Source: Sphagnum magellanicum (lineage: Eukaryota; Streptophyta; Sphagnopsida; Sphagnales; Sphagnaceae). From it: DNA of 64,000 bases. Under the pieces are notes generated by a model. The model had not been told where the DNA came from. It saw only the letters and a program-made list of their open reading frames with translations, and did not search any database. Shown here one piece after another: positions 1 through 64,000 of the stretch. Location of the stretch: positions 12,177,061 through 12,241,060 of the forward strand of contig CM038912.1 of NCBI GenBank assembly GCA_021904315.1, read 5' to 3'. Both the position numbers and the translations under genes were made by a program. The stretch's first letter is position 1. Each line of letters opens with the position of its first letter.

Positions 1-285
1 TTTCAAAATGGCATTTCAGATAAATTACACAACCATTCCTTTTCCAACATCAATTTTGACATGACTTTTGATTCGCATCATGCATGTTTAAGGTCTTGTG
101 CGGGCTTAAGGGTGGGTGATTGACTTTTTCCTTGTTTGATCATTCCATCTTTCTATTTAACCTTCAATGTTTTATCTTTTTGTTACACACTAGGTTGGGC
201 CTCCATTATCTTTTACTTCTAAAGTTGATTCATTGCATTTGTGATTAACCCTTAAATCCAATAGGGACCCACCTTTGAAGCTCCC
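1..285. other. A/T-rich noncoding DNA
   Basis: No frame of useful length and no repeat I recognise. It leads directly into the retroelement relic that follows. Confidence 0.5.
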
Positions 286-800
286 ATGGTGGGGAACAAA
301 CTGGATCTCACAAAATTGTTCAAAATGTCTTCGCTTTCATTGGAAGAGACATGCGGCCTCATGTTTTGCATGAGCATACTCATGTCCTTTCATCACCTTC
401 TTTTTAATATTTTTGCCAATGGATTGACATTATGTTATCAACTGATGGCATTCACACCTTTGTTGATGTGGTCATTGCCAATCCCACTTGGACATATTTG
501 GTTTTGTGTTGCATCATCTTGTGGGGTCATAGCTCAAACATACGAAGGATTTTACCCTGATTAACACCCAATAGATGCGTTTCTTCTCTTGTTATTAAAG
601 TTGTTGGTTGTTTACACCAACAAGTGGATGATTTTCTTCATGGATGTGCTAACATGGTGTGGTAAACAAATGATGCCAAAAGGTCCTCTTTTGGCAATTC
701 TATGTGCCTTCTATAGGTAGAGGGTGTCAATAACTTTGCAAAGAGCTCAAGCCACCTCTATTTTGAAATACGTTGTTGTTGAAGGTGAAGGTTCTTATAA
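286..800 (+). pseudogene. Decayed retroelement coding relic (tail of a reverse-transcriptase ORF type)
   Basis: Pieces of a protein-like sequence can be read on the + strand. They include 'RDMRPHVLHEHTHVL', 'IDIMLSTDGIHTFVDVVIA' and 'GCLHQQVDDFLHGCANM', in that order over about 500 bases. From memory they resemble a region seen at the C-terminal end of plant retroelement polyproteins or LINE-like ORFs, with the pattern DGxxTxxDVVIxxPT followed by CLHQQVDDFLHxCA. The frame is interrupted and no reverse-transcriptase core is visible beside it, so this is a fragment. The family is a recollection, not a search result. No neighbouring gene depends on it. Confidence 0.4.
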
Positions 801-1180
801 GCTTATTACTCTTTCAATTTTCATACCTTTCTTTTTTTATATGCTTCTTGCGACTAGTGAGGGCTTTGGAACATAATATGTTCCTTTGCCTCTTTATGAC
901 TCACTTTGGGGTTTTTTGTTTTTTGTTTTTTTTTTGTTTTGGCTCGGACTTCAATCCTTTCTCTTTGTTCCTTCTTTCCCCCTTTGTTGGGTGCTTTATC
1001 TTATGGAGTTTGCTAGGGTTTCATCATCAATACTAACTATTTGCATGTTTGTTGGGGAGGGTGAATTTCATTCTATTTCTCTTTTGCAATTGCATATTTT
1101 GATTCATTTCCTGTAGTTTGGATATCAAGCTAGACTTCCTAAACCATGAATGATTTATCTGATGATTACACATTGCTCAA
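801..1180. other. T-rich noncoding DNA
   Basis: Long T and TTTG runs (about 905-945). Translated frames are low-complexity Phe/Leu and are not credible as genes. Confidence 0.5.
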
Positions 1181-1256
1181 AGAGTGGGGGGTGTTCCTGA
1201 AGTAAGCATTTGCCAAAGGTGGACCAGAGACATTTACTTCAGGAACACATCACTCT
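1181..1256. repeat. Hairpin with a perfect 15-bp stem
   Basis: GTGTTCCTGAAGTAA at 1191-1205 is repeated as its exact reverse complement at 1234-1248. AGAGTG at 1181-1186 pairs with CACTCT at 1251-1256, extending the stem past a small unpaired patch. The loop is 28 bases. It could be the core of a small foldback element or an RNA hairpin; no flanking duplication was identified. Confidence 0.75.
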
Positions 1257-1379
1257 GAGGGCATTGTTGAGTGTAAAACCCTGTTAGAAAATTCTTATTT
1301 TAAAAGAAATTCCAAAAAAACTCAAGAGGTGGCCATTTCAAAAAGAAAAATGCCAACTCCTAAATACTCCCCTGTTTGG

Positions 1380-1500
1380 TTGAAGATAAAGCCTAAGGTC
1401 ACACAGGCTTTATCACAATAAGGGCCTGGACAAGCCTGTAAGCCTGTAGTCCAATAAAGCCCACAACCAAGGGCTTTACCATCTGGAGATTAGATTGTGC
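1380..1500. repeat. Short dispersed hairpin-like repeat (GGCTTTAT...AATAAGGGCC family)
   Basis: The stretch AGGCTTTAT-N3-AATAAGGGCC recurs near 23,451-23,471. Both copies later carry partly complementary segments (AATAAAGCC / GGGCTTTACC). I read this as a degraded small foldback repeat. The similarity is by eye. Confidence 0.4.
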
Positions 1501-1848
1501 TCTATAATGTGACCTCCAAATACACTACAAAATTTCAAACAGGTTTTGATGGGAGATGGGATCTGAAGCATGCTAAGTTCCTTCATTTGGGCAAGAGAGA
1601 CATTTGTTTTGAAAGTGGAGTCCGAGTGCCAAGGCAGTGCCTTTTTAGGGCCCTTTGTGAATGCAATGGGAGGTTAGTCTAGAATAGCAGTATGGTTGGT
1701 AGAGAAGAATTAGAATGACTATTTGTCATAACATGTTCGGTTGCCTATCGATGGGAAATTCATCCATTTACCCACGTAACACATTCATTGTTCAACTAAT
1801 AAAGGAAGTAAAGTTTAACGTTCTATTGATAACATGTTTTAAGTCATA
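1501..1848. other. Noncoding, nothing recognised
   Basis: A 61-codon open frame on the + strand (1497-1682) shows no known motif and no codon signal I trust. The rest is A/T-rich. Confidence 0.4.
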
Positions 1849-2470
1849 AAGGTGGGCCAAAGGGGAGGAACTCTATACTTCAAAGTAGCACCTTCTATTT
1901 TGGTGAGCCTCCATAGTTTTTTTTTTTTTTTTGAGTGATGTGGCAATCAAGTTGGCTCATTGTAACCAAAAAAAATTGAATGTAAGAGATGCCGCATCTA
2001 ATGATTAGGAAAGGTCATTAGTAATCTCCTCCTTTGGGCTGCTTATATGGTTTTACAAGAGTAGAACTTGGGGCAAAGGATATAGGATAAAGTGAGGAAC
2101 TATTAGGAACATAATGGGAACTTGAGGAACATGCTGAGAACCCATTGAGAACTTGAGAAACATGTTGAGAACCCATTGGGAACTTAATGGGAACCAAAAA
2201 AATCCAACACCCCCACACTCCCCAAAAGAAAAAAAAACCTGGGTCCCCCTGGGTGGCATGCTGCTTCACCTTATTGGATGCAAGAATTTTTTTTGACTAC
2301 TTGTGTTCTTGCCATTTTTGGCCTAGCCTAATAGCATGAGCTGGGAGTATAATCACCTCTCCTATGGGCATTATTAGTGTGAATCATATTAATTAGATCA
2401 TGGGTGGGCTTACAACTTTTTTTATTTTTAAAGAAGCCATATTGATTAACCCATCAGCAATTTTTTGGGA
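1849..2470. repeat. Foldback-like dispersed repeat, copy 1
   Basis: The left arm (about 1849-1925, around GGGCCAAAGGGGAGGAACTC and GAGCCTCCATAG) is matched in reverse orientation at about 5820-5896. Inside this copy, the segment around 'CAATCAAGTTGGCTC' (about 1945-1960) reappears in inverted form at about 2376-2470 ('GCCATATTGATTAACCCATC'). An element with such internal inverted arms could fold on itself. No coding capacity or target duplication was recognised. Confidence 0.5.
2040..2335. repeat. 'GGGAAC' repeat block, copy 1
   Basis: Contains repeated variants of GGGAAC/GAGAACCCATTG, then a CCCC-plus-A-rich tract, then 'CCATTTTTGGCCTAGCCTAAT'-like sequence. The same order (GGGAAC motifs, C/A tract, TTTTTGGCCTGGGCTAATACCCC) is found at about 2565-2995 and 5927-6305. 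It is a diverged dispersed repeat overlapping foldback copy 1. Confidence 0.55.
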
Positions 2471-2564
2471 ACATTGGGCATGCCCCCTAAAGAAGCACCT
2501 ATTTGGACCCCCAGTTGCAAAATAGAAAGAAATGAGCTCCCTTAGATTTCACCTTTTCAGTTTA

Positions 2565-2995
2565 TATACATGGGAGGTGGACTTTGGGCAAACCATATAG
2601 GATAAAACATAGGTGCCATTGGGAACATGATGGGAACGCATTGGGAACAAGGGGAAAAAACAAAAAATCTCTTCCCCCCTTCAAAAAGAAAAAAAAACTG
2701 GAACATTGATGGGTGCATGCTTGAAATTTCTATTTCCAAAACTGTTCATCATCATTTTTGGCTTGGGTTAATACCCCCATTAAAAATTGGGGTTACTTTG
2801 ATGGGAACTCATTGGGAACTTGAAGGGAACATGTTGGGAAAAAAGGAAAAATGAAAAAAATCCTCCACAACCCCACGTCACCCAAACTTAAAAGAAAAAT
2901 AAATTCAAGGCACTTTGAGTGCATGCTAAGCCTTCCCATTGGCTGGGTGAAATTTGTATTTCGTCACCATTTTTGGCCTGGGCCAGTACCCCTTT
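2565..2995. repeat. 'GGGAAC' repeat block, copies 2 and 3 in tandem
   Basis: Two consecutive versions of the block: GGGAAC motifs at about 2617-2655 and again at about 2800-2840, each followed by a C-rich/A-rich tract, 'GTGCATGCT' and a 'TTTTTGGC(C/T)TGGG' end. The short ORFs here are translations of the A-rich tract and are not genes. Confidence 0.55.
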
Positions 2996-4020
2996 GACTA
3001 AAAACTGTGTCTGGATTTATTTTATTAGTGTGAACAAGATCCAAGTAGAAGTTTGGATGAAGGAGTAACCTAGTGGATGAAAAGAGCCATAAGGTTTTGG
3101 ATTCACGGAAAGTGCCAAAGCAAGGAACATTTGATCATCATGAGGCAGGCGTGAAGGGTGTTGTTGTTTTTCATTTGTTGTGTTTTCTGTTTTTGTGATG
3201 TTTTGTTGCTTGCAGGTGATGAGTTCTATTTTTTTTTTCATGGTTGTGAGAGAGCTCAGCATTGGTCAAACCAGAATCTTGTGTTGTTTGGAGCTTGTGG
3301 TTGATGGAGTGCGAGTGTTGTATTATATGAAGAAGTTCTCGACTGATGAGAAGCTGAGTTCTTGGATTTGAGTTAGAGCATTTCCTTTCTTTGCATTGGT
3401 TTTCTTTTGTGATTTTCTAAGTTGGTTGATGGTTTTGTTGTGTTTTCACTGCACAATTAAGTGACAAAATGGAGGTTTGTGAGGGAGGAATGCCCTAAAC
3501 TCCATGAAGTTTCTAGAGTAGAGGGTACTACATTTTTGCTGCGCAATTGCCCTCTCTTTTATGTAGACAGAATATGTTACATAGGGACCAGTCCAAGAAA
3601 ATGATGAATAAATAACGGCCATGTTTCAAGAGCAGTTGTATTATGGCATTTGGGTTGGGTAAGAGAGATGCTGCATTGTTGGGACAGAGTGTTGAGGTGT
3701 GAATGAGGAGTACCCATTCAGGTGGGAGCTCTGAAGGGAATTATTGTGTGACCTGCACAACCTTCGGACTGTTGGGACATACCTGAGGTGGGTGATTAGG
3801 GTTTACTGTTATTTCTTTGTAAAATTTCTTAAGACTTAGTGAGGGAAATGGAAAGGATTTCATGTTTTACTGTTACGAGTGGGTGCCCGTGACCTTCGGC
3901 CACTGTGAAGTCCCTCGGTTTCTGTAAACTTGATTCGCTTTTTAGTTTTTTTTAGAAACTTTTTATTTTTATTTATTTTTATTTTTATGTGTTTTTTTAT
4001 TTTTATTATTATTTTGTGAT
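2996..4020. other. Noncoding, no gene recognised
   Basis: A/T- and TTG-rich sequence. A 63-codon frame at 3180-3371 follows a plausible acceptor (TTGCAG near 3215) but has no known domain or partner exons. The end (3890-4020) is T-rich and runs into the tandem array. Confidence 0.4.
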
Positions 4021-5271
4021 CATCCAGCTGGACGGACATTTCATCCATCCCCTTAATCAAGACGGACAGTAGCTAAAAGAAAAAAAGCTTCCCCAAAATT
4101 CGTCCCATCATCAAGCCGGACGGACATTTCATCCATCCCCTTAATTGGGACGGACAGTAGCTAAAAGAAAAAAAAGGTAGTCTTGGTCAATACAAAAAAA
4201 AAAAAAAATTGATTCTGGGCTGTCCAAGGCCTAAATATTTTTTTTCTGGTCTTCCCCTAAATCCGTCCCGTCATCAAGCCGGACGAACATTTCATCCATC
4301 CCCTTAATTGGGACAGACAGTAGCTAAAAGAAAAAAAAGGTAGTCTTGGTCAATACAAAAAGAAAAAAAAATTGATTCTGGGCTGTCAAGACCTAAATTT
4401 TTTTTTTCTGGTCTTCCCCTAAATCCGTCCTGTCATCAAGCCGGACGGACATTTCATCCATCCCCTTAATTGGGACGGACAGTAGCTAAAAGAAAAAAAA
4501 GGTAGTCTTGGTCAATACAAAAGAAAAAAAAATTGATTCTGGGCTGTCCAAGGCCTAAATATTTTTTTTCTGGTCTTCCCCTAAATCTGTCCCGTCACCA
4601 AGCCGGACGGACATTTCATCCGTCCCCTTAATCGGGACGGACAGTAGCTAAAAGAAAAAAAAGATAGTCTTGGTCAAAACCAAAAAAAAAACGGGTGTCT
4701 GCCCTGGCCGCCCTGCCGTGCCCTGCCCCTACCCTGCGCTGTTTTGGCCACCTCGGTTCAGGTCCTCGAAGGTTTTGAGGACCTCGCTCGTTTCAGGACC
4801 TCGTCTTGTTTTTGTCGCCCTAAATCCATCCCGTCATCAAGCCGGACGGACATTTCATCCATCCCCTTAATTGAGACGGACAGTAGCTAAAAGAAAAAAA
4901 AGGTAGTCTTGGTCAATACAAAAAAAATTAAAAAATGATTCTGGGCTGTCCAAGGCCTAAATATTTTTTTTCTGGTCTTCCCCTAAATCCGTCCTGTCAT
5001 CAAGCCGGACGGACATTTCATCCATCCCCTTAATGGGGACGGACAGTAGCTAAAAGAAAAAAAAGGTAGTCTTGGTCAATACAAAAAAAATAAAAATTGA
5101 TTCTGGGCTGTCCAAGGCCTAAATATTTTTTTTCTGGTCTTCCCCTAAATCCGTCCCATCATCAAGCCGGACGGACATTTCATCCGTCCCCTTAATCGGG
5201 ACGGACAGTAGCTAAAAGAAAAAAAAGGTAGTCTTGGTCAATACAAAAAAATAAAAAATAAAAAAATTCTG
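4021..5271. repeat. 162-bp tandem array, about seven full units plus one partial
   Basis: Each unit carries GGACGGACATTTCATCC, then CCCCTTAATTGGGACGGAC, AGTAGCTAAAAGAAAAAAAA, GGTAGTCTTGGTCAATAC, an A tract, TTGATTCTGGGCTGTCC, a T tract and TCTTCCCCTAAAT. Full unit starts are about 4101, 4263, 4426, 4588, 4826, 4990 and 5151. Spacing is 161-164 bp, except one interval of 238 bp that contains a G/C-rich insert. Within a unit, CCGTCCC and GGGACGG are complementary about 45 bp apart. Copies are highly alike, which suggests recent amplification. No coding frame persists across units. Confidence 0.9.
4693..4823. repeat. G/C-rich insert inside the 162-bp array
   Basis: CCCTGCC-type repeats are followed by a block at 4751-4817 (CCTCGGTTCAGGTCCTCGAA ... 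TTTTTGTCG). The same 67 bp recurs at 5374-5440. The insert explains the single long spacing in the array. Confidence 0.8.
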
Positions 5272-5464
5272 GGCTGTCCTGCCCTGCCCTGCCATGTCCT
5301 GCCCCTGCCCCTGCCCCTGCCCTGTCCTGCCCTGCCCTGCCCTATGCTGTTTGTCGTGACAGACAGACAGACACCTCGGTTCAGGTCCTCGAAGGTTTTG
5401 AGGACCTCGCTCGTTTCAGGACCTCGTCTTGTTTTTGTCGTGACAGACAGACGGACGGACACAC
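5272..5464. repeat. G/C-rich spacer ending the array
   Basis: (CCCTG)n-like sequence, a GACAGACAGACAG tract, the 67-bp block at 5374-5440 seen also at 4751-4817, then GACAGACAGACGGACGGAC. The array unit's own GGACGGAC motif resembles this tract, so the spacer may be a longer form of the unit. Confidence 0.75.
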
Positions 5465-5689
5465 ATGTAGCTTTTATATATAAGATGTTATGATGTGAGA
5501 GTTGGAAGTGCCATAATTCAAACAATGGGCTCAAGAGAGAAGTTGGAGTGAGCTGATGTCCATAGTTTAGATGACATAGCTACTGTTCAGTTCAATATGG
5601 GACTGGTGTTACATTCTTCTTTGGAATTTCACAAAAGTTGATTGTTTATATATCTATGGTTGGTGATTTGGCATTGCCCTCTCTTTTTG

Positions 5690-5900
5690 GGTGACACCCC
5701 CATTACAAACTGGGGGTACTTATTTATTAACCTCTCCTATTAATTAGATGATGTGCGTTTCAAGTTTAACTTTTTTTTGGGTTGCAAGAGCCAATTTGAT
5801 TGACCCATTGCTGAAAATAAATGAAACTATGGAGGCTCTCCGAAATTGAAGGTTGTACTTTGAAGTATAGAATTCCTCACCATTGGCCCACCTATATATA
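5690..5900. repeat. Foldback-like dispersed repeat, copy 2 (reverse orientation)
   Basis: Reverse complement of the left arm of the copy at 1849. About 75 bp around GAGCCTCCATAG / GGTGGGCCAA match with scattered differences, and the match continues into the 'AATTGGCTCTTGCAACCC' segment. The stretch from 5465 to 5690 before it shows nothing recognisable. Confidence 0.55.
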
Positions 5901-5926
5901 GGTGAAAGGAAGATAACATTTGCCAA

Positions 5927-6305
5927 AGCATATGGGATAAAAGTGATAAAAGTGAGGTGCTATGGAGAACATGTTGGGTAACATAGTGAGAACTTGGGGA
6001 ACCTGATGAGTGAAGCTCACCACAAAGCGTATCATGTAGGAGAACTTGATAGAGAAAAAATATAAATAATATAATCCTATTAGTGACCTCTATTGGGCAA
6101 CCCATTCCTAAAACCCATTGCAAATTTAAAGGGAATGCATTGGGAACCAGGGAAAAATGAAAAAAAAATCCTTTCCCCCCCCCCAAACTTAAAAGGATAA
6201 AAAGCAAGGCATTTTGAGTGCATGCTCTGGCCTTCCCATTGGCTGCATGAAATTTCTCTTCCCAAAAAAGTTCATCACCATTTTTGGCCTGGGCTAATAC
6301 CCCTT
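5927..6305. repeat. 'GGGAAC' repeat block, copy 4
   Basis: Shares with 2565-2995 the order: GGATAAAA, GGGAAC-like motifs, poly-C/A tract with 'CCCAAACTTAAAAG', 'GTGCATGCT', 'CCTTCCCATTGGCTG' and 'CCATTTTTGGCCTGGGC'. The reverse-strand 160-codon frame across it is a by-product. Confidence 0.55.
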
Positions 6306-7636
6306 GCAAAGAACGCCCTACCTATTGGACGATTGCCCTTTGTTAATTGAGTGATAAAAACTAATTGGGTCCTAAGATTTTTAATTTTTAATTTCCTCAC
6401 ATTCAGGATTGTTGGACTTTCTAACAGTTTTATAAAAAAAAGTGATGAAAAAAAAGTTCAGAAATGCATGCAGGTTTCAGAATCCAGAGTCCAGATTCTT
6501 GGCAGGCTCTCGGTAAGTATTTCTCTCTTGCTAGGGTAGGGTATGCGACAAGGACATGAACATATAAAGGACTGAGCGACTACAAGGGTGTGGGCACTGT
6601 GAAGGGGGGATGTAGGAAACTTCAATGCCAGGTGCAACTTTCACATACCTACTATTGATTTGCCAGTTCCTAACCTTTTCAGGAAAAAAAAGAAGATCAC
6701 GCAAGCATGATTTGAGACTGGTTGGATGTTAGTTACAAGCTTGGCATTTGATCAGCTTTCATGCTTCACATTGAGAATTGGGCAGTTCCCCCAACCTTTC
6801 ACAAGCTGACAGAAATCTGAGCTCAAAGATTTGTTGCTGCTAGGTTAGTTGGACCTTGGTACCCCTCTGTGGGCAATGCTGCAAAGGCAATCCTGGAGCC
6901 TTTATTACAGAGCTTTGTCGCTAACTGTCCTTGTGTTTGAACAACATCATGGATCCATGCAACTTTCAGAGCACTTTGTTGCAATTTACACCTCCTCCCA
7001 ATGTTTTTGTAATTCTTTACTTGCAAAAATATGAATTCATTCATTCAGGCTGGAAATTTCCACAAGTTTTTGACAGCACATTTTCTGAACCAGGGATTTT
7101 CAGATACGGTACTCCCTCCTTGATTGGATTCGGTAACAAACTGTCAAATAATTAATTTAATTTTAAATCTTAACTTTGACACTTGGTTTTTTTTAATTCT
7201 GAAATTTTCAGCAAGTAACAGTTGTTAATAATAATAAACATAGTTTTTAAAAGTTTGTGGGACAGTTTAGTGTGATTAGACTATCTCAATCTTAATGTCA
7301 TGCTCGTATGCATGGTCTCATATATGACGGCCGGTTACGAGCATGTCAATCATGCCTTTAGGGTATGTATTTTCTTAGGTTATTGTACGTCATTAAGTGT
7401 TTTAGGGTTATGGGTTGTTTAGAGTTTTAGCTTTGTTGATAGTTGTATAAAAGTCAAGTTCTTCCCTTCTCTTGTCAGTTTTTCTAAAATTCTTTTGTCA
7501 GGGAAAATTTCCTCCATAGTCAGTCTAGATTTCTAGATGTTCATGACGACTATTACACAGTCACCATTTACGTTCACTACATTTTCTTTCCTTCTTTTCG
7601 ATTCAATTTAATTCTAAAAAAATTACTCTCTGTCAT
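6306..7636. other. Noncoding, no gene recognised
   Basis: Moderately A/T-rich. Overlapping 60-74 codon frames near 6823-7155 on both strands have no motif and cancel each other. No repeat was identified. Confidence 0.4.
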
Positions 7637-7876
7637 TTAATGTTGAAAGCAACAGATTTTTCTTGGCTTTGAGTTTCTTGGGTTTCTTTTGCTTGCTAGT
7701 TTTTTGTGTTCTTGAGTTGTTACTTCTTCTTTTTCTAATCTTGTACTACAACTACAACAGGAACAATAATAACCATACCTAGCAGCAGCGTAAGCAAGGG
7801 AAAAAAGGACACTGGAAAAGCCCACAATAATTGCTATTGCAAGCTTTTGCAAGCCTAAGCTTCCCATTTCACTCAC
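7637..7876 (-). CDS. Small hypothetical membrane-anchored protein, doubtful
   Basis: An open frame of 79 codons on the - strand. A hydrophobic run near residues 11-32 ('LAIAIIVGFSSVLFSLAYAA') could be a signal anchor. It is followed by a cysteine-rich segment ('YYCSCCSC') and a basic tail with a terminal Cys-Cys. A second ATG three codons in is equally possible as start. No family is recognised, no introns or partners are evident, and surrounding DNA is noncoding. The order of hydrophobic run, cysteines and basic tail is what makes it worth listing; chance is the main alternative. Confidence 0.2.
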   Translation of the reverse strand: MSEMGSLGLQKLAIAIIVGFSSVLFSLAYAAARYGYYCSCCSCSTRLEKEEVTTQEHKKLASKRNPRNSKPRKICCFQH

Positions 7877-9048
7877 ATGCCTACTGAGTACCTGCCGAAC
7901 ATCTACGCACTGATCTACATCTAGATTAATCTTCCTCTTCTTCTTCTTTTATGTTTTAACTTTTTTGTTGTTTTAGTTTTTTGTGTAAATTTGCCGGAAG
8001 AACTCCAAATCGGTAAACACTTGGCTTTCTTCATTTCTTCAAAAATCATTTCTCTATTTCCATCTCTGTCGGTTCTCTGCACGAATGATCAAAAGAACAA
8101 GCTACAAGATCCGTTGAAGGAGTGAAGAAGATAATTTTTTTTTTAAAAATGAAGTAGAAGAAAAAAATTTCTCTTTTCTCTTTTGCACGCCATCGTTGCA
8201 GAGCCCGCAGATGCAGATCACTTTGTAGTGCCATCACCATTGTAGTTGCCATCCATCGCAATTGTTGTCTATTGTAGTCGCCGTCCGTTGCCATTCAATG
8301 TTCCTCAATTTTTGTCCAGCATCCGTCAAAGTCCGTTCGTCTAATTTCATCCATCTAACCCTTTTCATCCATTGTCATTCATCCCCATCGACGCGTCGTA
8401 TTTTTCAAATCATATGTACTATGTACATATGTATTAGATACCATATTTTTCAAACCATATGTACATATTTTTCAAGATCATATATAGGTTTTTTAAAATT
8501 AATATGTACACCTACATATTTTCGTATTAATACATACATCTACATATTTTGTATTAATACATATATATTTACGTTATTTTTGTATTAATACATACATTTA
8601 CGTAATCTTATTAATATATAAATATATAATTTTTTCTTTCTTTACTTTGTCATTTAGCACTGGTGATTACAAAAACTGAAAATTATGTAAGGTACATTTT
8701 CTTAAGCATTTCACATTTCAATTTCCATTATGGTTATATTTAATTACATAGGTTGTGTTAGAACTTTGTAGTTAATGTTTTGTATTGCTACAAAATTTTG
8801 GGGCATGGGACAACACCATGTCCTCAAATGATGAAAACATTACCGCTTAGCCAAAGCCAAGGTATCAGTTACGAAGTAACACATGATTATTTGAGCCAAT
8901 TTCTTTGAGCTCATGATCTTCACAATGGTACCATCAAGTGTCTATAATGCCATTATCATCTAGTATAATTCCTACCAGGAATTTAGGTTCAAGTTACACT
9001 ACATTAACAATACATCAAAGTCCATTTGGAGGGGTTAATTAGTGGGGT
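7877..9048. other. Noncoding, no gene recognised
   Basis: Mixed CT-rich and then strongly A/T-rich DNA, with repeated ACATAT/TACATAC words around 8400-8620. 8800-9040 leads into the gag fossil and could include its untranslated leader, but no LTR boundary was visible. Confidence 0.4.
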
Positions 9049-9126
9049 ATGCTTGTTGTTACACTAGCTTTCGCACCATCACCATATATTCCACTACAAG
9101 CCATTACCTCTACATCCATATACACC

Positions 9127-10440
9127 ATGGAGGTTAGCAGTTCATTTGGGAGAATTGAGAAGTTCAACAAAAGGCCAAACACCATTTCTTTGAGGGAATT
9201 CAAAGCAACTTTCTCAACTGTGGTTTGTGAATTAAAGTTCAAGTGTGGCGCTAATTACATCGAGGCATTTGCATTCAAACAACTGGCCTGTTATGTGCAC
9301 TATGAAGCATTGGATGTCCACGAACAACATTCTCTAAGGATTTTGGACGTCATCCAGATCCCCAATTTAGCTTATGCCACAACCATCACCACCGCCTCTC
9401 AAGTTACATTGTAAACTACCATTGCACATCATGGGATTATGCCCAATAATCTAAATCCGGTACCTACTTTAGTAAATTTTTTTCCTCAACAACTTATTAT
9501 TGCTACCATAAACATTCCTCCCACCATCGATGCATTAGCTTTTGCTGATCCAGTGAAAGAATTCTTTCAAGTTCTTGAACTAAAATTTTCGGTTAAGAAT
9601 TCTGAAAAAATTCTACATCTCACCACTTTTTTTCAGTAGAAGGATGAAACCCTCAAGATGCTTTACATGAAGCTTTTCAAACTTAAAGAAGATACTCAAA
9701 ACATCATAGACATGGAAGTTGCCCATTGGTATTTTTGTTTGTTGGAAGGTACTCCAACATTCCATGCGCAGGTTTTGCAACAGGTTTTTGTAGAATTTGG
9801 AAATTCATGCACTTTGTTGGATGTGTATAACATTTTTGAAAAGTTGGAACTAGTTCATGCACAGTATGAGGCTAGTACTATGAGGCCTCCATCATGTTCA
9901 AGGCCTCAACCTCCACCAGTTACGCCAACCAGATCATCACATTCTTCTTCAAGGGCTAAAATGGTGCACTCAGCTTCACCCATCCTACCTTCTTGCAACT
10001 ACTATGGTAATCCTACCCACAAAGCTATTGAGTGTAACATTCCTTCCTAGGATTTCTTTTGTGATTATTGTGGGAAAGAGGGACATTGAGAAGCTGTTTG
10101 TTTTGCCAAGTTCCTGGAATGAACCAACTCCGATTATCACAGCAAAATCTACCAGCATCTTTCGTTGCCCCTCAATCAAAAGCCAAGGCACCACAACCTT
10201 CCACTCAAGCTTTTCCCACCAAGGGTAATTCTAGTAAGAATGTTAAGAAGAAGGAGCACGATGCTAACAAGAGGGAGGTGCTTCAAGCCCATGCCGTTCA
10301 AATTCAAACTCTGCAAAATGAACTCGAATCATTGAGGGCCCAACTTGCTAACCAACAAGGTGCGTTCTTTTTCCATGTTGAGAGGACGAAAAAAATATGG
10401 CATGACTGCTCAAGCTCCTTTAGCCTTAGTAATAGGACTT
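9127..10440 (+). mobile_element. Retrotransposon gag fossil (LTR-type, probably Ty3/Gypsy-like), broken
   Basis: A gag-like coding region on the + strand. A capsid-like helical part lies at about 9490-9870. Two CCHC-type zinc knuckles lie at about 9990-10110 (CNYYGN...HKAIEC and CDYCGKEGH), and a Gln/Leu-rich coiled-coil segment at about 10260-10370. No protease, reverse transcriptase or integrase was recognised downstream, and no long terminal repeats were found, so only the gag part remains. It is clearly broken, with several interruptions, and looks old. The assignment to an LTR family rests on the capsid-plus-knuckle layout; a LINE ORF1 origin is less likely but not excluded. Confidence 0.6.
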
Positions 10441-10929
10441 GAACCAAATGCAAGTGCATCAATCTAAATTATCTGCTTAGTGGCAGAAACTCTGGGTGCC
10501 ACACTAACCTTTTGTGTTGCAAAATAAAAAGGACAAAAAGAAGTGGCAAATTCTGGTGCAAGACTAGAATTGTGCACATTGGAAAGAACATACTCCCTAA
10601 CCATGGCATCGTGTGAGTGGCCATAGAACAACCTAGGAGGTCCCTCCCGTGATCCTAAACCCTATATAGGTTGGGCATGAAAGTTTGCACCAAAACTAGT
10701 GTGCATGTGGGTCAACATTAAAAAGTGTTTTATGCGGTGCTTAAAGAACTTACTTTTAACCTAGCACCTTGGCATTGGTTGGGACAAGAAAAGCTAGAGA
10801 TTTCATTTTCCTTTCTTTATAGTCTCAACACTCCACAAACTCCACACCTTAGAACAATTTTGCCAATAAGGTTTTGGAATTTGGAGCAATGTTTATTTAG
10901 TAGAAAGGTGAAGATGTTTAGCCCTGTCT
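10441..10929. other. Decayed, probably retroelement-derived DNA
   Basis: No continuous frame. It sits between the gag fossil and the LINE tail relic and is probably more of the same decayed material, but no motif was recognised. Confidence 0.35.
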
Positions 10930-11215
10930 AGTTTCCTATTGTCGGGGTCACCCTCTGGGCAACATGGATTGAGAGAAACGACATGGCTTTTAATAACACT
11001 AGATAGCATGATGTCAAGCTTATATGTGTTATGTGGGAAGAAGGTTTGTTAGACTACAATAGGTTGGAGTGGCAACATGTCTTGCGATAGATCAAGAAAT
11101 ATCCCCAAATATGAAGTTAAACTTTCGAATGCCTTAGACATGTTACCCCACCATGCGGTTTGTGTGCGGGATGGGAGAAAGATCAAATGGACTTATTAAC
11201 CTTCCTTAGGGGGTG
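10930..11215 (+). pseudogene. LINE reverse-transcriptase tail relic
   Basis: Reading on the + strand gives 'TLWATWIERNDMAFNN' and then 'VMWEEGLLDYNRLEWQ'. This resembles the region after the reverse transcriptase in plant LINEs, typically W-x2-W-x2-RND-x2-FN followed by a W-x4-D/Y-R-x2-W pattern. The frame is interrupted and the catalytic domain is absent. It is a truncated, inactive fragment not related by position to the gag fossil upstream. Confidence 0.5.
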
Positions 11216-11900
11216 TTGGGCAAGTGTTAGCTTTGTGGTTCTAGTTGGTTAAGGGTTGGTTCCCTAGTCCTTGATCCATTCTATAATGGATTTGTTCCAG
11301 CCCCCCCTCCCCCCCCCCAAACTATAGGGATGGTGAAAATACACTTGCTTTTTGGTGGAAGGGGGAAACATTGCATTTCTCTCATTTTCTAACTAATTAC
11401 ATGAGAACCATCATCAGATGCTATCAATGGGTTTTAATGCATGTTGCATGGGTATCTAATTTAGTAAGTAATCAATTTTGGGTTTTAAAAAAAACTTGAG
11501 AACCAAAGGAACTGGGGGCATATGAAACGACCCGGTTGTTCTTAATCCTCAATTAACATTTGATCAAAACAGTCCTAAGTGGGAAAAGGGAGCTACAATC
11601 ACATAATTATTCAGTAGTCATGTAAAATGTTAGAATTTTAAAAATATAACTTAGTGGAGTCCTAAGGGACTTCAAGCTGAATTTACCATTAAAGAATAAA
11701 AGAAGAATTTGATTGAGGAATGAAAAGTCCCCATCATTGAAAGTGCAAGTCTATTAGGTATAGGCAACTTCCAAAATTCCATGTTTTTAGAGAATTTGAT
11801 TAAGCTACCATGCTTCACCGATTGATGGTAAAAATTCTATATAGATAGAAGACATCCATATGAGGTTGATGGAACTTTTGATCCAGGTGAAGTGGGTCTT
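11216..11900. other. Noncoding, nothing recognised
   Basis: Contains a C-rich run near 11300-11320. No gene or repeat boundary was seen. Confidence 0.4.
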
Positions 11901-12042
11901 GTTGGAGTAGCTAAAGCTTTCTGGGAAGGTTGACAAGTAGAAGAAAGAGAGAGAATCGTAAAATATTGTTGGAGTAGCTGAAGCTTTCTAGGAAGGTTGA
12001 CAAGAAGAAGCAAAAGAGGGAAAGAGACAAAGAATCGTAAAA
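11901..12042. repeat. 67-bp tandem duplication
   Basis: GTTGGAGTAGCT(A/G)AAGCTTTC begins at 11901 and again at 11968. Both copies run through GGAAGGTTGACAAG and end at AGAATCGTAAAA. The copies differ by substitutions and small indels in the purine-rich middle. Confidence 0.75.
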
Positions 12043-12599
12043 GTGGCTCGCCATCACCAATTATACTTTTGAACTTGTGGAGCTTGTCCATGGCGGGCCC
12101 TCAGTTGACTGCCATCGCACCCATAGGTCTAATCGATTCAAGCAATCTTGTTGGTTCCAAGGCGTGACAACTCCAAAACAAAAAAATGGTAAAGAAGAAG
12201 TGCCGAAAATCAAGGGAGCTAGATCAGAATAGGGTGTGCTGAAAGAGGTCAGGCCTGCCATCGCCACTGTCCTCACTGCAACGCCAGAGCTTGCTACAGC
12301 AAGAACGGGAGGAGCATAGCAACCCCTACCCCGCGTTCATTCATTTGGTACCCCTCCCCTCCCTTGCCCTCTCTTTCGTTGGGCTACATTATAGGTAACC
12401 TATGTTTGCTTAGTAGGCTTACTGTTCAAGTCCGCCATTTTTAATTCAAATTCCTTTTTTTTTTTCCTTTCTCTCTTTGCATTCCTTTTCTTTCTCTTTT
12501 TCAATTTCTCTTTAATTTCTTTCTTTTTTGAAATAGGTTTTTAAATAATAATCAGAAAATGAAAATTAATTTCCAAAAAATGAAAAAGATTACTAGGTT
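12043..12599. other. Noncoding, nothing recognised
   Basis: Mixed sequence, then a C/T-rich run near 12450-12530. No gene is supported. Confidence 0.4.
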
Positions 12600-12623
12600 T
12601 TTTTTTTTTTTTTTTTTTTTTTG
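12600..12623. repeat. Poly-T run at the LINE boundary
   Basis: A run of more than 20 T lies directly before the LINE sequence. It may be the poly(A) tail of an unrelated - strand retroposon, or the insertion target. It is listed because it marks the likely 5' edge of the LINE. Confidence 0.5.
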
Positions 12624-12687
12624 GCGTATGGGTGCTTTGCCTTTGGTTACAACTAGTAACAGGGTTTAAGATTTGAAGAACTCCACG

Positions 12688-13536
12688 ATGGTGCTCAATG
12701 CCGCACTGCTGCTGTGTCCTTTCACTGTAGCGTCGGACATTTTCATGTTGAAGAAGGACACTGCCAAGATGCACTGTAGCAACGCCGGGCTCAACATCCC
12801 AAATAATGCACCCCTAGTGGTCTACTAGGTAGCCCTAGCCGGGCATTGGCTAGTCATGGGCCTCAAGACTGATAGTTCATTTATTAACACGCGACTATCC
12901 AAGATGGAGGTAACCATTGAAAACATTGCATCTCTCACGACCATTAGCAACCTTGCGGTTAACCAATTGATAGAGCACGAAGTGATTGCGATTGTCACAA
13001 CCAAGGCTACGTCTACAGAGGAGCCCAAGTGGACCACAGTGATGGCTAAAAACGTGCGTTAGGTGGTTAGTTGAGCTGTGGAGACCTTGGCTGATGCACC
13101 CAAACAAGAGGAGCACAAACTCAACCTGCGCCTCACAGGCTTTGAGGTTAAAGAGGGCGAGACCGAAAATGAGCTCGTGCATCGGCTCAACATAGAGCTG
13201 TTGTAGGGCCAAATGAGGCTAGGTGTCAAGGTCGTTGCTGCCACGCAGTAGTGGCATGCAACTTTGCGGGCTTCCACCTTGACGGCAAGCGCACACCCCG
13301 GCGTGGTGCTATTCAAGTTTGCAATGAGCAAGGATCGCCAGGCTACGCTACGAGGGCGCAAAGGCCTAGCAAGGACCAAGTTGGGCCTAGATGAAGACCT
13401 CACGCCCACACAATAGGCGCGCAAGTCACAACTGTGGCCATTGTTCAAGGAGGCCAAGACAGTAGGCAAACACGCATTTTGGTGTGCAACTAAGCTTTTC
13501 GTCGACGACACTTAGATTTGCCCGTCCTCTTCTATC
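12688..13536 (+). pseudogene. LINE ORF1 (RNA-binding protein), nonsense-decayed
   Basis: One frame stays in register for about 283 codons from ATG 12688 to TAA 13534. It has a coiled-coil-like N-terminal part ('SKMEVTIENIAS') and a core with 'KLNLRLTGFEVKEGETENEL' followed by 'SKDRQATLRGRKGLARTKLG', the pattern of LINE-1-type ORF1 RRM domains (LRLTGF ... F...DR..LRGR). Seven in-frame stops interrupt it: TAG at 12826, 13060, 13204, 13249, 13414 and 13513, and TGA at 13072. There is no frameshift. Every stop is one C-to-T step from CAG or CGA. In life the protein binds LINE RNA and acts as a chaperone. Confidence 0.8.
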
Positions 13537-13728
13537 TAAGGGCGTAGGGACCAAAGAGACCTATGCGTGGTATTACGGAACATGCACGGGGGTGGAAATA
13601 CTAGAGTTGTTTCAGGGTGCTGACCTCATCTTATTAACTTAAACTTGGCACTTCTCAGGCCAACATTTGCCACATGTTGAAGGGTTTGACTTATTTGCGG
13701 TAGCATGCACTATGCAGTTGGGAAATAC
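13537..13728 (+). pseudogene. LINE ORF2, start of endonuclease domain (before hAT insertion)
   Basis: Just before the hAT, the frame CAA CAT TTG CCA CAT reads 'HLPHVEGFDLFAVACTMQLG'. This is an APE-endonuclease segment of the type that follows the 'TET' motif in LINE ORF2. It ends in GGA AAT AC, which is the target duplication, and the reading continues on the far side of the hAT with 'KVTKHR' in the same codon phase. The upstream part (13560-13640) is scrambled between frames. Confidence 0.75.
13721..13728. repeat. hAT target-site duplication, left copy
   Basis: GGAAATAC, identical to 19527-19534. Eight bases is the duplication length typical of hAT transposons. Confidence 0.92.
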
Positions 13729-13744
13729 CATAGTTATGACATTC
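13729..13744. repeat. hAT terminal inverted repeat, left
   Basis: CATAGTTATGACATTC, adjacent to the 8-bp duplication. The inverted similarity continues less strictly into the next 100 bp through ACATTCGG and AACATTCGTG. Confidence 0.88.
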
Positions 13745-13860
13745 TTAGTGCGGGAATGTTATGGAAGCCCAAAGAAGCAAGAATTTTAAAGAATTTTATA
13801 GATCAACCGGTGAACATTCGGTAAACATTCGTGGGCATGTTAGGCTTACATTATTAGGCT

Positions 13861-14073
13861 TATATCCTGGATGGACAAATTAGCCTGTCCTAACTTTACC
13901 ATCAAGCAGATTCAGCAGGACAGTAGATACCAATGAAGTCACTCTCTAGCAAATGCTAAACAAATCTTCCTCAAGCTTTTATATTGTTGATCAACTTTAA
14001 AACATTATCAGACTTCTATCCTAGATGGACAAATTAGCATGTCTTCGATTTACCACCAAGCATATTCAGCATC
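13861..14073. repeat. Direct repeat in the transposase 3' flank
   Basis: About 58 bp starting TATCCTGGATGGACAAATTA at 13861 recurs at 14017 with CTAGATGGACAAATTAGCAT. Both continue through TTTACCA(T/C)CAAGCA and TTCAGCA. The period is 156 bp. Position near the element end suggests a role as subterminal transposase sites or an old internal duplication. Confidence 0.7.
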
Positions 14074-14289
14074 ATACCACCCAAAAAGATTCAAAAAACA
14101 AATGCATGTAGTCAAGCCTTACATCAGAACTAGTTGAGCTGCATACCAGATCTGATTGGATTGCACAAACTAGAAAAAGTTTTGACCTGACTGCAAAATC
14201 TAATAGCTTTTAAACTTTCTTGAGCTCCAGCACACCAGATTCACAAAAAAATGGACACAATCCAATATTTTGCCAAGCTCACCCGTGCT

Positions 14290-16203
14290 TCACTCTTCCT
14301 CCAATTCCTCCTCTCCGCTGTCCCATGCCACCATCTGCTCCTCATACTCGATGTTGTTCACCTTGCTAATCAGACGCAGGTTAGTGAACACTTCCACCAG
14401 ATCGTTTGCCCTGTCTGGTCGTAGACGATTGCGCTTTTTGTTGTGGATAAAGTCGTAGGTGCTCCAGTTTCTCTCGCACGCAGATGCACATGAGATCTGG
14501 CTTAGCACCTTTTGTGCCACGCTCTGCAGCTCGGGGCACTCTGAACCAAATTCCACCCACCACTTCCAGCCTGGCAACTTCTTAGCAATTGCCTTGATGA
14601 ACGGGCGGCCAAACTCTCCCTCCGAGTTCCTGTACTTAGCTAGCTGTTCAATTGCCTTGACCTGATCCTCAACGTCAGGCAGAAGCTTTTCAACAATGTT
14701 GTGAAACCCTCGCATCACTTCTACATTGCTATGCTGCCCATTACCTAGAGACTGATACTCCGGGTCAAGAACATACCCAGCGGCATGCATGTCGCTGTGC
14801 AACATCTCCCAGCGCTTCTCCCATATTGCATGCACCTGTGCATACTTCTGAGTAGAGACCTTGATCCTAGGACAGTACTCCGAGGTGCCGTCCCTTAGGG
14901 CCTCCAGTTCCTGTCCGCAATTGAACATTGCCACATAGACCTTTCCTGCGATTGGCACCCCCCGATCACACTCCTGCAGCAGAGCCACCGTCCCCTTTGT
15001 CAATGCTAGCACATTTTCCAGGTTCTTCCAGAATCCGCTCCGCAAGACACAGTCCCTCACTCCATCCTCGTCATCTGAATGATTGGACTTCCTGTTCCAC
15101 TCCCTCCACTCCCGGCCGACAACCAGCTCTTGCAACGCCTCTCTCACCTGTAGCATGCGGTCCAGCATGATGAAGTTGGTGGCAAAACGCGTGTCCCCTG
15201 GCTTCAGCAGATCCAGCGCAGACTTCCCACGAAATAACGCCTGACTCCGGTGGTGATTTGTGATGAATTTCACCACTGCCTTTGCCTCTGCAACCACCTC
15301 TGCAGCCCATGGCAGCTTCCCTACATCTTCAAGGAGCAGGTCCAGACAATGTGGGGTGCACGGCGTCCATGTTATCCAAGATAACTTTTGCTTAACCAGC
15401 CTGCCAGCAGCTTTGCAAACTGCCGCACTGTCTGTAACAACTTGGATGACACTGTCTGCACCAACCTCCCGGATGCAATCAATCAACTGTCCAGCAATAT
15501 AAGCAACGTCCTTTGTCTCACCCCCTGTATCAACCGCCTTGAGGAACATTTCCCCCTTCGGAGAGACAACGAGCATATTTAACAAAGGGCGCCTACGCAC
15601 ATCAGACCACCCGTCACTGGTAATCGTTGCCCCTGTCAGCTGAAGATACTCTTGGAAGGAGGCCAAGCCATCCCGACAAACCTGTTTTTCACGCTCCAGA
15701 ATGGTTGTTCGCAGCCTGTCCACAGAAGGAGGCCCTGGATATGACTCCCCAAAACTTGCTGTTGCTGCCACAGCTGCCTTGAAGTGAGGATCCTTTGCTA
15801 AATTGAAAGAGAGCCCATTGGCATAGAATGTTCGACCCCAAAGCTGGTCAACCTTCAAGCAATCCTGCTTGGAGAAGGCAGCCTTCAAGGTGCTTTGCTT
15901 CTTAGGATTGACAGCCTCCCCACTGGACAGCTTGTCAAGCTGCTCAACCTTCCGCTTCTTGAACTCCTTTTCCTTCTTTTCCTTCTCCAGCTCTTCAAAT
16001 TGGTGTGTAACCACCGGGGGGACTTTGTCACAAGCTCGCACACCAGATCCAATCCAGCCTAGAAGATGTGCACGAATCCTGGTTGCTGTGGCGGTAAAGA
16101 CAAGTTCACAGTACTTGCATTTGACCTTAGTGCTTTCCCCAGGGGTCTTGGGTTCCTCCTGCTGGATAATGTGGGCATGCTCTAGTCCCTTTTCCTTGAC
16201 CAT
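14290..16203 (-). CDS. hAT transposase, intact, 637 aa
   Basis: This enzyme would cut and paste the surrounding element. The chosen start is the ATG whose codon occupies 16201-16203, in a strong context (GCCGCCATGG); the frame is open 11 more codons upstream but without an ATG. From that start, a BED-type zinc finger has Cys29, Cys32, His46 and Cys58. A basic/Glu-rich linker follows (about 70-95), then the DUF659/RNase-H-like core from about 150. This contains 'ITSDGWSD' (first catalytic Asp region), 'VVTDSAAVCKAAG' (second Asp) and 'CTPHCLDLLLEDV'. The C-terminal hAT dimerisation region contains 'RNWSTYDFIHNKKRNRL'. The length is normal for plant hATs of this BED-DUF659 type. There is no frame break and no visible intron. 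A domesticated host gene is less likely, because the termini and target duplication are fresh. Confidence 0.93.
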   Translation of the reverse strand: MVKEKGLEHAHIIQQEEPKTPGESTKVKCKYCELVFTATATRIRAHLLGWIGSGVRACDKVPPVVTHQFEELEKEKKEKEFKKRKVEQLDKLSSGEAVNPKKQSTLKAAFSKQDCLKVDQLWGRTFYANGLSFNLAKDPHFKAAVAATASFGESYPGPPSVDRLRTTILEREKQVCRDGLASFQEYLQLTGATITSDGWSDVRRRPLLNMLVVSPKGEMFLKAVDTGGETKDVAYIAGQLIDCIREVGADSVIQVVTDSAAVCKAAGRLVKQKLSWITWTPCTPHCLDLLLEDVGKLPWAAEVVAEAKAVVKFITNHHRSQALFRGKSALDLLKPGDTRFATNFIMLDRMLQVREALQELVVGREWREWNRKSNHSDDEDGVRDCVLRSGFWKNLENVLALTKGTVALLQECDRGVPIAGKVYVAMFNCGQELEALRDGTSEYCPRIKVSTQKYAQVHAIWEKRWEMLHSDMHAAGYVLDPEYQSLGNGQHSNVEVMRGFHNIVEKLLPDVEDQVKAIEQLAKYRNSEGEFGRPFIKAIAKKLPGWKWWVEFGSECPELQSVAQKVLSQISCASACERNWSTYDFIHNKKRNRLRPDRANDLVEVFTNLRLISKVNNIEYEEQMVAWDSGEEELEEE

Positions 16204-17314
16204 GGCGGCTGTCAAAGTTACACAACTTTGGAGCAAGCAAAACCAATGAAGAGTGTTGGAGCGACGTACTCATCAGAAAAGAATTGAGAAGAGCCAAGGT
16301 TTTCTTTTCTTTTGTCAGAGAGATCACCCTCCAACCAGCACACAAATTATCTCCCCATCCTCCAGTCTAATGCTGCCATGTTCATGAAAAAATTGTTAGC
16401 TTCAGAAACAGGTCTTGTCCTCCTCTCACATGAGACATATGCAAACCTACCAACATGATGCACAAGACTTAGAGATCTTGAACACCTGAAACACCTGAGC
16501 AACAAAAGTGATGACAGTATAACAACAAACTCACATATGAAACTCAAGTGCCATGGCTTCTACTCACCCTCCTCAGAAACCACTGCACTTAGGATCCAAA
16601 TTGCAAAGTCCCCATGGAGCTTTTGGGGCTTCATCAACTCTTTCAATTCATTTCTTGCAACATTCCATGCCTGTGCCTGAACAAGCGCACACACACACAC
16701 ACCCATTTCCACTGCCCTCAGACAACAGCCAATCCCCAATAGTCTTCCTCGTATTAGTTCATATACAAGGATGTTTGTTTTTGATTTGACAAGAACAAAA
16801 AACATTTGCATTTTCGCTGACAAAGTCTGCTACAAAAAAGCAAAAAAAACAACAACAACAACAAGAAGTAGAGTGGCATAAGTACATGTGTACCCTGTGC
16901 TTGATTGCCTTTCTGGTCCTGGCCTGGATACTGCAACAATATAGGTACAAAAATTAGGGATCTCTTGCTCTCTGCATAATCACACACACATTGGGGCAAG
17001 AAGAAAAATCTGGAAAGCATTTCATGGCTCAGTGAAGAAGTACTACTACTGCTAGTTCTAATCCTTCCTCCCAAGAAGCTGCTCTTCTTGATGATAGATT
17101 CGTGGAGAAATAAGAATCTGTCTGCAAACGGCAGATAGATCTTGACAGAAGAGCCAGCAAGGAAGAAAACACAAACAAACTTTCAGTTGCATCATCTGCA
17201 TTTTACCTTGTGCAATTTCTCTATGACATAGATCTCTCTAGTCTGGTTTTGGCCATTATCCACAATCCATCTGCAGTTTTTCACACAGAGAGATTTGAGA
17301 AGAGATTTGTGTAA
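16204..17314. promoter_or_regulatory. Divergent intergenic region of the hAT
   Basis: It lies head-to-head between the transposase (-) and the unknown frame (+). It should hold the transposase promoter and 5' leader, and possibly a promoter for the + strand. It contains a short (CA)n at about 16689-16701 and an AAC-rich patch near 16846-16866. No TATA box can be assigned with confidence. Short ORFs on both strands here are not supported. Confidence 0.4.
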
Positions 17315-18280
17315 GTGAAGGTCAAGTTTGCCTTCACGTATAAAGGATACAAAGCAGCAGTGGCAAACAAAAGAGACAAGTCCACCAAGCAGCAATTGGC
17401 AGAGGGAATCAGGGTGGCAGTAGCAGAGGAGTCTGATGCAGCAGCAGCATCAGTCTCTTCAGATGGATCAATCTCTCCATTGTCAGAAGATCAATGCAAT
17501 GATGGTTTCTCTGGTTCCATCTCCCCATTGTCAGAAGATCCATGCCATGGCGACTTCTCTGGTTCAATCTCTTCATTGTCAGAAGAAGAAGATTCATGCA
17601 ATGATGGCTTCTTTGGTGATAAGGAAGCTGACATTACAACACAAAGTAAATTCAAGCTTGCCTCTGGGGAGTTGACCTACTTCAGACCAGAGTTGTTGAG
17701 TGTTGTCATTCAGTCCAATACACTTGAGCAATCGGTATCCACAAGAGCAAGCACCTGTAGCAAGTGTGCACAATTCTCTGACAGTGTACGAGATCCAAAT
17801 GGGTTAATTGATTTAGCAGGAGCAGCTCAATGTTCTGACAACAATTACACAAATCCACATGTGGCTGCAAGACCTGAAGGAATTGCAGATGCATATGATC
17901 ATCATCATCCCTCTACATCTGGTGATGAGAAGGAGGCTCTTGTGAAATTTGACGCGCAGAAGAGGGTTCTGCATGAGCTGCTGCCCTCTTCTTCTCTTCA
18001 TCATGGGATTGTTTGTGATGCACCTGAGGAGGAGGAGGAGGAGGATAGGGGAAATGGTAGTTCTAAGGATATGGAAGAGCGTCGTAAGAGTTTAGTTACA
18101 GTAAGTGCTGCAAGAGCATCAAATACTCTAAAAATGAAATGGGGAGACTTGGATGATGAAGATGTGGAACAGATAGTTTCTTGTGATCAGTATTCAAGAC
18201 CCAGATTCATATCCACATCACTAATATACTCTGTACGACAAATAACTTGCACAAGAATAGAGAAATCTCTATATTCATGA
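17315..18280 (+). CDS. Unknown Ser/Glu-rich open frame inside the hAT
   Basis: Open for 321 codons after a TAA at 17312 on the + strand, opposite to the transposase. There is no early ATG (it opens with GTG; the first ATG-encoded methionine is near residue 250), so it is more likely an exon than a complete CDS. Residues about 50-105 contain three imperfect copies of 'GSISPLSEDxCNDGF'. Later come 'STCSKCAQFSDSV', an acidic 'EEEEEED' run, and 'LKMKWGDLDDEDVEQI'. The frame seems under protein-like constraint, because the repeat copies differ mainly by substitutions and in-frame indels. I recognise no family. It could be a second transposon protein or a captured host exon. A possible donor (ACA|GTAAGT) occurs near 18101. 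Confidence 0.45.
   Translation: MKVKFAFTYKGYKAAVANKRDKSTKQQLAEGIRVAVAEESDAAAASVSSDGSISPLSEDQCNDGFSGSISPLSEDPCHGDFSGSISSLSEEEDSCNDGFFGDKEADITTQSKFKLASGELTYFRPELLSVVIQSNTLEQSVSTRASTCSKCAQFSDSVRDPNGLIDLAGAAQCSDNNYTNPHVAARPEGIADAYDHHHPSTSGDEKEALVKFDAQKRVLHELLPSSSLHHGIVCDAPEEEEEEDRGNGSSKDMEERRKSLVTVSAARASNTLKMKWGDLDDEDVEQIVSCDQYSRPRFISTSLIYSVRQITCTRIEKSLYS
17466..17618 (+). repeat. In-frame minisatellite, three 57-66 bp units
   Basis: GGATCAATCTCTCCATTGTC at 17466 recurs with changes near 17514 and 17562. Each copy encodes the GSISPLSE-type unit. Because unit lengths are multiples of three, the reading frame is kept. Confidence 0.75.
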
Positions 18281-18671
18281 TTAAGAAAACCAGAACAAGG
18301 TTAAATTTTTTCCTTCAAGTCAATGAAAGACTTCTAGATAAGGACTTCAGAGTTTGGAACAAAGAAAAACACAGAAGGGTAGAATTTAAAACAAAGAACA
18401 ATAAGACCAGCAGTATGAACACAAAAGCAATAGTCTTACTTCTTGTTCAGGACCATCAACATTACTGTGTATGATAGTGACTTATCTATCAGAACTTAGC
18501 CACTGACTTTGTCAGCTCCAACAGTGGGTATAGGCCAGATTCATCTCCATGTCTCCAGTGGTTTATGTACATCTCAAGCAGGTAACACAAGCATGATGCT
18601 GGAGTATGCATCAGAGTCAGAATACACACCAAAATCCTCATCTGCTTGCTGTAGCCTGCTGTTTGCATTAG

Positions 18672-19055
18672 TGTTGTTTTCTGCACCCGGAGAAGAACCG
18701 TCGACGACCATTTCATGAACTCGTCGGACTCCTTCCCGGCTTCAATGGCGCAACGGATTGCTCTGATTCTTCTTCCCCTGATGACGAGTCCTCCTCCTCC
18801 TCCTCCTCACAAGGCGCCACTAGAGAGGGCTCTGGAGACCGGGAGAAGAACTTCTTCACTCCATTTTCCGCGAGATGCACAACACAGTTTCTTGGATGCG
18901 AGGATCTTCTTTCGCAAGTCTCTTCCACATTCAAGCCGCCGATGAACTCCAAGCACCAGCTGCAAAAGAATCTCATGCATTTGTTGCCTCGACCGATGCT
19001 AAGCTACAGGATTGTCGAAAATAATTTGCGATCTGTAAGGTACGTCGTTACATGA
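18672..19055 (+). CDS. Second unknown open frame inside the hAT, probable exon
   Basis: Open for about 127 codons between TAG 18669 and TGA 19053 on the + strand. It encodes a Ser-rich acidic segment ('SSPDDESSSSSSSQGA') followed by an ordinary-looking stretch ('KNFFTPFSARCTTQFLGCED', 'STFKPPMNSKHQLQKNLMHL'). Its local composition is G/C-richer than the sequence before it. A possible upstream exon is near 18500-18580, ending ATCTCAAGCAG|GTAACA. With 17315-18280 it would make a multi-exon + strand gene. The opposite strand is also open at 18713-18976 (87 codons), so strand assignment is uncertain. No family is recognised. Confidence 0.3.
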   Translation, partial: CCFLHPEKNRRRPFHELVGLLPGFNGATDCSDSSSPDDESSSSSSSQGATREGSGDREKNFFTPFSARCTTQFLGCEDLLSQVSSTFKPPMNSKHQLQKNLMHLLPRPMLSYRIVENNLRSVRYVVT

Positions 19056-19366
19056 GGAGGTCGCCAGTAGATAATCTTTCCGCTGTCGGAGAGCAGCAGC
19101 CATGAGCACTGGAGGAGGACGGACGGACGGCCCGGGAGCCCTATAAGAACTACAACACCTCCTCAGACTCCTCCTTCTCAGGAAGAGTTTATTTGTAAAC
19201 AAAACAAAAAAACTGCAGTTTAGGTGAAGCAAAAGAAAGAAAGAAAAGAAAGTTCCAACTTGAGAGAGAGAATAGTAACTACCCCCAGTAGGACAACTAC
19301 AACAAGCTACACCGCACTGCACTGGCGGCGCGGTCGGCAGGTATTGGCGGCAGCCGGACTCCTAGT

Positions 19367-19393
19367 GGTAACGGTCTGGCAATAACCGTTACC
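19367..19393. repeat. 9-bp inverted repeat near the right hAT end
   Basis: GGTAACGGT (19367-19375) and its exact complement ACCGTTACC (19385-19393) lie about 135-160 bp from the right terminus. They could bind a dimeric protein. No counterpart was seen at the left end. Confidence 0.65.
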
Positions 19394-19510
19394 GTTTAAC
19401 ACAGGCTGTCGCCGTGCGCGATGTCCAGCAAATGTTTCACGAATGTATGCCGAATGTTTTGACAAGGTGCTTTGCCACGTAAATTCGCGAATTTTAAAAT
19501 GCAAAATGAC

Positions 19511-19526
19511 GAATGTCATTACTAGG
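19511..19526. repeat. hAT terminal inverted repeat, right
   Basis: GAATGTCATTACTAGG, the reverse complement of CCTAGTAATGACATTC; 14 of 16 bases match the left terminus. Confidence 0.88.
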
Positions 19527-19534
19527 GGAAATAC
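19527..19534. repeat. hAT target-site duplication, right copy
   Basis: GGAAATAC, identical to 13721-13728. Confidence 0.92.
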
Positions 19535-22500
19535 AAAAGTGACAAAACATAGGGGGGGGGGTTGTTGCTTACTTTTGTAGCCACCTTAGGCCAAACCTGT
19601 CACAGTGGAAGGAAGGAAACCACGATTCTTATCTATGGTTACGAGTGAGCAGGGGTGCTGCCCTTGACTTGTTTGTCTGCGTGGTGTACATTGCCCCTAT
19701 TGGCTCCAAACACGAGAATGAATCCATGTTCCAAAACCTGGTAGCAGATATTGCTGGAATTCAAACTCTGGGGGGCATAGTACTTTTGGGAGGGGATTTT
19801 AATGCACATATTGCAGCATTATCAGATACCCTTGACACTAGCGACCTTTGTGAACTGTTACAAGCGCTTGAGCTCGTTGAAACTAAACAACCAAGCGTTG
19901 TGGTTATGCGACAAAACCATGATGCTAATGTTAGTGGCTGGGGCCACAAGCTCTTGGACCTATGCTGTGACATTGGGTTGCTCATCCTCAATGGTCGGAC
20001 ACCTAGCGACCAATCAGGGGAATTCATTTGTTTGGTAAATGGGGGGCGTAACACTATCGATTATATTGTTAGCTCACCTGCAGTTTGGCAAGCTACTACA
20101 CACCTCGAGGTGATAATAGATGGCATCTGCTACCGCGCGATGGAGGGCAATTCTAACCACAGGCCGTTGCGCCTAGGATTGAACATCAATTACAGCTTTG
20201 TTGAACCACAACATACGGTGGTAACAAAAAAATTCTTCTTGCCTAGGTTCAACTATGATAAATCAAAAGTTGAAGAGTACCAGCTTGCCTTAATAGTGAG
20301 TCTTGGAAACTTGTGGGTTGTTGACTTGATTGGGTATCTGGGGGCAGACGAATTAGTTGACCTACTATAACAATGCGTGGGTGCTGCAGCAAAGTTTACT
20401 TTTGGCAACAAGCCTTCGGGAAGGAGCTGTAGAAAGAGACATTGCCATAAACCCTGGTTTGATGTTGACTGCCGTACAACAAAACGTGAACTGAGGCTCT
20501 GGATGAAAGCCAACCTTGATTCACACGCCGTTAAACATTAGAAAAGTAAATTCAAAAATTTATTAAAAATGAAAAGACTTTTTTGGGAAACTGCAAGAGC
20601 TTAACATATGTGTGCGCTTGCTAAAGTGGATGCACATTTGTTCTGGAAAAAGTACTGGCCAAGGGCGCCCATTATGGACAAGATCAGTGTAGCTACGCTT
20701 TTGGAGGGCTTTTGTGCGCTAGTTGGCCAGTCTCCGCCACCCATATAGTTACGGACTAATCATTCAGCTCAGGTGACCAAATCTCCACCTAGCCACACCT
20801 TGAATGCAGATATCACACTTGTTGAGTTGCTTCAGGCGTTGAAAAAGTTACAAAGGAACAAGGCTACCGGTTTGGATGGTATGAAAGCTGAGTTCATTTT
20901 GGATGCAAGAGAATTGCTACACATGCCACTATTGATAGCGTTCAATTGCTTTCTGGCAGAGGACTTTCCAGAAGCCCTTTCCACTGGGGTGGTCCACGCG
21001 TTCTTTAAAGGGGGCGATGCTTTTAAATTTGACAACTACATGGGGATAATGGTTGGGCCTATCCTACCAAAGTTGTTTGTTATGATCCTTGACAAAAGGC
21101 TGAGTGAATGGGCTGAATAACATGGGCTAAGTGCCAAGGGTCAAGCTGGGTTTCGTAAAGATTACCGCACTATTGACCAACTCTTCATATTGCAAATTTT
21201 GATAGAACAGAGCAAGGCAAAAAAAAAGCCACTCTATTGCTGCTTTGTGGACTTAAAAAAGGTGTTCGATACTATGCCACGTGAAGTGTTGTGGCAGGTG
21301 TTGGTTGGCCTTGGGGTGAAGGGATGCTTCTTGCGATGCCTACAGGCGATGTATGCCAAGGATACCATACGCATCAACCACCCAAGCGAGGGTGTCACCT
21401 ACAACTTCAGGTGCTAACAAGGTGTGAAACAAGGTTGTCCTCTCAACCCTCTATTGTTTGGGCTATATTTGGATGCCCTAAAGGGGCGTTTAGACGGCAG
21501 AGAATGTGATGCACCGACCTTAGCAGATGTGCACGTATGGTTGTTGCTTTTTGCAGATGAACTTGTTCTAACATCGGAGTCAGAGGTGGGACTACAACAA
21601 TAGTTAGACGCACTTTAGCAATTATGTGCTGAACGTGGACTTACAGTGAACATGAAAAAAACAAAAGTCATGGTGTTCAATTCTGTTGACCCATGCCAAA
21701 AGTTTGTGTTTGAAGGTGACATTATTGAGCATGTGCAGACTTTCAATTACTTGGGGATCTTACTTGAGACCACCCCGAACCTGGATAGTGCAGTGGAACA
21801 TCTAGCAGTTGCCAGTAGGCACTTGCTATTCACACTGAACCACTGTTGTGTAGAACTAATATTATGGATGTTAAGTTATGTTATGACCTCTTCAACACGT
21901 TGGTGCGTTCCACAACAAGTTACGCCTGTGAGATTTGGGTAGACTCCAAGAAAATAAAGGCTATTGAAATAATGTACCGAAGGTTCCTCAAGTTCCTACT
22001 CGGGGTGCGAAAAATAACTAGCATGTCCATCGTGCTAGCAGAATTTGGCAAATTCCCCTTTGAACACTTTGCATGGGGACAAACATTGATGTACTATAAT
22101 CATGTGAGCACGGTCACTAAAGACCGCATCTTAGGAAAGGCATGGGAAGCCCAGCTCGTTATGCTTGTTACGGGAAAGAAATGTTGGGTTGGATCCATGA
22201 AAAAATGGCTACTCCAAAATCAGCCCCATGAGGTGGCAGGTTTTCTGCCTCCGGCTCAATCACCGTTGGAAATGACACTTCAGCTTACAGTGACCCGTGT
22301 GCTCCAAGCAGGGACTACTGAACTACTGTTGGGAACAGTTCCTGGGTCAACGCACATACATCTAACTTGTCTAGCAAGATTAGTGCAGCTAGTTGGTGGT
22401 AGATCTACGACGAGAGGCCCGATCAACCAGGAGGTTGGGGCCCCACCCCCTCCAGGTTTTCCCCACATAGTGTTGAATGTAAAAAGGGTGAAAGATAATA

Positions 22501-22913
22501 TGCGATTGGCTTTCATTAAAAAGTTATTTACCAACCGCGAGATTGGGACCAACGTGCAAACAAGATACTTGCACTTCAAGGGTATGTCGTACGAAAACAA
22601 AAGATATTTGTGTGACATCAATTGTGTCCAGCTACGGAAAGCTCTGGCCTGGTTTCAATGTGACAACACGCAACTTGAGGCAATGCTAGGTGCGTGGAAG
22701 GGTGTGCCATACATAAAGAGGCTTTGTCAAGGCTGCGATTTGGGGAAGGTAGAGGATGAAGAGCACTTGCTCCTTATTTCTCCAAATACATAGAAAGTTA
22801 GGGAACGCTTTTGTTCGACCCTACCCCTCACTCGCATGAGCACTCTTGCTGAACTCATGCAGACTACGAACACGGTCGCCCTGGCCAAATTTGTGGCATG
22901 CTGCCAACACTAG
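19535..22913 (+). pseudogene. LINE ORF2: endonuclease and reverse transcriptase, decayed
   Basis: The protein nicks target DNA and reverse-transcribes LINE RNA. The APE endonuclease runs to about 20225, with 'LLGGDFNAHI', 'GRNTIDYIVSS' and 'NSNHRPLRL' (the SDH motif reads SNH). Reverse transcriptase spans about 20770-21650: 'NKATGLDGMKAEF', 'GQAGFRKDYRT', 'CCFVDLKKVFDT', 'QGVKQGCPLNPLLFGLYLD' and 'LLFADELVLTS', where the usual FADD reads FADE. A C-terminal zinc motif ('CQGCDLGKVEDEEH') precedes the final stop at 22911. In-frame stops are at 20368, 20539, 20602, 20746, 21118, 21415, 21601, 21616 and 22791, all TAA or TAG. There is one shift in the G run at 19551-19561 and another near 21850. 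The copy is inactive. Confidence 0.88.
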
Positions 22914-23004
22914 AGGACAATCTGTCCTCCATGATCTACCTTTCGTCTAATGGACTTTCTGGTCCCAAACGGACGTAAAATTGTAAACAGTAAACAAACA
23001 AATG
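22914..23004 (+). other. LINE 3' untranslated end (inferred)
   Basis: The sequence after the ORF2 stop ends in GTAAACAGTAAACAAACAAA. An A-rich simple repeat of this type often closes LINE copies in place of plain poly(A). The true end may lie further downstream. Confidence 0.4.
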
Positions 23005-23426
23005 GAAATTTTTTTGTTCCATTTGAACTTGGGATAAGGGAGAAAAGAATGACAAAAGATACACACCCAATGGGCATTTGCACACAATCAAAGAAAGGCA
23101 ACCTTATGTAACAATCAATGACTCTTCCCTCCCACATTCCATTGCAATGTACCATGGGCAGAAAGCAAAGCTTGGGATGTTAGAATTGTGAAAGCTCTCA
23201 GGCAAAGAAACTTTAGCAAAGGTTGAGAGATACAAATGGGACATCAACCGGGCAAGAGAGTAGGGATGACATATCCCTTATAACATAGGCATGTTAGAAT
23301 TTGGCTAGAAGTTTAGGTAGGAGTAGTAATGCAGAAGTGTGACTAGCCTGGTCCCTTGTGACATGTGAAGGTTAGTTAAGAAGGTTATTTGATGGGTTCA
23401 TTCTTTGGGAGAAATGTGGTTATAAG
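23005..23426. other. Noncoding, nothing recognised
   Basis: A short reverse-strand frame across 22910-23155 has no motif. The sequence is otherwise plain. Confidence 0.4.
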
Positions 23427-23540
23427 TGTAGGGTCAAGCCTCAGGGGGCAGGCTTTATTGGAATAAGGGCCCCCAAAGTGAAGCTGAGGGTATGCCCAAT
23501 TCTAGTAAAGCCTGCCCCCTTGAGCTTTACATCATGTAAA
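23427..23540. repeat. Imperfect hairpin, 21-22 bp arms
   Basis: AAGCCTCAGGGGGCAGGCTT (23437 on) pairs with the reverse complement of TAAAGCCTGCCCCCTTGAGC (23507 on), with a loop of about 48 bases. It shares AGGCTTTAT-N3-AATAAGGGCC with 1409-1430. Words like GTAGGGTAATGCCTGAGG recur in reverse near 31163-31198 and as GGTAAGGCCTGAGGG near 54571. Confidence 0.65.
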
Positions 23541-23582
23541 AACTGTCACATGATTTTTACTTGCGATTCAATGTTTCCCCCT

Positions 23583-23626
23583 TGTGATACCCGGAAGGTA
23601 CCTACTGGTTAACATTGGGTATCACA
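23583..23626. repeat. Palindromic pair TGTGATACCC / GGGTATCACA
   Basis: A perfect 10-bp inverted repeat with a 24-base spacer. The same motif with shorter spacers occurs at 31097-31117 and 32146-32166. Confidence 0.7.
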
Positions 23627-23649
23627 GGAAAAACGGCGACAGGCTTTAT

Positions 23650-24029
23650 GAAAAAAGACACTTTTCAGTGAGAAAAACCTGCCAATTTTTATGAAAAGCA
23701 TAAAACTTTTTGCAGAAGGCAGACATTAGGCTTTTCAGCAAGGCACCCTCCTCCGGAAACACTGAAAAGAACCTGCCAATTTAACAACCTCCCTGGGAAT
23801 GACAAGGGGTTTGGTGTGGTTTCTAATACCTGTACCAAAACTGGTTTTGCTTGTGGACGATTGTGATAACCGTGGGTTGTAGAAGGAGGCGGTCATTCAG
23901 AGAGCAAAAGTTTCCCAATGGGTTCTCTGAGGAGATTGAAACCCAGGCTGGTTTTTTCTTGTATATATGTCATGAATAAATCAAAGGGCAAAGAAAGGCC
24001 CTGCCCCCAAAAAAAAAAAAAAAAAAAAA
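23650..24029 (+). mobile_element. Retroposon 3' end with poly(A) tail
   Basis: The sequence runs to AATAAA at about 23975 and then, about 28 bases on, a run of 22 A (24008-24029). A genomic A run after a polyadenylation signal marks reverse-transcribed RNA. It is probably the 3' end of another LINE, or a SINE or processed transcript. The start is not defined and no coding region was recognised. Confidence 0.5.
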
Positions 24030-26289
24030 GGTGTCAAGAGAAATGCAACCCAAAACAAGGTGCTGATCACATCACCAAAGAAAAAACAATAAAAAAAAAG
24101 AAGGTCCTTAAGGAAAAAGGTTTGCAATATTTTTGTGAGTCACTAAAGTAGTAATATGAATGGAGATTAAAGTGCAGAGAACCGAAGGTTTGCTGAACAC
24201 CATGAACACCAGCCAAGGTAATGAGATAACATCATTGGCACCAGATTTTGTTGCTATTCTCTTAACTCATAAGTCACAATTGATGTATAGATATCTATGA
24301 AGGAAGGTAGTTTGTTTGTTTTGTTTGTCACATTGAGATTTCTTAAACGAGAGTGCCTCTTGCCACACTCTTGATATCATTTTAACGCCCTTGATAATTA
24401 GGGGTGCATGAAGTTGGTTTTATAATGTTTTGAGCTATGGTGGGGGGGAGGGGGAGAAATAATTATATATTGAACAATATTTTCATTGAAAACTTGTTTA
24501 AATCAAAACTAAAAATTATATGAGAACGTGGGCATGCTCTTGGTATTGTTGGAAAGGCCTCAATGAAGGTTGTCTAGAAATTTATAAACCTAAGGTGTGG
24601 GAGAGGATATATTGAATTTGGGTATTTGATTTTTGTCATTGAAAATTAAATTAAATTAAATTTTAAAAACGGTTTTAGAAGGAAAAATTAGTTGAGTAAC
24701 TAGTTCACACTTGTGTTAATGGCATAGGCTACAATGCATTTGTAGGCCACAACTTGGAAATATATATTGTGAACACCTAAGATCCAATTGCCATTACTTT
24801 TTTTGTGATCATTTATTTTCTAAATTGCAAACCATGATTAGGAAAACTTTTTAAATTAGCATGACATTTAATTATACTTAAATCATTCTCAATCCAACCC
24901 TCATTTCGAACTTTGTTGATTTCTATCAACTCATAAGTTGTTACCCATAAAAGTACCAAAAATGTGTGAGCAAACACTAAAACTCTCCACGAGAATGTAG
25001 TTATTGATAATTTAACATGAATGTGGAGATGTGTTGGTGGACAAAGGAGGGCAATTGACCTCAAGATTTGCCTGGAGCATTCAATGCAAATTAACATTTT
25101 ATGCGCATCTAACATTTCAACCCTAGTAGTTGCACCCCCAAAGAACAACTTCATCCCTTATCTGAAAATAAGACATCTGAAAGAACATTAGTGCTAAATT
25201 AAGCACCTCATTAATTATTTTTCATATTATTGTCAAAGTTAAAATAAACACACTAATGTAGAAAATGGGTGTGGTGCGTTCATGGGTGCTGAGTCACACC
25301 AGCACTGCAACCCTACTGGTTAAATGCTTGCACTTCATATCTAGTTTGTAGCCAGATTTCACTAAATTTTTCATGGATGGTCACCAGTTTTGGTGCGAAT
25401 TCGTATGGACAAACTTCACTTGACTGCATCACAAAATTCATAAACTAGCATTATTATAGAGGGCCACATAGAGGGTGCGGGTGAAGAATACCCTTTGACA
25501 GGTAACACTTATCACAAATCCAAATTCATGGTCCAGTGTTGGTCTATTACTTAAATAGTTAAAGAAAATTAGGTATGAATCATTGATAGCCACACTTCAT
25601 GCTTGGTGGTTCCAGTAGCCAAAACCTTTGGCAAAAAGCACATTTGATTCTGATAAGTATCATAATGTTTGAGAGGACCTGCTCTAAACTCAAATTTTAT
25701 TGCATTGCAAACATTAAAGGCAAAAACTCCTTTCAAGATGAAGGCCACATTATTTGGACCTTCAGTTGATTCTCATCTTCATGGCTTGCACCACCAAAAA
25801 CAGCACACCATCACAAAAGATTACAACAATCTGTGACCAGCATTGAGATAAGCACTTGATTTGGTGCTTTCGTGCTCAATCAAACTAGCCTACACCTTAT
25901 GACCCAAACTTGAAATCTTCGAAAACATTCAGCATATAAAGAGAGAAGACCCTGTATATATAAAAACAAGGATGGAAAACATCTACAAAAAGTACAAGGC
26001 ATGTTGAAGCAAATGTAAACACACGCGTGTCGAAGCAAATGTAAACACAGGAGAGGAAATTAAAACAATCAAAACAGTAGTAGTGAAATAGGAGACCTAA
26101 TGCTAAAAGCTCATCTGGAGTTATTGTGTTTCTAAAGGTGTGGTCTCACCATCTCTCTCAAACTGCTCACACGTTAGGCTCTTCTTTTGAGTTGGTGACA
26201 GTCAGAATGTTCAGCAGTCAAGGGCCTGTGTCACCCAGCACCCACCAATGCACCAGTTGGAGCAACAAACTTGTAAGTCATCATCATCT
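24030..26289. other. A/T-rich noncoding DNA
   Basis: No gene. 24303-24410 (GTTTGTTTTGTTTGTCA ... GAGTGCCTCTTGCCACACTC) is a diverged copy of 34880-34985. Short frames at 24813-25154 (-) have no motif. Confidence 0.45.
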
Positions 26290-26480
26290 TGCTTTTTGTT
26301 TTTCAAAGAAGAAGAAGAAAACAAGAAAAAGAAGAGAAAAGGAGAGGCAGAAAATAATCCAAAAAAGAAGAAAAGGAGGAACAAACTATAGAAAAAAAGA
26401 AAAGAAGGAGAAAAAACTAGAGAAAAAACAGAAAAAAATAAAGAAAAGAAGAAGGAAAACACCAGAAGAAGAAGAGTTTT
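26290..26480. repeat. A/G-rich low-complexity tract
   Basis: Almost pure AAG/AAAG/GAGA sequence. The long frames through it encode only Lys/Arg/Glu (or Phe/Ser on the other strand) and are artefacts of composition. Confidence 0.8.
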
Positions 26481-29400
26481 TTTTGAGAGTTTTTTTTGTC
26501 TTGCCTACTTTTTGATTTTCCTTTTGGAAACGATTGAGTTTGTGTTGGTGGTGTGTGTTTGGAAAGCTAGAAGGTTGAAATGTTCTGATTTTGGTGGAAT
26601 ATGTTTGGAAAGTTAGAAGGTAAGCTATTATTTGATGCATTCTTACTTTGATCAATTTTTTATTGTTAAAAATTAGTCACAAGAAAATACAATAATCGTA
26701 GTGAAGTCTCTGACAGAGTAGTAAAATGTGTGTGTTAATGTTGATGAGTGATCATTTCATTATAGTAGAATGGGAAGTAAAATCATCAAGGATTGATGAA
26801 ATGAAGTCAAAGCTTAAGCTTAAAAATAATATGCTCAACTAAATTAATAATTTACGACAACAAAATTGTAGTGTTCTTTATTTTTGCATTGAGTTTTTCA
26901 AAAAGACCTTTCATGCTATGGAAATGGGTGATGTTTGTTCCTTTCATTACCGTGCCATGAAGATGGTAGGATGTTTGGTGTTTTCCATTTTTTTATTGAT
27001 TGAAAGTGTTTCATTTCACATCTTTTGATCATAGTTGATCATTTTCTTCCTCACACATGATAGGTTCCAATTGTATTTTGACTTCTCTCACTAGTGGAAA
27101 TAGGTCAAAATGCAATCACTCCATTTGTGACCACATGTGATTAATAGTCACTTGCAAGTGATAGTGATAACATTTGCAATTATAAATAAATTACTAATTT
27201 TTTTTGTTCACCTTTGTGACTATGATGTGATTATTGGATGTTTTTTCAATAGGATGATTTTAACCAATACTTTATCCTTTATGGTCCATTAGTCACAAAT
27301 GTGACCAAAATAGTTTCAACCTTTTGGGTATAAAAAGTTTATTAAATGTATTTGAGAATTTATTCGAGGTAATTAGGACATACATGTGTGTAATGGGGTT
27401 ATGTGTAATGAGTGTATCGAAGTCATATGTAGCTCATATTTATAACATATTAAAGTATATTAATCATACGTAAAAATACATATGTATACTATGAATATAC
27501 TAGATTTATATATATTTATATAGAAAATATAAATATATCCAAGGTTTATTTTATTAAGGTTAAATGACTTTGATATTATGATTTCATTAAATGTATATTA
27601 AAGGTATGTAAAGTTATAATGGGGTTACATGTTTCAATATGTATTATATTAATAGATAATAAATACTAATACTTTAAGTTAATTATTTAAATAATAATAT
27701 TGATAATCTAATTCATTAATTAGTTGATAATTAATAGTTAATCTATAGTTGATAATTATTAATTATTTAACTTTTAGCATTATACATTTATTATTAAGTA
27801 ATATTAATTAATAACCAATAATTATAGTAAATTAGTTAATAATAATAATTGGAAATATAACAATATATTTAATATCATTTATTTGAAAATTATTAGTTAA
27901 CATTTAGTAAATACTTTTATTTATTTATTTATTTATTATTTATGAACTATTAATAGAAAATAGATAATTAATTATTAGTTAGGTCATAAAAATAGTTAAT
28001 AATTAATAGTTAATGATTATACATATTATTAACAATTATTGATGAATTATGATTATTAATTAGTTCATTAGTTGATATTAATTATTAAATAATAATTATT
28101 GCTACTACTAAAAGCTATTATAGATAATGGAATAATAAGTAGCAGGTATGTTGATAAGTGGATAGGTGGTTAATTAATTACTAATTTATTAACTTTGAAC
28201 CTCAAACTTTATCCCATATTTTTTGTCTTCCATTTTCATTTTGAACATTATATAAAGAAGGTGTTTTGTATTACAATTTTGCATAAAAACAATGTTGCAT
28301 TTGGGATGAGACAATTGTTTAATCCAATGGAAAAATTTAAAAATTAAAAAGAATTATGTATTTACCTTTCATTTACATACCTCCCTAACTACCTAACTAC
28401 CTACTTACCTACCCATGTAGGTAGGTATCTAGTTTAAATAGGACCTATCTACATAGTTTCAACCTACTTACCTAGGCTAGATACTTATCTATTTAGTCAT
28501 GGATTTTTTTACCAATTTGGCTTATGGTGTTTTCATTTAGTTTTCCACTAAAGTTGACTTGTCTGTTTACTTGACTTTTGAAGTTATGATAAAATGGTCT
28601 TTTTGGGTCTCCTTGTACTTTCATGAACAAGTTAGGAGGGGAGTTGGAGAGAAGGTCACATATGCTAGTTGTACATTTAATTAGCTTTTTTATGGAACGT
28701 GAGGTGTATCCATATAGGTTCTTCTCCATGAAGAAGCTAGATACTTGATTATAAAGATGAGTTGGCCTTTTAGCAGGCCAGCTCTTGCCTCTGCTCTTGT
28801 CATTGCCAGAAAATCAGACAAGTTAAAAATGGCCATTTCATAGCGATGATGATGAAATTGTCTACTTTATGACATATAACCGTTATATAAAGTAATATGG
28901 AGCAAAGACTGCTCTGCTATAAAATAAAACAAACTAGGCTAAAAGAAGTACACTCATGCAAAATCCATGATTGGTTGGACTTCAAGCTGTGGAATGTCAT
29001 TAATGTGCATAAATTAAGTATGGGTTCTACAATGATCACAATGTATACATTAGTGTTTTTAAAATGTAGTGTTTGTTGTGATTACATTTATAAAATGCAA
29101 TAAAACAGTTCAAATACAAGAAATCAATTTCCATAAATTTGAAATGATTTATGAATGATATGGCTTCATATCCACCCTTTTTTCTTTTTTCCTTGTTTGG
29201 TTTATGATTTTTTATATGCCCATGCTAATTGTGGGGTATTATTTTAATATAGACTTTGTGAAATTAACATAAACAAGTTTATGGCAATTATGGTCTGTTT
29301 CTAACTAGAACATTGTCACATTTAACGGACCAACATGTGGAGAATCCATTAGTGGTAACCAATTGCCAAGTGCATGAGATGGACAATGTGGATTGTGGTT

Positions 29401-30098
29401 CTAAAAAGAGTTATCTTTTGGATAGGGGTTATGGTGCAAGTAAGATAATATGCAATGGACATTTTTGACACAATTTATAGACTGGACAATTTCCAACTAG
29501 CTATTCTGTAGAAAGAGGTTAGGGTTTGCATTTGAAGATATCATCCCCTATGACATTTGGATTTATGTGAAATAATTTTGATTATTGATTATTTTTTCTG
29601 TCCTAGGCTCAAAACCGTATTCTATTGTTCCATTATAATTTCATGTATGCATTGCTAAAGCTTACAATTTTAAGTGATAACTACATAATGTTTTATAAAA
29701 TCCCCATGATGCAAGGGAAAATTTGCAATACATGCATATGGTCATTCATTGAGCCTTTGGAATTGTGTGCAATATTGCATATGGGTCATGAAATTTGCAC
29801 TAACATTTTAACAAAAACAAATTACAATACTTGCATACATGTCACAAAAATAGGTGTTGATTTATTGGGGTCTTATTGTCCATTTGAGGCCCAATTAGAA
29901 AATATGTAAATATTACATTTTGGGACTATGCCTTCAATTAGCAACCATGAATTAGAACTAGTTCACTTTCATTGGAATCCATGTGTAGGTTTTACAAAGG
30001 ACCACCATTATTTGGACACAATACTCACATGCAAGTCATGAAAATAGGTGATATTTTGAAAACCCCATCCCATCTTAAATATGATGGTTTAAGGTTGA
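26481..30098. other. Very A/T-rich noncoding DNA
   Basis: 27400-28160 is dominated by TTAATTATTAAT-type words and is the most A/T-rich part of the window. 28375-28490 holds CTACCTAC and GTAGGTAGG words facing each other, so it can fold. 29600-30060 contains loosely repeated words (GCATATGGGTCATGAAA, CATGCAAGTCATGAAAATA). No gene is supported. Confidence 0.5.
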
Positions 30099-30265
30099 TG
30101 TGGGTATTGCATTTTGGGATTGGGTCGTCACCCAATTACCTTCAACTAGGACCAAATGGTTTTCATAGGTGTTAATGTGTGGGTATTGCATTTTTAGATT
30201 GGGTCATCACTCATTTACCTTCAACCAATACCAAGTGGTTTTCATAGGTCTTTGTGTGTGGGCAT
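30099..30265. repeat. 79-bp tandem repeat, two copies plus a partial third
   Basis: GTGGGTATTGCATTTT starts at about 30100 and 30179, with a partial third near 30258. Copies share TTACCTTCAAC and GGTTTTCATAGGT with several substitutions. Confidence 0.75.
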
Positions 30266-31090
30266 TGATAATATGAAACCATTCTAAAAATGAAATACTT
30301 GCATCCCAAGGTAAACCATACAAATGAAAAACAGAAAGATATTATAACAATTCATTATGCTTCAAATTTATAACTATTCAAATGAAAAATAATAATGAGT
30401 GAAAGAATTAACACTAGAATTTAAAAACAAATAAATACTTTAAAACTTAAATAATCTTAATGGTAAATGTCATAAACCTTAACAACCATTATAAAAAGTG
30501 CAATTTTTTTATTATTATAGTAGGTGGATAAGAAAGTAAGAAGGTTAATACAAAAGCTTTGTTAAGAGTTAGAGATTTAGTTCAGAAGTAAAGAGGTTTT
30601 GCCAAGAAATTTCGCCAACTGGTGGATGTTGGCTCACTCTGGCCATCAGTCAGGTCAGAAATATTTATTCTATAGGATCATGTGATGGATGTGAAAAAAC
30701 ATTTCATATTATAGAATTTTGGATAGAAATGAAGAATTGAGAGGAGAAAAGAGAAACACCCCAAAACCACATTCATGAGTTGTCTTTGGTACATTACAGG
30801 ATTTGAGGAAGAAATTAAAATTGGGACCAGAAAGAGAAATACCTGAAAACTAGATTCAAGGATTTGTTTTGGGTCATTGTTATATGGGGCAAGATGTGGT
30901 CAGCCAACTCGGCATACATACACCACTGATTGTGTCCAATCAGAATATCCTTAAAAACCTCTGCCCAGATTTTTAGTGTATGTGCATGCACACTTACAGA
31001 GCAGAAGAACCTGCATTGCAGGGCAATTTTTGGAAAAAAAACATTCACAGGTGTGAGCATTTTGTTTTTCAAAATGCATTGCAATTTATT
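30266..31090. other. Noncoding, nothing recognised
   Basis: A/T-rich. Short frames on both strands near 30815-31160 have no motif. The phrases GAGAAACACC...AAACCACATTCATGAG (30747 on) and GAGAAATACC...AAACTAGATTCAAGG (30833 on) suggest a faint duplication. Confidence 0.4.
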
Positions 31091-31096
31091 TTTCCC

Positions 31097-31117
31097 TGTG
31101 ATACCCTTTGGGTATCA
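31097..31117. repeat. Palindrome TGTGATACCC-TTT-GGGTATCA
   Basis: An eight-base perfect stem (TGATACCC/GGGTATCA) with a 3-base loop. It has the same motif as at 23583 and 32146 and is followed by an A-rich stretch in all three. Confidence 0.7.
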
Positions 31118-31210
31118 TGAAAGAAATCGCAAAAACAATGTTGATTTGTATGCCATGTAAACACCCTTGCCCATGGCCTCAGGCATTACCCTACACATAA
31201 TAATCGCATA

Positions 31211-31236
31211 GTAGGAAAGGGTTTAGGGTTTAGGGT
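31211..31236. repeat. Short TTTAGGG tract
   Basis: About three units of the plant telomere-type heptamer. A similar two-unit tract lies near 35176-35192. They are too short to mean a telomere remnant. Confidence 0.6.
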
Positions 31237-32140
31237 TGTGCCTTCCACCACCGTATACAAAAAAAAAAAACACTTGTTGATCTTTGTTGGGCATATGACA
31301 CCCATTGGTTGATCTTTCAAGTTTGGAAATACCAAGTCCACCAGAACAGTTAAATAGAGACTGGAACTTGCATGACTAGAGGTGGACCTGAACCAATTGT
31401 GCATCATCTATGTACTATAATGGAGCCTAAACTACTTTGGACCCGAGCAAAAATAAAAAGAGGGGTTCCAAACCTAGCTTGGAGAAAACCCACACCAAAT
31501 TCTTTTGTTCATGTCAACAATCAGTCAAGGCGCCGACCATGAAAGCACTTTTGGAGTTTGATCTCTCCTGTATCAGTCTTGTCGTCACCTGGAGCTGGCA
31601 TGGAATCCAAACATGATGAGAATCTATATACACCGAGTCTGCAATTGGGGGGCCACAAAATGGCATCATCAACCTGTTTTTGATACCATGTTTGATGCCA
31701 TGTTTACCACTTACCTTTTAACTTAGGCTCCTTTTCCAATAAAGATTGGACTCGAATTTTCCACATGAGTTCAGAATTGAAGAAGATTTAATATGTAGGT
31801 AGTCAACAATTACATGGGAACACATCATATTTTGTGCTGTATAGGACACCACAATGTGGCGTAAACTCAGTTCAATTCATGGGTGCAATTCCAGAGTTCC
31901 TTGTATTTTGATGATTATGGGAATTTGAACTGTTTCACAAGTGCTTCTAATAACAAATGCTTCTACAAGCTTCCAAGAAATGTAAACCTTCCTCTCCATT
32001 TCACTAACTACTGCTTATGTAACATAAAGACCGCCTCTGATTTCTCTACTCTATCTAGCAAGCACCTTGCATATCTGGGCATTTCTGAAAATGAGAAGTT
32101 CTGCTCATGTGGGCATCTTCCATTTTTGTAAAAAAAAAAT
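31237..32140. other. Noncoding, nothing recognised
   Basis: Plain sequence. An 82-codon frame at 31883-32131 has no motif. Confidence 0.4.
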
Positions 32141-32145
32141 TTCCT

Positions 32146-32326
32146 TGTGATACTTGCTGGGTATCATGGAAAAATAAAATAAAAATGCAAAGTTGCTCTT
32201 TATGCTTGGTAAAGTACATGGGTGAGGGCATTATAAAAAATCAGAGAGCACTCCGCTCCCACCTCACATGGATGGGCCCTATTTTGGTAATGCCTCACCC
32301 TTGTTGTGCTTTACCTTACATATAAC
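32146..32326. repeat. Palindrome plus inverted-repeat unit
   Basis: TGTGATAC/GGGTATCA (32146-32153, 32159-32166) is followed by GGTAAAGTACATGGGTGAGG (32208 on). Its partner TAATGCCTCACCCTTGTTGT (32288 on) is its inverted match over about 26 bp with small gaps. It resembles the arrangement after the palindrome at 31097, so these may be two copies of one small foldback element. Confidence 0.6.
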
Positions 32327-32339
32327 ACAGGACTCAGGA

Positions 32340-32550
32340 GAGTTCTACTGTTGGGAACTGTTGGGAACATTGTAAGGAAAGCATGGGAGCATAATAAATG
32401 CACATTGGAATATTACCTCTGGAGTTCTTGTGAACATGCCCAAGTATTTTTGTTCGTGTGCTCCACTAAACATGGTTGGTGACATTATTGCCACTAGAGT
32501 GAGTGAACTTGGTGGCAAGAATGTCATTGTGCTTTATCGTTGATAACTGG
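32340..32550. repeat. Diverged direct duplication, copy 1
   Basis: It shares with 32885-33105 the order GGGAACAT, 'GAGTTCTTGT', 'GGTTGGTG(A/G)CAT(T/C)ATTGCCA', 'AACTTGGTGGC' and 'ATCATTGTGCT'. The GGGAACAT start recalls the family at 2.0-6.3 kb. Confidence 0.6.
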
Positions 32551-32576
32551 AAGTTTGACAAGACAATACTTGTACA

Positions 32577-32590
32577 CAAACACACACACA

Positions 32591-32661
<71 letters not shown>
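32577..32661. repeat. (CA)n-(CT)n microsatellite
   Basis: A short CA run passes into about 34 CT units. Frames across it encode only Leu-Ser or Arg-Glu repeats. Confidence 0.95.
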
Positions 32662-32663
<2 letters not shown>

Positions 32664-32884
32664 CAATGAGAATGAAAAAACCTTTTCTTGGGGTGATGAC
32701 ATACTTAAAATTGGCGCTTCTTCATCTTCAAGACAAGTTTTGAGAAAGATGCAACATGCAAGACTTCCTCCTCAAAGAGATCACCAATCATAGAATGCTT
32801 AGTTTTGGACACTTGAAAAGATGGAAATCTTTTGACTTGATATCAAAGTCAAGCAGAGAATATCTCATATGGGACCCATTGTTA

Positions 32885-33105
32885 AGAACATTGGGAACAT
32901 GCCAAAAAAGTTGATAGGAACATCTATCTCTTGAGTTCTTGTCACCTCAACCAGCCTCCCCTTTCTGAGTACCCTGTTGCTTTATGATGAAGATTGCAAG
33001 TGCCAAAGTTCATTGAATTCTTGGCCGGTTGGTGGCATCATTGCCATCAGAGTGCACAAACTTGGTGGCCAAAATATCATTGTGCTGTAGTGGCATTAAT
33101 CATGA
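32885..33105. repeat. Diverged direct duplication, copy 2
   Basis: Partner of 32340-32550, about 550 bp downstream in the same orientation. Confidence 0.6.
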
Positions 33106-34879
33106 GTATGAGAGGGCAAAAGATTAAAAAAATACATATGGGTGAAGGCTGTAGTCCTAGTCCCAATACATGTTGTCTATCTGTGGAAGTGGGTTTAGAA
33201 AATATAAAACCTTGAGTGCGATTTGAGGGCACCATATTTAGTGCAATTTCCCATTGAGGCTTCGTATAGGGATCTTACACATAAGCTCTGGATGGTGGGG
33301 GCACAAGGCAATTTGCAACATCAGATTGTGCCTTGGTTGTTATGCAAGGGCAGGCATTGTTGTCAATGCCTCTCTGCCTAAGACATCGGGCGACGACACC
33401 CTCAATTCATGAGGCAGAAGGCACTGATAGCAACACCTTCCCCTATATATATATAGTGAGACTTGAATAAATATTTTGAGGATTCATCACTTGAGATAGT
33501 CTTAGTTTCAGGCCACGTTTTGCCCTGAAAATCTTCTTTCTTCTGAAATAATTAATGTCTTATGGATGTATCCACAATATTGTTTGATCCCTTTTTGATA
33601 TGGATGATTTTTTCGCACATTGGGAAGCATCAGATTCCAACCCATTTCTTTCAATTCAAGGAGGAAAGAACAAACAACAAACATATTGAAGAGAAAATCA
33701 AGCTCACTATGTTTCATTTTAATAAGGATGACATGGACAATGCTTAAAACTTATGTCAATATGCCAAATCCCATAGAGAATTGGGAAATGAAGCACATTG
33801 GGATGCATGACCCAATCAAAGAAATAGTATGGGGGATACATGACCAACTAAAGAGGCAAGAGCCACCTTTTGCAACCATGTGGAAGCCACTTCCTCAAGA
33901 AAGCATTAATTATGATCTTTGAACTCATAAAGATATAGAAGAATATGGTTATGAACACGAGAGCAAAAACACAAACCACACAACAGGGTAGGACAAAAGA
34001 AAAGCATTTCCCCACCAACATTGAAGGAAGAGGGCCAACTGCTTTGCAAACCAGAGTAGGTAACTGGAAGGGCTTGCTTGGTAGGTATTGGGGGCAGTGT
34101 TGACAAGTCTGTGTTCTTTTTCCAACGTGTCATGTCATGCCATGCCTTGGGGTTATACATAACTTTAGTAAAATATGGAATATGGCATGCTAAAAAAATT
34201 CATTATGGGGGCAACCCAAGGAATAGCAGGGGTTTTTGGCCAGGGTAAACGAGCACCTACTCTAGTTACCTTCACCTTCATGAGTAAGGCTTCTTAAGGT
34301 ATGGCCATACCTGGTGTTAACTTCACTGTTAACCTAGTGTTAAGGATATTAAAATTAATCACTAATCCACATCTAGAATGTCATTAGTCCATGAATCTTA
34401 AATGATCCATGAATGATCATTAAATCTTAGGTGACATATGACATGGCATTGATGTTAACATGATGTTAGTAACTATCATTAATTAAGATTAAAAAGGTGT
34501 AATTCAAAACCAAACATTACCAGTAACTAAAGTTTCCATAAAAACCAAATGAAATCAATGTTTAGCATAGATTCTTGTTTATTTTTATTTCTTTTTCATT
34601 CTTTGGAAAAAAGGGGAAAGATCATCTTTCTAGGTGTCTCCTAGTTGCTAATGTTAATTACTAATTTACATCATGTGTGAATATGGTAAAGTAATGTTTT
34701 AGAATGTTGGTCGTAACTTGTAATGTAAACAATTGTGGTATTGTGTTATGTTAAGTTGATGTCTGTTGCAAGCTCGAAACGCCAAGCATGGCCATGCCTT
34801 GGAACTACCTAATCATTAAAGGAGGAAATGTTAATTCAAAAAGACCTTGATTTAGTCTAAGAATGGGATCTATCTATTA
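33106..34879. other. Noncoding, nothing recognised
   Basis: Includes a short TATATATATA (about 33446). Frames at 33508-33922 on both strands overlap and have no motif. Confidence 0.4.
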
Positions 34880-34990
34880 AAGAGTGTAATTTGTTGGTTT
34901 GTTTTGTTTGTCATGGTGAGATTTGCCAAACCATAGTGCCTCTTGTCACACTCTTATACCATTGGAAAGCTTTGAGTTTCTAGGGGGTTT
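34880..34990. repeat. Dispersed repeat, partner of 24303-24410
   Basis: GGTTTGTTTTGTTTGTCATG ... ATAGTGCCTCTTGTCACACT matches the earlier copy in order and orientation. It is followed by CCATTGGAAAGCTTT, a phrase that recurs near 48,520 and 48,700. Confidence 0.55.
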
Positions 34991-36949
34991 ATAATAATGG
35001 AGTAGTACCTAGATGACGCAGGTTACAATGTTCATTACGTAATACACTTCAACCATCAAATTACTTCCTCTAAATTTTCTTCACATTCAGGTAAAGAATT
35101 CACCTTCATTAGTTCTCATATATTTGCAACTCATGTTCCATAGGTTCCCACATTCTTAGGAAGGAGGGTGAGTATTAGGGTTTAGGGTTTAGATCAAAAG
35201 AAGAAAAACCTTGAAATAAAAAGAAAAGAAAAGATGTGAACCCATCCATCAAAAGTACAAGGCAAATGAGAACACAAGTAGATGCAACCCAAAGACAAAA
35301 CAAAAAGCTAACAATCAACAAACAAATCCGATAAAGACCCAATGCAAAAGCCAATGGGCGAGCTTGCGACATCACTAGTCTTTGATAGACTGGCCAGCTT
35401 GAAGACCGATTTACAGAGAATGATGTCGTAAATCAGAGACTACTTGAAATCAATCAGTCTTTGAAGCTGACCTATTGAAACCACTTCAGTTGTGTTGGCT
35501 GGAGAACATAAGCGCGATGCAAATAGGTTAGTTAACCAGAGGTTAAAAGTTAAAAAGCCAACAAACCCATGCATGCATGCAAGCAAAATGGGTTGATCCT
35601 TCCTTCCTTCCTTCCTTCACTGGCCGGTTTTTAGGCCCCCTCCTCAACCCCGGTTGCCAGAAACTCACCAGTACGGTAGTTTCTGTGTCTGGTATACAGC
35701 AGGCAGTGTGTTATGATTTCACTTTTAAACCCTGGGGCCTGGGCTTTCAACCAGCAGGTTCAAAGTTCAAACCCCTTTTTCCAGGTGTTGAGTCTCTCTG
35801 TCTCTCTCTCACTTTGCTTTAAGCTTTTTGTTTTGTTTTTGGCTACCATATGGACTTTGCTTGTCTTCTTCTTCTTCACTTTATTCCACTTTCAATATCT
35901 CCACTCCTGTTGCTTGCATGTTCCCCTTACTACTGAAAAGTGCACTCTACACTCTTCCCTTTAACACAAAAGTAAGTAACTATTTAATACATTGTGAAAA
36001 GCTTTTGCCCCAACATCATCCCCTTCCCCACTCTCCCATGCAAGGCCTTTTTTTTTTCTTTTTTTTTTCCCCCCAATTTTGTGATGTAGTCATCCTTGCA
36101 ACCATCTTCTATAGAAGGATTTAGCCAGGTTTGGTTACACACACCCCTCATGGGAATTCAAAAGTTTTTTTTTTAAAGAATCTTGCTACTTTTTGTCTAT
36201 ATGTAGAACCACTCAGCCTTTTTCTTCCCCCCCCCCCTTATGTTTGTGGTGAAATTCTTGAAATTTTTTCTCAAACAAACTCTTTGAGAGGGTAGTGGCT
36301 CAACACTTTGAAGGGAATTTGTTTTGAATGCTCCCATAAGACACTATTTGCACCCCCCCTTTTTCCCCTTATTTGACACACAAAAGACAGTAAAATTGTA
36401 AATATTGTAATATGTGCAATATGTATTTCTGTATTATAATACATGGGTTGTAGTTATGGGATGCTCTCTTTGCCGAATTGGCAGGGTGATGTAAGTTGAA
36501 CTATCCAACAAATTCTGGCCTTGTTGATAAAAAAACTAAAAACAAAACAAAACAAATGTTGTTCTAGTGGACCTACTATTATTAGTAGTAGTAGTTCTTT
36601 GTATGATACTTGCATACTATCAAGAAAAAAAATTTAAAAAAAAAATCTTATCATTAGAACCCACCAGTATATATATATATATATAATTTTCCCACAGAAT
36701 AAGTGGGAAAAGGTGGGATTTTTTTTAATCCACTAATTTACTATTTTGTTGGAAAGATTCACCAAATTTTAAATAGCACGAAATTGAAAGGGGGCAAAAC
36801 AAAACAAAACCAAAAAAAAAAAAAAAAAAACCCTAGAACCCACATGCTGACCGACCATCTGTCTATTATTATAGGTACCAAGGACGAACCCAAAATTATC
36901 CACATTTTATTGGTTGCAATTTGAATTTTTTTTTCAAAAGAAAAAGAGA
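34991..36949. other. Noncoding, nothing firm
   Basis: Contains TTCC repeats (35600), a (TA)n run (about 36669-36685), and homopolymer C and A runs. GGTTCAAAGTTCAAACCCC near 35757 resembles an internal RNA polymerase III B box, but no matching A box or tRNA fold was found. Confidence 0.4.
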
Positions 36950-38050
36950 AGGGTTGAAGGAATGGGAGGGATGGTGGGGGTGGAGAGTGGGGTTGCAAAT
37001 CCACCTAACTTTCTATTTTTCCAAACCGACCTAACTTATTCCCTCACCTAACCCTAAATTGCTGACTCCTCTGTTTTTTTTGTCTTGGAGGGTGGAGGGG
37101 AGGGGGGAAGAGTTGCAACTTTCATGGTTACTAGAATCATGATTGGGAATATCCGCGCACTCCGATTGGCTGTAGCCGAATAACTTCCGGGCTTCCCGCA
37201 TCATTTCCTAAGATTGGGGGGGGGGGGGGTACCTGTCCTTTTAAGGCAGCGAATATCAAGGAAAAGCACTAGTGCGGCATTTAGCCTGGCATTCATTCAT
37301 CCATCCATCACATGTTCCCCAAAAGCAAAAAGGGTAAGTACAACTAAGCAGGTAGATAAGTAGTAGGTAGATACGCAGGAAGGTAGGTAGGTAGGTAGGT
37401 AGGTAAGTAAGCACAGAGTTTTAAAAATTAGAGCAACTGGTAAACGTGGCTAGATCGTCCCCGTTGAATGACGTAAAAAAGCACACATCGGATGGATGTG
37501 TGTGGAGCATGTAGTGACAGACAATCCCGGACTGGCAGGGAGGGAGAATAATGAAGATTGTAAAAGTACTAGGTACAATGGTTTCTGGCGGGGGTGGGGG
37601 AGGGGGGGAAGGACTCTGAGGCAAGACTCATAACCGTTGGATTTTGATTCGACCGACATTTGAGGCCGTCCACTGACGTGACGAGAATTTCACAGAAAGG
37701 ACCGCCGTGGGGCCCTGATGATGATAGGGAGTCGTTGATTGGGCACGCGGGAGGGCAGGTGGTTAAAGTGGTTGGGGGGCGGGGGGGGGAGGGGGTAACT
37801 AGGTACTGGTACTTAAGGGAGCCTCTTTCTCTGGGCCTCTTAACTCTCTTTCCCCCTGGCTACAATTTAATAACCATAATAATGTTCTTTTGTTTTGTTG
37901 CAAGGAAACGAGACAAGTATGTACACAATCATGCACGGGCTCCTCATTGTTTGGATTGCATGATCTCTTTTCTCTCTCTCTCTCTCTCTCTCTCTTTATG
38001 GGTTTTGTGGGCCAAAGTGAACCAGCAGTGACCACCCAGTAGCTCACCGT
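36950..38050. other. G/C-richer island without a convincing gene
   Basis: Base composition changes sharply from the A/T-rich surroundings. CpG-containing stretches lie at 37150-37215 and 37640-37800 with G runs. A GTAGGTAGG tract lies at 37335-37410 and a CT run at about 37973-37997. The 123-codon frame at 37660-38031 ends in a microsatellite translation and has no motif. It could be an orphan promoter, a noncoding RNA start or a young repeat. Confidence 0.4.
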
Positions 38051-38146
38051 CCACTGGATGTCATTTATGGCTCAATTTAGGATGAACTTTCCACTGGGTT
38101 AATCTCTGGTTTCACTATGGTAACCCATTCTGTAAGAACTAGGTCC

Positions 38147-38156
<10 letters not shown>

Positions 38157-38182
<26 letters not shown>

Positions 38183-38183
38183 C
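38157..38183. repeat. (GA)n microsatellite
   Basis: About 13 GA units after a TATATATA stretch, followed by GTAGGTAGG. Confidence 0.9.
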
Positions 38184-38782
38184 AGGTAGGTAGGAAAATA
38201 TGTAGAGAGTTTATACGTAGCTACTTAAGGGGTTTTTTTTACTTACCTACTTACTAACAACCTTTTGAGTTAGCAATAGGCTTGTTAGTAGGTAGTTAGT
38301 GGAAAAACAAAGGAACCGAGCTAACCACCCTGGTCATTTAGTGAACTGGAACCCAACACGAAACTGTTTCCTGACCACTTACCATCCATCCCTTGTGTAC
38401 CATGACTTAGGTACCAGCAAACCTTGTGGACCTAGCCTACCCCTCTTAATCACATGGACCCACCCATCTCAGCTCATGTCTGATTTGTTGGTTTTCTGTT
38501 ACTTGCTATTGGTAGCATCACGAGGGCTTGGGTCCCTCCCCCCACCTTTGCCCTTTTCTTTTCTGTGAGATTATATATTCTCTTCTGGTGGTGTAAGAGG
38601 GGTTACCTGGTTTTTGTTTGTCTGTTTTTCAAAAACTTATTCTTGTTTTGTTTTGCAACCTCGATAAAACCATGCAAAACTTTATTTATACACACCGTGG
38701 ATTTGGAAAATGTACAAAATAAGAAGAAAAAGGAAAAGGGAGAATTTATAGGACATCAAATTAGCTCAAACTAGATGTCAAA

Positions 38783-38870
38783 ATTTCTCCATGTCAAAAA
38801 TTGACCACTTGTAATAGGTTGGCCATATTTCTCCATGTCAAAAATTGATTGTCTGCAATAAGTTGGCCAT
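38783..38870. repeat. 44-bp tandem duplication
   Basis: ATTTCTCCATGTCAAAAATT starts at 38783 and 38827; both copies end GGTTGGCCAT / AGTTGGCCAT. Confidence 0.85.
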
Positions 38871-41800
38871 GGCAATGGGAGGTGTGTTCCAAAGGGGTGG
38901 AAGTCAGGAAGTAGTTAGGCTTATGGTTGCCATTTAACTTAAGATGGAAAATGCTTGCATTTTTTATAATGTGATTCAAAAAAATTGATGAAAAAAAGTA
39001 ATCAAGACAAAAATACAAAAACCTTCTAGCCCTTTCAAGTTCTAAATGGCATTGGCATAGTCGTGTAAAAACACATAAGTTTATTTTTGTATTGCTAAAG
39101 GGAAGAATTGATTAATGGGGGTGTCAGTTGTAATAATTCCTTTCTTTGGTTTGAGCTATATCTAAAACAACAAATCTTTGAATTGCACAAGATTGAGGAA
39201 GTAAATATGCTTGCCTTGAGTTAACAATGACAACATCAACTAAGGGTGTGAATGCCATCTTTGGTGAACATAATGTCGACTTGTCGACAAATGGAGTTGA
39301 ACATGGTTGAAAGAAGCACATGTAATTGTTTTTATTTGACATGAAAATCAACATCTTGCACAATGATAATTAAGATGTCACGAATTGCATCATGAATTCT
39401 CATGTGTTCATTACCATGAATGTAATGTAAAAGGTGAATGCTCATAAGGTTGATGGGATGTGTGCACACACATTGAAGGAAACCTATAATTGAAAGATGG
39501 GGTAATCCAAGTCATGTTCAAAACATTGTGAGAAAAAATTGGGGAATACAATTGAAAGCCTGAGAAAACTAATCCAACTACAAGCCAAATGTGCATTCCT
39601 AAGTTAGAACATGATCAAATTCAAGCATGATGGATTTCAAATATCCTTTCAAAAAATAATGTGTTAAAAATAGTTTGATGGTGCAAATGTTCTAATATAA
39701 ATTTTTTGAAATCAAACCATTTGTTATATGATGAGTTGTTTAAACAAAAGAAAAAATATATGAGTTGAGAACGAAAGAAGATCACATGCCACTTTGAAAT
39801 GTCCCTAAAAAGGGAAAGTGTTATTGTCAACTCATGCTAAAGCTTCAAAAGCAAAAAAAAACAAAAAAACGTTGATCAATCACAAATTTTGCAACAACCT
39901 TTTTCCCCCTTGAGTCATCATCTCCACACTTCAATTCAGTTGTAGGGGTGTTGTCTGTTGGCTGAAGTGAAAAGAGAATTGTGCTTTGGACAAAGAGTCA
40001 GGTTGTAGCTTCTTTTGGGAAACATTAAACCGATGGGCATGGTCTTTTGGGTCAAATTGGGTCCCACAAGCTTTGGCATTTGTGGTGATTTTGAAATCTC
40101 CCCCACCCGCCCCCCAAATAGGGAATTCCATGCATGGAGAGTGATACAAACTTTGCCCATGTTTGGGAGTTTTTTCGGGTCATTGAAAATCCATGTTCCC
40201 AACAAACCTGGCTGATATTTTTGTGCTTATTTTGTCACATTCGGTTCAGGAATTGAAGAAGCTTAATACGAATATTGACTAGGCCTCCCACATCGTGTTT
40301 TGTCGACTCCAGATCTTCCTCGGGACATGGGGAATCAAGGATCTAGGTTTTCAAACTTTGATTCGCTTGGTCCCCATTCAACATATTGTTCTCTTCCCTC
40401 CCTATTGAAAAATGAAAGGAGCCAATTTGAATAGGTATGGGGAAAAAAATAAAAATTTAATTAATCTTTTAAAACTTTTGGTGGGTTGCAATGAATGATT
40501 GAATGCATGCACACTCCCAAGAGTTTCTTCTGGCAATTTTTTTAAATCAAGAAAAATCTTAGGAAAACATGTTTTGTTCAGTGTCAAATTGTGTTTTTTC
40601 AAGCTAAAGTTTGCCATTTGTACAAAGCCAAAAATTGAAAGAGGATAGCGTGAAAAAAAGAAGAAAAACCCTAATCCAGTTCACAACTTGATAATTATTT
40701 ATTTTATCTTTTTATATATTGGGTAATTTATGAGAGGCATATTCCAATGATATTTAGCACATGGTTAATTGTATCTTTGGAGTCAGTGTATGCTGTTGGG
40801 CTGAGATATTAATAATGCAATCATATTAATAGAAATAATCAGTAACTTAGACGTGTTTGCATTCACAAAATTATGCTTGCAAGATCAATACCTTGGTGCT
40901 GTAGCAGCCTTTTTTTTTAATGGCTATATTTAGCCAAAATACTATATTAAAAATTGAAATGCTAAAATCATGTTTTTTCTGAGATTTTCAATAGCCAGAA
41001 CCCGACCAAAATTTGAGAAAAATGGCCCGAATTCTATACACAGTTCGAGTAGGGAGACAAAATATATAAAGTTGCTTTCATATTTAGCCAGTAGTCAAAT
41101 TTGGCTAAATCCTCCTGTGGATTATTGCCACTTTGGCTATAACACAAAATTCCCGGCGCCCCCTCCCCAAAAACACTCTACTGCAGTTTTGGTTCAACTT
41201 ATTTGGCTAAGGTGGTGGGATCAAGTTGCATAGGGATAGATGTTTCCCTAGGGTAATGTGGCCAAACTCCCCAAAGAAAGCATGGGCCCAATTCCCTTAC
41301 TCTAGGCACCATCACGTTTCTCCTTTGGCCCAAGAAATGGGGCCAAATTACAAAGGAAAAATTATCCAAACAACCATCTTCTTCCCCAAAGGAAAGAAGA
41401 TGGAAACCATCTATAACAATGAAGATGTCATACAAAGAAGGCGAGGGTTGTTGAGAAAAAAATTTGAACCCAAGATCTTCTACACAAATCATTTATTCTC
41501 ACCATTGCGTCATAATTCGAATACAAAGGAAAAAAAACCTGAATAAAATATTTATTGATTTGGCATTTGTCTTGCAATTGCATCAAGCTTAATATAACTT
41601 GTTGTTCATGTTTAGTCAAGAATGGCATGTTTCTTAAGATCCATCTCACCATTGCCTTTTTACAACTTCTTCACAAAACAAGTTTTTAGTGGTGCTTATT
41701 AAATGTTTTTTTAGCACACCTAAAACGTAATCAACCCAACTCTTTTCACACCAATATAAGGGCTCCCCAATGTTGCCATCTTTGCAACCTCTACCAATTA

Positions 41801-44800
41801 TCCCATATTAAATAATTGTTCTTTACCCCCAATTAGGCAAAAGGTTCTTTTCCTTTCAAATTTCATTCATACCAAAGGTATTTGATATTATTTCTTATCC
41901 AAGAATGCAACCATTGGCCACCCCAAGTCTATGCAATGGAGACCTAGGATCGACACAACAATTCAATAAGATTTCTTGAATCATAGTTGAAATTCCTTTG
42001 TCCTCTCCTTCCTCGATTTTAACATTATTATTTGACCTCCCATTTTAATTTTCAAAACATTTATTCCTTACCTCAAGTTGTGTAGGGCACACACATATAT
42101 CCTTCCCATGCTCTCTATCCTGTTAGGTTAGTGGCAATTCATATTAACCTTTCACAACTTCACTTGTCATGATTAACTTTTTATTGGTGAACTTGAAGGA
42201 GTGTTTGAACAAAAGGAGTGTTTGAGCAAAAATGTGGGCAATGTGTAGGAACTTCCTTATTCATGCCACCTTTTATTTTGAAATTTGTTTTATTCATTTT
42301 TCCCCTTTCCATTCTTTTCAACCTTCATTCATTGACACATGTATAATTTCATTAATCCTTGCACATGGGTGTTGGCATGCTAAAGCAAACACTAAATCCT
42401 TGTAATCTACTTGTAGTATAAACATAATGTAATCATAAAGTAAGCTTTAATTTATTAACTTGATAAACATTATTTATTTCCATAATCACTATGAACATCT
42501 TTTTTAGTTTTGCTACAATGATATTGAAAAACCATATGTTTAATATGCATTGAAGTAAAGAAGATTTAAATTCATGCAATATTTTTGATTATTTTGTAAG
42601 TGTTTCGAACTTTACAAAATAAGTGAAAGTAGATGAAATATTGAATTTTACCATCTTCTAGATAATAGAGTTTTTAAATTATTTGTAAATTGCATTTAAA
42701 AGTAGAATGAGCCATGTTCAACTCTAATCACTACTTAATTTTTATTGTGATAAGAATTATTTAAGTTAATGTTGAAAGTTTTGAATAACTTGTATAACAA
42801 TATTCTTAACATATTATGGGAACATTTGGATAAATTTGAAATGAATCAAATGAATATGGAATACTCAAAATGACTTTTAAAACAATAATTTATTTTTTTG
42901 TTATCTGAAAAGACTTTATAAAGAAGTTGAAATGATTTGAAAATGACATTTTAATGATTTTTTTACATATACACCTTAATATGGAAGTATGGTGAAACAT
43001 CTTATTCATAGGGATTAAAATAATTATTTATTCATTTTAAAGCATTATTTTAAGGATTTTTTCAATTTATTATTATTATTTAATTTTTAAAGACTTAGTC
43101 CTTGTCTTAAATGGTTCCTTATATTATGAATACACTTTGTACGGTTTCAACTTTTATATACAATAATTGTAATATGTTAAACTTCTAATGGAAAAGTATG
43201 TTTAAACATAATTTTGGCTAACCAATATCAAACATACTTGTTGTCTACTTTTATTATACTAAACTTTTTCAAATTTTGTATTGAGCTTACCATAAATTCA
43301 ATGCGGGGCACCATGCTTTCATAATCCAATTTTTAATCATATTGAATCTACATTTTTTTGCTTGTGTAAAATTTTTTACCACTTCAAAATTGGACTTTTG
43401 GATAAATATTTTTTTTCACAACACCAAAACATGTCTTTTACAATTGGTCCTATTCAACTATAGTCAATTTTCTAGATTTTTTTAAAGTCCTTTATGCCAA
43501 TTTCTAGTCATATCTCCCATTGTAATCAAATAGGAAAAGTTGTAAGAAAACATGTTTTGGCATTGTGTTTAGTCTACTTTATCATGTTTTCACTTGCACA
43601 CACATGGAGATATGTATGTACATTCAAAAGCAACACATACCTTATTAATCATCAATATTTTTTTAAGATTAATTTTTAACATTTTGTTTTTCTTCTTTGT
43701 TTAAAACAATGTGGGATAACAAACTACCCTTATGTTTAGACCTTCTTCACCTAATTACACATGTATTCCACCACAAACTTCCTCACATGAATAAACTTTC
43801 ACAATGGCAAGAATACTACACAAAACACAATCATGTAATATACATATATTCATTTTAACACAAAGTTCAAATAAAATTCATGTACTAATTCATTACATAC
43901 ATCTAACAATTCTAAATTCCTTGGGGTTTAATTTGTTGATGCAACCCTCTCAAGTTGAAAAAACATTAGTCCTCTACTTTCTTATCTTACAAATTATTAC
44001 TCAAGCAAGAGACCACTTTAGCTTTTTAAACAAGGTATAATATCACATCAAACACATGTACATTTATGAATTCAAGTTCCATTTATTTACTTGATGCATA
44101 AACATGTTCCCTTCTTAATTAAAAGTGTTTTGAACTTCATTTATTCCTTATTATATTATTCCTCTTCAGTATTTGAATAATTGTCTAGGAAACTTGTTCC
44201 TTTATCTTCACTTGAAGCCTTTTAAATCCCTAATTTGTTACCATGTGCTTTCATAATTTTCCTTTTAAAGTAAAATCACACATGGTGTTAAAATGGTCAA
44301 TTGTTAGCTACCATCTTGTGAATAACCATGTGCGAAATTACCATCACCCTTCCTATAGTCATCTAACATCATCATTTCATGTGAACACAACATTCTCTAT
44401 CAATGTCAATTCCATGTATTCATGCATTTTGACATCATATATTCACAAATCAAGGATATGACCTTGGGGAGGTTGTGAACATTGGGATTGGGGTTGAAGG
44501 AGAGTAAAAAAAAAGTTGAACAATGCTAGTGTTATATTAACACTAAGCTCTAAGATCATTGATGGGGGCTTTAAGTTACCACCAAATTTATAGTTACATA
44601 TACATTTTCAACATTATTGGGTGTTAACTAAACATTAAGTAACCACTAACTTGCCACCAATTGCCAACATGGATGCCACAACTATTTTTGTGTTTGCTAA
44701 CATCATGTATGTGAATATAATGTTTTAAATGATTTCATTACCATTTATTTACCACCAAAATAATGCCAATTGTGATGTTACCTTTAGTCAACTTGGGATA

Positions 44801-45419
44801 ATTTATTTTCAAGAAAATAAAAAATGTTACTAATATTTATTTCACTTTGTTGTGGATCTTTTGTCTAATAACTAATGTTTACAGCAATCTTGGCTGGTTA
44901 CCCAAATGGACCTTGTTCTTTGAGCATAGTTTGGGTTTGATTATGGAATTGGAAACAAATCAAGAGAAGGGCCAATTATGGAACCGAATTGGAACCACCC
45001 CTTGGTTATTGCATTAAAGGTAACCAAAATTGGACCCAAGGTTCGATTCCAATTTAACATTTGAAAACAAAAATATGACATAATTTCTTTTCTAAATTTG
45101 GTTTTGATTTGAAGGTTTAACCATTTAAAAAAAGTTTAAACTAAAGTGACCCTACAGCACCAATTTGAACCTATAGTGAGTCCACTATGAAAAAAAAATC
45201 AAATTTGGGGCTAATTCAAAATAAAAGTATCTAGGGGTCCAATTCAAACCTTCCTACTTATTTTTCATTTTTTGGGTAATTTACCAAATTGATGAATAAT
45301 TAGTGTGCTTGATGGTGAATAACCAATGGAATCAAGGTTGTTTATGTACAAACACACATTTAAAGGTGGAAATAATCACTATTACAATTCATGGTTTTTT
45401 TTACTAGATAATTTAGTAC
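38871..45419. other. Long A/T-rich noncoding stretch
   Basis: No credible coding region. Frames of 60-106 codons occur on both strands (for example 39936-40215 and 41199-41546) but overlap one another and carry no motif. 42400-44460 is especially A/T-rich. No insertion boundary was recognised. Confidence 0.45.
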
Positions 45420-46150
45420 AAAAGGACCTCATTTGGACAAGCATTAAAAAGATCATTTTGTCAATTTGGACAAGTAGAGTTGACGTTGTCCATCATGATT
45501 GGGTGGTCTTTTTGATAGGCAAAATGTTGGACTATTTGATTGGTCATTTTGATTAATGGATAGTTGACCAAACTTGTCAAAATTTTTATTTCACCTATTT
45601 ATTTCACATCACTAGTTATGTAAATAAATAAAAAAGTTAAATAATTAATAAATAGGTTGCACAATGGTTGCTAAATAAAAGGGGTTGGTAAATAGGTAGC
45701 TTGTAGTCCATAATAGGTAAATAGGTAGGTAGGTTGTAAGAAGTAAGAGGTAGCTAGGTGGGAAAATCTAGGTAGGTATGAGGTATGAAGTAGGTAGGTA
45801 GCTAAGTAAGTATGTTGTAAAAAATAAGTAGGTAGGTTTGTAAAATGGTAGGTGGGAAATAGGAGGTAGGTAGGTAGGTAGGTAAGTAAATAAGTTGGTA
45901 TGTAGGTAGGCCTAGGTTATTGCCTAACCTAATTTGTAACTATCTTTGCCTATTAAGTAGCATAGGATGTCCCATTTGACTAAAACACCATTGTCCATCT
46001 TGACTAAAGATGTCATTTTGTTTTGTCCAACTTGATTAAATTTTCCAATTGATTGGAAGCTATTGGCCATTTTGACCAAGGTGATCATTTTTTGTCCAAC
46101 TTGACTAGATGTTCATTTTTAGTCAAGTTCATTATTTAAAAAATGCTCGT
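45420..46150. repeat. Degenerate short-repeat region (GTAGG and TTGTCCAACTTGACTA words)
   Basis: 45420-45560 and 45960-46135 repeat variants of GTCATTTTGTCCAACTTGACTA. Between them, 45640-45920 is built from GTAGGTAG/GTAAATAGG words. The two halves look like one degenerate repeat with a GTAGG core. Confidence 0.55.
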
Positions 46151-47753
46151 CATTCAAGCCCCATGCCTTTAATCAAATGTACATGTCCATTAATCAAAAA
46201 TGACTTGTTAGTCAATTTAAACCTTTTGAAAAACCATGAATTATAGTAATGAATTGTGGCATTAATGTTATTTGTTAATGAATAGCACAAGGTTGACACA
46301 TTATATGTTGCCCATGAGAGTTGGTGTGGGAGTGTGATGAAATGCCAATGGAAGTTATTCATTGATGAACAATTTGTTAAATTTAGAGTTGTTTCTTTAT
46401 AAATAAATAATTAATAATCAATAACAATTTTTCCAAAATGGACATTTGGCAAGTTTGGATTGGTGTTGAATATGTCATTTTCTAATTTGTAAATTCAAAA
46501 ATATTAAAAAAATGTTTTAAAATAATAAATAAAAAAGATGTGATCACTAATAGTAAATTTGAATTGGTTCCAAACCTCCTAACTTTTAAGTTTGGCAAAA
46601 TACAATAGAATGAATAAAAAGAGAGGTTAAAATTGGACCCCCTTGTATACTTTAATCCCAAACCTACATTGAACTTTTCAAACTTGCCAAATGTGTCACA
46701 CCTTTCCAAACTTGGGAGGTCCAAAAAGATTTAACAACAAACAACAATGGCACCTCACCATCCCACCCCTTTCACCCCCCTTTCCCCTCCCCTTTGTGTA
46801 GTTGTTGATGTTGCAATTGTAGTGGCAACACTCATGTTATTGCAACTCTTGTTTTTATTGTGTAAGACCATGATGTTGATGATGTTCACAACATGCAATG
46901 ACAACGTTTCCCCCTACCTTTGTAGCTCTTATTGTTGAAGTTTTTCTACCTTTGATGACAAAATCACAAAGAAAAAAAGGAGAAAAAGAGAAAGGGAAAG
47001 GGAGAGATAAAAAAAAGACAAAGAAAGCAAAACAAAAAAAAAAAAAAGGAAATGGGGTTGTTGTTGGTGGAAGGGCTTATCCATTGCTTGCCTACTTCAA
47101 ACTTTTCTTCTTTTTCTTTTACAAACTCATTTCCCTCCACACTTTGGGAACATAGGTCTCACTAGGGTTCAAATCCAGAAGGAATGTTATGAACAAAAAT
47201 TGAAACAAAAAAAATACCTTACCATTTCGTGTTTGAGCAAAAATTCTAGTGCAAAACACAAATTACAATATTGAATGCTTACACAAAAAAATCTAACTAC
47301 AACACAACACAAAATTGATACCACTTTTGGTGATTTAAAAAGATATGCTCACTTATAATGCACAAGAATGCAACCTCAAACATAATGATCATAAAAATTA
47401 CAAGATGCATAAACACATAACAACCATAGAAAAAATAAGAATAATGTATTAGAATTTCAAGTGATTTATGATTCACATCAAAATGGTTATGATCCCTATC
47501 GACAAAATAATTGAAACTTGTTCATATCAAAATTAGTTCCCCATTAAGCAACATTAAATTAAATTAATTGGGCTAACCCAATTTAATGTTATATTAACCA
47601 TGATTTAATTGAATAACTAACATAACATGCCTAGCATAATCTTCTTTTTCTTGGAATAAAAGTTCAAATTTTTATTTATTTATTTGGATTTTTCGTATTT
47701 TGGATGTTGAAATTGGAGCTTACTTTTTTTAAAAGTCAAAACCAGAATTATTC
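46151..47753. other. A/T-rich noncoding DNA
   Basis: 46165-46260 is a loose inverted match to 45360-45400 around AATTCATGGTTTTT. An A/G-rich tract lies at 46960-47050. Nothing else was recognised. Confidence 0.4.
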
Positions 47754-47962
47754 CTCTAATTAAAAAATCAAAATTGAAACTAGGTCCCATATTTGAAATT
47801 TAAAAAACCCAAATTAAACTAGAACTGTTTTTCTTAATTAAAAAACCAAAACAAAACTATTTGAAATTAGGAAACCCCAAATTAAATTAAAAACTACTCC
47901 CCTAATTAAAAACCAAAATTGAAACTAAGTCCCATATTTGAAATTTAAAAAACCCAATTTAA
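47754..47962. repeat. Tandem duplication, period about 140 bp
   Basis: AACTAGGTCCCATATTTGAA (about 47779) and AACTAAGTCCCATATTTGAA (about 47922) are each preceded by CCTAATTAAAAA-CAAAATTG and followed by ATTTAAAAAACCCAA. Confidence 0.75.
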
Positions 47963-50900
47963 TTTTTTTTTAATATTTAAAATTCGAAGCAAGGAATCCC
48001 TAAAAGTGGGGAACTAACCAACACAACTTAAAACCCCTAACTATTCTTTACATCCTAAGGAGGTTGTAATTATAATCATCATCCAAATAAAAAGCAAGTG
48101 ACCTTTTGCTACATTTCACTCATTTCTTCTTTACTCATTTTAAAACTTGGAAACATCACAAATGTATTATGCAAGTATCAAAGGTACATTCACATCTATT
48201 TCCTCCCTTGTTTTTCATTTCAAAATATTTGCGCATTAGGACTATTTATAACAAAAAAAAAACAAGAGATAATTGTCAAGTTATTTAGTTATCAGGGTGT
48301 TCATTTATGTCATGACCCTAGTTTTGGGCTCGTGACCAAGGCAAAGGCACGGACAGTTGTGAGCCGAGAATACAACCCGGGAGTCACATTTGCACTCCTG
48401 CAAATGTGAGGGAATGAACTCACACACTCCCAAGTGGGTAGTTGGAATCCCTATGGAATCCCAAATTTTCAAAAAGGTATTTCAGAGGTCAAAACTCATT
48501 AGATTAACAAATTCCTTATACCATTGGAAAGTTCTTGAAACATAAATGTCTCAAATGGGCTTGCATGACCCATTTAAGTACTTAAAACACAAGTTATAAC
48601 CAAAAGAAAGGCTGGGAGTCAAAGTGTCAATTTGATTCATGCCCACTAAAAGTTGGGAATCACCCTAAAATACATGTTTGTAGGTGGTATGTCACATATC
48701 ATTGGAAAGCTTTCAAGAAGGGTTATAACTTTGTTTTAGACTTCATTTCAATCAAAGTTCTACACAAGAATGTATGACTTTCCAAAGTATCAGAAATCCC
48801 AATTTCAAAAAATTTGGGACTCCTAACTTGGGAATCTAAAAAAAAATGACATTTGGATATAGCCTTATGGATAATCACAAAGAATAATATAAGGGGGAAG
48901 GTGGTGGGTTCTTTCAAGTCTAGGTCGTGGTGAGTCTTATGAATCTGTGTATTGCCCATGACTTGTATGTGCAACAAAAGTGCTCCAACCACGCATTAAG
49001 CAACTTGTTTAGTTTGTGCAAGTTCTTGTGGATAATTGACTCACTTGTCATTTGTCCTAGACCCCATTTTGAAGCTCCAGCATGCCCATGTACCCCCAAA
49101 TTATTACAAACTAAGGAACATACCCAACTCCTTCTTCCATTGTTTTCATTTTCAAATTTGCATTTGAGTATTTCAAGGAATGTGGGGGTGTGTCAATTTA
49201 CAACAACCTTTGTCATAATCTCAGATCTAGTGAACTACTTCAAACAACAAATAAATTTAATTCAATATTACCAATTAAATTTAATACTACTGGGTGTTCA
49301 AAGATCAGAGCACTCTGATCCTTCATTCAAAAACACCATTGTCCCTTAGTAAATAATCTTATTATGGATTGAATAATGCTGCATCCTTGATGACCTTAAC
49401 TTTCAACAATGACTAATTAGACAATCATAATGTGCCCAAATGAAACCATATAAAACATAACACACTAGATGGATACTAAACAATAAACACAATTGCCTCC
49501 TTCATTTAGCTATAGTTGTTACCCACAAATTCCAATAAGATACATTATCTATAGATATGATTAAGATAGAAGACAAAAACATGACAAAGATTCCCACATT
49601 TAAAAATTCCCTAGAAATAAATTCTTTCAAACAAGATTTAGTTTTGGAGCTCCCATATGAATGGGTACCCTTTCTTCCCATCAACCACATACACATCACA
49701 TTGGACCCTAAACTTTCAAACACAAGAACCTAACTTGCTTCAACAATTGCTTGTGAAACCCCTAGAGCTTGTCATCATTTCTTTGAATCCACCCCTATTT
49801 TCCACTACTAGACATGCATTCCTACAATCGAAACATGTGCAAAAAAAGGTTGCATGCTTCAAAAATAAAAAACAAGTCTATACTCAATTCTTCTTGCATT
49901 CCAACCTTATAGTAAATTCTTGTACCAATAGAAGGTTTCTACTTTTGAAAATTCACTACAACCAATTGAAATAAAAAACTTATCTAGTCAATAGAAATTG
50001 TTAGCATCTTCTTCATGATGATAATAGCTCCATCATTCCATCACTTGCTTCTTCCAAAATCTAGCTAACAACAATTCAAATGACCTCACAATGAAGAGCA
50101 ACCAACCAACGCCGAGCACTTTCAAGTTGTCGCTTCATAACCTACATAAAACAAAGACATAAAAACAAAACAAGAACTAACATAACTCCCTCACCCATCA
50201 TTATCAATTGTCAACAATTTGTCATGTATTAGGTTTGACAATTGATGGTATTGTGTCATTGCATTAGGGTTCATCCTTACCCATTTTTCATCACATGTCG
50301 TCCTCCAACAATCTTCAAATTGTTATCATGGTTTTGCAATGAGGCCTTCCTGTCTTTTCATGATGGAACTGAAATGAATATATATTTGTTCATGATTTAT
50401 AATTTCATTCACCACTTGCCACTAGGTCACATAAAGTAAATACTAAAGCTAGCATATTTGATTAAAAATTCCTCTTCATATATACTTTATGAAAAAATAA
50501 AATAAATTTTTTTTTTGATATTTTTTTTGATATAATCCAATTTTAAGCACCACATTAACATTTAAATAAAATTTAAATGATAATATTTTTCAATCATTTG
50601 TACACTATAATTTTTTGCATGTCATTTGAAATAAAATGGAAATAACTCCCCTTAGAAACATTCCCATCACCTAACCTTGCCATTTCCTAATTGGGGTTTC
50701 CTCCTATTCCTAATTTGTCCTTATTGAGATTGCTTCCTCTTTTTAATTTGAAACTACTTGGGCTATTTCTTGTTTTTATCTTAGTTTTTTCTTATGTTTA
50801 GTGGGCGTGTCTTCCCCTCTTAATGATTACTTTCAACCCCTTTTGGGGCTACCTCCAACCCTTAAACTCAACAATGACAAGCCAACCCTACCCCCAAATG

Positions 50901-53778
50901 AAACGTCCTTATGTTCTTTGTCCAAAACACAATTTACTAATTGCCTTCTTAAGGACAAGGTTTTGTTTATTATTGCTACCCATTAGGTCCACCACAAAAT
51001 GCCTCCAAAGTTACTATTATGCCAAATATCATGTGCTGCCTTAATGTGTGCTTTGAGTGTAATTAAAGACTTTTGGTGCATGAACATTAATCATGAAAAT
51101 TCAAAATAATCCTAAGATTCATTAGGTTAATATAGTCCTTTCAACCCTTTTTTTAAATATAAGAATTCAAGCTTTGAAAACATGGACTTTTAAAACTTGT
51201 AAAGCTACAAGTTATATCAACTTAATTTTAACATATACAACTTATGGGCATTATTGGACGTTATAATTTGTTTTTAATTTCCTCTTAATGCAATACATAC
51301 ATGGATGAATGTTTCAATGTTTTCATAATCACATGTACGAAACACTTCTATTTTGATGAATATAGGTGAAAATCTAAATGCTTGTGAAAGGTTATAGTTA
51401 AATTGCATGCCTTATTTTTAAAAATAATTTTCCATGTAACCTTTGCACCCAGTGAATAGCTTTCAAAAGTTCAAAAGGTACTCGAAACCAAATTGTAGAT
51501 ATGGAAAGAACAAATAGTATAGCCATTATAATAGAAAATTTCATCTAATTTGAACATATACCTATTACCTCATAATCACAAAATATTATGCTTTTACTGA
51601 ATAGTTTCCTACAAATTTGAAACATTTTTCAATTTTACTCTCCTCACTAAATGGAACTAAGAAGTTGGTTTGAACCCAATGTTACGCAATCTAAACCCAA
51701 ATTTATATGTGCATACAAATTATGATAATAATCTTACACAACTAAAAGACATATCCTCCACCACTTGGGGGAAGGGGTTTTACATGCAACTATTATCATT
51801 GTCAATTAAAGAAAAAGATGCCCATAATGGCCCAAAGATTAATTTTTGTGCAACATAAGTAGGTCCAACAAGTTTGATGTGACATAAGGCTACATGTTGA
51901 AACTAGAAAACAAGGTGCCCAACACATGAAAATGTTCATTTTTCAAAATGAAGCTTTAAGATTGATACATTTTGACAATGCATGAAACTAGGGAAGTTGG
52001 AAAAGATGGAACCTAGGAAAATTGGGAAGTTGGACAAGGGTTGAAAATGAAACTAGTTGAGATAGAGGGATGTGTTAAAAGTTCTATCATTGCCCAAAAA
52101 AATGGAAGGTAGAGTGACACGAACAATATTCCAAAGGATTTATTTTTCCTTGCTTATACCTTCCATCTTTAGGCATTGATAGGTACATTGGATATAAAAT
52201 GGCAAAAGCAAGGTGCTGTGTACCAAAGTCAGTAGTTGGAAAATATCACACATGGATGGAGTCTAAATTACATCCAAAATACAAGTGACTTCATTTATTT
52301 ATGTGAATGAAAATAAGGAGAGCAAAATGGGGAAGTTAGAATGAGTCTAATACACATGGCACACATTTGTCACACCCGAATGTCATTTCTTAACAATTTG
52401 GTGCAAATAATAAATAAGAATCTATGTTTGAGGGTTCATAATTGTATTAAAAACGATTCAATGACCTTTATTTGAAGTTGATTTTGCTTCTCTACAAGTG
52501 CACTAGAAAGGCTTACATCAAAATGGACCCCAAAATAAAATTATATATTTTTAATCAACTTAATTATTGTAGATGAATGTGAGTATTTTAGGTGTTCCTA
52601 AATTTTCAAATCTTGTTATACATAATCTTTATCTTCAAGTCAATTTGGATAATTATATTACAAACATTTTGTTCCTAAAATATCTTTTGTATTTGTATTT
52701 GTTTCAGAAATATTGAGCATTTAAATTCTCTTATATATATATGAAGAAACAAATTTTTTCATTGTTTTTCCAAATATTTTTAACATAGATTTCCCTACAA
52801 CATTTGTTCCAAATTTGTTTCAAAATTACAAAACTTGAAACAAAAGCCCACAATCTTATTGAGAATCTGCCAGACACTGAAGGTTTCCGACTATGGCCAA
52901 GTCCCCTTATGATGGACTGGTCCCTTGTCATGATTGAAATTCAATCTCAAGGGATTTTCAAATTCATTTTATGTTTTTCATTTCATTTTCTTTCAGGTTG
53001 GGTGGACCTAAGTCTCCATTATGTATGGTGACTAAAATTTAATACCCCCAAAAAAATAGTCAAATAGGGTGGGCTTGGTGTGTGTGTGTGTGTGTCCAAA
53101 TCCTCCATGGAAACCAAACTTCAATTCCAACAAAAGACTCATTTTTCATATGTGGGAACTGGATTCCCTATAGAGTGTGTGTTAATGTTAGTGTCATTTT
53201 AGTTCTCTGATTACATTTTGGTCATTTGAATACTTGACAAGTTTGCTATGCATTTGATTTCTATGAGTGGGGTTTGCAGCATAAAAGTCTATAAAATCTA
53301 GTACACAACTACAATAGGATTTTGTTCAATATGGGTGCAACCATGTAACTCACACCTCATAATTATGAAGATAAGAACCCAATATCGTAGTACCTTTACC
53401 ATTTTGGCATAAATTAAAATTATATATTTTTGGCAAACTGTTGAAAAAATATTCATTATTTGTGCCAAAATTTTAATAAATTAAAAAACTCAACTGTCAG
53501 GTTTAGAATCATAGACTTTTCATGAGAACGACTTAAAATTGAGTTAGTCTAGACACATTAAACTGTTTCATAACATGGACAAGAGCCTGTTTATTATTTT
53601 TTATAATCATTATTTGTTGAAAATTTCAAAATTAAAAAAATCAGATTTCAAAATTAAGTTCTCAAATTTAATTAATTATTCGGGCAGTTTGTTGCCGAAA
53701 TGATAAAGGTATTACAGTAGTACCCCAATAGAAAAATTTCACCATTGCTTTTAGGTCAATTAAGAAGTTTATGGTGAA
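47963..53778. other. Long A/T-rich noncoding stretch
   Basis: CATTGGAAAG(C/T)T phrases near 48,520 and 48,700 suggest an old duplication. A (GT)n run lies at about 53078-53094. Open frames up to 140 codons (48927-49349) carry no known motif and no exon partners. Confidence 0.45.
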
Positions 53779-53816
53779 TTTTCACAGCTCTTAGTGTCAA
53801 CTAAGAGCTGCGAAAA
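53779..53816. repeat. 16-bp hairpin with 6-base loop
   Basis: TTTTCACAGCTCTTAG and CTAAGAGCTGCGAAAA are complementary at 15 of 16 positions around TGTCAA. It sits in plain A/T-rich DNA. Confidence 0.8.
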
Positions 53817-54564
53817 TGGATTTCCTCATATTGTATCCTCAGCAAGGTCACATTTGGTAATTATTAACTATGTTGTGTGTGGAATCAATCACTTATAACA
53901 AATACCCTATTACCTTGACAACTTTGATACTAATTACATTATTTTCAAAAAACTTGTAATAAAAAATTAAATAATATAATTCTGTGAAGGAAAATATTGA
54001 ATCTTCAAAAAAAATTATTTTTCAAAATGAAAGTTTCAAATTTAATTAATTAATTATTCGACAAATACATGTCAAAGTTGCCAGGTACTACAATAACAAA
54101 AATGATGTAATTAAACTTATTGTAAGAACAATAAGGAAAAATATTTGAGCATGAGATGGTAGAGCATCCCTGCAGTGTTGAGTGTGTGACGTTGCAAAAA
54201 TATTTGTCACATCCAGGTTTAGTTATTTACTTTTTTTCAACTCCACCAATAAAACTGAAAGTGCAAGTACGTGGGAGACTACTAATAGCAAACCACCTGG
54301 ACCAATCGTTATGATTGGCCAATCAGAAACAGGGAGCAGCAATCAGATCATATTTATTACACTCTTCTCCTGCAGGTGCACAGCTTTGCTGCGCCTTTTC
54401 CCAACCTTAGCAAGTGTGCAAACATGCAGGGGCAAACCCATTTTGCTGAGCCAAACCGGAATGTGTTGACTTTTCTCCATTGAATTTTATTGTGCAGGGT
54501 CACATATGGAGCACTGCTGGGGAATACTCTAAAATTCTGAAATAAAGTGTTTTTTGCACTATGT
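53817..54564. other. Noncoding, nothing firm
   Basis: A 95-codon frame at 54182-54469 has no known motif. Confidence 0.4.
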
Positions 54565-54923
54565 GTAAGGTAAGGCCTGAGGGTGGGGGCATTCCCCAAA
54601 TAAGGGGCTAGATAAGGCACCAGTCATTTTAGCCCCACGTTTTCGGAATGGCAACCACCCACCCATGGTTTTAACCCTCGATCCTAAAGCATAAGGTGGA
54701 TGTTATCATGAGCTTAAACATGCATAAATCATGATGTGTAAGAGGGGGATGATTGTTCTGCCTACAATGAAGAGTGGTAAGGATCTTACACTTATGAATA
54801 GGCACTTCCTAAGTATAAGATCCCTCTTTTTTCTATAGGGATTTTCATTGGATGTAAGGTGTCCTCCAAACACAACACGAAAGATTTTAGATTGTTTTCC
54901 CTGTAATGTAAAACCCCATGGGA

Positions 54924-54961
<38 letters not shown>

Positions 54962-55425
54962 GGCGGGTCTCAAAATAAGGGGCCTAGGACAAGACACTAG
55001 CTGAGCTTGATCCTACGTTTTGGGAACCTCCTTCAACCATAAGACTAAAGTTATCCCATATGAGGATAACAAGGTGTAAGAGGTGGAGGGGTGTGGAGAC
55101 AAATGCTAAAAAAGTCTCATGCTTGGTTTTCCAGAAGCGAAGAGAAGACACTCAAATCGGACAAAATCACAAGCTTGTAAGAGGTGGAGGTGTGTGTAGA
55201 GGCTTAGGGTTCTTACATTTACTGATTAACAATGGCAAGGGATCTTAGACCTATAAGAAGTAAGCATATAATATTCCTATTCTTTTCTCAGAGGGATGGA
55301 TATTCATGAATATAAAAGGCACCCTCCAAATACACTTAGGAATTCTCTCCAAATGATAAGAAAGTCTCATGCCCGGATTTCCAGAAGGGAAGAGAAGACA
55401 CTCAAATCGGACAAAATCTCCCCAA
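54565..55425. repeat. Duplicated repeat block upstream of the CRBN gene
   Basis: Two diverged successive copies. AAATAAGGGGC(C)TAG... and ACGTTTT(C/G)GGAA occur near 54597 and again near 54971. AAGTCTCATGC..GG.TTTCCAGAAG ... GAAGAGAAGACACTCAAATC occurs at 55110-55174 and 55360-55422. GGATCTTA...CTCCAAA.ACA occurs near 54780-54870 and 55240-55335. It has no coding content. Confidence 0.65.
54926..54960. repeat. 35-base G run
   Basis: An uninterrupted run of G on the + strand, able in principle to form G-quadruplexes. It is also prone to assembly error in length. Confidence 0.9.
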
Positions 55426-55439
55426 GTGAGAATAATTAT

Positions 55440-56347
55440 TATGTGGGGAGGCAAGGGGGTTTAGTAAGGTATTTGATTCGCCGATATCATGTTGTTAATA
55501 ATAATTATTCTCACTCTCTTTTTCCATATTCCCACTCTTTTTTTTTGGGGCCTTTTTTTGGATGCGAGTGATGGCTTCAAAGGCGGTGCGAATGGCGTCA
55601 TTTCACGGCTCAGACCGTACTAAAACTGGGCGACCCCCGCTGGCGATTCTTTTCCTCTTTTCCACCCCCCCCCCCTCCCCTCCCCTCCCCTCCCCTCCTC
55701 CGCCCCCCGCCCTCTGCCTCTTTTTTTTCCCTTCGCTTTCAGTGTGATCCTCGGGTGCCCACGGTTCCCCGCGAATGAAGCGCTTCTGCTGGCTGCTGCT
55801 GTTTTTATTGCGTCTATTTGCGGGGGAATTATTAGCAACCTCGCAAATTTTATTATTTGTTCTCGGTCCGCGATTTTTTAAAACAATTTTTGCTTCCTTC
55901 CCGCAAGAAGAAATCCCAATAGGTATGGGCGAGAGTAGCAGTTTTCTTTCTTTTTTCCTGGCGGAATTTCGCCATTTTTCTTCAAAGAAAATGGGTACTT
56001 TTTGGTTTCTCCAGTGTAAATTCGACTATTTTTTCTTTTTTTGGGGTTAAATTTCGCCAAAATGTAGACACCGGAAATGAAAAAATGACCCAAAAATAAA
56101 AACTGGGCGAGAGAGAGAGAGAGAGAGAAGGGGGGGAGGGGGGAGCAAAAAACGCAAAGGAGACGACGAAAATTATGAGCACTTTTTTAAATCGCAAAAC
56201 ACTGCATGACTTTAGAGCTGATTTTTGGCGTCGAAATGGGGTTTCCTTTCTACGCTAAAGTTGAATGTTTTTGTCTGTTGGCGGCGATGATGATGATGAT
56301 GATGATGATGATGCGGAGTGTGTGTGTGTCTTTAGATCCGGCTTGAA

Positions 56348-56395
<48 letters not shown>

Positions 56396-58177
56396 TTGAA
56401 GCTCTCGTGAAGAATCTGAAGAGGAAAAAAAAAAAAAAAAAACTGAGGAAAATCCAAATTTCGCTTGTTTGTTTGCTTGTTTTTAGTGTTGCAAATATAT
56501 AGTTCACGGGAGAGAGAGAGGCTGCTACAAACGTAAACGAGAGAGAGTGAGTAGAAAAGAAAATAGAAAAAGTTGCTAATTTTGTAGCTAAAGATGGAGC
56601 GCCGGGGGAAGAAGAAGGCTTTTTTTTAGTTTCAGAAACAATTGTTGTTGTTGTTGTTTTGTATTTACAGAAATTCATTCTGTAGAAGTTTCCTGGTTTT
56701 TTTGTTGCGTCTGGTTTTTGAGGCTGTTGGATGACTGCTGCAGTAGAAGAAGTAGACATATTTCTGCCTTGCGTCAATCACATTGCGCGTTGGCTGCTGT
56801 GGAGAGCGCGGGCTTCTTCGAAATCCTCATCTTCTCGACTTGGTGGAGCCGGTGAAGAGCTTCGACACTGCCCGACGAGAGAGAGAGAGAGAGAATCAGA
56901 CGATGATGATGCGCTGAAGAGTACTGTAGACGTCGAATCGAATCGATTCCCCCCGGTTGTCAAGGAGTTCGAATATTTCCCGTGTCACTCGTTGGCTGAC
57001 GACGCAGATCTCTCTCTCTCTCTCTCTCTGTCTCCCGGCGGCCCGCCCCACTCTAGGAAGGTAGCCTAGCGGACGTTTGTGCTTGTCCAGTAGCGATGGT
57101 CTACTGTTGAGCTTGGCGTCCGATTGATTCCTGGACTAATAATTGTGAGATAAGAATGCAACACCACCGGCTTCTTCTTCCTCCTTTCTTCTTGAAAGCA
57201 CGATCATGTCGTGTTCAGCTACTGGAACTACCCGCCGTTGTTTAGGCTTGCACGTGTTTGCAAACTGTAGAGAGAGAGAGGGAGAGTCGTGCGGATGGGC
57301 ATTTCAGGGATATCAGCGGCAGCGCCATGATCGTTTTTAGTTGCAGTTTTGATGTCAAATGAGATCCGTCTTTTGTTAGTGAGGGAGGAAAGCGGAAACG
57401 GTGTGTCTTGTGTTGTCGTTGCAAGAAAGTAAGCGCCTAACTGTTTGTTTGTCTATGAGCCGTGGACGTTGGAAGTACTGCTGTCTGTGTACTATGATGA
57501 TGGACGAGTATCCAGTTGAGGAGCAGGACGAGAGCTTGTAGACGGAGAGGAGAGGAGGAAGAAGACCATTCTGTTGTGCTACTCCTCTTTCGATCGAATT
57601 GATGCAGCGGTTGGCTATTGGGGTATGGCTTGGGCGGACAAGGTTGGAGAAGGGAATACAACCTGAAAGGAAGAAGTGTCTAGTTAGTAGTAGTCGTATG
57701 TAGATGGAAAAAAGAAGAGCGACGTGAGGAGGAGGGAGAGGAAAAAATACCGCACGCTGCTGACTGAGCGCAAGCAAGGTGTGAGATGACTCTTCGACTG
57801 TTGCACAGCTGCTGCTGCTGCTGCTGATATGTCTCCTGTTTTGCAACTTGTGAGAAGCAACAGTTCGCACGATGCGCATCCTATCAGCTTTTTTTTCGCT
57901 GCGGACAATATTATTCTTGGCGTTCCGTTTCGCGGAGGATTGCAATTCTTCTACTACAACAATCGGAAGAGGAGCATGAAAGGGAGACAAAGTGTTGTCG
58001 TGCGGGGGTTGAGAATCGGGGTCGGTCCGGAGCGAAGGTGATTGATCTGCGTTGGTTAAGCGGTGGTGCAAGAAGCATTGGAAGAGAAAAGCTTAGTGTT
58101 CTGAAGGTTTTCTGGAAGCGATGTAAATTATCAACCAAAGCAACGACGGTGGTGAAGAAGTTCAAATTCAGAAAGCC
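55440..58177 (+). promoter_or_regulatory. CpG-rich promoter and 5' leader region of the CRBN gene
   Basis: Compared with the A/T-rich DNA to the left, this region is rich in CpG (for example 55565-55640, 56815-57060, 57880-58060) and in CT/GA tracts (56350-56389, 56878-56893, 57009-57029), as is common around plant transcription starts. TATATA at about 56498 followed by purine tracts is one candidate core promoter. The leader would then be about 1.6 kb and may contain an intron. Also present are a C-run/CCCCT tract (55668-55700) and a (GAT)n run (about 56285-56313). Open frames here are not supported as genes. Confidence 0.45.
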
Positions 58178-58545
58178 ATGGAAGGATCATCGCCAGTGTT
58201 CGGATCTGGTGTTGGTGAGGAGGAGGAGGAATACGCTGCTGCCGTGCAAGGACGTTCTTCGTCAGGTGGATCCACGCATGAAGGTAGTGTTTCTCAGCTG
58301 CTCTCCCAAGTGCAGCAGCAATCGCCGGAGCGTGACAATACGTTGGAAGAAGAAGAAGAGGAAGAAGGGAACTCGTACCAAGAAGCCGCCAAGACTGACG
58401 ATTCCAGGTATGTTTCAGTAGTCTTCCCTTACCAAAACAAAGCCAGCTTCTGCAAGATTCTGAGAAGTGCCCGATACAAATTGTTTCCCGCTATTGTAGT
58501 GGGACGCAGCAGCAGCACGTCCACTGGAGTGCCTGAAACTGGAAT

Positions 58546-58580
<35 letters not shown>

Positions 58581-61500
58581 CCTTTCCGCTGTGATGCTCA
58601 TCACATGGTTTCCTCTTGCCATTTTGCATGTGTCAAATCCGTGATATTTGCAGGAAGCAGGGCCTGAGAACTTCGCTCTTCATGAACAGCCCCTGCAGCA
58701 CTAATAGGGCATGGTCGTGCACCTTATATAGCTGGTTAAAAGCCCCCATCTACCTGCAATTTTGAGAGCAATACTACTGACTGAGGGTTTCTTGGGTCAA
58801 TAAGGCAAATGCAGATTTTCCTTCTGTTTTTCTGGTGAAAGACCATGTCTATTTGCTGAACAAGACAGCAAGCCTGCTACAGACCTGGTCATATTTATTA
58901 CAATTGGTGTTCCCATTGATAGGTCACTGCAGAAACCCTGAAATCCATGGAGGGTGTTTACAGGGGGAACTTAGTGGAGGAGTATGAATTGTCTAGTCAG
59001 TTGCAATGGCTGTCTCAGGTCTCTGTTGAGTCTTTGTGAACTGGTCAGGTATGGTGCTGTGGTTGTCATTGCAGTGTTTAGTGCTATCTATCTTATCTAT
59101 AGAAACTTAGTCTGAGCTTCTTCTGTATTGAGGAGCTCCCTGTTTGAGCTATGCCAAATTTCTTTTACAAATCATTTTTTAAACTAGAAATTCCTGAGCT
59201 GGAGATGACAGTCATCTAGTGCATGGTTTTGTAGTGTAGTCTTTTTTTGTGGCAGCCTTAGTGTTGTTGAGCTGGAGAAAAATGGTCCAAGGTTGAGAAA
59301 GGACTTCAGTAGTGAGAGATAGCAGCCAGAAATGTCTCTTTTTTGTAAAGTTGTTGCTTGTGTTCTTTCTTCTGTTACCAGAGCTTGTGATTGCCATGAT
59401 GGGTTGTTGAGTAAAAGAATTAACTCTGAGGTTACCTCCATCAGGATTATTTTTAACAGCAAATTCCTGTCTTTGCTTGTGAATTCAGCTATCTCCTGGC
59501 TCCTTGTTTTCTACTTTTTGCAGTTGGGTGTACTGTATTTGGATAGATGTGGGTAAGGGGATTCTGATCACTCTCATTTGCTCTGTTCCTATACATGACC
59601 TGGCAGTTTGGGTGGAGATGGAGGTGGAGCAGAGGCTCATGAGGGTTTCACCTTTGACACCAATCTTGCTTCCATGCACACATACCTCGGAGGTTTCTAC
59701 TATTCCCTTGCTCCATTGTACATGTTGCACTATTTTAGTGCTATGCTCAAAGCAGTCACCTGCATCCTTTCATCAATGCTGCATCCAACAATCCATCTCT
59801 ATCAGATATCTGTGGATCACCTAAGAGGAGATATTTGCAACCAAGTATAACAGATGTTTGTATCTTCACTCTTCTGCAGAGGTGGATGATGTGGGCAGCA
59901 GCCACTCATCTGCACAGGGTGGATCTATGGTCACACTGCCAATGTTTTACCTGGAGGGTATGTCACCATTTCCCTTTTAGAAGCTGTGACAGTGCTGATA
60001 GTGTTTGTGCAATTTCTATTACTTGTATATTTTAAATGAAGGTTTGGAATTTGCTTTTTATTGCAGGCATAGTGCTATTTCCAGAGGAGAAATTACCACT
60101 CAGAGTGTTGCAACCTCGTTTCAAGGCTGCTGTTGTGCGAGCCATGCAGCAAGAAGATAATGAGGCCCCAAACACACTGGGAGTGGTAATCTCTTGCACT
60201 GTCATTGGTATCTCTTTCAACTTGCTGCTTGGTGGAAGAAAGCTGATGATCCATGGATTTACTTCCCATATTGAAAGGCTTTTTTTCCAACTGGCTATTG
60301 GATTGTATGCGCAGATTCATGTGCGAGCTAAACCCCAAGATCGGGGTATTATTGTTGCATCTGTGGGGACAACTGCTGAGGTTGTAGCTCAATCTCCTTC
60401 TACATGTATTGCAACATTTACATTATGCTTTCTGCAATGTCGAACTGGATTATTCATGCATAGTTTGATCTGGTAGTGTGGCCTAAGCCTGAATCTGCTT
60501 GTTTGTGTATGTGCTGAACAGATCCGACAATTAGGCTATCACAGTGATGGCTCAGTGAACATTGTAACAAAAGGCAGACAGCGCTTCCAGATCTGGAGGG
60601 CATGGACTGAGCCTGATGGAGCGGTAGTCCCACTCCCCTCAATCCATTGTAGTCAGATTGTCATGCTGTGAAGAAGAAACAGTCATGTTTTAGTTTTTTT
60701 TCAGCTGGCTGTTCCCTTGAGTGTTGTCATGCTCATGGTTCATCACTGGCTCTTCTGGATTTTGTGATGTGGTCACAGCTGTTTGCTCGGGTCCAGATCA
60801 TTGAGGAGGATACCTTGATGCGAATTCCAAGGGACGCATTTGGCTCACTGGCTTGTGTTCCTGAACGCAAGAGCGGCAAAGCTAACCGGACAGTTATCAG
60901 CTCACCTGAGGCTGATTACTGGACAGATAATGACTCTGAATCAGGCAGCCATGATGACATCTTGGAGGATGTTGAGTCCACTGAGGATGAGAGGATGTAA
61001 GTTTAGCACTCTTATTCCTGTCCATGCAGATAGTGCTATTTAGTTGCACCCTACAGCATCCCTCATCAAACTACATGCTCCACACTTTGTCCTAGAAATG
61101 AAAGTGTGTTACCAGGAAAATAGTGGTTAAACTCAGTTGTCACTGCTTGACAAAGATTTGCAATGCCTATATAGGTTGTCCTACGAAAGCCCTAGTGCAT
61201 TGTAGATTACCATGAAACCTTTTTGTGCATGGTGGGTGTCATAGGAATATTTTTTGACACCTGCAGCCGGACTACGCTAGCAAAAAATTTGAGTACCAAT
61301 GGATGGTTTCTTAAACTGCTAATCTTTTGTCATTGTGGTATGTAGTGCAATGCAATTTGCATCTGAAAATGATGAGCTTTTGCAAGCACTGGAAGAGGAC
61401 AATGACAGCAGCGATGAAGCGTCTATGGGGCATAGACGAAGAGTGCGTCCACGCCTGAACCCAGCATCACCACAGAGAGAAGGTCCCAAGGACATAAATC

Positions 61501-62849
61501 ATGCTACACTGGTTATCAATGGCCTTGTTACACATCCACATAGACCACCTGATGGTGTCTGGGGCAATGCTCATATGGCATGGCGCAAAGATGCAAGAAA
61601 ATCAGTCCTGAGGGCCCAGCGCTCTGCCTGGCCTCAGTGGGTTTACCGCCAGTATGATGCATATGACCTTGCTCGCAGAGCTGCTGGTACGTAGTACAAA
61701 TATAAGTGTTTGTTCTTCCACACTATGTGTTTTGCATTTCTGTGGTTCATACATTTTCAGTGGTCTCATTGGACGATTCTCCTATGTGTGGAGCCTTCAA
61801 GGTTGGCATTGGAACTTTATGTTCACATACATCATGTTTTTATGACAGACATGCTCAGACAAATGGCAGACCTTCCCAGCATGGAAGCCTTAGTGCAAAT
61901 GCCTATTCCACTGTCATACTACATTGCAAGCAAGCTCCCCCTTCAGGATTGCACCAGGCAGGAGTTACTAGAAACAGAGGGTACTGTCAATAGGCTGAAG
62001 CGGGAGATTCAGCTTCTAGAGGGAATGGATAAGCTGAAATGCAATCGCTGCCGGGTATGTATGTGCAGTGCTGCTTCTTGCCTTGTGTGTGATGCTTTTG
62101 TCCAATGGTTTCAGCAGGCATGGCTTGTTGTCTCTGTGTAACTTATTTCTAGTGCCCAAAGAGGAGTGATTATTTTGTTAATTTCATGCAGGAGTTGATA
62201 GCAAGACGTAGTGATATGCTGGTGATGTCATCCGATGGCCCCATCAGTGCTTATGTGAATGCGCATGGGTATGTCCATGAGACTCTCACACTTTCCAATG
62301 CTTATGGGCTCTTTGAAGATGGGGATGCTCAAACAGAAAACAGCTGGTTTCCAGGGTATGCTTTCTCACTCTCCTTTGCTGCCTTTCCCATGCCTTCCGA
62401 ACTTTGGTGCATCACTTTTAACAGTACTAGTATGTGTATTTGGTTTTATGATGCATCATACTGTTTGTATCCCTCTCTTGTATCTTAGTTTCACATGTCA
62501 AACTTCAGAAAAGCATCTGGTTGTTGGCTAATGGGCACACATCTACTTCATGGCTACCAATGGGGGTGGTATACTAGTTATTCTAGTGTAAATTGGCTTG
62601 CACATTGATACTTTGAGCTGCATTCTAGATCCTCTCAAACTCTTCCTCTATGAATTCATTTCTTCTGTAATTGAGCAAGGGAATTGGAGCAGGTATGCAT
62701 GGGTACTGGCAAAGTGCAATACTTGCCGGGCCACTGGCTTTGAACAGCACATGGGATGGCGCTTTGTAGCCATCGACAGCAAAACCCGTCCCAAATCATT
62801 TTGGGGAATCCGACGGACCCAGCTTATTGGAAGCCACAGCCAACAGTAG
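58178..62849 (+). CDS. CRBN: Cereblon orthologue (LON + CULT domain), CUL4-DDB1 substrate receptor, 11 exons, 588 aa
   Basis: Cereblon recognises substrates, including C-terminal cyclic-imide degrons, for the CUL4-DDB1 ubiquitin ligase. Exons: 58178-58407, 59607-59692, 59880-59957, 60067-60185, 60315-60380, 60522-60623, 60779-60996, 61346-61686, 61849-62054, 62192-62355, 62693-62849. All introns are GT-AG and all phases agree. The N-terminus is acidic and disordered. Residues 91-105 read FTFDTNLASMHTYLG (human has an INFDTSLPTSHTYLG-like motif). The LON domain starts about 122 ('LPMFYLEGIVLFPEEKLPLR') and includes 'VGTTAEIRQL' and 'VTKGRQRFQIW'. An acidic insert (about 263-330) splits it. The CULT domain has zinc Cys478, 481, 545 and 548 and pocket Trp534, 540 and 559. 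A five-residue expansion lies between Cys548 and Trp559 relative to human. Boundaries were derived by eye; small exon-edge errors are possible. Arabidopsis has a homologue of similar length. Confidence 0.93.
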
Positions 62850-63563
62850 CAACTTCACTCAGGCAGTGCTCAATTAACATGCAGGTACCGACAAAATGTC
62901 AATGACATGGATGCAGATCCTTAGTGGGTACTTGGGGGGGCTTGTAATGTTATCCCAGTTGAATATCCTGAGCTTTCCCCAGAAAGAGACAGTTGGTAAT
63001 ACCTTTCCATCATGTACATATTGAATGAGAATTAGGACTTCACAAGACAGAGAGCCTTAAATTCCAGGGTTATATTGTGAACCTTCACATCTTTACCTCT
63101 GTGAGATAGGCCTTCCCTTCAATTTCTTCCACTCAGAGTATAGCTGTTCCTTACAGGAGATTTTTTTTTGTTTTCCTGGCCCAGATCTTGTATCAGACAC
63201 TTCCCTCCCCCTATTCTTGTAGAAGTCCCTGAGCCATTCAAAACAGTGCACTAAGATGTAAATAATTGTTCAGTCCTGCTTCAGAAAGATTAGTTCTTTT
63301 GTAGTCTCAAATAGGCTCTTGCATTGCCGGAAGATTTGCCAAAAGACCAATCGCACCAACAATAGCCTATTTTCTCTCAGAGCTGTGTTGAAAGCTACAT
63401 TGATTTTACACACTTACTATTTCTCTTGTACTGTCACACATTTGGTTCTCCTCAGTCTCCTTTCTCTCTAGTTTGGAGTGGCAATCAAGTAGATCCTTAC
63501 CTTCCAGAGTGTATGTTCTGTTTTCTCCAGTTCTATCGAATTCTCAAACGGAAATCTATAGTT
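62850..63563 (+). other. Probable 3' untranslated region and downstream flank of CRBN
   Basis: No further exon is needed, since the CULT domain ends as in other cereblons a few residues after 'FWGIRRTQLIG'. The sequence is of transcript-like composition without open frames; no single polyadenylation site can be chosen. Confidence 0.45.
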
Positions 63564-63589
63564 TGGTATATATATATATATATATATAT
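63564..63589. repeat. (TA)n microsatellite
   Basis: About 13 TA units. Confidence 0.9.
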
Positions 63590-64000
63590 GCTCTTGATTT
63601 GAAGGTGCAATGAAGGCTCAAATTCATGGAATACTTCCTAATGAGGGACAGTACACGGGCCCCGAGGTGTCTCATTCCATCACCTCAAAAATGCTCTTGT
63701 CCCTCCTTTGCCTTCCAACATCCACCAGTTAGGCACTGGAGAATGTGCCCTAGCATTCCGCCTCCAGGTGAATCACTGGGGTAAGACTGGTAGCTCGAAC
63801 CCTAGGGACAAACTGAGGCAGAATGCACCCTCTCTAGGGTATGTTCCCCAAAAGGTAAAGGTCCGTTAGCTAGGTTATAAGCTAGCATAGGTCAGTAGTA
63901 GTGTAAGCAAAGATTAGAATAGGAAATATTAGAATTGGCATGGATTCTTGTGTGTTCTGTAAGGTCCACTGCACTGGTTCTTCCAATTCCTGAAGGTATG
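63590..64000. other. Noncoding end of window with weak inverted repeat
   Basis: AGCATTCCGCCTCCAG (about 63752) is partly complementary to CTGAGGCAGAATGCAC (about 63814). GTAGCTCGAACCC near 63790 looks B-box-like. It could be a small SINE or foldback relic; no tail or boundary is visible. Confidence 0.3.

Follow-up and report, generated by a model that had tools for sequence, protein, structure and literature searches.

The stretch of Sphagnum magellanicum DNA analyzed here (64,000 nucleotides, C6:12177061-12241060; hereafter the window) contains a complete hAT element with the following features.

13721..13728, no strand: left target-site duplication (TSD) GGAAATAC, identical to 19527-19534
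13729..19526, no strand: complete hAT element with inverted ends and an 8-bp TSD; a sister copy (L009) is 98.2% identical across the same span
14290..16203, minus strand: open hAT transposase frame of the window copy, beginning at the ATG at 16203 and encoding 637 aa
16215..17315, no strand: first piece of DNA shared with locus L021 (BLAST 16233-16491 and 16496-17316; first bases placed by eye), without a match in the compact sister elements
17316..18174, plus strand: part 1 of the SCAPER exon-1 fragment, covering roughly host codons 1-292, with GTG at the start codon; bulk of the first open frame
18175..18539, minus strand: fragment of the host purH region (source L020, C2:15.948 Mb), antisense to the plus-strand frame, whose tail (18175-18280) it supplies
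18540..18542, no strand: internal-deletion junction, with about 2.07 kb removed that is still present in the long copies L010 and L011
18543..18647, plus strand: stub of SCAPER part 2, of which 105 bases remain
18648..19309, no strand: second piece of L021-shared DNA (BLAST 18656-19307), holding the open frame 18672-19055
19310..19526, no strand: native right end of the hAT, common to the compact sister elements
19527..19534, no strand: right TSD GGAAATAC, 8 bp

The element was assigned to the hAT superfamily from its 8-bp TSD, a transposase with a dimerization domain and short terminal inverted repeats. The repeats (CATAGTTATGACATTC / CCTAGTAATGACATTC) are imperfect, with 17-nt arms that are 88% complementary, and the transposase matched the Pfam profiles DUF659 (PF04937, 1.4e-42) and hAT C-terminal dimerization (PF05699, 9.7e-10), together with a BED finger at 14.8 bits, under the cut-off of 20.6. 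The hAT was apparently inserted in a decayed LINE (13000-13728 and 19535-22793): reverse-transcriptase-like frames were identified in its flanks by reading only, one 43-codon frame runs across the joined flanks, and a LINE-like Exo_endo_phos match lies to the right of the element (2.6e-4; 21.3 bits, short of the 24.5 cut-off).

The preliminary description had drawn attention to two plus-strand frames inside the transposon boundaries, and both are indeed open (17315-18280, 321 codons; 18672-19055, 127 codons) and lie between the hAT termini flanked by GGAAATAC. The frame-preserving Ser/Glu repeat (three copies in the first frame, spaced 48 and 48 nt), the CxxC (reading CSKC), the acidic runs and the KMKWGDLDDEDVEQI segment reported for them were all found. 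Neither frame had a match in Pfam, a PDB sequence search with the first frame returned a single match (E 0.64), and a literature text search for MKWGDLDDED found no match; the identity of the first frame came only from a search of the moss's own genome (438,994,042 bases in 31 contigs).

That search identified a host gene at another locus, SCAPER (L012, C8:23.16 Mb), in which the corresponding exon is one uninterrupted 683-codon frame carrying MKVKFAFFTYKGYK at codon 9. DNA identity between element and host exon was 92-93% in part 1 and 93-94% in part 2, and the match to an intact host frame (92-93% over about 880 nt) means that the first frame did not arise by chance. SCAPER exon 1 itself has no significant Pfam domain; the gene was recognized from the exon that follows the 683-codon frame, which matched SCAPER_N (PF16501, 2.2e-14; L012:962-1357, minus strand). 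A SCAPER paralog (L040, C5:24.47 Mb) has a first exon 46% identical over the matched part and, by reading only, the same exon order. The paralog carries the word KFKWGDLDDEDLEQM and the host gene the word KMKWGDLDYEDVEQM, so the KMKWGDLDDEDVEQI segment, which the preliminary description had singled out for a search among host proteins, belongs to the SCAPER gene. Used as a protein query against the whole genome, the host frame returned 17 matches, namely the host gene, the C5 paralog and 15 matches in 11 element loci.

The first frame is therefore a composite, with SCAPER DNA at 17316-18174 and antisense DNA of the purH locus, read through, at 18175-18280. The SCAPER frame properly resumes in the window at the 18543-18647 stub, and the frame at 18672-19055 consists of DNA from the third locus, L021, rather than of a second exon of the SCAPER piece. 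The suggestion that the two frames were exons of one spliced gene was accordingly rejected, as their sources proved to be different loci (SCAPER/purH and L021). A conserved protein in the stretch of the second frame was not supported by the 12 copies compared, among which L021 has an insertion of 76 nt relative to the window, not a multiple of three, and L014 has a 1-nt loss inside; small losses at the start of the stretch in L011, L018 and L021 lie at the margin of the sequence extracted. A putative minus-strand coding frame spanning 18713-19003 was compared in the same 12 copies, and the 76-nt insertion of L021 falls there.

The nesting of the foreign pieces is best seen in the longer sister copies. 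A DNA search with 17315-19055 yielded at least 53 matches (40 scored of 644 candidates, so that counts are lower bounds), and 13 stretches around matches were retrieved and compared. L009 (C15) is a full copy like that in the window, and two longer copies (L010, C14; L011, C17) retain about 2.07 kb between positions corresponding to 18539 and 18543 that are missing in the window copy and L009. In L011 the SCAPER exon is broken by 1,838 bases with a 91.8% match to L020. This locus was recognized as the purH gene from a neighboring exon (AICARFT_IMPCHas, 2.6e-61), whereas for the captured purH exon the sole match was to the MGS model, weak and below the cut-off. The purH-derived DNA lies mostly outside any recognizable exon and looks intronic, which suggests uptake from DNA. 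Both long copies have an in-frame stop at the purH junction, directly ahead of SCAPER part 2.

Internal deletion has produced shorter forms of the element without a transposase match, four of about 1.96 kb (L013, L014, L017, L019) and two of 2.78 kb (L015, L018). Exact 8-bp TSDs flank the window copy, L009, L011, L013, L015, L018 and L019; the TSD of L014 has one mismatch and L017 has none. In total, SCAPER DNA was present at 11 element loci outside the host gene, with part 1 in four, part 2 in nine and both in two (the C14 and C17 copies), while a short remnant of part 2 survives in the window and C15:908k copies. Within the fetched stretches, both element ends were found at nine of the 11 loci, the left end not being found for L010 and L016, and no element ends were detected around the SCAPER (L012) and purH (L020) source loci. 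These data indicate that the captured block lies inside the termini and was multiplied with the element at 11 loci, most copies having 8-bp duplications. L010 (C14:4.90 Mb) is split within its transposase, the C-terminal part following after about 7 kb and the left end after about 14 kb, and by reading a gag-like frame lies between the parts. A left-end search (40 of 286 candidates scored) additionally gave at least 25 places that match, at 93-96% identity, no more than the outermost ~102-107 bases of the left end (13729-13835). As 21 of these places have equal scores, they are perhaps a separate, homogeneous short family using these hAT ends.

Two compact sister elements (L043, C19; L044, C5) represent the form before capture. 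They span about 2.86 kb, have exact 8-bp TSDs, and are identical to the window element at about 92% of DNA positions over 13727-16214 and at 85-88% over 19310-19524. BLAST of both fetched stretches found no SCAPER, purH or L021 DNA; in place of the whole captured block they have a different leader of about 160 bases between the transposase and the right end. As two close sisters lack the captured DNA, it was gained by the window lineage. Only 11 bases separate the block from the transposase ATG, and these 11 bases are common to the compact sisters. The transposases of L043 and L044 show no length change and have six and eight in-frame stops, respectively, of which 12 of 14 are TAG and two TGA, a pattern that fits C-to-T decay. 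Additional transposase relatives at 84-89% identity lie on C13, C3 and C8 among the matches listed, and in a distant relative fetched to polarize the capture (L045) the ends were not found.

The third source, L021 (C14:17.28 Mb), matches the window pieces on either side of the SCAPER DNA, with their order preserved, and adjoins a frame with a heme-dependent oxidative N-demethylase domain (PF11927, 4e-22). Judging from the compact sisters, its DNA would have moved from host to element. The reverse direction, in which L021 is itself an element remnant and its match no capture, would account for the collinearity on both sides of the SCAPER piece and for the fact that the shared L021 stretch has no assigned gene; we regard it as improbable, given that neither the element ends nor the transposase were matched in L021 or its fetched neighbors, that L021 has about 1.1 kb and 0.46 kb missing from the elements, and that the compact sisters have a different leader at that place.

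Collectively, the plus-strand frames are almost certainly transduplicated host DNA in a transposase-encoding hAT. Sequence comparison shows that 17316-18174 was copied from the first exon of SCAPER, followed by antisense purH DNA, with DNA of the third locus on both sides. The preliminary description had left the choice between an accessory transposon protein and a host fragment captured by the hAT, and the clear match to SCAPER at another locus supports the latter. Uptake may have occurred at the DNA level during gap repair in the element, by template switching at short homologies. Because of the nesting, the order of events would be entry of L021 DNA into a compact hAT, then of SCAPER into the L021 DNA, then of purH into SCAPER, and later internal deletions. 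Within the element, the SCAPER piece would be passenger DNA without protein function, decaying mostly by C-to-T change.

To assess selection, the four copies with part 1 were compared pairwise. For SCAPER part 1 and the transposase, respectively, raw dN/dS was 0.37 and 0.33 (window-L009), 0.72 and 0.38 (window-L010), 1.18 and 0.26 (window-L011), 0.55 and 0.34 (L009-L010), 0.89 and 0.32 (L009-L011) and 0.87 and 0.36 (L010-L011), with synonymous divergence in the same six pairs of 1.6-4.4% for SCAPER part 1 and 3.8-12.8% for the transposase. These raw ratios mislead and overstate the contrast between the transposase and SCAPER because decay at methylatable C drives both: C-to-T plus G-to-A account for 36 of the 46 part-1 changes and 79 of the 101 part-2 changes, CG/CHG sites diverge several times faster than others, and the transposase has more of them per base. 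Counts were therefore corrected for substitution spectrum and context. After this correction, 12 of 45 changes in part 1 were synonymous against 10.7 expected (P 0.38), and 19 of 96 in part 2 against 21.5 (P 0.76). A further calculation gave 12 of 46 against 12.4 for part 1 (P 0.61) and 21 of 101 against 22.7 for part 2 (P 0.70). An excess of synonymous over nonsynonymous change in sister copies, proposed earlier as a sign of an element gene, was thus not seen, the SCAPER substitutions fitting the neutral expectation. The power of this test is limited, because even in the control transposase the selection signal left after correction is modest (70 of 161 changes synonymous against 57.9 expected in the four copies, P 0.027). 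Taken by themselves, the window and L009 transposases gave 16 of 35 against 12.0 (P 0.10), and those of the compact pair 69 of 154 against 57.4 (P 0.028).

Two features of the SCAPER piece run against its reading as passenger DNA. Part 1 is free of stops in all four copies, where 2.3-2.4 were expected (P 0.08-0.09), and every length difference from the host is a multiple of three, in four of four copies of part 1 and nine of nine of part 2; most of these differences are common to all copies and so represent few events. The host ATG has become GTG in all four copies of part 1, and the first in-frame ATG lies at residue 253 in three of them, including the window copy (L011 has one at residue 8). 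Part 2 has seven stops spread over five of nine copies, so that the broken frames in sister copies named earlier as evidence against an element gene were found in part 2 but not in part 1. On balance, the sequence data speak for drift of the SCAPER piece, with a weak contrary hint in part 1.

The same hint, that is, the slight shortage of stops in part 1, would favor a captured fragment with a putative gained function, a chimeric transcript or small RNAs (from SCAPER and purH) that act on host genes or on the element. The length of the pieces (859 and ~700 nt), their 92-94% identity to the host exon and their presence at 11 loci are consistent with such a role, but substitutions that fit neutrality are not, and we give it little credence. 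An accessory element gene, that is, a further transposon-encoded protein that transposition requires or profits from, comparable to mudrB of MuDR, can draw on the 321 open codons of the window, the unbroken part 1, the length changes in threes and an orientation divergent from the transposase, yet it is extremely improbable in view of its absence from both compact sisters with exact TSDs, the lost start codon, the neutral substitution pattern, the retention of part 1 at only four of the 11 SCAPER-bearing loci, the stops in and ahead of part 2 and the intact host gene elsewhere. Returning to transduplication, a further and tentative possibility, which we consider unlikely though not negligible, concerns its consequences: the captured DNA would have replaced the 5′ region of the transposase, and as only 11 bases upstream of the ATG are common to the compact sisters, whose leader is otherwise different, transcription of the transposase in this lineage may depend on a promoter of host origin. 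The 11 SCAPER-bearing copies, also with antisense purH DNA, may in addition be a source of small RNAs directed at two host genes.

These findings imply that an open, protein-like frame next to a transposase need not be an element gene, and annotators should be warned that 11 loci of this genome can pass for partial SCAPER genes. The preliminary description had ranked the frames as the best candidate in the window for something undescribed; they instead reflect the known process of transduplication, with no new transposon protein, ordinary in kind and well resolved in detail. What the case offers is an unusually readable series of nested captures, in which a hAT that encodes its transposase took up DNA of three loci step by step and a single genome retains the pre-capture form, the long form and several deletion forms. 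The titles and abstract openings retrieved on Pack-hAT elements, on hAT transduplication with transposase and on gene capture by Sphagnum hATs do not describe this element.

In MuDR, mudrB is a second gene of the element lineage, beside the transposase gene. The window element resembles it in having a second frame next to the transposase gene within one element; unlike mudrB, that frame was copied from a host exon and has no match in the compact sister elements, and neither conservation in sister elements nor purifying selection was found for it. What was found instead are the marks of gene capture, namely host sources in SCAPER (L012) and purH (L020) and a capture-free lineage (L043, L044). 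The Hatvine-6 hAT family of grapevine, as presented in the part of its report considered here (PMC2528002), has a common transposase and common ends, while the remainder often matches host exon, intron or non-genic DNA and varies between copies. Our element is similar in these respects, and it differs, relative to that part of the report, in being a nested mosaic with three located sources, the compact and long sisters revealing the sequence in which it was assembled, and in belonging to another plant lineage. Pack-hAT elements have been reported in maize (PMC8903248, in the portion considered), and the six deletion forms resemble this type in joining hAT ends to host fragments without a transposase match. 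The window copy, unlike Pack-TYPE elements, encodes an open 637-aa transposase, and under the scheme given in that portion of PMC8903248 it is therefore autonomous or autonomous-derived rather than Pack-TYPE.
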